Source: an uncultured Alphaproteobacteria bacterium (GTDB lineage: Bacteria > Pseudomonadota > Alphaproteobacteria > Rhizobiales > Beijerinckiaceae). From it: a DNA stretch of 40,074 bases. The position numbers and the translations under genes were made by a program. The stretch spans positions 20,060 through 60,133 of the forward strand of contig CALMOK010000295.1 of assembly GCA_937871825.1 (NCBI GenBank), written 5' to 3'. The notes below the pieces were generated by a model that was not told where the DNA came from, ran no database searches, and saw nothing but the letters and a program-made list of their open reading frames with translations. Below, in pieces: positions 1 through 40,074 of the stretch (its first letter is position 1; each line of letters begins with the position of its first letter).

Positions 1-537
1 CATGCCATCCAGGGTCGCCTCGCCGACACAACCGAAGCTGAAATTGTCCCGGAGGCCCAGGTGCCGTTCGCTGATCACCGAGATGCCCTCCCGCGCGAAC
101 CCCGCTGTGATCTCGGCCTGGATGTCCGCCGTGTAGGGCGTCACGAGCCCGATGCGTCGTTCTCCCCGACGCCGTAGCAAGTCGAACAAGGCGAGCACGG
201 AGGTCGAGGCCGGGATGCCGGTCGTCTCGACGATCCGGGCGCAAAGGTCGCGGTCGGATTGCAGGCCGAGCCACCCTGCGCTGGTGCCGTTCCAGGCAAT
301 CACGTCGACCTTGGCATCGGCCAGGAGCGAAGCGGCGGCCAGCATGGGCGCTTCGTCGAACTGGCTGAGTGCCGCGGCATCGAGTCCGATGGCGGTGACG
401 CGGAAGCGCGAGAAGTGCGCGCTGACGTTGGGCAGTTGGGCGAGGATGCCGGCGGTGATCGGTTCGAGCACGGTGTTCGAGGATGGCGTGAGCATCCCGA
501 GGCGCACCCGTGTCCGGTCGCGGGGCGTCGTGCTCAA
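1..537 (-). CDS. Asp/Glu racemase-superfamily protein, arylmalonate decarboxylase / maleate isomerase-like (3' end truncated by window start; TTG start)
   Basis: Reverse-strand translation from TTG at 537: STTPRDRTRVRLGMLTPSSNTVLEPITAGILAQLPNVSAHFSRFRV...DVIAWNGTSAGWLGLQ...GIPASTSVLALFDLLRRRGERRIGLVTPY..., open through position 1. 'TPSSNTVLEP' and 'GTSxG' are family hallmarks. Not in the supplied ORF track because of the TTG start and window edge. Confidence 0.8.
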   Translation of the reverse strand, partial: MSTTPRDRTRVRLGMLTPSSNTVLEPITAGILAQLPNVSAHFSRFRVTAIGLDAAALSQFDEAPMLAAASLLADAKVDVIAWNGTSAGWLGLQSDRDLCARIVETTGIPASTSVLALFDLLRRRGERRIGLVTPYTADIQAEITAGFAREGISVISERHLGLRDNFSFGCVGEATLDGM

Positions 538-707
538 TCGCCGAGCCTCGGACAGCGCAGCGGCAGGCGCAGGCGCTCCAAGGCCGCCGAGGCGGCCAGC
601 ATCACCGCAACGTTGGCCTCGGCGACCGCTACGGCACGGGTCTGGCCGGCATCGACGCGCCCCGCGGCCTCGCCAGCCGAGAGGGTGCCGTCATGGTCGG
701 GTCTCAC
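534..707 (-). CDS. Small 57-aa ORF of unknown function, translationally coupled on both sides (GTG start)
   Basis: GTG at 707 overlaps the racemase stop (GTGA); TGA at 536-534 overlaps the TTG start of the next gene. Translation VRPDHDGTLSAGEAAGRVDAGQTRAVAVAEANVAVMLAASAALERLRLPLRCPRLGD. Confidence 0.5.
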   Translation of the reverse strand: MRPDHDGTLSAGEAAGRVDAGQTRAVAVAEANVAVMLAASAALERLRLPLRCPRLGD

Positions 708-1477
708 GGGCGGGACCCATTGAATAGGACGGGAGAGCCGGCCAGCAACGCCTCAAGGGAGGGCACAAGGCCGCTGGAGGACTTGGGCTCGGGACGCCGA
801 TAGGTGCCGGCGATGGCCTTGCGGACATCGAGTGCCACCAACAGTTCGGCCTGTTTGACCGCGGCCGCGATGCCCTCGATCACCGGTACCGCGATGCGGC
901 TTTTCACGCTGGCCGCGAGACCCGCGAGCGGGGCGCCGGCCAGCACGACCACATCAGCCTCGTCCTCCTCGACGGCCCGATTGGCGAGCGCGACCAGGAG
1001 ATCCGCCTTCTCGGCGGCCACATCGGCGATGGAGGCGAAAGTGTCGTCGAGAAGGCGGATGCTGGCGAGGCGATCCCTCAGGCCATGCGCCTCCACGCAT
1101 TCCCGGTACCAGGGCCCGAGCGCGCGGGCGAAGGAGACGATCGTAAACCGCCGACCGAGCATGCAGGCGCTGAGCATGGCCGCTTCGGCGAGGCCGATGA
1201 CCGGCACATCCATCAGCTCCCGTGCGCCGCCGAGGCCGGGGTCGCCGAAGGCGGCCACGATCGCAGCATCGAATGTCCCGATCCGCTCCGCCAGCATCTC
1301 GAGCACGACGGCGCCGCCGATCGCGGCCTCGGCCCGAGTCGCGATATAGGGCACGCCGCGCGTGGCGCTTATCGCGAGGATCTCGGTGCCCCGGGCCGCG
1401 ACCGCGCGGGCCACGGTGGCGAGCCGGTCCGTCACCGCCGTCGTGGTGTTGGGATTGAGAATGAGGATGCGCGTCAC
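704..1477 (-). CDS. Hydantoin racemase / Asp-Glu racemase family protein lacking the catalytic Cys pair
   Basis: MTRILILNPNTTTAVTDRLA... 'NPNT' start and 'GDPGLGGARE' are typical of the hydantoin racemase family; GTG start overlaps an upstream TGA. Confidence 0.85.
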   Translation of the reverse strand: MTRILILNPNTTTAVTDRLATVARAVAARGTEILAISATRGVPYIATRAEAAIGGAVVLEMLAERIGTFDAAIVAAFGDPGLGGARELMDVPVIGLAEAAMLSACMLGRRFTIVSFARALGPWYRECVEAHGLRDRLASIRLLDDTFASIADVAAEKADLLVALANRAVEEDEADVVVLAGAPLAGLAASVKSRIAVPVIEGIAAAVKQAELLVALDVRKAIAGTYRRPEPKSSSGLVPSLEALLAGSPVLFNGSRP

Positions 1478-1740
1478 GGCGGGGCTCCAGCGAGGTGGGA
1501 TACGGCGGAACGCTCAGCCGCGAAGGTACGCAGTTCGGGCATGTCGACCGGGCAGCGGCTGGCGTTCGGATGGGGATCGATGAAGCCCGGGGCGGTGTCG
1601 GCGACGTTGCCGAGCGCCGCCCGGGCCAATGGCCAGCGCGAAGGCCGGGAAGACCATGATGCCCTCCATCGCCCGGCCGATCACCTCGTCGCCCGAGCCG
1701 CCGAGGGACGAGGACCCACTGTCCGGAGACGCCACCCTTC
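1474..1740 (-). pseudogene. Decayed dipeptide-type ABC transporter remnant (DppC-like permease fragment joined out of frame to a DppD/F-like ATPase C-terminus)
   Basis: One frame reads GGSGDEVIGRAMEGIMVFPAFALAIG (permease-like, cf. 'VDxVIxRxxDxxMAFPxxLLAI'); another reads AALGNVADTAPGFIDPHPNASRCPVDMPELRTFAAERSAVSHLAGAPP*, resembling the oligo_HPY tail of ABC ATPases and ending in the GTGA overlap with the racemase. Confidence 0.6.
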
Positions 1741-1753
1741 CCGATGCCGGAGC

Positions 1754-3298
1754 CTATGTCCGCGACGAGGGAGCGTAGAACGGCTCGCGCCCCGGCATGT
1801 CCTTCAGGTAATCGGCATAGAAGGCCTGGACGTGCGGGAACACCTGTCGGCGCAGCACCCGGCTCGTTTCCTCGGCTGCGGTGCGCGGTCGCCCCAGCGT
1901 TTCCGCGATCTCGGCCAGCACCTTGTCGCGGTCGACGTGAGTGAAGCGGCCGTTCTCGTACATCACCGTTCCGCCCACCACCGTGGCGTCGACGTGCTGG
2001 GTCTTGGCGCGCTGGATCAAGGCATCGAGCATCGGCACGTCATCGTCCTGGTAGGGATAGAAGGCCTGCTCGACGTCGATCAACACGGCATCGGCCATGC
2101 GGCCGGCCTCGAGTTTGCCGATGCTGGCCCCGAAGGCCGTGGTCATCGCGCCGCCCTCGGTCGCCATCTTCAGGATCTGCGGGCAGGACGGCACGTCTTC
2201 CTCCCGCATGCCCGGCACACGGTGCACCCGGAGCGCCAGCCGCATCTCCTGCAGCATGTCGCGGTCCTCGTTGATGCCGGCCTCGTCGAGCCCCATGCCG
2301 ACCGTGACCCCATGGGCCGCGAACGCGTTGAGCGGCGCCACGCCGCTGCGCAGCCGCAGGTTGGACGAGCAATTGTGGCAGATGCAGGTGCCGGTGGACG
2401 CCGCGACCTCGATGTCCTCCTCGGTCAGCCAGACACCGTGGCCGAGCGTCATGCCGGGGCCGAGCAGCCCGAGCTTGTTGAGATGCTTCACCGCAGTGGT
2501 GCCGGTGCGGCGGCGGGCATATTCCTTCTGGTAGACGGTTTCGAGCAGGTGCATGTGCATTGGCACCCGGGCGGCATCGGCCTTCTCCTTGAGGGCCAGC
2601 AGTCCGTCGTCGCTGACCCAGTGGAGGTTGGCCGGGGCGAGCTGGATGCGGGTGAGGTCCTGCCCACGGTTCTCGGCGCTCAGCTCGTCGAACAGCGTCA
2701 GGTAGTCGGCGAAGGGCAGCCGCTGGTTGGCGAGATGGGGCGCCAGCAACGCGGCGGTCTCGGCCGGCAGGCGCTGCAGGAAATCCTCGTCGGCCTCGTA
2801 GACGAGGCGGTTTTGTTCGCGCACCGCGAAACAATAGGAGGCCCGCATGCCGATCGCGCGATAGGCCTCCAGCACCTTGGTGGAGCAGGCGTGGATATGG
2901 GCCAGCGGCCCGGGGATCCAGCCATGGATGTGCTGCACCGTGGTGATGCCGGACGCCAGCATCTCGAAGGCCGAATAGAGGGTGTCCAGGTAGAGGTCGA
3001 TGCTACGCCCCGAGATCCGGCTCGCGAACCACAGTTCGAGCGCATAATCGGGCGAGCCGAGCTGCAGCGGCGTCAGGCCGACATGGTGATGGCTGTTGAC
3101 GAAGCCCGGCAGCACGACATGTTTCGACGAGCCATAGGTCGGTGCGTCCGGGTATTTCCGGCGCATCGCCTCGGCGTCGCCGACCTCGACCACCACCCCG
3201 TCGCGATGCACCACGGCGGCGTCGCGCAGCACGGTCGCGCGTTCCCTGTTTTCCACGCCGGTGACCACCCACCCACCGACCAGCAGACGCTCTGACAT
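1754..3298 (-). CDS. Amidohydrolase, ATZ/TRZ (chlorohydrolase/deaminase) subfamily
   Basis: MSERLLVGGWVVTGVENRERA...VLPGFVNSHHHVG...MHMHLLETVYQKEYA...TLGHGVWLTEEDIE...GMGLDEAGINEDRDMLQE; HxH, His, His, Asp metal-site pattern. The longer ORF starting at 3811 is an over-extension into the GntR gene. Confidence 0.9.
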   Translation of the reverse strand: MSERLLVGGWVVTGVENRERATVLRDAAVVHRDGVVVEVGDAEAMRRKYPDAPTYGSSKHVVLPGFVNSHHHVGLTPLQLGSPDYALELWFASRISGRSIDLYLDTLYSAFEMLASGITTVQHIHGWIPGPLAHIHACSTKVLEAYRAIGMRASYCFAVREQNRLVYEADEDFLQRLPAETAALLAPHLANQRLPFADYLTLFDELSAENRGQDLTRIQLAPANLHWVSDDGLLALKEKADAARVPMHMHLLETVYQKEYARRRTGTTAVKHLNKLGLLGPGMTLGHGVWLTEEDIEVAASTGTCICHNCSSNLRLRSGVAPLNAFAAHGVTVGMGLDEAGINEDRDMLQEMRLALRVHRVPGMREEDVPSCPQILKMATEGGAMTTAFGASIGKLEAGRMADAVLIDVEQAFYPYQDDDVPMLDALIQRAKTQHVDATVVGGTVMYENGRFTHVDRDKVLAEIAETLGRPRTAAEETSRVLRRQVFPHVQAFYADYLKDMPGREPFYAPSSRT

Positions 3299-3390
3299 TC
3301 TCGATCCCTGTTGCCTCGAGCCGCCGCGCGGCAGCCCCCTGGCGAGGGTGCCTGCAAACGGCGTACCGGACCGAACCTTTGGGACCGGGA

Positions 3391-4098
3391 TCAGGCCCGC
3401 GCTGTTTCCAGCGCGGCCCCCAGCACCGCCCTGAGGCTCGGGCCGGAGCGTGGCCGGGGCGACAGGTCGAGGCCGCCTTCGAGCGCCCTCAGGTGGTCGT
3501 CCATCTCGCGGGCGGCGCCCTCGACGTCGCCGGCCTCGAGAAGCTCGATCAGGCGGCGGTGCTCGTGCGTCCGGCAGCCGGACGATCCCCGATGCTGGTG
3601 CACCGTGATGGCCAGCACGGTCCGCGACACGAGTTCCCGCAGCATGGTGGCCGCGATCGGATTTTCGGTGAGCTCGGCCATGATAAGGTGGAAGTCGCCC
3701 GAAAGCCGCAGGGCCGCCGTCTCGTCCCCCTCCGCATGCGCCCTGTCCTCGGCGTCGACGCAGGCCATGAGCGGTCGCCACCCTTGTGGGGGAGGGGCGT
3801 CGCAAAGGCAACGCACGATGCCCCCTTCCAGCATGCGGCGGGCCCCGAACAGATGCTTGGCCTCGTCGAGCGGCGGCTCCGCCACGAAGGCACCGCGATG
3901 CGGTACGAGCGTTACCAGGCCTTCGTCGCCCAACCGGGCCAGGGCCCAGCGCACCGGTCCGCGCTTGCAGGCGAACGTGTCGGCGATGATGTCCTCCGTG
4001 AGCTTGGTGCCGGGCGGCAGCCTGCGTCCCACGATGGCTTCCCGGGTGGTGGCGAAGATGCGGTGCTTCACATCGACCTCAGCCACGCCGCCCTCCAC
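3391..4098 (-). CDS. GntR family transcriptional regulator, FadR/FCD subfamily
   Basis: Winged-HTH N-terminus (IFATTREAIVGRRLPPGTKLTEDIIADTFACKRGPVRWALARLGDEGLVTLVPHRGAFVAEP) plus all-helical FCD domain with 'DFHLIMAELTENPIAATMLRELVSRT' and 'HEHRRLIELLEAGD'. Confidence 0.9.
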   Translation of the reverse strand: MEGGVAEVDVKHRIFATTREAIVGRRLPPGTKLTEDIIADTFACKRGPVRWALARLGDEGLVTLVPHRGAFVAEPPLDEAKHLFGARRMLEGGIVRCLCDAPPPQGWRPLMACVDAEDRAHAEGDETAALRLSGDFHLIMAELTENPIAATMLRELVSRTVLAITVHQHRGSSGCRTHEHRRLIELLEAGDVEGAAREMDDHLRALEGGLDLSPRPRSGPSLRAVLGAALETARA

Positions 4099-4115
4099 AT
4101 GGGCAATCTGCCCGG

Positions 4116-4127
4116 ATTGTTAACAAT
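4116..4127. promoter_or_regulatory. Perfect 12-bp palindrome ATTGTTAACAAT, candidate GntR/FCD operator
   Basis: ATTGTT/AACAAT, in the divergent GntR-transporter intergenic region 18 bp upstream of the GntR start; TTGT-N-ACAA resembles FCD-type operators. Confidence 0.45.
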
Positions 4128-4230
4128 ACAACCTCGAATTTGTGCACGATATTCCGATCGTGTCGTCAACGATGCGTGAGATCGAAGTGCTGCCAGAGGC
4201 ATGCCTTGCTTGTCCAGCCTCAACGATCGC

Positions 4231-4246
4231 TGGCATGCGCTTTGCC
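4231..4246 (+). promoter_or_regulatory. Candidate sigma-54 (RpoN) -24/-12 promoter TGGCATGCGCTTTGCC
   Basis: Matches TGGCAYG-N4-TTGC with GG-N10-GC spacing; about 67 bp upstream of the first gene of the transporter/amidase operon. Confidence 0.65.
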
Positions 4247-4312
4247 TAGAGGTGAAAGCCAACTTTTCCGGAGAACGGGTTCTCCCTTGATCGATCTCGT
4301 GGACATGCAATC

Positions 4313-5212
4313 GTGATCCTGACGCACGGCGGCGCCTTGTCGAACCTGCCGCTCTTCCTCGCGATCGACGCCGGCTTTCTGGCGGGCCGTGGTCTCGCGG
4401 TCGTGGCGCCCCCATTGGACGCCTTCTCGTCAACGGTGTCTCGCCTTCGCGACGGCACCGCCGACATCGGCACGACGGGCTTCACCCAGGCACTGGCCGA
4501 CGCCGACGACCTCGACCCGCTGGTGATCGTGGCGGGCAGCGGCGTCCGCGGCATGGCTCTGCTCGGCCGCTCCGGATCCGACATCGAAACCCTGTCCGGC
4601 ACGGTCGGCACCTTCGCCGACGACCCCATGCAGGTCCTGCTGACGGACGTCATCGAACGGCACGACCTCGGGGCGCGGACGACGGTCCGGTTCATGACGT
4701 CGCTGGCCGAGGCCGCCGAGGCGCTGCTGTCGGGTGCGGTCGCGGCCATTACCACCGTCGAGCCGTGGATTGACAGGCTCCGGGCCCAGGGCGCGACGCT
4801 CCTGAGCGACGGTACCGACCTTTGGGGGCCGGACTACCCCGACACCGTCCTGGTGACGCGCCGCAGCGTCGTGGACGCGCGCCCCGCGGACGTCACGACC
4901 GTGATCGCGGCCATGCTGGACGCCGAGCGCATGATCGTGGCCGATCCCGACGGCGCGCTGGCGGCCGTCGCGCACCGCTTTCCCCTTTTCTCGCTCGCGG
5001 ACCTGCGGGCGGGTCTGCATGGCCAGCCGCCCCGCGTCGACTTGCGGGGTCTCGAGGATGTGGTCCTCGACCGCTGGCCCACCGTCCGGTGCCTCGCCGG
5101 GCGTCCTTCCGGTCCCCGACCACCCGGAATCATCGACCTCACCTGCCTCGACGCCGCCTGCGCACGCGGTTTCCAGGCTTCGCCCACCGAAAGGATCGCA
5201 TATGTCCAATGA
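4313..5212 (+). CDS. NMT1/THI5/SsuA-like solute-binding protein without apparent signal peptide (GTG start)
   Basis: MILTHGGALSNLPLFLAIDAGFLAGRGLAVV...; homologous along its length to the adjacent 5202..6266 product (shared 'SDGTDxxGPxYxDxVLxxRS'). No N-terminal hydrophobic segment. Confidence 0.8.
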   Translation: MILTHGGALSNLPLFLAIDAGFLAGRGLAVVAPPLDAFSSTVSRLRDGTADIGTTGFTQALADADDLDPLVIVAGSGVRGMALLGRSGSDIETLSGTVGTFADDPMQVLLTDVIERHDLGARTTVRFMTSLAEAAEALLSGAVAAITTVEPWIDRLRAQGATLLSDGTDLWGPDYPDTVLVTRRSVVDARPADVTTVIAAMLDAERMIVADPDGALAAVAHRFPLFSLADLRAGLHGQPPRVDLRGLEDVVLDRWPTVRCLAGRPSGPRPPGIIDLTCLDAACARGFQASPTERIAYVQ

Positions 5213-6266
5213 TAGCAGGCTTCCCGGCGCGGGCTCCGTCGCGACCGCCGGAATCAACCGTCGCACGCTGCTGGCCCGCACGGCCTGCGTGGGTGGCGCG
5301 GTCGCGGCAAGCCGCTTCCTTTGCACGAGCCCGGCCGAAGCCGCCACGACCGTGACCTTCAAGGCGACCCATGGCACGGGCCTCTGCAACTGCCCCTTCT
5401 TCATGGTCAAGGAAAAGGAGCTCGGGAAAGCCGACGGTGTGGCGCTCGACTTCGTCACGACGCCCACCAATGCCGACATCGCGGCCCTGTTCGGCGCCGG
5501 CGTGGTCGACGTGTCGGTGGTGCCCTACACCAACTTCATGACGCTCTACGACGCCGGCGCCCCGGTGAAGATCATCGCGGGCTCGGGCGTCCAGGGCTGC
5601 GTGATCGTGGCCCAGCCCGGCATCAATTCAGCGGCGGACCTCAGGGGCAAAACCATCGGTACCTTCCAGGCCGACACGCTGGAGATGCTGCCGCTCGACT
5701 ACCTGAAAAAGGCTGGCATGACGTTCGCGGACGTGAAAGTCCGCTATTTCGGCACCTCGCCCGAGCTCGCCCAGGCCTTTATCGGCGGCAACATCGACGC
5801 CATGTGCCACATCGAGCCCTATGCCACCCAGGCGATGGCGTCGCGCAAGGGCTCCGTCAAGCTGTCGGACGGCACGGACGTTTATGGTCCGCTCTACACC
5901 GATTGCGTGCTCGCGGTCCGTTCCAAGCTCATCGCCGAGAACCGCCCCGCCGTGAAGGCGCTCATCAAGGCCATGATGATGGGTCAGCTCTTCGAGGAAA
6001 CCGAGCGCGAGGCGGCCATCAAGCTGACGACGCCCAAATACTTCAAGACGACCTTCGAGGCGGCCCTCGACGCTTCGAATAAGCAGCCCGGCATGGTCGA
6101 CCAGCGCAAGAACCAGGACTTCATCCTGGCCCGTGCCCAGAACCTGAAGGACCTGCGCTACATCAAGACGATGCCGACCGCCGACATTTTCGACTGGTCC
6201 ATGCTGAACGAGGTGATCGCCGAGAACGCCGACCTTTACGGCAAGCTGCAGCTGAAGTCGGCGTGA
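5202..6266 (+). CDS. ABC transporter substrate-binding protein, NMT1/SsuA-like, Tat-type signal
   Basis: MSNDSRLPGAGSVATAGINRRTLLARTACVGGAVAASRFLCTSPAEAATTVTFKATHGTGLCNCPFFMVKEKELGKADGVAL...; twin-arginine leader. Confidence 0.88.
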   Translation: MSNDSRLPGAGSVATAGINRRTLLARTACVGGAVAASRFLCTSPAEAATTVTFKATHGTGLCNCPFFMVKEKELGKADGVALDFVTTPTNADIAALFGAGVVDVSVVPYTNFMTLYDAGAPVKIIAGSGVQGCVIVAQPGINSAADLRGKTIGTFQADTLEMLPLDYLKKAGMTFADVKVRYFGTSPELAQAFIGGNIDAMCHIEPYATQAMASRKGSVKLSDGTDVYGPLYTDCVLAVRSKLIAENRPAVKALIKAMMMGQLFEETEREAAIKLTTPKYFKTTFEAALDASNKQPGMVDQRKNQDFILARAQNLKDLRYIKTMPTADIFDWSMLNEVIAENADLYGKLQLKSA

Positions 6267-7156
6267 AAGCGCTCCCGCTGACCGCGGGCGCGCTGCCCGC
6301 CGTCGCTTCCACGACCGCGCGGCGCCTGCGCGCGGTTCGGGGGCTCACAATCGTCATCTGGTGGGTGCTCTCGCTCGGCTGCTTCGCCGGGATCTGGGAA
6401 GCGGCCTGGGCGCTCGGCTGGGCCGACCCGCTCCTGTTGCCACCGCCCCACATCTTCCTGGCGCGCTTCTCCGACCAGGCGCAGGCCTTCGCGTCGAACG
6501 ACGTCATCGGCGAGGTTTCGGCCGATAGCGCCTATGTGGCGCTGCTGACGACCATCGTGGCCTCCAGCCTGCGCGTGTTGGCGGGCCTCGCGCTCGGCTT
6601 CACGTTCAGCGTGGGGATGGGCCTGCTGATCCGCTACTTCCGGCCCTTCGGCAATCTCACGTTGCCGACCATCACTCTGCTGGCGCCGATCTCGCCCATC
6701 GCCTGGTTGCCGGTGGCGATCTTCATCTTCGGCATCGGCAATCCGCCCGCGATCTTCATGGTTTTCATCTCGCTGTTCTTTGTCATGACCTTGTCGACGA
6801 TCAGCCAGGTCGATTCCGTGAGCCGCACCTTCCTGAACGTCGGCGCCATCATGGGCGCGAGCAGGCGTCAGCTGTTCCTCCACGTCATCGTGCCCGCCAT
6901 CCTGCCGTCGCTGTTCATGACGCTCCGCATGAACCTCTTCGGCGCCTGGATGGTGGTGCTGGTCGCGGAAGCGACCGGGGTCGGCAGCGGGCTCGGGCAG
7001 ATCGTCATGCTGGCGCGCAACACGTTCAACTCGAGCCTGTCGTTCTTCACCATGACGCTGATCGGCCTCGTCGGCTTCCTGTTCGACGTGGCGCTGCGGC
7101 AGGTTCAGAACCGCGTGCTGTTCTGGGTGCCGCCGAGTGCCGTGGGGCGCCTTTGA
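6263..7156 (+). CDS. ABC transporter permease (SsuC/TauC/ThiX-like)
   Basis: Multi-TM protein with EAA-type loop 'VGAIMGASRRQLFLHVIVPAILPSLFMTLRMNL'; start overlaps the upstream stop (GTGA). Confidence 0.88.
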   Translation: MKALPLTAGALPAVASTTARRLRAVRGLTIVIWWVLSLGCFAGIWEAAWALGWADPLLLPPPHIFLARFSDQAQAFASNDVIGEVSADSAYVALLTTIVASSLRVLAGLALGFTFSVGMGLLIRYFRPFGNLTLPTITLLAPISPIAWLPVAIFIFGIGNPPAIFMVFISLFFVMTLSTISQVDSVSRTFLNVGAIMGASRRQLFLHVIVPAILPSLFMTLRMNLFGAWMVVLVAEATGVGSGLGQIVMLARNTFNSSLSFFTMTLIGLVGFLFDVALRQVQNRVLFWVPPSAVGRL

Positions 7157-7962
7157 TGCTTGACACGATTTCAGCAAAGGCGCCGCTCGTCGTGTGCCGC
7201 GGCGTCGGCAAGTCCTGGGAAACCAAGGGCGGCACCGTCACAGCGCTTGACGGCATCGACCTCCTGGTCGACCGCCGCGAGTTCGTGGTCTTCCTCGGCC
7301 CGAGCGGCTGCGGCAAGTCCACGCTGCTCTACCTCATCGCCGGCCTGGAGGCGGTGACCAGCGGCACCATCACCAGCGGCGGGCTCGAGGTGAAGGTCCC
7401 CGGCACGGACCGTGGCCTCATCTTCCAGGAATCCTCGCTGTTTCCCTGGATGTCCGTGGGCGAGAACGTCACCTTCGGCCTCAAGCTGCGCGGCATGAAA
7501 CCCGAGGAACGGCGCGGCATCGCGAACGAACTGCTGCGCAAGGTCGGGCTCGGCGACGCCGCCGACAAGCGGCCGGATCAATTGTCCGGCGGCATGCGCC
7601 AGCGCGCCGCCATGGCGCGCGCCCTGGCGCTGCGCCCCGAGGTGCTGCTGCTCGACGAACCCTTCGCGGCGCTCGACGTGCAGACCCGCTCCAAGATGCA
7701 AGACTTTCTGATCGAGGTTTGGCGCGACAGCGGGGCTTCCATGCTGTTCGTCACCCATCACATCGACGAGGCCGTGGGGCTCGCCGATCGGGTCGTGGTC
7801 TTCACGTCGCGGCCAGGTCGCATCAAGAGCATCGTGCCGGTCGATCTGCCGCGTCCGCGTGACCCCCGCAGTCCCGAGTTCCATGCTTTGTCGGACCACC
7901 TCACCGACCTTTTGCGCGACGAGGTCGACCGCGCCTTTGCCGAACAGGAGCGCGTGCGGTGA
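7156..7962 (+). CDS. ABC transporter ATP-binding protein (SsuB/TauB-like)
   Basis: Walker A GPSGCGKST, signature LSGGMRQRAAMARAL, Walker B LLLDEPFAALD. Confidence 0.93.
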   Translation: MLDTISAKAPLVVCRGVGKSWETKGGTVTALDGIDLLVDRREFVVFLGPSGCGKSTLLYLIAGLEAVTSGTITSGGLEVKVPGTDRGLIFQESSLFPWMSVGENVTFGLKLRGMKPEERRGIANELLRKVGLGDAADKRPDQLSGGMRQRAAMARALALRPEVLLLDEPFAALDVQTRSKMQDFLIEVWRDSGASMLFVTHHIDEAVGLADRVVVFTSRPGRIKSIVPVDLPRPRDPRSPEFHALSDHLTDLLRDEVDRAFAEQERVR

Positions 7963-8807
7963 CGGTGGTCCTCGCCGCCGCGCAACTCCCTGGCTGCGTC
8001 CTCGACCTTGCGGCCAACGTTGAGACCGCCGAAGCGGCGGTGCGCGCGGCGGCGGCGCGGGGCGCCCATATCGTGGCGCTGCCCGAGATGGCGACCTTGC
8101 CGTATTTCTGCGGTGATGGGCCCGAAGCCTACCGGGCCTGGGCCGAACCGTCCCACGGGCCGCTGGCGCGGCGCTTCGCGGCCTTGGCGGCCGAGACCGG
8201 CACGGCTGTGTTTCTGCCGTTCTACGAGCACGATCCGGAGACCGGGCGCTACCACAACGCCGTGCTGGGCTTCGGCCCGGATGGTGCGCCGCTGCGGGAC
8301 GGTCCGGTGGCGCGCAAGCTCCACCTGCCGGTCGGCGACGACCCGCCGCCCGGCTTCGACGAGCGAGCCCATTTCTCGCCCGGCGACGCGCTGCACGTGG
8401 TCGAGGTCCGTGGCGTCCGGGTCGGCGTGCTGGTCTGCTACGACCGCCGCTTTCCCGAAGCCTGGCGGGCCCTGCGCCGCGGGGGCGCCGATCTCGTCGT
8501 GGTGCCGGTGGCCGGCAGCGGGGGCGACGACATGGACTTCTTCGTCGGCGAAATGCGAACCCATGCGCGCGAGAACGGCCTCGCGGTGCTCTGCGCCAAT
8601 AAGGTCGGCGACGAGCCCATCGGCGGTGGGGTGGTCGACAATTACGGGTATTCGGCCATTATCGATGCCGACGGCACGGTCCTGGCGCTGCGCCCGCGCC
8701 AAGAGGGAGCGGGCCTCGTCCTGGCCGAGCTCGACGTGGCGGCCATTCCGGCCATTCGCCGCCGGCTCCGCTATTACGACGATCGCCGCGAAGACCTCTT
8801 CGCATGA
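7959..8807 (+). CDS. Carbon-nitrogen hydrolase (nitrilase superfamily; carbamoylase/amidase-like)
   Basis: Glu-Lys-Cys pattern: ALPEMATLPYF, RKLHLPVGD, GVLVCYDRRFPEAWRAL; GTG start overlaps ATPase stop. Confidence 0.88.
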   Translation: MTVVLAAAQLPGCVLDLAANVETAEAAVRAAAARGAHIVALPEMATLPYFCGDGPEAYRAWAEPSHGPLARRFAALAAETGTAVFLPFYEHDPETGRYHNAVLGFGPDGAPLRDGPVARKLHLPVGDDPPPGFDERAHFSPGDALHVVEVRGVRVGVLVCYDRRFPEAWRALRRGGADLVVVPVAGSGGDDMDFFVGEMRTHARENGLAVLCANKVGDEPIGGGVVDNYGYSAIIDADGTVLALRPRQEGAGLVLAELDVAAIPAIRRRLRYYDDRREDLFA

Positions 8808-10180
8808 CGGACGCCGTGTTCTCCGCCCTGACCCTTGCGTTCACCGTGCTGGACGGCACGAACTCGCCGCTAAACACCGTGGGCGACGCCCTGCAGCGGA
8901 TCGAAACCGGCAACGACGCCCTCCGGGCCATCGTGACAACCGATGCGGCCGACAGCCTGAGGCAGGCCGAACTCGTGGTGCGCCGCCTCGCGGCCGGCGA
9001 GCGTCCGCCCCTCGCCGGCGTGCCGATCGTGGTCAAGGACGCGATCTGGGTGGCGGGCTGGCGCGTCACCCAGGGCTCGCGGCTTTACGCCGATTTCGTG
9101 GCTCCGGCCGACAACGTCGCGGTGGCGCGGCTGCGCCGGGCCGGGGCCGTCGTGGTCGGGATGGCCAACATGTCGGAATTCGGCTGCAAGGGCGTCACGT
9201 CGAACCCGCTTCACGGCACCACCCGCCACCCGCTCGACCTGCGTCTGACGCCCGGCGGCTCGAGCGGGGGATGTGCATCGGCGCTCGGCGCCGGGCTGGT
9301 GCCGCTGGCGCTCGGCACCGACGGGGGCGGCTCGGGCCGCCGTCCCGCCGCCCATGTGGGCGCCGTCGGGTTCAAGCCGTCGGGCGGCGTCGTGGCCAAC
9401 GGACCCGGCTTCGAGGGCGGCGGCTCCCTCACGGCCGTGCTGGCGCCGATGGGGCGCTCGGTCGCCGATGTCGCGGCTCTGTTCGAGGTCCTGCTCGGGA
9501 GCGATCCGGCCGATCCGCTGGCGGTCACGCTTCCGGATGCGAAACACGGCGATCGGCTCAGGATCGCCTACACGCCCACTTTCGGGCTTGGCGGCCCGGT
9601 CGACCCCGATGTCGCGGCCTGCGTCGCGGCCGCGGTCGATGAGCTCGCGGAGGCCGGCATCGACATCCGACCCTTTGATCCGGTCTGGCCGACGGGTGCC
9701 GACGAAGCCGCCCTGATGCCATTGCAATGGGCTGGACTGGCCAAGGCTTACGGGGCGCGCTGGCAGCGCGATCCCGACCTTTTCGATCCCTACATCGGAG
9801 CGCAGATCGCACGCGGCCTCGCGCAGCCCGAAGCCGATGTCGCCGCGGCCCGCGCCATGGCCCAAAGGGTCGTCGAAGCGGCGCAGCGCTTTTTCGCGGA
9901 TTTCGACCTCGTGATCGGCCCGACCACGCCCTGCACGGCTTGGCCGCACGACCGGCTCGGCCCGGCCGAGATCGATGGGCAGCCCGTTCACGACCGCGCC
10001 CACGCGGCCTTCACGCCGTCCTTCAACCACGCCCTCGCTGCCGCGATCTCCATTCCCTGCGGGGTCGATCGGCACGGCCTGCCGATCGGGCTGCAGATCG
10101 CGGGACCCCGCTTCGCCGACCGCCGGGTGCTCGCCGCGGCGGCGGTGGCCGAGCGGCAACTGGCCGGTGTCGGCCCATGA
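8804..10180 (+). CDS. Amidase, amidase-signature family (GatA-like)
   Basis: GVPIVVKDAIWVAG (Lys), TPGGSSGGCASALGAGLVPLALGTDGGGSGRRPAAHVGAVGFKPS (Ser-rich AS motif). Confidence 0.92.
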   Translation: MTDAVFSALTLAFTVLDGTNSPLNTVGDALQRIETGNDALRAIVTTDAADSLRQAELVVRRLAAGERPPLAGVPIVVKDAIWVAGWRVTQGSRLYADFVAPADNVAVARLRRAGAVVVGMANMSEFGCKGVTSNPLHGTTRHPLDLRLTPGGSSGGCASALGAGLVPLALGTDGGGSGRRPAAHVGAVGFKPSGGVVANGPGFEGGGSLTAVLAPMGRSVADVAALFEVLLGSDPADPLAVTLPDAKHGDRLRIAYTPTFGLGGPVDPDVAACVAAAVDELAEAGIDIRPFDPVWPTGADEAALMPLQWAGLAKAYGARWQRDPDLFDPYIGAQIARGLAQPEADVAAARAMAQRVVEAAQRFFADFDLVIGPTTPCTAWPHDRLGPAEIDGQPVHDRAHAAFTPSFNHALAAAISIPCGVDRHGLPIGLQIAGPRFADRRVLAAAAVAERQLAGVGP

Positions 10181-10190
10181 CGAACCTCGC

Positions 10191-11717
10191 ATGATCCTGA
10201 TCCGCGGCGGACGCGTCTACGACCCGGCGGGCGACACCGATCATCCGGCCATCCGGGATGTCATGGTCGACGGCGACACGATCGTCTCGGTGACGGCGCC
10301 CGACGCGGACCCGGAGGCCAAACGCCGTGTCGAAACCGAAGCGGCCCGCGGCGTCGGCGCGATGATCGACGCCCGCGACACCCTCGTGCTGCCCGGCTTC
10401 GTCAACGCCCATTACCATTCCTACGACACGCTCGTGAAAGGGCTCATCGAGGATGCGCCCTTCGATCTCTGGGCCTTGCAGACCCAGCCGGCCTTCTACG
10501 GCCGCCGCTCGAAGGCGGAGCTGCGCCTGCGCACCCTTCTCGGCGCCATCGAGTGCCTGAAGGGCGGCATCACAACCGTCCAGGACATGTGCACGCTGGT
10601 GCCGCAGGACGAGGAAACGCTGGACGTCATCGCGTCCGCCTATGCCGAGGTCGGCATCCGCGTGGTTTTCGCGCTGGCGCTGCGCGACGTCGGCGACCTC
10701 GACATCGCACCCTTCCTGCCCGACGATCTGAGCGACACCGTGCGCCGGGCCGTGACCGGGAGCCCGCGCGACGCCGCCGAGGACCTCGCCTTCGCGGCGG
10801 CGCAGATCCGGCGATTGCCGGCCGGGGATCTCTGGCACTGGGGTGTCGCCGCCTCGGGGCCGCAGCGCGCGTCGGACACCCTTCTCGAAGGGGTGGCGGC
10901 GCTGTCGGAACGCTACGGCATGCCGATCTTCACCCACGTCTACGAGACGCGCGCGCAGGCCGCCAAGGCGCGTCGCATCTACGGACGGCACGACGGCTCG
11001 ATGATCCGCCACATGGCGGAGGTGGGCGTGCTCGGGCCGCGGACCACCATGGCGCATGGTGTCTGCATCGCGCCGGACGAGATCGCGACGATCGCCCGCG
11101 CCGGTGCCACGGTGGCCCACAACCCGCTGAGCAACATGAAGCTGAAAAGCGGCGTGGCGCCCATCCGGGCCCTCAAGGCCGAGGGCGTGAACCTCGCCAT
11201 CGGCTGCGACAATTGTTCCTGCGGCGACTGCCAGAACATGTTCCAGGGCTTGAAAATGTTCTGCCTGCTGGCCGGCGTCGCCGACCCCGGGCCGACGGGC
11301 GTCCACGCGGTCCACGCCATCGAGGCGGCGACGCGCGGCGGGGCGCGGGCGCTCGGGCTTGGCAAGACGATCGGCGCGATCGAGCCGGGCCGCAAGGCCG
11401 ACCTCAGCCTCGTCCGCCTCGACACGATGGCCTTCACGCCCTTCAACAGCGCGGCACGACAGATCACGTTCAGCGAAACCGGCAGCGGGGTCGACACCGT
11501 GTTGGTCGGCGGCCGCGTGGTGGTGCGGGACGGGCGGTTGACGACGCTCGACGAAGCCGCGATCCGGGCCGAGATCGCCGACATGATGCCGGCCTTCCGG
11601 CGCGATTTCGAAGACCTCCGCCGCACGAGCGTCGAGGCCGCGCCGGTGCTCGTCGCGGCCCTGCGGCGGCTGGAAACGATCGATGTCGGCCTCGACCGCC
11701 ACCTCGCGAAGCGTTGA
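10191..11717 (+). CDS. Amidohydrolase, ATZ/TRZ subfamily
   Basis: MILIRGGRVYDPAGD...VLPGFVNAHYHSYDTLVKG...FTHVYETRAQA...TMAHGVCIAPDEI...GCDNCSCGDCQNMFQGLKMF; starts 10 bp after the amidase stop. Confidence 0.9.
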   Translation: MILIRGGRVYDPAGDTDHPAIRDVMVDGDTIVSVTAPDADPEAKRRVETEAARGVGAMIDARDTLVLPGFVNAHYHSYDTLVKGLIEDAPFDLWALQTQPAFYGRRSKAELRLRTLLGAIECLKGGITTVQDMCTLVPQDEETLDVIASAYAEVGIRVVFALALRDVGDLDIAPFLPDDLSDTVRRAVTGSPRDAAEDLAFAAAQIRRLPAGDLWHWGVAASGPQRASDTLLEGVAALSERYGMPIFTHVYETRAQAAKARRIYGRHDGSMIRHMAEVGVLGPRTTMAHGVCIAPDEIATIARAGATVAHNPLSNMKLKSGVAPIRALKAEGVNLAIGCDNCSCGDCQNMFQGLKMFCLLAGVADPGPTGVHAVHAIEAATRGGARALGLGKTIGAIEPGRKADLSLVRLDTMAFTPFNSAARQITFSETGSGVDTVLVGGRVVVRDGRLTTLDEAAIRAEIADMMPAFRRDFEDLRRTSVEAAPVLVAALRRLETIDVGLDRHLAKR

Positions 11718-11963
11718 CGCGATGGAGATCGGCTCCACACGGCCGCGATGGCGGCGCTGGAGCGCCTCATCGAGGCCGACTTGGGCGATCCTGCCGCCGT
11801 TGTCGCGCTGATCGAATGCTGGCTGGCAACAGCTTCACGCCATTGCTTCAGGGCCGCAGCCTGGAAATAGTTCGGAGTTCAGCGGGAAAAGATGGCGGGC
11901 GTAGGAGATCACCATCAAAGCCGACCTTACCCCGACACGAGGTTTATGTGACAATGCCGTCCA

Positions 11964-13859
11964 ATGACCTCATCCATCACCACCGCTTCGACGCCCGCCG
12001 CAGCGGGTCACCCGGTCCGCGCGGCGCTCCTGCTTGGCGCGCTGGGCGTGGTGTTCGGGGATATCGGAACGAGCCCGATCTATGCCTTCAGGGAGTCGCT
12101 CAAGGCCGCCGGCGGTGCGGCCGGCGAGGCCACCGTGTTCGGGGTGCTGTCGCTGGTGTTCTGGGCGATCCTTTTGGTCGTGGCAGCGAAATACGTCACC
12201 TTCGTCATGAAGGCCGACAACGAAGGCGAGGGGGGAACCATGGCGCTCCTGTCGCTGGCGCTTCCGGTTGCGGGGCGCTGGCGGGCCGGCCTCCTCGTCG
12301 TCGGGCTGGCGGGTGCGTCGTTGTTCTTCGGGGACGCCATGATCACACCTGCCATCTCGGTGCTGAGCGCCATCGAGGGCTTGCAGATCGCCGTGCCCGC
12401 CGTGACGCCTTACGTCGTCCCCATCGCGGCCGTGGTGCTGATCGGCCTGTTCGCGATCCAGAGTCGCGGCAGCGGCAGCGTTGGATTTCTGTTCGGACCG
12501 GTGATGGCGGTGTGGTTTCTCACGCTTGCCGCTCTGGGCCTCTACCACACCCTTCAATATCCGCGGGTTCTGCTGGCCCTCGATCCGAGATACGCGGTCG
12601 CCTATGCGAGCCATGGCGGAGGCACGGTCACGTTCGCCGTTCTGGGTTCGGTGTTCCTTGCCTTGACGGGCGGCGAGGCGCTCTACGCCGATATGGGGCA
12701 CTTCGGCCGCAAAGCCATCCGCATCAATTGGTTCGCCGTGGTGCTTCCAGCCTTGGTCCTGGTCTATCTTGGACAAGGAGCCCTTGTGCTGTCCGATCCT
12801 TCGGCGGCGGCAAACCCCTTTTTCTTGCTGTTTCCGGGCTGGATGCTTGTTCCCGCAATTCTGCTAACCACGGCCGCGACGGTGATTGCGAGCCAAGCCG
12901 TGCTGTCGGGGGCATTCGCTCTCATCCAGCAGGCGATTCAACTTGGTGCCATCCCGCGGCTTGACGTGCGTCAAACCTCGGAAGAGTCGGTGGGCCAGGT
13001 TTATGTTCCGCAAGTCAACTGGCTGCTCGCCCTCGTCGTCCTCGCCCTGGTGTTCGGCTTCCGATCGTCCGACGCCCTGGCCAATGCCTATGGCATCGCC
13101 GTGGCGGGCGACATGCTCGTGACGACGCTGCTCGTTACGACAGTCGCCTATGCACGATGGAAATGGCCCGCGATCCTCGTGTTTCCCACGGCAGGCCTGT
13201 TCCTGCTGCTCGACGTGACCTTTGTGTTGGCCAACGTCCATAAGATCCCGGCCGGCGGCTGGTTCCCGCTCCTGGTCGGCGCAATCGCGCTGACCTTGAT
13301 GCTGGTCTGGCGCAAGGGTCGCAGGATTGCTTTCGAGCGTCGTGACGAGAATGCCGTCAAGCTGACTGACTTCATCGCCGGCCTCGAAAAGCCGGGTGCT
13401 CCGATCCGCCTGCAAGGCACGGCGATTTACCTGACCAAGCAGGCCGACATGGTCCCGTCGGCCCTCGCGCTCAACGTCAAGCACAACGGTGTCGTGCACA
13501 GTCGGATCGTGCTGCTGAAGGTGACGACCGAGCGGGTACCGCGCGTGGCCGAGGCCAACCGCCTCAAGGTCGAAGAGCTTCCCTCCGGTTTCAGGCTCGT
13601 ATGGCTGGTGTTCGGCTTCGCCGAAAAGCCGGACGTCATGGCCGCACTCAAGCATCACGAGCAGGCCATCGGCTGCGACCCCGAGAAGGCCTCGTTCTTT
13701 ATTGGACGCGAGAACCCTGTCCCATCGCTGAAGCCGGATTTATCGCCCTTTGAAGAGCGGCTCTACGCCTTCATGGTTCGCAACGCGGTCAACGCACCGG
13801 ATTATTTCCGTATCGCGCCAGAGCGTGTCGTGGAACTCGGCACGCGTGTGGAAATGTGA
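11964..13859 (+). CDS. kup: Potassium uptake protein Kup
   Basis: ALLLGALGVVFGDIGTSPIYAFRESLKAAGG...KYVTFVMKADNEGEGGTMALLSLA...SLFFGDAMITPAISVLSAIEGL; characteristic Kup N-terminal signature and length. Confidence 0.95.
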   Translation: MTSSITTASTPAAAGHPVRAALLLGALGVVFGDIGTSPIYAFRESLKAAGGAAGEATVFGVLSLVFWAILLVVAAKYVTFVMKADNEGEGGTMALLSLALPVAGRWRAGLLVVGLAGASLFFGDAMITPAISVLSAIEGLQIAVPAVTPYVVPIAAVVLIGLFAIQSRGSGSVGFLFGPVMAVWFLTLAALGLYHTLQYPRVLLALDPRYAVAYASHGGGTVTFAVLGSVFLALTGGEALYADMGHFGRKAIRINWFAVVLPALVLVYLGQGALVLSDPSAAANPFFLLFPGWMLVPAILLTTAATVIASQAVLSGAFALIQQAIQLGAIPRLDVRQTSEESVGQVYVPQVNWLLALVVLALVFGFRSSDALANAYGIAVAGDMLVTTLLVTTVAYARWKWPAILVFPTAGLFLLLDVTFVLANVHKIPAGGWFPLLVGAIALTLMLVWRKGRRIAFERRDENAVKLTDFIAGLEKPGAPIRLQGTAIYLTKQADMVPSALALNVKHNGVVHSRIVLLKVTTERVPRVAEANRLKVEELPSGFRLVWLVFGFAEKPDVMAALKHHEQAIGCDPEKASFFIGRENPVPSLKPDLSPFEERLYAFMVRNAVNAPDYFRIAPERVVELGTRVEM

Positions 13860-14071
13860 GACCTGTATAAAAAAATCCTTTTAGGTCAGCGGCGACGAAT
13901 CCGCTTTCATGTCAGGTTGTGACGCATGCTGGCTGACAGCCGAAGGACGCACTTAAAGTAACACTCGCGCTAAAAACCATTCTCGAAGCATAAGGATTTA
14001 TGCACGCGAGCCTCGTGATGACGAACACCAATCGGATGGTTCGCTGACTTGATATTAAGAACGCGACGGAA

Positions 14072-14220
14072 CTAAGTGTTTGGCCCCGGGATGAGGTGAC
14101 GCGGATGATCCTGAACGTGGAGGGGTCTGCGGTCCAGGCTTGCGCGATGGCCTCGAACGGCGTTCTCCATCGCAGGGCTTCGAGGTGCATTGCGAAGTTG
14201 TAGGCCGCGACGGACGCGGG
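14072..14220 (-). pseudogene. IS481-family transposase, C-terminal fragment with frameshift
   Basis: Frame 1: SVAAYNFAMHLEALRWRTPFEAIAQAWTADPSTFRI; shifted frame: HPRHLIPGPNT*. Matches the familiar IS481 tail '(F)VxAYNFxRRLKTLxGLTPYExICKxWTxxPxRFxxxPxHxMPGLNT'. Confidence 0.7.
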
Positions 14221-14499
14221 GGACGTCCTCGGGTTCGACGACGGCGGATACTAACCGATTAGGCGCGCGGCAGTCATACCTTCGAACTCGCCGAGGGGTC
14301 ACGTGACTTCTGTGATTGCTGGTCGGCGTCGCGCCATGAGCAGGAACTGGCAGCCTGTCGGGAAGCCGGTGTCAGCCAGGCGCCCATTCTCGCCAACCAT
14401 CAGCCAGGTAGCGGCGCCCGATGCGGGCGTTTGTTTGAGATCATCGATTGGCAGGCGCGGGCCGGCGTGACGATCGTCTTAAACCGGAGGATGGCGGCG

Positions 14500-15411
14500 C
14501 TAAGGGGCACCCCAATCGCGCAGTCGTCGCGCGGCAAGCTCCGGCGTCAAGCCGATCAAGCGTTCGGCGCCAAAGTCCTCGATCGCGAACGAAGCCGCGA
14601 CCGCGCCCGCGCGGGCCGCGGCGCGAAGATCGGTCCTGTTGTTGACCAACGCGGCCATGAAGGCGCCACAGAAGCAGTCGCCCGCGCCTGTCGTGTCCCG
14701 GACCTCGGTTCCGAGGGCCGGAAGCGCGATCGCCTGGTCACCGGCCCGGCCATAAACGAGACAGCCCTGCGCGGCGAGCTTGATCACGACCACCGCCGGT
14801 CCCCAGGCCGCGAAGGTCCTGGCGGCCGTCAACCAATCGGTGTGGCCGAGGAGTTGCCGCACCTCGTCGGCGCTCGGCATGAAGATGTCGACGGCACCGA
14901 TCAGGCGGCGCAGGGCGTTCTCGTTGCCGTCGATGTAGTCCTCCTGCGGGTCGAGCGCCACCAGCGCCGCCGATGTTCGCTTGAGATCGGCGACCAGCGC
15001 TTCCTGGGCGGCCAGCGTCATCGCCAGGATCAGGAAAGCCTCGGCCTCGCGAAAGCCGGGCGGGATGTCGTCGGGCCCCGGCGAGAGCGCGTGGAACTCC
15101 TGTTCGGTGAAGTAGGTGGTCCAGCGCCGCCCGCCGTCGCTTCGGTAGTCGATGCGGTTGTGAAGGGTCTTGAATGACCGGGCCGTGAGGCCGTCTCGCG
15201 ACAGTCCAGCTTGGCCGATCTGGGCGAGAACGGAGGTCGGGAAGTCGAACCCAACGGGCGCGACCATCTCGGCTGAGGGCTCGTACAAGCGTGCCGCGAG
15301 CACGGCATAGAGCGCGTCGCCGCCGATGCAGCCCGGCATCGAGCGACCGTCGGGGAGAACGACGTCGTCGATCGTGAGATTGCCCAGGCAGACGAGACGT
15401 GGGTGCGCCAT
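14500..15411 (-). CDS. PfkB-family carbohydrate kinase
   Basis: MAHPRLVCLGNLTIDDVVLPDGRSMPGCIGGDALYAVLAARLY... with C-terminal DTTGAGDCFCGAFMAAL; ATGA overlap with the upstream SIS gene. Confidence 0.88.
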   Translation of the reverse strand: MAHPRLVCLGNLTIDDVVLPDGRSMPGCIGGDALYAVLAARLYEPSAEMVAPVGFDFPTSVLAQIGQAGLSRDGLTARSFKTLHNRIDYRSDGGRRWTTYFTEQEFHALSPGPDDIPPGFREAEAFLILAMTLAAQEALVADLKRTSAALVALDPQEDYIDGNENALRRLIGAVDIFMPSADEVRQLLGHTDWLTAARTFAAWGPAVVVIKLAAQGCLVYGRAGDQAIALPALGTEVRDTTGAGDCFCGAFMAALVNNRTDLRAAARAGAVAASFAIEDFGAERLIGLTPELAARRLRDWGAP

Positions 15412-16628
15412 CAGGAGGGATGCGCCTCGGGCTCGTCGTCCTGCGGCGGAGCGGGTTCGGCCGCGGTGAACTTGGCGCTCGCCAGATGGTAGGCGTAAAG
15501 CTGCACCGGCACGCAATAAACCAGGGCCGACAGGTCCTCAGGCATGGCCGGCAGCCGCAACAGCGCGTCGGCGTGCGGGTCGAGCGCGCTCTCGCGCTCC
15601 GTGACGATGCCGTAGACGCGGCCGCCCCAGCGCTTGCCTTCGAAAGCCGTGTCACGCGCCCTGGCGATCGACGGTCCCTGCGGCGCTATGATGAAGAGGG
15701 GATCGCCCGCCTTCTGCGAGTTGTAGTGGTGGAACTCCTCCAGGGGGATCGCGATGGCGTGATCCGGCGAACATTCCTTGACCTTGGCGGCGCCGAACAG
15801 CGCACAGGCGTAGGACGGGCCACCGCCCGCGAACAGGAAGATGGTGCGGCCCGCATCGGCGCGGGCGAGGGCCGCGATCGTGTTCTCCTGGCTGGCGATC
15901 ACCGCCGCGATCTGGTCCGGGACGGCGTCGAGCGCCGCCTGGAGATCGGCGATCAAGCCGGGCGCGCGGCCGAGCGCCGCGCCGAGGTCGAGCCCGAACT
16001 GAAGCAGCAGCGCCAGCGCCGCCGTACTGGCCTGGGTCGGCCAGCCCTTCCGCTCCGCCCGGACCAGCAAGCCATGATCGGATTCGAGCATCAAGGCCGA
16101 GCCGGGCGTGTTGCTGAGCGCGAGCGTACGGGCGCCGCGGGCGCGGGCAATAAGGGTGGCCTCGACCGTGCGGGTCGTGACCCCGCTGGACGACAATGCG
16201 ATCAGCAGCGTGTCGGGCCCGATCGATCGATTGGTGTAATAAGCGAAATCGAGCGCCTGGACCGGTTCGCACGGCATGTCCAATACGCGCTCGAACAACT
16301 GGCGCGCCGCGATCATCACCGCCAGGCTGTCGCCGCACCCCGTCATGACGACCCGACGGAGGCCGGGTGCCGCCATCGCAGCCGCGGCGCGCCTGACGTT
16401 CGCGCGTTCCTGCGCCAGGGTGTCGCGAAGGACGGCCGGCTGCGCCAAAATCTCGACGCGCGTCAGTTCGACCCGGCGTCGGCGCTTTTCGTCCAGGGGA
16501 TCGTCCGTCGGCAGCGCATCCATGAGCCGGGCTTCGCGCTCGAACAGGTCCGCCACCAGGGCGCGCGCGTGATCATCGAGCGGCGACTCCGGAGCAAGCA
16601 GCGGCGTCGAAGGGCCGGAGGGGATCAT
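15411..16628 (-). CDS. SIS-domain sugar isomerase/deglycase-like protein
   Basis: VVMTGCGDSLAVMIAARQLFE, LIALSSSGVTTRTVEA, AIPLEEFHHYNSQKAGDPLFIIAPQG: tandem SIS-type motifs. Confidence 0.85.
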   Translation of the reverse strand: MIPSGPSTPLLAPESPLDDHARALVADLFEREARLMDALPTDDPLDEKRRRRVELTRVEILAQPAVLRDTLAQERANVRRAAAAMAAPGLRRVVMTGCGDSLAVMIAARQLFERVLDMPCEPVQALDFAYYTNRSIGPDTLLIALSSSGVTTRTVEATLIARARGARTLALSNTPGSALMLESDHGLLVRAERKGWPTQASTAALALLLQFGLDLGAALGRAPGLIADLQAALDAVPDQIAAVIASQENTIAALARADAGRTIFLFAGGGPSYACALFGAAKVKECSPDHAIAIPLEEFHHYNSQKAGDPLFIIAPQGPSIARARDTAFEGKRWGGRVYGIVTERESALDPHADALLRLPAMPEDLSALVYCVPVQLYAYHLASAKFTAAEPAPPQDDEPEAHPS

Positions 16629-16652
16629 GCGGGATTCCTTGCAGGAACGGGA

Positions 16653-17780
16653 TCAAGCCGTGGCCAACTCGCAGCGGCGGCTCAGCAATTGGGCGGCGAG
16701 GAAGCGCTTGGGATCGGCTTCGTCCTGAGACCGGTTCGGATCGAAGCCGGTGGCCATGGCGAGACAATAGGCCAGCACCTGCAACGGGGCGGGCATGAGC
16801 AGCGGCGACAGCCATGCAGGCGTTTTTGGCAGCACCAGCCGGTAGGTCGCCGAGGCGACCGGCGCTCCGGCGCTTTCGATCGCGAGGGTGCGTTGTCCGG
16901 CGGTGGCGAGAGCCGCCGCCGTGTTGTCGGCGAGCCGGGCGATTTCGGGGCTACTGGCGAGCAGAACCACGAGTTCATCCGGCCGGCTCGACCAGAACTG
17001 GCTATGGGCGTATTCTTCGATTTCGCCGCCCCAGATGGGGGTCGTGGTCACCTTGACGAGCTTGGCGGCCCCATAATCGGCCGTCGCCCAGTCGGATCCC
17101 GCGCCAAGGACGCGGACCCCCCCGAACCCCGCGGCCGCAATCTCCTGGCAGATGGGCCCGAGGACCGCCTCGCACTGCGCGAGCACGGCTGGCAGGCCGG
17201 CGATCAGCGCGCGCATGTCGGCCCCGCTGCAACACGCCCGCCCGCTGACGCCGAGGGCGGCGGCGGCGCCTTCGATCAGCAGCATCAGACCAAGCACGGT
17301 GGCGCTGTAGCGCGCGGTTCCCGTGAGAAAGGCCGCAACATCCGGCACGTGCAGGGAGGCGCGCGCCTGAGCGGCCGCCCCCAGGGTGGCGCCGTCGCCG
17401 TTCGTCAGTGCGACGTAGCCCGTTCCCCTGTTCACCAGGGCGGCGCCGGCCGCGATGGTCCGATCGACGGTTCCCGACATGGAGATCGCCACGGCGCGGT
17501 CGGCGGCCGTCGTGGACGGCGCATGCCGGAGCAGCATGTCGAGACCTGTGACCGGAAGGAGCGGCAGGCCGAAGGCCTCGCCCGTGACCGGCGCGACGGC
17601 ATTGGCGGCGAACCATCCGTCGCCGCAGCCGAAAGCGAAGAGCCGCCCGCCCGGACCCGGCCGCAGGTGCTCCGCCCCGATGGCGTTGAACTCCGGCGCC
17701 CGTGCCAGCAGGGCCTCCAGCACACTGGCTTGGCGCCGGATGTCGGCCAGCATCGCAGGCGCGGTGGAAAGGTCTGACAT
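16653..17780 (-). CDS. Second SIS-domain sugar isomerase/deglycase-like protein
   Basis: MSDLSTAPAMLADIRRQASVLEALL...LFAFGCGDGWFAANAVA...AISMSGTVDRTI...IWGGEIEEYAHSQFWSSRPDELVVLLASS. In-frame ATG at 17792 is an alternative start. Confidence 0.83.
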   Translation of the reverse strand: MSDLSTAPAMLADIRRQASVLEALLARAPEFNAIGAEHLRPGPGGRLFAFGCGDGWFAANAVAPVTGEAFGLPLLPVTGLDMLLRHAPSTTAADRAVAISMSGTVDRTIAAGAALVNRGTGYVALTNGDGATLGAAAQARASLHVPDVAAFLTGTARYSATVLGLMLLIEGAAAALGVSGRACCSGADMRALIAGLPAVLAQCEAVLGPICQEIAAAGFGGVRVLGAGSDWATADYGAAKLVKVTTTPIWGGEIEEYAHSQFWSSRPDELVVLLASSPEIARLADNTAAALATAGQRTLAIESAGAPVASATYRLVLPKTPAWLSPLLMPAPLQVLAYCLAMATGFDPNRSQDEADPKRFLAAQLLSRRCELATA

Positions 17781-17841
17781 CGGGTGCTCCATGATGCGCC
17801 GGACGGTGCCGCTTGTCGCTTGCCACAGCAAGGAATTTTTT

Positions 17842-17853
17842 CGAAAGTTTTCG
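17842..17853. promoter_or_regulatory. Dyad CGAAAgtTTTCG in the SIS/DeoR divergent intergenic region, candidate DeoR operator
   Basis: 5-bp inverted arms with 2-bp spacer, embedded in TTTTTTCGAAAGTTTTCG; resembles the T/A-TTTCG pattern of DeoR-family sugar regulators. Confidence 0.35.
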
Positions 17854-17914
17854 CCGCTCACAAATTCGCAATCGATGGTGAAATTGACGGCATCAAAAAT
17901 CGTGAGATTGAGCG

Positions 17915-18715
17915 ATGTCTGGGCAGAAGGGACATTTGGCGATGACGGCATTCGGCGCTTCCGGACGACACGAGCAGATCGTCCGCGTGCTGCAGGACAC
18001 GGGACGGGTCTCCGTTGTCACGCTGGCGACGCAACTCGCGGTCTCGGTCGTGACGATCCGGAACGATCTCGACCTGCTCGAGCGCCAGGGTGTTCTGCGC
18101 CGGATGAGAGGCGGTGCCGTCGCGGTGCGGGCGGCCCGTTTCGAGCGGCCGGCCCACCTCGCCAGCGAGAGCTACGCCGAGGAAAAGACCCGGATCGCTG
18201 CCGTCGCCGCCAGCCTGGTCCGCGACGGCGAGACGGTGATCATCGACGCCGGAAGCACGATGGTGGCGCTCGCCAGGGCAATGCCACGCACGCTCAGCGA
18301 CGTCGTGGTCGTGACCAGCGCCCTCGACGTTGCGCTGGAACTCGAAGAGCATCCCGGCGTCAAGGTGGTGGTCACGGGCGGCACGATCCGCGGGCGGAGC
18401 CGCTCTCTGGTCGCCCCCCTCGCCACGCTGCTGCTGGGGCAGATAAATGCCGATGTTGCCTTTTTGTCCTGCGCCGGGTTCGATCCCGACAAAGGGTTCA
18501 CCAACAGCAACTGGGAGGAGGCGGAGGTTAAGTCCACCATGCTGACCGCCGCCGGCCGGGCGGTGTTCCTGGCCGATCACAGCAAGTTCGGCCATGTCGG
18601 GACGGCTCGGATCACGGGCCTCGACCGCGCCGACGTGCTGGTCAGCGACAGCGGGCTCGATCCCGAAGCCGCCCGGGCGCTCGAGGCGAAGGGACTGCGG
18701 CTGATCCTGGCCTGA
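17915..18715 (+). CDS. DeoR-family transcriptional regulator
   Basis: RHEQIVRVLQDTGRVSVVTLATQLAVSVVTIRNDLDLLERQGVLRRMRGGAV; C-terminal sensor with 'DAGSTMVALARAM' and 'SCAGFDPDKGFTNSN'. Internal ATG at 17942 is an alternative start. Confidence 0.92.
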   Translation: MSGQKGHLAMTAFGASGRHEQIVRVLQDTGRVSVVTLATQLAVSVVTIRNDLDLLERQGVLRRMRGGAVAVRAARFERPAHLASESYAEEKTRIAAVAASLVRDGETVIIDAGSTMVALARAMPRTLSDVVVVTSALDVALELEEHPGVKVVVTGGTIRGRSRSLVAPLATLLLGQINADVAFLSCAGFDPDKGFTNSNWEEAEVKSTMLTAAGRAVFLADHSKFGHVGTARITGLDRADVLVSDSGLDPEAARALEAKGLRLILA

Positions 18716-18897
18716 GCGATTGCTTGCCGCGCGGGCATCCGGCGCCAAGGCCGGTTTGCAAAGACCCGAAGTTTCGAAGAATTTCCATTGCGTTGAGAAT
18801 GAAAGAGCGCAAGCATCCCTTCAGGTTGGCGGTCAGCGACCTCGGGACGTCGGCGTTTGTGGCCGGACACCCGCATCACAAAACCAGGGATGCGCAG

Positions 18898-20415
18898 ATG
18901 ACGACAGCTCCGATGATGAATCGCCGTCAAATCGGCCAGGGCGCCGCCGCTCTCGCCGTCCTGCTGGCGATGCCTCGTAGCGGCTACGCGGCCGATGCCA
19001 AGCCGGTCATCATCGCCTCGGAGGAGGACGTTTCGACGCTCGATCCGCACCTCATCCGCAACAACCATCCGATCGGAACCGTGGTCTGGTCGGTGTTTGA
19101 CAGCCTCGTTCGCCGCAATGCCGATGGCTCGCACGAACCGCGCCTCGCCCTGAGCTGGGAACAGGCCGAACCGACCCGCTGGCGCTTCAAGCTCCGCCCC
19201 GATGTCATGTTCCACAACGGGGAGAACTTCGACGCCGCGGCCGTGGTGTTCAACTTCAACCGGATGAATGTCTCCCCCTACAACGCCGAAAGCCAGTTGT
19301 GGCCGGGCACCAACCTCAAGGCGGTCGTTGCCGTTGATCCGATGACGGTGGATCTCGTGACCGCCGAGCCCACGATCAACATGCTTTACTGGCTGGAGGA
19401 AGCGTTCGTCGGCGCCCCCAAATACCTCAAGGACACGGCCCCCGAGGTCGTGTCGGCCAATCCGATCGGGTCGGGCCCTTATCGGTTCGTGTCATGGAAA
19501 CAGGGCGACCGCGTGACGCTGACCGCCAACCCGACCTATTGGAACGGCGCACCGCCGATCAAGGACGTGGTGTTCCGCGACATCCCGGAACTCTCATCGC
19601 GCATCAACGAGCTAAAGGCGGGCAGCGTCGACGTTGCCGTGGGGCTGACACCGGACACGGCGGGTGGCGCCAAGTCGCCCAATTCCAAGGTCGTCGCGGT
19701 CAACAGCCTGCGCAAGATGCACATGGGCATTTCGTTCACGGGCATCGCTCCCCTCAAGGACAAGCGCGTCCGCCAGGCGCTGAACCATGCGGTCGACGTT
19801 CAGACCATGATCGACACGCTGCAGGGCGGCATGACCAAGCCGCTGCTCTCGCTCGTCAACCCACCGAACAACGATCCCTCGCTGAAGCCCTTCGCCTATG
19901 ACGTCGAGAAGGCCAAGTCCCTGCTGAAGGCCGCCGGGCAGGAGGGCTTCGAACTGCAGGTCGCCTACGGGCGCTACCCGGGCGCCAAGGAAGTGTCGGA
20001 AACCGTCGCCTCCTACCTTGAGGCGATCGGCCTCAAGCCCAAGCTCGAAGCCTACGAGACGGGCCGGTTCGAGGAGATGCTCAAGCAGAAGGCTTTCACA
20101 GGCATCTATTATTATGGCTGGGCCTCGCTCATCAATCCGTCGGTCGAACTCGTCATCCTGACGAGCGATGCCGTTGACAACTCCAACGGCTACAACAACC
20201 CCGAATACGACAAGCTGGTGAAGACCGCCTCGGTGACGCTCGACGAGGCCAAGCGGAAAGCGATCCTGAAACAGGCCGAAGACTTCATCTGGGACGAGTG
20301 TCCCTGGGTCTACCTGTGGTACCTGCCCGCCATCTACGGCCTCAGCACGCGGCTCGACTATGCCGTGCGGCCCGACGAATATATCGAGATCTACCGCGCC
20401 AAGCTGGCCGGGTGA
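18898..20415 (+). CDS. ABC transporter substrate-binding protein, family 5 (peptide/nickel type), Tat-like signal
   Basis: MTTAPMMNRRQIGQGAAALAVLLAMPRSGYAADAKPVIIASEEDVSTLDPHLIRNN...; SBP_bac_5 fold text such as 'ANPIGSGPYRFVSWKQGDRVTLTANPTYWNG'. Confidence 0.9.
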   Translation: MTTAPMMNRRQIGQGAAALAVLLAMPRSGYAADAKPVIIASEEDVSTLDPHLIRNNHPIGTVVWSVFDSLVRRNADGSHEPRLALSWEQAEPTRWRFKLRPDVMFHNGENFDAAAVVFNFNRMNVSPYNAESQLWPGTNLKAVVAVDPMTVDLVTAEPTINMLYWLEEAFVGAPKYLKDTAPEVVSANPIGSGPYRFVSWKQGDRVTLTANPTYWNGAPPIKDVVFRDIPELSSRINELKAGSVDVAVGLTPDTAGGAKSPNSKVVAVNSLRKMHMGISFTGIAPLKDKRVRQALNHAVDVQTMIDTLQGGMTKPLLSLVNPPNNDPSLKPFAYDVEKAKSLLKAAGQEGFELQVAYGRYPGAKEVSETVASYLEAIGLKPKLEAYETGRFEEMLKQKAFTGIYYYGWASLINPSVELVILTSDAVDNSNGYNNPEYDKLVKTASVTLDEAKRKAILKQAEDFIWDECPWVYLWYLPAIYGLSTRLDYAVRPDEYIEIYRAKLAG

Positions 20416-20438
20416 TCGCGACGGCCGGGAGAGGGCCG

Positions 20439-21356
20439 ATGTCCACCTTCCTGGTGCGCCGGTTGTTCAGTGCCTGCCTCGTCCTTCTCGGGGTGAGCCT
20501 CGCGACCTTTATGGTCGCGCGTTCGACCGGCGATCCCATCACCCTCCTGGTGCCGTCCAACGCGACCGAAGCCGCCCGGACCGAGTTGCGCGCGCATCTC
20601 GGTCTCGACCAGCCCGCGCCGGTGCAATACGCGCTGTTTCTGCTCCATGCCGTGCAGGGCGACCTCGGATCGTCCTTCGTCTACAAGCAACGCGTGCTCG
20701 ACCTCGTGGTGAACCGGCTGGGTGCCACGTTCGAACTGGCGCTCGCAGCCTTCGCGATCGCCCTCGTGCTCGGCATTGGCCTCGGCATGTTGGCCGCCCT
20801 GAAGCGGAACACGGTCGTTGATTTCGCGATCACGGCCTTCACGATGATGGGCCTCGCGATTCCGCCCTTCTGGCTCGGGCTGATCCTGATCATCGTTTTC
20901 GCGGTGCGCCTGCAGGTCCTGCCGGTTTCGGGATCGGACACGGCCGCCGCGGTGATCCTGCCGGCCATCACGCTCAGTTTGCAAAGCACCGCGCGCCTGG
21001 CTCGCCTGCTGCGCTCCTCCATGATCGAGGTGCTGGAGGCCGATTACATCCGCACCGCCCGCGCCAAGGGCCTGATGGGACGTCGCGTGCTGTGGCTGCA
21101 CGCCTTCCGTAACGCCCTGATCCCGCTCGTCACGATGGCGGGCCTCGAACTCGGTGACCTAATCTCGAGCGCGGTGGTGATCGAGGCGATTTTCGCCTGG
21201 CCGGGTCTCGGGCGTCTGGCCATCACGGCGGTCGCGCAGCGCGACTTTCCGCTGCTGCAGGGGGCCGTGCTGGTGGCCGCCGCGTGTTTCGTCACGATCA
21301 ATCTCCTCGTCGACTGGCTCTACACGCGCATCGACCCGCGCGTGGTGCTGCGATGA
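20439..21356 (+). CDS. Dipeptide-type ABC transporter permease (DppB-like)
   Basis: MSTFLVRRLFSACLVLLGVSLATFMVARSTGDP...RTARAKGLMGRRVLWLHAFRNALIPLVTMAGLELGDLISSAVVIEAIFAWPGLGRL. Confidence 0.93.
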   Translation: MSTFLVRRLFSACLVLLGVSLATFMVARSTGDPITLLVPSNATEAARTELRAHLGLDQPAPVQYALFLLHAVQGDLGSSFVYKQRVLDLVVNRLGATFELALAAFAIALVLGIGLGMLAALKRNTVVDFAITAFTMMGLAIPPFWLGLILIIVFAVRLQVLPVSGSDTAAAVILPAITLSLQSTARLARLLRSSMIEVLEADYIRTARAKGLMGRRVLWLHAFRNALIPLVTMAGLELGDLISSAVVIEAIFAWPGLGRLAITAVAQRDFPLLQGAVLVAAACFVTINLLVDWLYTRIDPRVVLR

Positions 21357-22183
21357 GGCCGGTTCCCTGGCTCGGCGTCCTGGGATCCTTGCTGATCGCC
21401 GTCGCGGTGGCCGTCGCGGTGACGGCACCCTGGATCGCGCCAGCCAAGCCGACCCAGTTGGACCTGCGCGCCCGTCTGGCCCCGCCCGCCTGGGTCGACG
21501 GGGGCAAGAGCAATCATCTCCTCGGAACCGACAACGTCGGCCGGGACGTGCTCAGCCGCGTCATCTGGGGGAGCCGCATCTCGCTCACGGTTGGAACCGC
21601 CGCCGCGCTTCTCGGCATGCTGCTGGGCAGCACGCTGGGATTGCTGGCCGGCTATTTTCGCGGTGGGGTGGATGCCGTGATCTCGTGGCTCATCAACGTG
21701 CAACTGGCCTTTCCCTTCACGCTGCTCGCCATCTTCCTGCTCGGCACCGTTGGCGGCGGGTTTGCGGCGGTGGTCGTCGTCCTGGCGCTCGCGACCTGGG
21801 TGAACTACGCCCGCATCGTGCGCGGGCAGGTGTTGGCCATCCGCGAGCGGGATTATGTGCTGGCGGCGCGCGCCGTCGGCGTGCCCACGGGGCGCACGCT
21901 GCTTCGGTACATCCTGCCCAACACGGCGGCGCCGATCGTGGTCGTTGCGAGCTTCTCGACCGCGCAGGCGATCCTGACGCAGGCCGCGTTGAGTTTCCTC
22001 GGGGTCGGTATCGATCCGAGCGTGCCTTCCTGGGGTGCCATGCTCGACGAGGGTCGCAACTACCTGCAGTCGGCGTGGTGGATCGCCGTCTTCCCCGGCC
22101 TGGCCATCGCGCTCACCGTGCTGGGTGTGAACCTCCTCGGCGACTGGCTGCGCGACTGGCTCGATCCCAAGAGCGCCGCGTGA
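21353..22183 (+). CDS. Dipeptide-type ABC transporter permease (DppC-like)
   Basis: NHLLGTDNVGRDVLSRVIWGSRISLTVGTAAALLGMLLGSTLGLLAGYF...AARAVGVPTGRTLLRYILPN; ATGA overlap with upstream gene. Confidence 0.93.
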   Translation: MRPVPWLGVLGSLLIAVAVAVAVTAPWIAPAKPTQLDLRARLAPPAWVDGGKSNHLLGTDNVGRDVLSRVIWGSRISLTVGTAAALLGMLLGSTLGLLAGYFRGGVDAVISWLINVQLAFPFTLLAIFLLGTVGGGFAAVVVVLALATWVNYARIVRGQVLAIRERDYVLAARAVGVPTGRTLLRYILPNTAAPIVVVASFSTAQAILTQAALSFLGVGIDPSVPSWGAMLDEGRNYLQSAWWIAVFPGLAIALTVLGVNLLGDWLRDWLDPKSAA

Positions 22184-23145
22184 GTGCGCCGCTGCTCGCC
22201 ATGACCAATCTGCAGGTGCGCTTCGGTGCCCTCCATGCCGTGCGCGGCGTGTCCCTTGCCGTTGGCGCGGGAGAGAGCCTCGGCATCGTCGGCGAATCGG
22301 GCTCCGGCAAGAGCGCGACGATGCTTTCGGTCATGGGCCTGCATGATCGACGCGCCGCGTGGGTGGGCGCCGATCAGCTCTCGGTGGGCGGCATGGACGT
22401 CCTGAGCGCCGGCGAGGACCAACTCCGCGCCCTGCGGGGCGGACAGGTTGGGATGGTGTTCCAGGATCCCTTGAGCGCGCTCAACCCGCTTTTCACGGCG
22501 GGATTTCAGATCGCCGAAGTTCTGCGCCGCCACCGCGACCTCGACCGACGTCAAGCCAGGGAGGGCGCCGTCGCCTTGCTGGCCCAGGTCGGCGTCCCGG
22601 ATCCCAAGCGTCGGGCCGGGCAGTACCCGCATCAGTTCTCGGGCGGCATGCGGCAGCGCGTGATGATCGCGACCGCCTTGGCGGGTGAACCCAAGCTGCT
22701 GATCGCGGACGAACCCACGACCGCCCTCGACGTCACCGTGCAAGCCGAGATCGTGCGGTTGATCCAGGATATCCAGGAGCGCTCCCGGCTTGGTCTCGTC
22801 TGGGTCACGCACGATCTAGCGTTGCTGGCCCGCATCGCCGACCGGGTGATGGTCCTCTATGCCGGCCAGGTCGTCGAACAGGCGCCCGCCGCCGAACTCT
22901 ACGCGCGACCCCGTCATCCCTACACGGTGGGCCTGTTGTCGACCGTGGCGCGGCTTGACCAGCCGCGCGGCCAGCGCGCCCGCGCGATCCCCGGCCAGCC
23001 GCCCCGCCTTGACCTTCCCATCGTCGGCTGCGCCTTTGCGCCACGCTGTCCGCTTCGCTTCGAGCGATGCCTCGAGGCCCCGCCTTTGATCGAGACCGGA
23101 CCGGACGCCGCTGCCGCGTGCTGGCGGGTGGAGACACCGGCGTGA
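22180..23145 (+). CDS. Dipeptide-type ABC transporter ATP-binding protein (DppD-like)
   Basis: GTG start at 22180 overlapping upstream stop; GESGSGKSATMLSVMGL, FSGGMRQRVMIATALA, LLIADEPTTALDVT, C-terminal CAFAPRCPLRFERC. Confidence 0.92.
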   Translation: MSAPLLAMTNLQVRFGALHAVRGVSLAVGAGESLGIVGESGSGKSATMLSVMGLHDRRAAWVGADQLSVGGMDVLSAGEDQLRALRGGQVGMVFQDPLSALNPLFTAGFQIAEVLRRHRDLDRRQAREGAVALLAQVGVPDPKRRAGQYPHQFSGGMRQRVMIATALAGEPKLLIADEPTTALDVTVQAEIVRLIQDIQERSRLGLVWVTHDLALLARIADRVMVLYAGQVVEQAPAAELYARPRHPYTVGLLSTVARLDQPRGQRARAIPGQPPRLDLPIVGCAFAPRCPLRFERCLEAPPLIETGPDAAAACWRVETPA

Positions 23146-24176
23146 GCGCGCTCTCGGAAGCCATCGCCCTCAAGGTGCATTACGCCGTTGGCGCGCCGGC
23201 ATGGCGGAGTCGGGCGGGGCCGGGTCGGGTCGTGCGGGCCGTCGATGGGGTGGATCTGCAGATCGCGGCGGGCGAAACCGTCGCGCTCGTCGGCGAGTCG
23301 GGCTGCGGAAAATCCACGCTCGGTCGCGCGCTGCTCCGCCTGGAGGAGCCCACGGCGGGCGTGGTGCGTTTTGAAGAGCGCGACCTGACCACGCTGTCCG
23401 CGGAACACCTGCGTCAACGTCGCGCCGCAATGCGCATGGTGTTCCAGGATCCCTTCTCGTCCCTCAATCCCCGCATGCGGATCGGGGAAGCCCTCGCCGA
23501 GCCGCTGCTCGTTCACGGTCTCTGCAATTCCCGATCGGCACGCGAACGCGTGGCCGAGATGCTCGACGTGGTCGGCCTCGACCGGAGGGTGGCGGCGCGC
23601 TACCCGCACGAGTTCTCCGGCGGCCAGCGACAGCGCGTCGCAATTGCCCGCGCCGTGATCGGCAACCCGCGCTTCGTGGTGGCGGACGAACCCCTGTCGG
23701 CGCTCGACATCTCGGTCCAGGCACAGATCCTCGATCTCTTCGCCGACCTCAAGGACCGCTTCGCGCTGACCTACCTGTTCGTGAGCCATGATCTTGCCGT
23801 GGTCCGCCACGTCGCCGATCGGGTCGCCGTCATGTATCTCGGCCGCATCGTGGAGATGGGAGCCGCCGAGGATGTCTTCGCCCGGCCGGCGCATCCCTAC
23901 ACGCAGGCGCTTCTCGATGCCGTGCCGGTCCCCGATCCCACCCGCGAGCGCGCCCGGATCATCGGCCGCCTGCAAGGCGAGCTTCCCTCGCCCATGGCGC
24001 CGCCTTCCGGGTGCCGCTTCCATCCCCGCTGCCCGCGAGCCATGTCGATCTGCCAGCGTGATGACCCAAGCCTGTTGCCGGTCGCCTCCGGACAGGCGGT
24101 CGCCTGCTGGCTTTATGCGCCCGAAGGTGGCGCACCGGCGGCGGAGCGCACCCCCGTCAGTCTCGCTTCCCCGTAG
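23142..24176 (+). CDS. Dipeptide-type ABC transporter ATP-binding protein (DppF-like)
   Basis: GTG start overlapping upstream stop; [63 protein letters not shown]. Confidence 0.92.
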
Positions 24177-24183
24177 GACAGCC

Positions 24184-24906
24184 ATGCGGATCAAGGTCAT
24201 CAATCCAAACACGACGGCCGCGTTCACCCACCGTGTCCGCGCTGCGGCGGAGCGCGTCGCGGCGCCCGGCACATCGGTGCTCGCCGGCAATCCCGCCCAA
24301 GGTGCCGCCTCCATCGAAAGCCACGCCGAGGAGACGCTTGGCGCCCTTGGTGTGATGGCCGAGGTCCAAGCCGGCGAGCGGGACGGCATCGACGGTTATG
24401 TGGTGGCGTGTTTCGGCGATACGGGCGTTCACGCGGCCCGGGAGATCGCCCGGGGCCCGGTTGTCGGCATGACCGAAGCCGCGCTCTATTTCGCGGCCAC
24501 CCTGGCCCACAGCTTCACCATCGTGACCCTGCCACCGCGAACCCGCGCCCATTCCCTTCGCGTGCTGCACGAGACGGGTCTGACCCATCGATGCACCGTG
24601 CGGGCCGTCGATGTCGCGGTTCTCGATCTCGAACACGAAGCCGAGGCCATGCTCCCTGCGCTGCTCGCGGAGGCGCGCCTCGCGCTCGATGCGGACCACG
24701 CGGAAGCCCTGATCCTTGGATGCGCCGGCCTGTCCGACCTCGTCGCACCGCTGGAGCAAAGCCTGGGTATCCCGGTCATCGACGGCGTGCTGGTCGGCCT
24801 CAAGATGGTGGAAGGCCTTGTCGCCACGGGGCTGCGGACCTCGAAACGGTCGACCTACGCGACGCCACCCTCGGGCTGGGACGCCGCCAAGGGAGACTTG
24901 CCGTGA
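24184..24906 (+). CDS. Hydantoin racemase / Asp-Glu racemase family protein (catalytic Cys pair present)
   Basis: MRIKVINPNTTAAFTHRVRAAAERV...GYVVACFGDTGVHAAREI...EALILGCAGLSDLV; Cys76 and Cys180. Confidence 0.9.
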   Translation: MRIKVINPNTTAAFTHRVRAAAERVAAPGTSVLAGNPAQGAASIESHAEETLGALGVMAEVQAGERDGIDGYVVACFGDTGVHAAREIARGPVVGMTEAALYFAATLAHSFTIVTLPPRTRAHSLRVLHETGLTHRCTVRAVDVAVLDLEHEAEAMLPALLAEARLALDADHAEALILGCAGLSDLVAPLEQSLGIPVIDGVLVGLKMVEGLVATGLRTSKRSTYATPPSGWDAAKGDLP

Positions 24907-26441
24907 GCGTCCTGTTCCGGGGCGTCCGCGTCTTTTCGTCGAGCGCGCCCGGCGGCAGCACCCCGCCGACCGACGTTCTCGTGCTCGGCGCACGCATCGC
25001 GGCGATCGGCGCGACGGCGGCCGGCCTCGCACCACGGGATGCGGTCGTCGTCGAGGGCGGGCGGCACCTCCTGATGCCGGGCCTCATCAACGCCCATTTC
25101 CATTCCCCCGTGAACCACATGAAGGGGGCGCTGCCGAGCCTGCCGCTCGAATTGTTCATGCTGTACGAGTCACCCGCCCTTGACGCCCTCAAGCCGAGCC
25201 CGCGCGAAGCCTATCTGCGCACCATGCTGGCCGCACTCGAAATGCTGCGCAGCGGAACGACGGCGGTGCAGGACGACGCCTTTTTCGTGCCGCATCCTGC
25301 GCCCGAGATCGTGGACGCCGTCATGCAGGCCTATGGGGATGTCGGCATCCGGGCGACGCTCGCGCTGGACCAGCCCGAGCTGCCCGAGCTCGACAAGCTG
25401 CCGTTCCTGGCGGAGCTGTTGCCAGCCGCCATGAGGGCGGAACTCGCGGCCCCGCCCGCCTTCGGCCGCGCCGACCTTCTGGCCGCCTACGATCACCTGA
25501 TCACGCGGTGGCACGGCCAGGCCGAGGGCCGGCTGGGCGCCGCGGTTTCCGTTTCGGCGCCGCAACGCGTGAGCCCCGATTACTTCGCCGATCTCGACGC
25601 GCTGAGCCGCAAGCACGATCTGCCCTTCTACGCCCACATGCTGGAAACCAAGCTGCAACGCGTCCTCAAGGACGAACAACCGCGCTTCGGCGGTCGCAGC
25701 CTCGTTCGCTACACCGCCGATCTCGGCCTGCTCAGCGAGCGCATGAACGTGATCCACGCGATCTGGGTCGACGAGGCCGATCTCGACCTCATCGCCGCCT
25801 CGGGTGCCACGGTCGCGCATAATCCGGTCAGCAACCTGCGGCTCGGCTCCGGCGTCATGCCGTTCCACAAGCTGCGCGAACGGGCCATCCCCATCTGCCT
25901 CGGGACCGACGAGGCCATCGCGGACGACGCGGTCAACATGTGGGGCGTCGCCAAGATGGCTGGCCTGATCCACAACATCACGACCCCCGACCCCGAACTC
26001 TGGCCGACGGCCTCCGAGGTGCTGGACTGCTTGTTCACAGGCGGTGCGCGGGCCATGCGACGCGGCGACGAGCTTGGCCGCGTGGCAGTGGGCCACTTGG
26101 CTGACCTCACCCTGATCGACCTTGAAACGCTGGCCTTCACGCCAATGAACGACCTGCATCGTCAACTCGTCTACTGCGAGAACGGCTCCTCCGTGCGGCT
26201 GACGATGGTGGCCGGTCGCATCGTGTTCGACGGCACCCGCGTGACGACCGTGAACGAGGCCGGTCTCCTGGCCGAGGCACGCGAGCTGTTCGAAAGCCGG
26301 CAGCCGGCCCTGGCCGAGGCACGGCGTCAGGCAGATCGCTGGCTGCCGGCCTACAAGGCGATGGTGGCCCGCGCCGCCGCCTGCGACGTTGGACTGAGCC
26401 GATGGGTCGGGGAAGCCGCCCGCCAGATGGAGACGCGCTGA
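24903..26441 (+). CDS. Amidohydrolase, ATZ/TRZ subfamily
   Basis: GTG start overlaps racemase stop; LLMPGLINAHFHSPVNHMKG...YAHMLETKLQRVL...NVIHAIWVDEADL...CLGTDEAIADDAVNMW. Confidence 0.9.
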   Translation: MSVLFRGVRVFSSSAPGGSTPPTDVLVLGARIAAIGATAAGLAPRDAVVVEGGRHLLMPGLINAHFHSPVNHMKGALPSLPLELFMLYESPALDALKPSPREAYLRTMLAALEMLRSGTTAVQDDAFFVPHPAPEIVDAVMQAYGDVGIRATLALDQPELPELDKLPFLAELLPAAMRAELAAPPAFGRADLLAAYDHLITRWHGQAEGRLGAAVSVSAPQRVSPDYFADLDALSRKHDLPFYAHMLETKLQRVLKDEQPRFGGRSLVRYTADLGLLSERMNVIHAIWVDEADLDLIAASGATVAHNPVSNLRLGSGVMPFHKLRERAIPICLGTDEAIADDAVNMWGVAKMAGLIHNITTPDPELWPTASEVLDCLFTGGARAMRRGDELGRVAVGHLADLTLIDLETLAFTPMNDLHRQLVYCENGSSVRLTMVAGRIVFDGTRVTTVNEAGLLAEARELFESRQPALAEARRQADRWLPAYKAMVARAAACDVGLSRWVGEAARQMETR

Positions 26442-27379
26442 TGTTGCCCGGCCACGGACGCTATCCTTATTCGCCCATCACGCGCCGGCCAGACTACTGC
26501 TGGCCCAACGGAGCGCGGCTCGCGCTTTATATCGCGATGGGGGTCGAGGAATATGTGTTCAGCGAGGGCCTCACGGAAAACATCATCGCGGGCGGGTCCA
26601 AGCCCGATTTCGTGAACACGTCCTGGCGCGATTACGGTAACCGCGTCGGCGGCTTCCGGCTTCTGGATCGTTTCGCATCACGGGGCATGCCGCTGGCGAT
26701 CCTCCTCAACACGGAAGTCTACGACCACGCACCCGATCTGATGCAGGCCGCCCGAGCGCACGGCGCCGAGATCGTCGGACACGGCCTCACCAATTCCGAC
26801 ACATTGGCGGGCCGGAGCGAGGCCAACGAGGCCAGCTACCTGAAGCACGTGGCCGACCGGATCGCCGCCCAGGAGGGCGCCGCGCCCCGGGGCTGGTCCA
26901 GCCCCTGGCTCGCCCAAACGGAGCGCACCTTCGACCTGCTCGGCGAGGCGGGCTACGGATACGTCCTCGATCTTCGGTTCGACGACCAGCCCGTCTGGCT
27001 GACCACGCGCTCCAAGCCGCTGCTGGCGTTGCCTTATGGGCTTGAACTGAACGACAGCTCGACCATCGTCGGGCGACAGGCAACCGCCGAGGCCTTCGCC
27101 ACGATGATCATCGATGAGTTCGACGAGCAGTTGGCCGCCGCCGAGCACCAGCCGCTCGTGATGAGCATCGTCGTGCACAGCTTCATCTCGGGCGCCCCGT
27201 TCCGTTTGCGCGCTCTCACCCGCGCCCTCGACCATATCGCCGCCCAACGACACAGGGTGTGGATCACCACGCCGGGTGCCATCGCCGACCACTTCGCGGC
27301 GCTCCCCGCCCGCCCGATCGGGCCACCCGATCGCGACGGGCGCTCCACCGCCGCCACGGACGCGGCCATCTCAGATTAA
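26441..27379 (+). CDS. Polysaccharide deacetylase (NodB-fold) family protein, PuuE/allantoinase-like
   Basis: MLPGHGRYPYSPITRRPDYCWPNGARLALYIAMGVEEYVF...DYGNRVGGFRLLDRFASRGMPLAILLNTEVYDHAPDL...EIVGHGLTNSDTLAG; start overlaps the stop of the preceding gene. Confidence 0.82.
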   Translation: MLPGHGRYPYSPITRRPDYCWPNGARLALYIAMGVEEYVFSEGLTENIIAGGSKPDFVNTSWRDYGNRVGGFRLLDRFASRGMPLAILLNTEVYDHAPDLMQAARAHGAEIVGHGLTNSDTLAGRSEANEASYLKHVADRIAAQEGAAPRGWSSPWLAQTERTFDLLGEAGYGYVLDLRFDDQPVWLTTRSKPLLALPYGLELNDSSTIVGRQATAEAFATMIIDEFDEQLAAAEHQPLVMSIVVHSFISGAPFRLRALTRALDHIAAQRHRVWITTPGAIADHFAALPARPIGPPDRDGRSTAATDAAISD

Positions 27380-27454
27380 AGGTTGCGACAGTCGGCCTAT
27401 TGCCCGTGGCGGGCCGCCGGATCAGGACAGGCAGACCGGCGCTGCGTGTCCATG

Positions 27455-27695
27455 TCATGGGATTTGCTCGCGCGTTTGCTTCCGACCGTCACTCTCGCGC
27501 AGGCATCCCATCACGTCATCGAGCGGCAGCATGGAGCGCTGCCGGAAAGCGACGATCATCGCCTCTCCGACCGGCGTCGGCGCCATGCTTCGGCGCGCTC
27601 GAGGCCCCATGGGGGGCGAGGTCCCTGAACGCGAGCGCCACTGCGCCACCGTCGTCCGGCTCAGTCCGTAGAGTCTGGTGAGGGTGCTCGGTGTC
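27455..27695 (-). pseudogene. IS481-family transposase, N-terminal fragment
   Basis: Reverse-strand translation TPSTLTRLYGLSRTTVAQWRSRSGTSPPMGPRARRSMAPTPVGEAMIVAFRQRSMLPLDDVMGCL...; cf. IS481 N-terminus 'LAKRYGINPKTVAKWRKR...MGPK...STVLSxEEEAIIVAFRRHTLLPLDDCLYAL'. Confidence 0.75.
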
Positions 27696-27835
27696 GCTTT
27701 CGACCTTGGAGTTCGGCTCGAACTCGCGGCGTCGTTCGGGCGCTGCCTTGAAGAACCCCTGCCGTAACGCCTCCTCAGCCTCGCGGCTCAGCCGAGAGTC
27801 ACAATTCCCCAGGGGCCGCACGGCTGACGCGGATC

Positions 27836-28876
27836 CTATGCGGCGTCCTGCGGCACCGGTGCGGAGGCCGCAATCAGGTTCTCGGTTTTAAGGTCGGCCC
27901 AGAGCGCGGACGGGATGGCGACGCGCATGTAATCCATGTTCTGCTCGAGTTCCGCGACCGACCGCGCTCCGGGGATAACGCTGACCACGAGCGGGTGGGC
28001 GAGCGGGAATCGCAGCGCGGCGGCCGGCACGGGAACGTCGTGCCGCGCGCAGATCGCCGCGATCCGGCGCACGCGTTCCAAAACCGCCGGTGGGGCCGCG
28101 CGCGTGTTGAAAGTCGCGCCATCGACAGCGCCGGTCGCCAGGATGCCGGAATTATAGGGCCCGCCCACGATGATCTTGGTGCCGCGCTGTTCGCAGAGAG
28201 GCAGCAGCGTGTCGAGGGGCTCCTGTTCCAGGAGCGTGTACCGGCCGGCGAGAAGGAAATAGTCGAACTGCCCGGCCACCACGAAGTCGGACAACATCTG
28301 CCACTGGTTGATGCCCACCCCTACGGCCTTGATGACGCCCTGCTGGCGCAGTTCGTCGAGCACCGGATAAGCGCCATCCATGGCCTCGCGGAAGCGGCTG
28401 CGCGCGTAAGGGTCTTCGCCGGGGGCGAAATGGAGCGCCTCGTCCGGGTCATGGATCGACACCATGTCCACGGCATCCACCCCGAGCCGCTTCAGCGTGC
28501 CTTCGAGTGATCGCAGCACGGCGTCGCGGGAATAGTCGAAGTCGGCCCGCATGGCCGGTGGCGCGTCCCACAGCGTCGGCTTCAGCTCCTCGGGCGGGAT
28601 CGGCACGAGGTCGTAGCCGATCTTGGACGAGATAACGATCTCGCGGCGCGGCAGGCCGCGGATCGCCTCGCCGAGGCGCGTCTCGCTCAGCCCGAATCCG
28701 TAAACCGGCGCGGTGTCGAAATAGCGGACGCCGGCGTCGTAGGCGGCCTGCACGGTGGCCAGCGCGGCGTCAGTGTCGACGGCGCGGTACATGTTGCCGA
28801 GCCCCGTTCCGCCGAGACCCATCGTGGTCAGATGAAGTCCGCGCGACGTCACCGCCCGCGTGTCGATTGCCGGCAT
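27836..28876 (-). CDS. Aldo/keto reductase (D-threo-aldose / L-fucose dehydrogenase-like)
   Basis: MPAIDTRAVTSRGLHLTTMGLGGTGLGNMYRAVDTDAALATVQAAYDAGVRYFDTAPVYGFGLSETRLGEAI... Confidence 0.9.
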   Translation of the reverse strand: MPAIDTRAVTSRGLHLTTMGLGGTGLGNMYRAVDTDAALATVQAAYDAGVRYFDTAPVYGFGLSETRLGEAIRGLPRREIVISSKIGYDLVPIPPEELKPTLWDAPPAMRADFDYSRDAVLRSLEGTLKRLGVDAVDMVSIHDPDEALHFAPGEDPYARSRFREAMDGAYPVLDELRQQGVIKAVGVGINQWQMLSDFVVAGQFDYFLLAGRYTLLEQEPLDTLLPLCEQRGTKIIVGGPYNSGILATGAVDGATFNTRAAPPAVLERVRRIAAICARHDVPVPAAALRFPLAHPLVVSVIPGARSVAELEQNMDYMRVAIPSALWADLKTENLIAASAPVPQDAA

Positions 28877-28961
28877 CTGGTCTCCTCCGAGATGGTGCGG
28901 CCGACGTGGTTTCGCGGCGACTCCCGCAACTCGGCCTGTCGGCAGCATTGACACAGAATTT

Positions 28962-28979
28962 GTCATATAACAATATGAC
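28962..28979. promoter_or_regulatory. Inverted repeat GTCATAT-AACA-ATATGAC, candidate operator between AKR and sugar-binding protein genes
   Basis: Perfect 7-bp arms with 4-bp spacer, preceded by a second overlapping dyad TGACA-N7-TGTCA (28949-28965) that includes a perfect TTGACA. Confidence 0.5.
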
Positions 28980-29034
28980 TAGGTGGCGTGACTCCGCGGT
29001 CAACAGCGCGGGCAGGCCCAACGGGGAGGTGATC

Positions 29035-30096
29035 ATGAAGGACGTTTCCGTAGAACCGCATCAGGACGTCGGCGCCGGCTCCGGCCTGGACCGACGGCGC
29101 GCTCTGGCGCTTGCCGGGCTCGCAGGCGCCGGTCTCGGAATGGGGCTGCGCCCAGCGGCCGCCCAGAATGCCCCGGCCGGCCTCCCCAAGAAGCCGTACA
29201 AGTTCTTCTTCGTCTGCCACGTGACGCTGGACCAGTTCTTCACCCCCACGATCTACGGCGTCCAGGACGCCTGCGCGGCTTTCGGCTGCACCTATCAGTG
29301 GACCGGGTCGCAGAAGAACGTCGTGTCCGAGATGGTCAACGCCATGCAGACGGCGATCGCCGCCAAGGCCGATGGCATCGCGGTCTGCCTCGTCGACCCG
29401 ACCGCGTTCGACGCTCCCACGGCAGCCGCCGCGGCGGCCGGCATTCCGGTCATCGCCTTCAATGCCGACGTGCCCACCGGCAGCCCCAACAAGCGCCTCG
29501 CCTACGTGGGCCAGCCGCTCTACCAGTCCGGCTACAATTCCGCGCTCAAATGGCTGCAGCAGGTGCCTGAAGGCGGCCATGTCATGCTGTCCATCAGCGT
29601 GCCAGGCTCGCTCAACCAGCAGCCGCGCCTTGATGGCTACATCCAGGCCATCAAGGATCATGGCAAGAACGTCACTTACGACGTGGTGAACGCGGGGCCG
29701 GATCCGGCCACCGAGATTTCACGCATCGAGAGCTATTATCTCGGCCACAAGGACGTGAAGGGCTTGTTTGGCACCGGCGGGTCCGACACCTACGCCTGCG
29801 GCTTCGTGTCCAACAAATACGGGCTCGGCAAGCAGGGCGTGCCGGTCGCTGGCTTCGATCTGTTCCCGCAGACGCTGACCTACATAAAGAACGGCGACGT
29901 CAACTTCACCACCGACCAGCAGGCCTACCTGCAGGGCTTCCTGCCCGTGCAGCAGCTTTACCTGCACAAGCTGTCCGCCGGCCTCGTGGGACCGACGACG
30001 AGCGACACGAGCCAGGCCTATGTCACCAAGGACAACGTCGATGCCTACCTGGCCCAGAGCCGCTTCGAGGGTCGCACCAGCGCCGAGCCGACCTGA
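29035..30096 (+). CDS. Sugar ABC transporter substrate-binding protein (periplasmic binding protein, RbsB-type), Tat-like signal
   Basis: MKDVSVEPHQDVGAGSGLDRRRALALAGLAGAGLGMGLRPAAAQNAPAGLPKKPYKFFFVCHVTLDQFFTPTIYGVQDACAAFGC... Confidence 0.9.
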   Translation: MKDVSVEPHQDVGAGSGLDRRRALALAGLAGAGLGMGLRPAAAQNAPAGLPKKPYKFFFVCHVTLDQFFTPTIYGVQDACAAFGCTYQWTGSQKNVVSEMVNAMQTAIAAKADGIAVCLVDPTAFDAPTAAAAAAGIPVIAFNADVPTGSPNKRLAYVGQPLYQSGYNSALKWLQQVPEGGHVMLSISVPGSLNQQPRLDGYIQAIKDHGKNVTYDVVNAGPDPATEISRIESYYLGHKDVKGLFGTGGSDTYACGFVSNKYGLGKQGVPVAGFDLFPQTLTYIKNGDVNFTTDQQAYLQGFLPVQQLYLHKLSAGLVGPTTSDTSQAYVTKDNVDAYLAQSRFEGRTSAEPT

Positions 30097-30152
30097 TCGG
30101 CGTCACTGCCGACAGGTGACCATCGCCGCTCCCTGAACGAAGAGGGCCTCCA

Positions 30153-31223
30153 TTGTCGACCGTAGAGCCCAGTGATCGGGCGCTTTCCTTGAAGCCGTCG
30201 CGGCTGCCCGACACAGCGTCGCGTCGGCTGCTGGTCTGGCTGTCGCGCTACCGCGAGATCAGCATCGCGGCCGTGGCGATCGCCCTGGTGGCCTATTTCC
30301 AGATCGGCAGCGGTGGCACCTTCCTGTCGGGGCAGTTCATCGGCGTGGTGCTGCGCGAGACCGGCCGGCTGGGGCTCATCGCCGTGGCCGAGGTCATGTT
30401 GATGATCACGGGTGAGATCGACCTCTCGCTCAGCAGCATCTTCTCGTTGTCGCCCTACCTCATGTCGTTCCTGGCGACCACCTTCGGCCTGCCCCTCTGG
30501 GTCGGCGCCCTTATCGGGCTCGTGCTCGGCGTCGCGGTCGGCTTCGTCAACGGCATCATCACGGTCCGCCTCAAGGTGCCGTCCCTCATCACCACGGTCG
30601 GGACGCTGTTCCTCCTGCAAGGTATCGTGGTCTCGATCCACAACAGCCAACCCATCGTCGCTCCCGTCGAGGAGCCCTTCAACGCGATCTTCGGCGAGAG
30701 CCTCTACGATCCCGCAGACGGCCTCTTTTCGTTGCACGCCGTCACGGCGTTCACACCCTTCCTCTGGACCGCCGCCGTGATCGCGATCCTGGCGCTCGTG
30801 CTCCACCGGACGACGTTCGGGCTCCACACCGTGGCGACGGGCAGCAATCTCACCGGCGCGCGCGAGATCGGCATCCGTACGGACCGCATCAAGATCGCCA
30901 ACTTCATGATCGCCGGGGCCCTCGCAGCGCTCGCCGGCATCATCAACACGGCGCAGTTCGGGTCTGCGGATCCGCAGGCCGGCAGCCCGTTCCTGACCCT
31001 CCAGGCTATCGCGGCGGCCGTGATCGGCGGCACCTCGCTGCTGGGCGGCTCGGGAACCGTGGTGGGCGCGCTGATCGGTGCCTTCGTGGTGGCCTCGCTC
31101 AACAACGGCCTCGTGATGGTCGGTACGCAGGCGACCCGGTCGGACATCTACCTCGGCATCGCCATTACGGCGGCCATGATCCTCAACGTGCAGGTAGACC
31201 GCCTGCGGACCCGGAGGCGCTGA
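30153..31223 (+). CDS. Sugar ABC transporter permease (RbsC-type)
   Basis: GLIAVAEVMLMITGEIDLSLSSIFSLSPYLMSFL...TVGTLFLLQGIVVSIHNSQP...AAVIGGTSLLGGSGTVVGALIGAFVVASLNNGLVMVG. Confidence 0.92.
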   Translation: MSTVEPSDRALSLKPSRLPDTASRRLLVWLSRYREISIAAVAIALVAYFQIGSGGTFLSGQFIGVVLRETGRLGLIAVAEVMLMITGEIDLSLSSIFSLSPYLMSFLATTFGLPLWVGALIGLVLGVAVGFVNGIITVRLKVPSLITTVGTLFLLQGIVVSIHNSQPIVAPVEEPFNAIFGESLYDPADGLFSLHAVTAFTPFLWTAAVIAILALVLHRTTFGLHTVATGSNLTGAREIGIRTDRIKIANFMIAGALAALAGIINTAQFGSADPQAGSPFLTLQAIAAAVIGGTSLLGGSGTVVGALIGAFVVASLNNGLVMVGTQATRSDIYLGIAITAAMILNVQVDRLRTRRR

Positions 31224-31224
31224 C

Positions 31225-32028
31225 GTGACCGAGCCGACGATCCCCGCCCTCAGCCCGGATGCGCCGCCGGTGCTCGAGATGACGCATATCAGCAAAAGCT
31301 TCGGGGCCGTGACGGCGCTGGTCGACGTCACCTTGAAGCTGCGCAAAGGCGAGGTGCTGGCCCTCGTCGGCGACAACGGCGCGGGAAAGTCCACCCTCAT
31401 CAAGATCATGTCGGGGTTCCATCGCGCCGACGCGGGCAGCATGAAGGTCGACGGCGCCGCCGTGGGCTTCGCCTCGCCGCGTGAAGCGCGCGCGCACGGC
31501 ATCGAGACGGTTTATCAGGACCTCGCCATGATCGGCGACCTCAGCGTCTACCATAACATGTTCCTCGGCCGGGAATACCACCGACGGGTCCTCGGCCTGA
31601 ACCTGCTCGACAACGCCCGCATGCGGACGCTGGCGCAAAGCCACCTGAGGACGCTCGGCATCGCTATTCCCGACGTCAACGGCACCGTCGACATGTTATC
31701 GGGCGGCCAAAGGCAGTGTATTGCGGTGGCGCGCTCGATCTACGCTTCGCCCTCGATCCTCATCCTCGACGAGCCGCTCGCGGCGCTCGGCGTGCGCGAA
31801 AGCGGCTACGTGCTCGGACTCATCCAGAAGCTGCGGCAGCAGCGGGAAGTCTCGGTCGTCCTCATCGTCCACAACTACAGCCAGATCTTCGAGATCTGCG
31901 ACCGCATCAACTTCCTCCACTCCGGCGAGATCGTGCTCGACGTGTCCACGGCCGAAACGAGCGAGGAGGACCTGATCCGCATTGTCAAATCGGGACTCGG
32001 CCGGCGCGCCGTCGCATCGGCGGCCTGA
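31225..32028 (+). CDS. Sugar ABC transporter ATP-binding protein (single-NBD, FrcA-like)
   Basis: GTG start; GDNGAGKSTLIKIMSG, MLSGGQRQCIAVARSIY, ILILDEPLAALGV. Confidence 0.92.
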   Translation: MTEPTIPALSPDAPPVLEMTHISKSFGAVTALVDVTLKLRKGEVLALVGDNGAGKSTLIKIMSGFHRADAGSMKVDGAAVGFASPREARAHGIETVYQDLAMIGDLSVYHNMFLGREYHRRVLGLNLLDNARMRTLAQSHLRTLGIAIPDVNGTVDMLSGGQRQCIAVARSIYASPSILILDEPLAALGVRESGYVLGLIQKLRQQREVSVVLIVHNYSQIFEICDRINFLHSGEIVLDVSTAETSEEDLIRIVKSGLGRRAVASAA

Positions 32029-32081
32029 ACCATCGCCCCACACAGCCCGGATCGCCTCCGGGCACCCTCATGGAGTCGCAC

Positions 32082-33032
32082 GTGACCATCGCCCCCGCAG
32101 AACTCGGCCCGCGCCTAGGCAGCGGCCTGCTTTCCTTTCCCGTGACCTTCTTCGATGCCGAAGGAAGGTTCAACGAAGCGGGCTACCGCGCCCATGTGGC
32201 CGCGCAGGGCGAAGCGGGCGTGAGCGGGCTCTTCGCGGCCGGCGGCACGGGTGAGTTCTTTTCCCTGACCTTCACCGAATACCAGAGGGTGGTCGCGGCG
32301 GCTGCGCAATCGGTTCCTGCCGGCGTGCCGCTCTTGGCTGGGGTCGGCTACGGCACGCATGTCGCGGTCGAGTTCGCCAGGGCCGCCGAGGCGGCGGGTG
32401 CCCAGGGCCTGCTCGTTCTGCCGCCCTATCTCGTGTCGTCCGAGCAGGAAGGCCTGCGGCGCCACCTGACCGCGATCTGTCAAGCCGTCGGCATTGGCGT
32501 TATCGCCTATAACCGCGACAATGCCGTGCTCACCCCGGACACGCTGGCGCGGGTGGCGGAGGACTGTCCCAATCTGATCGGCTTCAAGGATGGCGTCGGC
32601 AACATCGAGAGCCTGACGCTCGTGCGCGCCCGCATGGGCGACCGGGTGATCCTGATCGGCGGCATGCCGACGGCCGAGGTCCACGCCAGCGCCGCCCAGG
32701 CAATCGGCATGACCACCTATTCTTCCGCCATCTATAATTTCGCGCCGGCGGCGGCGCTCGCCTTCCACGCCGCGCTTCGGGTCGGGCGGCGGGAGGAGGT
32801 CGACAGTCTCCTGAAGACGTTTTTCGCGCCCTACCTCGCCATCCGCAATCGGCACGCCGGCTACGCGGTGTCGATCGTCAAGGCGGGCGTGCGGATCGCC
32901 GGCCACGCCTGCGGGCCCGTGCGGCTGCCGCTCCTCGACCTGACGCCGGACGAGGAAGTCCAACTCGCGGCCCTCATGTCCCGCTGCGACATGCCGGTCG
33001 CGGCGTCGTGGTTGGAGCGCCGCGTCACCTGA
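32082..33032 (+). CDS. kdgD: 5-dehydro-4-deoxyglucarate dehydratase (DHDPS/KdgD family)
   Basis: LGSGLLSFPVTFFDAEGRFNEAGYRAHV...GLFAAGGTGEFFSLT...VIAYNRDNAVLTPDTLARVAEDCPNLIGFKDGVGNIE. GTG at 32082 has a GGAG 5-6 nt upstream; in-frame ATG at 32070 is the alternative. Confidence 0.87.
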   Translation: MTIAPAELGPRLGSGLLSFPVTFFDAEGRFNEAGYRAHVAAQGEAGVSGLFAAGGTGEFFSLTFTEYQRVVAAAAQSVPAGVPLLAGVGYGTHVAVEFARAAEAAGAQGLLVLPPYLVSSEQEGLRRHLTAICQAVGIGVIAYNRDNAVLTPDTLARVAEDCPNLIGFKDGVGNIESLTLVRARMGDRVILIGGMPTAEVHASAAQAIGMTTYSSAIYNFAPAAALAFHAALRVGRREEVDSLLKTFFAPYLAIRNRHAGYAVSIVKAGVRIAGHACGPVRLPLLDLTPDEEVQLAALMSRCDMPVAASWLERRVT

Positions 33033-33051
33033 CGGGTGGACGCGGAGCCGT

Positions 33052-33819
33052 TCAGGACTCCGACAGCCTCCGGTTCAGGCGCGCGTAGCGTTCCCGCGCC
33101 GCGACGAGGTGCTCGCGCGCCGATAAGCGCGCGGCCTCGACGCTGCCGCGCTCGATCGCCTGCAACAGGCGGCGGTGCTCATCCTGCACGTGAGCCAGGT
33201 AGGCGCTGCGCTGTTTGGGGGTCTCCGACGGAGGGCGGACCGTTTGACGCGGAATAATCACGGGGCCGAGGAAATGCAGGAAGCGTTCGAAATAAGGATT
33301 GCCGGTGGCGGTCGAGATGGCGCGGTGGAAGCCGTAGTCGGACTGCACCGCGCTTTCGTCCGCCGCGATGGCGGCATCGATGGCTTTAAGGTGGCCTTCC
33401 ATGGCCGTGAGGTCCTGTTCGGTCCGGTGCAGGGCAGCGAGGCCGGCCGCCTCAACCTCCACGGCAAGCCGCAAGTGAAGAACGTTGGAGATATCGGCGA
33501 GGCTGCGCACCTCGCTGGCCACGATGCGGAACACCGAATTCTCGTCCGGATTGGCGACGAAGACGCCAGACCCCTGGCGGCTGACCACCAAGCCTTGCGA
33601 GCGCAGCGACGCCATCGCCTCGCGAACAACGGTGCGGCTGACCCCGAAGCGTCCGATCAACTCCTGCTCGGTCGGCAGCTTCTCGCCCGGGTCGAGATGC
33701 CCGCCGCGGATCTCTCGCGCCAGCAGATCGGCCACTTGGCTTGCGCGGCTTTGGGGCAGCACCAAGGTGCCGATGGGAGGGGGCATGTGCATCCGGCTCA
33801 CGAGCGATAGGATGAGCAT
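33052..33819 (-). CDS. GntR family transcriptional regulator, FadR/FCD subfamily
   Basis: ASQVADLLAREIRGGHLDPGEKLPTEQELIGRFGVSRTVVREAMASLRSQGLVVSRQGSGVFVA plus FCD helices (RLAVEVEAAGLAA, DYGFHRAISTATGNPYFERFL, EHRRLLQAIERGSVEAA). Confidence 0.93.
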   Translation of the reverse strand: MLILSLVSRMHMPPPIGTLVLPQSRASQVADLLAREIRGGHLDPGEKLPTEQELIGRFGVSRTVVREAMASLRSQGLVVSRQGSGVFVANPDENSVFRIVASEVRSLADISNVLHLRLAVEVEAAGLAALHRTEQDLTAMEGHLKAIDAAIAADESAVQSDYGFHRAISTATGNPYFERFLHFLGPVIIPRQTVRPPSETPKQRSAYLAHVQDEHRRLLQAIERGSVEAARLSAREHLVAARERYARLNRRLSES

Positions 33820-33906
33820 ATCACGTTACGGCCACGCTCGCTCGCCCGCGATGCCCCCGGGCGACGGCGGCGCGCGGTGGCGCCCCATGGTTTTGGAGTA
33901 CCTGCG

Positions 33907-34746
33907 ATGACGGACCTCAGCCGACCCGTGCTGCTCACGGGCGCGTCGGGCACGCTCGGCCGCCTGCTGGCGTCGCGTCTCGCCGGCCTCGGCTGGCGCC
34001 TGCGGCTGACCGACCGCGCGGCATTTCCCGATCCGGTGCCGCCCGGCTGCAGCTTCCACGCCCTCGATCTGGAAGACCAAGCCGCCCTGGTGGAGGTCGC
34101 CGAGGGATGCGGCCTGATCCTGCACTTTGGCGGCATCTCGACCGAACAATCCTTCGACGCCATCCTCGGTCCGAACGTCCGCGGTGCTTACCACGTCTAT
34201 GAACTTGCCCGCCGCCTCAAGGCCCGCGTGGTCTTCGCCTCGTCCAACCATGCCTTTGGGCTCTACGAGCGCACGGTGCGCCTCGACCACGATTGCCTGC
34301 CCCGACCGGACGGCTTTTACGGCCTGTCCAAGGCCTATGGCGAGCTTCTGGCCCGCATGTATTGGGAGAAGCACGCGGTGGAGACCGTGGCGGTGCGCAT
34401 CGGCTCCGTGCTGCCGGCCGTGCCGGACGAGCGCATAATGGCCACCTGGATGTCGCACGACGACCTCGTATCCCTGATGCAGCGCTGCGCGGGCACCCCT
34501 GAGGTGGGCTTCTCGATCATCTGGGGGGCGTCGAACAACAGCCGCAGCTTTTGGGGACGCGACGACCGGGAACGGCTCGGTTGGGCGCCGCGGGACAGTT
34601 CCGACGGGCAGGCGGCTGCGGTCGTGGGCAAGGTCACGAGTGATCCCGTGGCCGAGCGATACCAGGGCGGCCGTTTCGTGAGCCAGGATTTCACCCGGCC
34701 GGACTTCGTCGCTAGCGCCATGTTTCCCGGCCCGGCGCCGGAGTAG
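33907..34746 (+). CDS. udh: NAD-dependent epimerase/dehydratase family, uronate dehydrogenase-like
   Basis: PVLLTGASGTLGRLLASRLAGLGWRLRLTDR...LILHFGGISTEQSFDAILGPNVRGAYHVYELARRLKARVVFASSNHAFGLYER...DGFYGLSKAYGELLARMY. Confidence 0.83.
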   Translation: MTDLSRPVLLTGASGTLGRLLASRLAGLGWRLRLTDRAAFPDPVPPGCSFHALDLEDQAALVEVAEGCGLILHFGGISTEQSFDAILGPNVRGAYHVYELARRLKARVVFASSNHAFGLYERTVRLDHDCLPRPDGFYGLSKAYGELLARMYWEKHAVETVAVRIGSVLPAVPDERIMATWMSHDDLVSLMQRCAGTPEVGFSIIWGASNNSRSFWGRDDRERLGWAPRDSSDGQAAAVVGKVTSDPVAERYQGGRFVSQDFTRPDFVASAMFPGPAPE

Positions 34747-34834
34747 ACCTTACCGGGCGCCGGAGCCTCGTGACCGGCGCCAGGCTTGGCCCCAACGGGC
34801 CTGCCACTCGGCCGGTGAGCCGCTCGAGGCTGAA

Positions 34835-35205
34835 GGGCATCACGCGCTGGCGCTGTTCGCCGAGGCCGTCCAGTCCGGGCGCCATGGTGTCGCCGGCCTT
34901 GAGATGGAGCGGCGGCTTCATGCCGAGGCCGACCGGGGGCGTGCCGGTGATATCGACGGGAAGGATCATCTTTGACGTTGTGCTGACGACCTCGATGCCG
35001 CGGCACGGCACACCGTAGCGCGTCACCACCAGCCCGGGCCATGGTCCTCGACGGCGTGGGCCATGGCGGCCTAAGGCCTTGCCGTCCCCGATCACGCGCC
35101 TTTTGAGGAAGGCAGGTGCGGCGGCACGCAAAGGTCCGGCTGCGCAACCGCCACCGCTGCATCGAACATGGCGCGGGGCAGCGTCGCGGGCGCGGTCACG
35201 ATAAC
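34835..35205 (-). pseudogene. Chimeric pseudogene: glycerate 2-kinase/hydroxypyruvate reductase (TtuD/MOFRL)-like N-terminus joined to a fumarylacetoacetate hydrolase-family C-terminus
   Basis: LPRAMFDAAVAVAQPDLCVPPHLPSSKG / (frameshift) RVIGDGKA...(shift) AMAHAVEDHGP.../ PGLVVTRYGVPCRGIEVV is TtuD-like; the same frame continues as STTSKMILPVDITGTPPVGLGMKPPLHLKAGDTMAPGLDGLGEQRQRVMPF, an FAH-family C-terminus. Confidence 0.6.
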
Positions 35206-36236
35206 TGCGGCGACTGCCAGGCGAGGCCGCCCGTCGCCGGCACGGGGGCCGCCGCCTGCAGCAATCCCTCCGCCTTGAGGGCGGCCCACAGGGCATCGGG
35301 GATCGAGACTCCGGCCCAGCCGAGGTTCTCGGCGATGCGCTCGGGGCGGCTCATGCCCAGCACCGCGCAGGCCACGGCGGGATGCCCGAAGGGGAACTGG
35401 ATGGCGGCCGCCTGGAACGGCACCCCGAAGCCGTCGCAGACCTCCACCATGCGACGCACCCGCGCCACGAGGTCGTCCGGCGCGTCGCGATAATCGAAGG
35501 TCAGGGCCTGGGTGTGGTCCGTCGCCTTGGCCAGGATGCCGGAGTTGAAGATGCCGGCCGCGACCACGCGGACGCCCTGGCGCTCCGCCGTGGGCAGGAG
35601 ATCGGCCAGGGCCGCCTGGTCGAGCAGCGTGTAGCGGCCCGCCATCATCACGACGTCGAAGCGGCCAGCCTCGAGAAACGCGGTGGCGACGCTTCCCTCG
35701 TTGACCCCGACGCCGATCCCCGCCACGTGGCCACTGCGCCGCAGTTCGTCGAGGGCGCGAAAGGTGCCCGCCATGGCGGCATCGAACATGCGCTGGTAAT
35801 CGTCGCCATGGGTGAAGCGATCGACGTCGTGAATATAGACCACATCGATGCGCTCGAACCCGAGCCGGTTCACCGACTGCTCGAGCGACCGCATGGTGCC
35901 GTCGTAGCTGTAGTCGAAGACGGGCTTCAGCCGCAGCGGCTCGGCCCACAGGCCGTAATCCACGGCCTCGCCGCGCGGCGGCACCATGTAGCGGCCGACC
36001 TTGGTGGAAACGGTGAGGCCGTCTCGGTCGAGTTCGCGAAGGAAACGCCCGAGGCGCAGTTCGCTCAGGCCGTGGCCATAGAGCGGCGCGGTATCAAAGT
36101 AGCGCATCCCGGCCGCGTAGGCGGCCTCGAGCGTCGCTTGCGCCTCGCCGTCGGACACGTTCCGGTAGAGCGTTCCAAGCCCGCTCGCGCCGAAGCCGAG
36201 CCGCGTCGCAAAGGGCGACCGGGCCGGCGGCGTCAC
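35196..36236 (-). CDS. Aldo/keto reductase (D-threo-aldose / L-fucose dehydrogenase-like)
   Basis: RLGFGASGLGTLYRNVSDGEAQATLEAAYAAGMRYFDTAPLYGHGLSELRLGRFL...DVVYIHDVDRFTHGDDYQRMFDAAM; GTG start overlaps upstream stop. Confidence 0.9.
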   Translation of the reverse strand: MTPPARSPFATRLGFGASGLGTLYRNVSDGEAQATLEAAYAAGMRYFDTAPLYGHGLSELRLGRFLRELDRDGLTVSTKVGRYMVPPRGEAVDYGLWAEPLRLKPVFDYSYDGTMRSLEQSVNRLGFERIDVVYIHDVDRFTHGDDYQRMFDAAMAGTFRALDELRRSGHVAGIGVGVNEGSVATAFLEAGRFDVVMMAGRYTLLDQAALADLLPTAERQGVRVVAAGIFNSGILAKATDHTQALTFDYRDAPDDLVARVRRMVEVCDGFGVPFQAAAIQFPFGHPAVACAVLGMSRPERIAENLGWAGVSIPDALWAALKAEGLLQAAAPVPATGGLAWQSPQLS

Positions 36237-37096
36237 GAGGTGGCGTCCGGTAGGCGGTAGGCCTCGATGGCCGAGCGGCCGAAAATCTGTGCCCAGTCGT
36301 CTTCAGACTTGTCCGCCAGGCAGTCCCGCAACGCCCCGATGACCTTCGCGTAGCGCCCCGCCACCAGGGACACGGGCCAATCGGAGCCGTACATGCAGCG
36401 GTCGGGGCCGAAGATGTCAAGCACCTCCGCGACGTAGGGCTTCAGCGTGTCGGGCGTCCAAGTGTTCCAGTCGGCCTCGGTGATCATGCCCGACAGCTTG
36501 CACCACACGTGCTCGCGGTACGGCCCGAACTGCCGCATCAGCCCGGCCCAGGACGGCGTCCCGCCCTTGGCGATTTCAGGCTTGGCGATGTGGTCCACCA
36601 CGAAGCGCAACTGCGGGAAATCCGCGACGGTGCGCACCGCGGCGGGCAGTTGCGGCGGCTTAACCACGAGGTCGTAGACGAGGTCGAACTCGGCCAGAAC
36701 GCCGAGGCCGCGACGCACGTCGTCGCGCAGCAGCCATTCGGGATCGGGCTCGTCCTGCACGAGGTGGCGGATGCCCACGAGCCACTTGCCGTGCGGGCTC
36801 TTCTTCAGGGTCGCCAGCGTCGGGCGCACGGCCGGATCGGTCAGGTCCACCCAGCCCACCACCCCGGCGATCGAGGGGGTCCGGTCCGCGAGGCCGATGT
36901 AGTCCCAGGTCTCGCCAAGGTTGTTCCAGGTCTGGACCAGCACCGTTCCGCCGATGCCTTCGCGGTCGAGCTCCGGCTGCAGGTCGCCCGGTTCGAAAGG
37001 CCGCGCGATGGGGGCGAAAGGGCCCTGCAACCAGGGATAGTCACCGGTGGCAGGATCCCAGTAGTGCTGGTGGGCGTCGATGGCGCGGGTCGTCAC
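36233..37096 (-). CDS. Amidohydrolase family 2 (COG3618), L-fuconolactonase-like
   Basis: MTTRAIDAHQHYWDPATGDYPWLQGPFAPIARPFEPGDLQPEL...GIRHLVQDEPDPEWLL...FVVDHIAKPEI...MYGSDWPVSLVAGRY. Confidence 0.9.
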   Translation of the reverse strand: MTTRAIDAHQHYWDPATGDYPWLQGPFAPIARPFEPGDLQPELDREGIGGTVLVQTWNNLGETWDYIGLADRTPSIAGVVGWVDLTDPAVRPTLATLKKSPHGKWLVGIRHLVQDEPDPEWLLRDDVRRGLGVLAEFDLVYDLVVKPPQLPAAVRTVADFPQLRFVVDHIAKPEIAKGGTPSWAGLMRQFGPYREHVWCKLSGMITEADWNTWTPDTLKPYVAEVLDIFGPDRCMYGSDWPVSLVAGRYAKVIGALRDCLADKSEDDWAQIFGRSAIEAYRLPDATS

Positions 37097-37106
37097 GCTC
37101 GCCTCC

Positions 37107-38093
37107 TCACCAGCGGCCGTGGACGCTGGGGTGGATCTCGCTGTCGTAGATCGCCTTCAGCTTGCCCATCGTGGCCTCGTCGAGCCGCGGCAGGTTGGCG
37201 GCGGCGGCATTCCCCTTCGCCTGGGCCGAGTTCTTGGCGCCGGGGATGGCCACCGTCACGGCGTCGAACATCAGGATCCAGCGCAGGGCGAACTGCGCCA
37301 TGGTGGCATGCTCCCCGACGAGGGGCCGCACTTGCTCGACGGCCTTGAGCCCCGTGTCGTAGTTCACGCCCGAGAAGGTTTCGCCGACGTCGAAGGCTTC
37401 GCCGTTGCGGTTGTACTGCCGGTGATCGGACGCCTCGAAGCGCGTGTCGGCCTTGAACTTGCCCGAGAGCAGGCCGGAGGCGAGCGGGACACGGGCGATG
37501 ATCGCCACCTCGCGGCGCTTGGCCTCCCCGAAGAACAGCTCGGTCGGCCGCTGCCGGAAGATGTTGAAGATGATCTGGACGCTGGTCACGCCCGGATATT
37601 CGATGGCTTTCAGGGCCTCCTCGACGCGCTCGACGCTGACGCCATAGTTGCGGATCTTGCCGGCCTCGACGAGACGGTCGAGGCGCTCGAACACCTCCGG
37701 ATGGTAGTAGAGGTCCGTCGGCGGGCAGTGCAACTGGACGAGATCGAGCGTGTCGACGCCGAGGTTCTTCAGGCTCCGGTCGGTCCAGGCCGACAGGTTC
37801 TCGGCCGAATATCCCGCGACGGTCTGCTGCGGCAGGCGCCGGCCGGCCTTGGTGGCCACGAAGGGCCGCTCGCCGCCGCGCGCCTTCAGCACGCCTGCGA
37901 TCAATTGCTCGGAGCGACCGTCGCCGTAGACGTCGGCCGTGTCGATGAAGGTCATGCCGGCATCGAGCGCCGCGTTGAGGGCGGCCTCGGCCTCGCCGGC
38001 CTCGACGTGGCCCCAGTCGGCCCCGATGGCCCAGGCCCCGAAGCCGATCTCGCTGACCTGCCGGCCGGTGCGGCCGAACGGACGTGACTGCAT
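37107..38093 (-). CDS. Aldo/keto reductase
   Basis: MQSRPFGRTGRQVSEIGFGAWAIGADWGHVEAGEAEAALNAALDAGMTFIDTADVYGDGRSEQLI...DLVQLHCPPTDLYYHPEVFERLDRLVEAGKIRNYGVSV. Confidence 0.92.
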   Translation of the reverse strand: MQSRPFGRTGRQVSEIGFGAWAIGADWGHVEAGEAEAALNAALDAGMTFIDTADVYGDGRSEQLIAGVLKARGGERPFVATKAGRRLPQQTVAGYSAENLSAWTDRSLKNLGVDTLDLVQLHCPPTDLYYHPEVFERLDRLVEAGKIRNYGVSVERVEEALKAIEYPGVTSVQIIFNIFRQRPTELFFGEAKRREVAIIARVPLASGLLSGKFKADTRFEASDHRQYNRNGEAFDVGETFSGVNYDTGLKAVEQVRPLVGEHATMAQFALRWILMFDAVTVAIPGAKNSAQAKGNAAAANLPRLDEATMGKLKAIYDSEIHPSVHGRW

Positions 38094-38137
38094 GGTTTCC
38101 TCCTGGCGGCTCGCAAGCCGTGTCGTGATTGGAAGGG

Positions 38138-38252
38138 TTATCCGACAAGTGATCGGGCGCTGGCAAGCCGGCATCGTCGACTTTTTCATCCCGTCACCGC
38201 TTGACAGCCACGCCGATTTACAGTCCCACTGTAAATAGGTTGTCAGACAACC
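38138..38252. promoter_or_regulatory. Operator cluster between divergent AKR and binding-protein genes
   Basis: TTATCCGACAA (38138-38148), ATTTACAGT-CCC-ACTGTAAAT (38216-38236, perfect 9-bp arms), GGTTGTC-A-GACAACC (38238-38252, perfect 7-bp arms). Confidence 0.6.
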
Positions 38253-38297
38253 CTATGAATTGAGCCGGTTAACGGCCATCTTGGGAGGAGGGATCGG

Positions 38298-39512
38298 ATG
38301 AGACGAGGAACGATTGGCGGCGTTTCGCTTGCCGCAATGCTGGTGTCGACGGTGTCCATGCCCGCCTGGGCGACCGATACGGTGAAGATCGGGGTGGTGG
38401 CGGCAGAATCGGGTTCCTTCGTATCGGCCGGGCATACGCTGCCGGCCGGTGTGAGCCTCGCCGTGAAGGAGATCAACGACGCCGGTGGCGTGAAGGTCGG
38501 CGACAAGACCTACCAGATCGAGCTGGTGAAGCGCGATGACCGCACGGATGTCGGGACGGCGGTGGCCGCCACCCAGGAACTCGTGCGCGACGTCGGTGTC
38601 AAGGCGATCTTCGGCTCCGAGAGCCACGATTTCACCCTCGCCATGGCCAAGATCACTCAGCCGGCCAAGGTCCTCCACTTCGCCGGCAACTCGACGCTCG
38701 ACACCGTGCTGACGGACGCCAACGTGGCACCCGGCGGGGCAGACCACTACCTGTTCCAGAGCGAACCTCGCGAGTTCGAACGCAGCGGCTCCACGGCGCG
38801 CGGCGTGCTCGAACTGTTGAAGCCGCTCGTCGATCATCCGATCAAGACGTCGGTCATCATCGCCGGCAATGACGCCACCGGACAGTTCCTGTCGTCCTAC
38901 TACATCAAGGCGCTCAAGGCCGAAGGCCAGACCGTGCCGGACATCATCTTCTACCCACCCGACACAACAGACTTCTCGCCCTTCCTGACCCGGGCCAAGG
39001 GCCTCGGCGCCGACGTGATCCACTTCTGGTACAACGGTGACTCGACGCTGGCGGCCCTGCCGCAGGCGGTCGAGCTCGGCGCCGCGCCGGCCTATTTCAT
39101 GTTCGGCGTCGATCCCGGCATCTGGAAGGAGCGTGCCGTTCAGGCCGACGTGCCGGTGACGATGAGCTGCGTGCCGATCTGCTGGGGTGCTTCCTCGAAC
39201 GCCAAGGCCAAGGATTACTTCAGCAAGTATTTTGCGGCCGGAGCCCCCAAGGGCGTAACCTCCTCGGTGTCGCTGCTCTACTACGATTACGTGAAGATGC
39301 TGGCGGAAGCCTGGACCAAAGCCGGCAGCTTCGATCCTGATAAGACCGTCGACGCGCTTCTCGCCATCAAGCACGACGGCGTCGCCTCCGACACCTTAAG
39401 CTTCAACGCGCACCATCAGGTCACTCACGCGACGGAGGTTTGCGCCGCCAAGGCGAATGGCGGCGATATCAGCTGCTCCATGCAGCAGCCCCCGCAAACG
39501 GCGCCGATGTGA
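38298..39512 (+). CDS. Branched-chain-amino-acid-type ABC transporter substrate-binding protein (Peripla_BP_6)
   Basis: MRRGTIGGVSLAAMLVSTVSMPAWATDTVKIGVVAAESGSFVSAGHTLPAGVSLAVKEINDAGGVKVGDKTYQIELVKRDDRTDVGTAVAATQELV... Confidence 0.9.
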   Translation: MRRGTIGGVSLAAMLVSTVSMPAWATDTVKIGVVAAESGSFVSAGHTLPAGVSLAVKEINDAGGVKVGDKTYQIELVKRDDRTDVGTAVAATQELVRDVGVKAIFGSESHDFTLAMAKITQPAKVLHFAGNSTLDTVLTDANVAPGGADHYLFQSEPREFERSGSTARGVLELLKPLVDHPIKTSVIIAGNDATGQFLSSYYIKALKAEGQTVPDIIFYPPDTTDFSPFLTRAKGLGADVIHFWYNGDSTLAALPQAVELGAAPAYFMFGVDPGIWKERAVQADVPVTMSCVPICWGASSNAKAKDYFSKYFAAGAPKGVTSSVSLLYYDYVKMLAEAWTKAGSFDPDKTVDALLAIKHDGVASDTLSFNAHHQVTHATEVCAAKANGGDISCSMQQPPQTAPM

Positions 39513-39519
39513 CGCCGCG

Positions 39520-39538
39520 GCCGGGCTTTCCGCCCGGC
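39520..39538 (+). other. Intra-operon stem-loop GCCGGGC-TTTCC-GCCCGGC just after the binding-protein stop
   Basis: Perfect 7-bp GC stem, 5-nt loop, no downstream U-tract; between binding protein (ends 39512) and permease (starts 39605). Confidence 0.5.
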
Positions 39539-39604
39539 GGACCTCACCCAGACGGGATCGCCCGCGAAGCGACCCGGTCTGGCTTCCCATGACGCCGGTG
39601 CTCC

Positions 39605-40074
39605 ATGACCGCGATCCTGCTGCAGCAAATCCTCAACGGCCTGTCGATCGCCAGCGTCATCACGCTCATCGCCATCGGCGTGACGCTCATCTTCGGCCTA
39701 ACCGGCATCATCAACTTCGCCCACGGCGAGTTCCTCATGGTGGGCAGCATCGTCACCTGGGTGGCGGTCTCGCATGGGCTGAGCTTCTGGGTGGCGGCGG
39801 TGCTCGGGGTCGCGGCCGTGGCGCTGCTCGGCTTCGCGCTCGAGCGTGGGCTGTTCCGCTTCACGCTGGCGCGGCCCACCAACGGCTTCATCGTGTCGCT
39901 CGGCCTGATCGTCGTACTGCAGCACATCGTGATCCTGCTCTACAACGGCAACCAGAAGAGCATCCCGCATCCACTGACGGACGTGTGGCAGGTGGGCGGG
40001 GTCCGCATCGCCGCCATGCGGGCGCTTGTTATCGGTGTCACGGCGTTGGTGGTGGCGCTCACCTATGTGGTGAT
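39605..40074 (+). CDS. Branched-chain-amino-acid-type ABC transporter permease (LivH-like), truncated by window end
   Basis: MTAILLQQILNGLSIASVITLIAIGVTLIFGLTGIINFAHGEFLMVGSIVTWVAV...; open at the window end. Confidence 0.92.
   Translation, partial: MTAILLQQILNGLSIASVITLIAIGVTLIFGLTGIINFAHGEFLMVGSIVTWVAVSHGLSFWVAAVLGVAAVALLGFALERGLFRFTLARPTNGFIVSLGLIVVLQHIVILLYNGNQKSIPHPLTDVWQVGGVRIAAMRALVIGVTALVVALTYVV

Follow-up and report, generated by a model that had tools for sequence, protein, structure and literature searches.

What drives the transporter and amidase operon of an alphaproteobacterium from the genus of Lichenibacterium ramalinae, and does its promoter place it under nitrogen control? 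The stretch analysed here (the window, 40,074 nucleotides) is part of a 3.8-Mb draft genome. The first-pass annotation had proposed a sigma-54 promoter with GG-N10-GC spacing and a match to TGGCAYG-N4-TTGC, about 67 bp ahead of the GTG start of the first gene, and had read the operon as nitrogen scavenging combined with GntR control. The motif, TGGCATGCGCTTTGC, lies at 4231-4245 on the same strand as the operon and is an exact -24/-12 match, in which the -24 element TGGCATG (4231-4237) and the -12 element TTGC (4242-4245) are separated by a four-nucleotide spacer (CGCT). Spacing and consensus match are both as described, at coordinates that agree, and the distance is borne out, with 67 bp between the site (counted from 4246) and the GTG at 4313. 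Transcription is predicted from the sequence to start at about 4256-4257. Neither a sigma-70-like promoter nor a terminator was found in the intergenic region. The short leader contains a hairpin, GGAGAACGGGTTCTCC, at 4270-4285, which is not kept in relatives.

The site is followed by seven genes that overlap one another and is flanked upstream by three genes on the opposite strand:

4313-5212, plus strand: SBP1, NMT1/SsuA-like solute-binding paralogue (PF13379, PF09084), first gene of the operon
5199-6266, plus strand: SBP2, exported NMT1/SsuA-type solute-binding protein (PF09084)
6263-7156, plus strand: ABC permease (PF00528)
7153-7962, plus strand: ABC ATPase (PF00005)
7959-8807, plus strand: carbon-nitrogen hydrolase, N-carbamoylputrescine-amidase-like (PF00795; under the NCBIfam equivalog cut-off)
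8804-10180, plus strand: amidase (PF01425)
10164-11717, plus strand: TRZ/ATZ-type amidohydrolase (PF01979), start codon uncertain
3391-4098, minus strand: divergent GntR/FCD transcriptional regulator (PF07729 and PF00392, over cut-off)
1754-3289, minus strand: second TRZ/ATZ-type amidohydrolase, on the strand of the GntR gene (PF01979; synteny)
704-1477, minus strand: Asp/Glu/hydantoin racemase, hydantoin-racemase-like (PF01177)

No signal peptide is apparent at the N-terminus of SBP1, and all five aligned homologues start directly in the mature domain; for SBP2, visual inspection of the sequence indicates a Tat-like signal. In the congener L041 (G004), the N-terminal part of SBP1 is fused in frame to the C-terminal part of SBP2 (about 10721-9850, minus strand), apparently by deletion; because no separate SBP2 match was found there, the operon may encode no exported binding protein. 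PDB searches retrieved distant relatives only and indicated no substrate. The nearest solved relatives of the racemase are hydantoin and allantoin racemases, and the orthologue of the second amidohydrolase sits within the transporter operon in sister loci. Judged by sequence, the conserved gene set is one for uptake and hydrolysis of nitrogen compounds. A 2025 survey lists COGs 0715/0600/1116, 4126 and 0402, that is, an importer of the window's type, hydantoin racemase and the COG0402 deaminases, as sigma-54 controlled in Pseudomonadota (PMC12316311), and an RpoN-dependent urt promoter, TGGCATGGTTCTTGC, is known in Bradyrhizobium (PMC13207237). The window resembles such sigma-54/NtrC organic-nitrogen uptake operons of Pseudomonadota (e.g. 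urt) in its -24/-12 element, in the distance to the first gene and in the combination of an ABC importer with hydrolases, but differs from them in that its first gene encodes an additional solute-binding paralogue lacking a signal peptide, and in its GntR tandem operator.

The case for a promoter is carried by conservation. The search for homologous operons covered 199 relatives, 385 genomes belonging to the class and 398 belonging to the order, together with GTDB contigs and plasmids; it gave 31 regions of 450 bp upstream of the first transporter gene, mostly from alphaproteobacteria. In 27 of the 31 the coding strand carries the site with no more than one mismatch (16 exact, 11 with one mismatch). 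At the same threshold the opposite strand, the reversed motif and the complemented motif each gave 0/31; altered spacer lengths gave 0-2 matches, and 300 letter-permuted motifs a mean of 0.26 and a maximum of 3. The conserved loci span at least ten families, although many are related, so 27 is not the number of independent events. Within the window's clade, the site lies 81-86 bp upstream of SBP1 in six loci of alpha- and betaproteobacteria (Lichenibacterium, an Acetobacteraceae MAG, Burkholderia and Paraburkholderia, the copy in the last having two mismatches). Homologues on Klebsiella and Sodalis plasmids have no sigma-54 site, which means that the operon can run from other promoters. Since nearly all related clusters keep the motif in the same place, it is very probably a working sigma-54 promoter.

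In 24 sister operons the transcript is predicted to open with a structured 5' leader that is conserved among them and mostly starts exactly where sigma-54 initiation is predicted:

L068 2548-2715, minus strand; Methylobacterium aquaticum L081 8719-8883; L062, L066, L071 and others: leader copies, each preceding a homologous transporter operon

Of the 18 loci first measured, 14 have a leader that starts 11-12 nt past the GC of the -12 element, the distance that sigma-54 initiation predicts; in L082 the nearest sigma-54 site is about 85 nt from the leader, and in L070 no site was found ahead of it. Its elements are, in order, AGCGCAG, a covarying hairpin and xGG-UUGGCGUG-CCx, followed further 3' by a predicted alternative stem and a predicted stem across the ribosome-binding site (RBS). 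In a 12-pair model 96% of cells pair and 12 cells change on both sides, and none of 500 shuffles attains its covariation score. The RBS stem was left uncounted because the MAFFT alignment of the leader 3' ends displaces it by one column. An RNA model built from 18 loci recovered a copy on a Methylobacterium plasmid (E-value = 1.2e-11), and in the genomes searched the leader is single and always precedes a homologous transporter operon. SBP2 homologues encoded behind the leader (L054-L073) share an unusual N-terminus, MC(D/E)R.G, before the Tat-like motif.

The leader looks like a metabolite-sensing RNA. It resembles the NMT1-motif (xanthine/uric acid) riboswitch (PMC7373994) in its position 5' of NMT1/TauA-type ABC transporter genes, in the guanine-deaminase-like amidohydrolase genes of its operons and in its RBS-masking platform. 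Its core (AGCGCAG...GGUUGGCGUGCC) is unrelated and does not match the crystallised sequence, and a search of 19 sister loci against Rfam 15 was blank; the proposal that the sister leaders are NMT1/xanthine riboswitches was therefore rejected. The L068 and L056 leaders gave only weak sRNA/microRNA matches at a loose threshold, and no description of the leader was found in open-licence papers. A protein-bound or translation-coupling RNA, whose absence from the window's clade would have no functional counterpart, is a possibility to which we give somewhat less than even odds. It draws on the fact that the proposed four-pair pseudoknot is invariant across leaders, so that covariation cannot test it; against it, a near-invariant core within a divergent leader, covarying hairpins and a predicted stem across the ribosome-binding site are all typical of riboswitches.

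Unlike the NMT1-motif operons, the window has no leader: its own leader sequence folds worse than shuffles (z = +2.3) and the RNA model found nothing in the window genome, hence no leader RNA is claimed here. An Rfam search with the window's leader returned only a weak CcsR1 match outside the leader, which scored 17.1 bits where the cut-off is 65.3. The window's clade has instead the extra paralogue SBP1, and the leader and SBP1 occur together in no locus examined. In the SBP2-based tree, SBP1 loci cluster, joined by one Sodalis copy, leader loci lie elsewhere and three loci have neither; the root is distorted by the L041 row, which represents the SBP1-SBP2 chimera. Given this grouping, the contrast may reflect only one or two events. 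In AmiC/AmiR-type control, a solute-binding-protein-like protein serves as a cytosolic sensor. SBP1, likewise encoded without a signal peptide, offers a lead in this direction, but an AmiR-like partner was not seen at the window's locus and a sensor role for SBP1 is putative. We consider it an even bet that the riboswitch-like RNA of the sister clade (AGCGCAG-hairpin-GG-UUGGCGUG-CC core, possible pseudoknot, alternative stem and RBS-masking platform, at or near the sigma-54 start and not in Rfam 15) was replaced in the window's clade by SBP1 and the GntR operators, which may sense the same substrate.

On the regulator side, the genome encodes a single rpoN together with two proteins that match Sigma54_activat strongly; both keep GAFTGA and neither is located at the operon's locus. 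The first, NtrC, scores above its curated cut-off, and the other, L049, is an AtoC/NtrC-like response regulator. As these are the only strong bEBPs, NtrC is the most likely activator. Upstream of the operon, the following elements were recognized:

4192-4217, no strand assigned: candidate activator (enhancer) site GCCAG-N17-CCAG, with CCAG repeats 21 bp apart, based on spacing conservation
4116-4127, no strand assigned: candidate GntR operator 1, palindrome ATTGTTAACAAT, the window's only exact TTGTNNACAA
4139-4150, no strand assigned: candidate GntR operator 2, TTTGTGCACGAT, conserved in the window, L039, L040 and L041
4231-4245, plus strand: predicted sigma-54 (-24/-12) promoter, exact consensus, kept ahead of 27 of the 31 homologous operons against 0 of 31 for the controls

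The two operators form a conserved tandem (TTGTTAACAA / TTGTGCACGA) of the divergent FCD-GntR gene, with the same 23-bp distance in each of the four genomes. This fixed spacing of candidate TTGTNNACAA palindromes bears out the proposed GntR control, as far as sequence can. The GCCAG-N17-CCAG block has identical internal spacing in the same four genomes, where its distance from the GntR operators hardly changes but that from the -24 element varies; it is absent from L077 and L078. From this spacing pattern, it may serve as an activator site. Upstream in the window there is no match to the enteric-type NtrC site (TGCAC-N7-GTGCA) at fewer than three mismatches, and NtrC-type dyads considered there were rejected, none being convincing.

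It is conceivable, but unlikely, that the promoter is real and answers through L049 to a signal other than nitrogen limitation. The choice between just two GAFTGA proteins and the missing enteric-type site leave room for this, but the gene content points to import and hydrolysis of nitrogen compounds, these COGs are widely under sigma-54 control, and retention of the site in many distant lineages is easier to reconcile with a universal activator such as NtrC. The nitrogen-scavenging reading is mostly supported: gene content and the COG survey favour it, but sigma-54 by itself does not prove nitrogen control, given the second activator and the lack of an enteric-type NtrC site. Nitrogen control itself, and with it an NtrC site, is an inference.

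A comparison with the genome background, which had been suggested as a check on the motif, did not single it out. The exact motif occurs once in the 40-kb window, where about 0.07 exact matches are expected by chance on both strands, but sites with at most two mismatches number 27 against 27.8 expected from shuffles, and the whole genome (3.8 Mb) holds 7 exact matches versus 6 for the reversed control motif, so the sequence alone is weak support and could have arisen by chance. At least three of the seven fall inside genes; another (L005, 1501-1515) lies about 250 bp upstream of prkA (gene from 1757), whose product is a PrkA-family kinase over its cut-off. A further one of the seven lies 32 bp upstream of a polyamine-type ABC ATPase gene (L003, 1501-1515, minus strand). 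That the motif is a chance resemblance, with an ordinary promoter under GntR control only, is very improbable: these background counts and the Klebsiella and Sodalis homologues without a site speak for it, but conservation before 27 of 31 homologous operons against 0 of 31 in controls marks the site as more than chance, the leaders start at the distance given above in 14 of 18 leader-bearing loci, and no sigma-70-like site was found in the region.

Strand- and spacer-specific conservation, rpoN, two bEBPs, gene content and an intergenic region without a sigma-70-like promoter together uphold the promoter claim. We put the probability at roughly 85% that 4231-4245 is a functional sigma-54 promoter of a seven-gene organic-nitrogen operon, with proposed NtrC/GntR control. 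Transcription would start near 4256 and run through SBP1, SBP2, permease, ATPase, CN-hydrolase, amidase and amidohydrolase, whose products would import and hydrolyse an organic nitrogen compound. NtrC, or the sole other bEBP, would activate the operon under nitrogen shortage, perhaps from the conserved CCAG-N17-CCAG block, and the GntR protein would exert substrate-specific repression from the operators, which lie 81-115 bp ahead of the -24 element. In the other clade, sister operons would use the same sigma-54 promoter with a structured RNA leader from or near the start point.

A pattern match thus becomes a promoter with evolutionary support, and an uncharacterised organic-nitrogen importer joins the sigma-54 regulon of bacteria associated with lichens. 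The promoter would be one more case of a known type; the leader would be the novelty if switching were shown. This orphan RNA element is compact and sits in a defined operon context, which makes both its ligand and the substrate of the importer directly testable.
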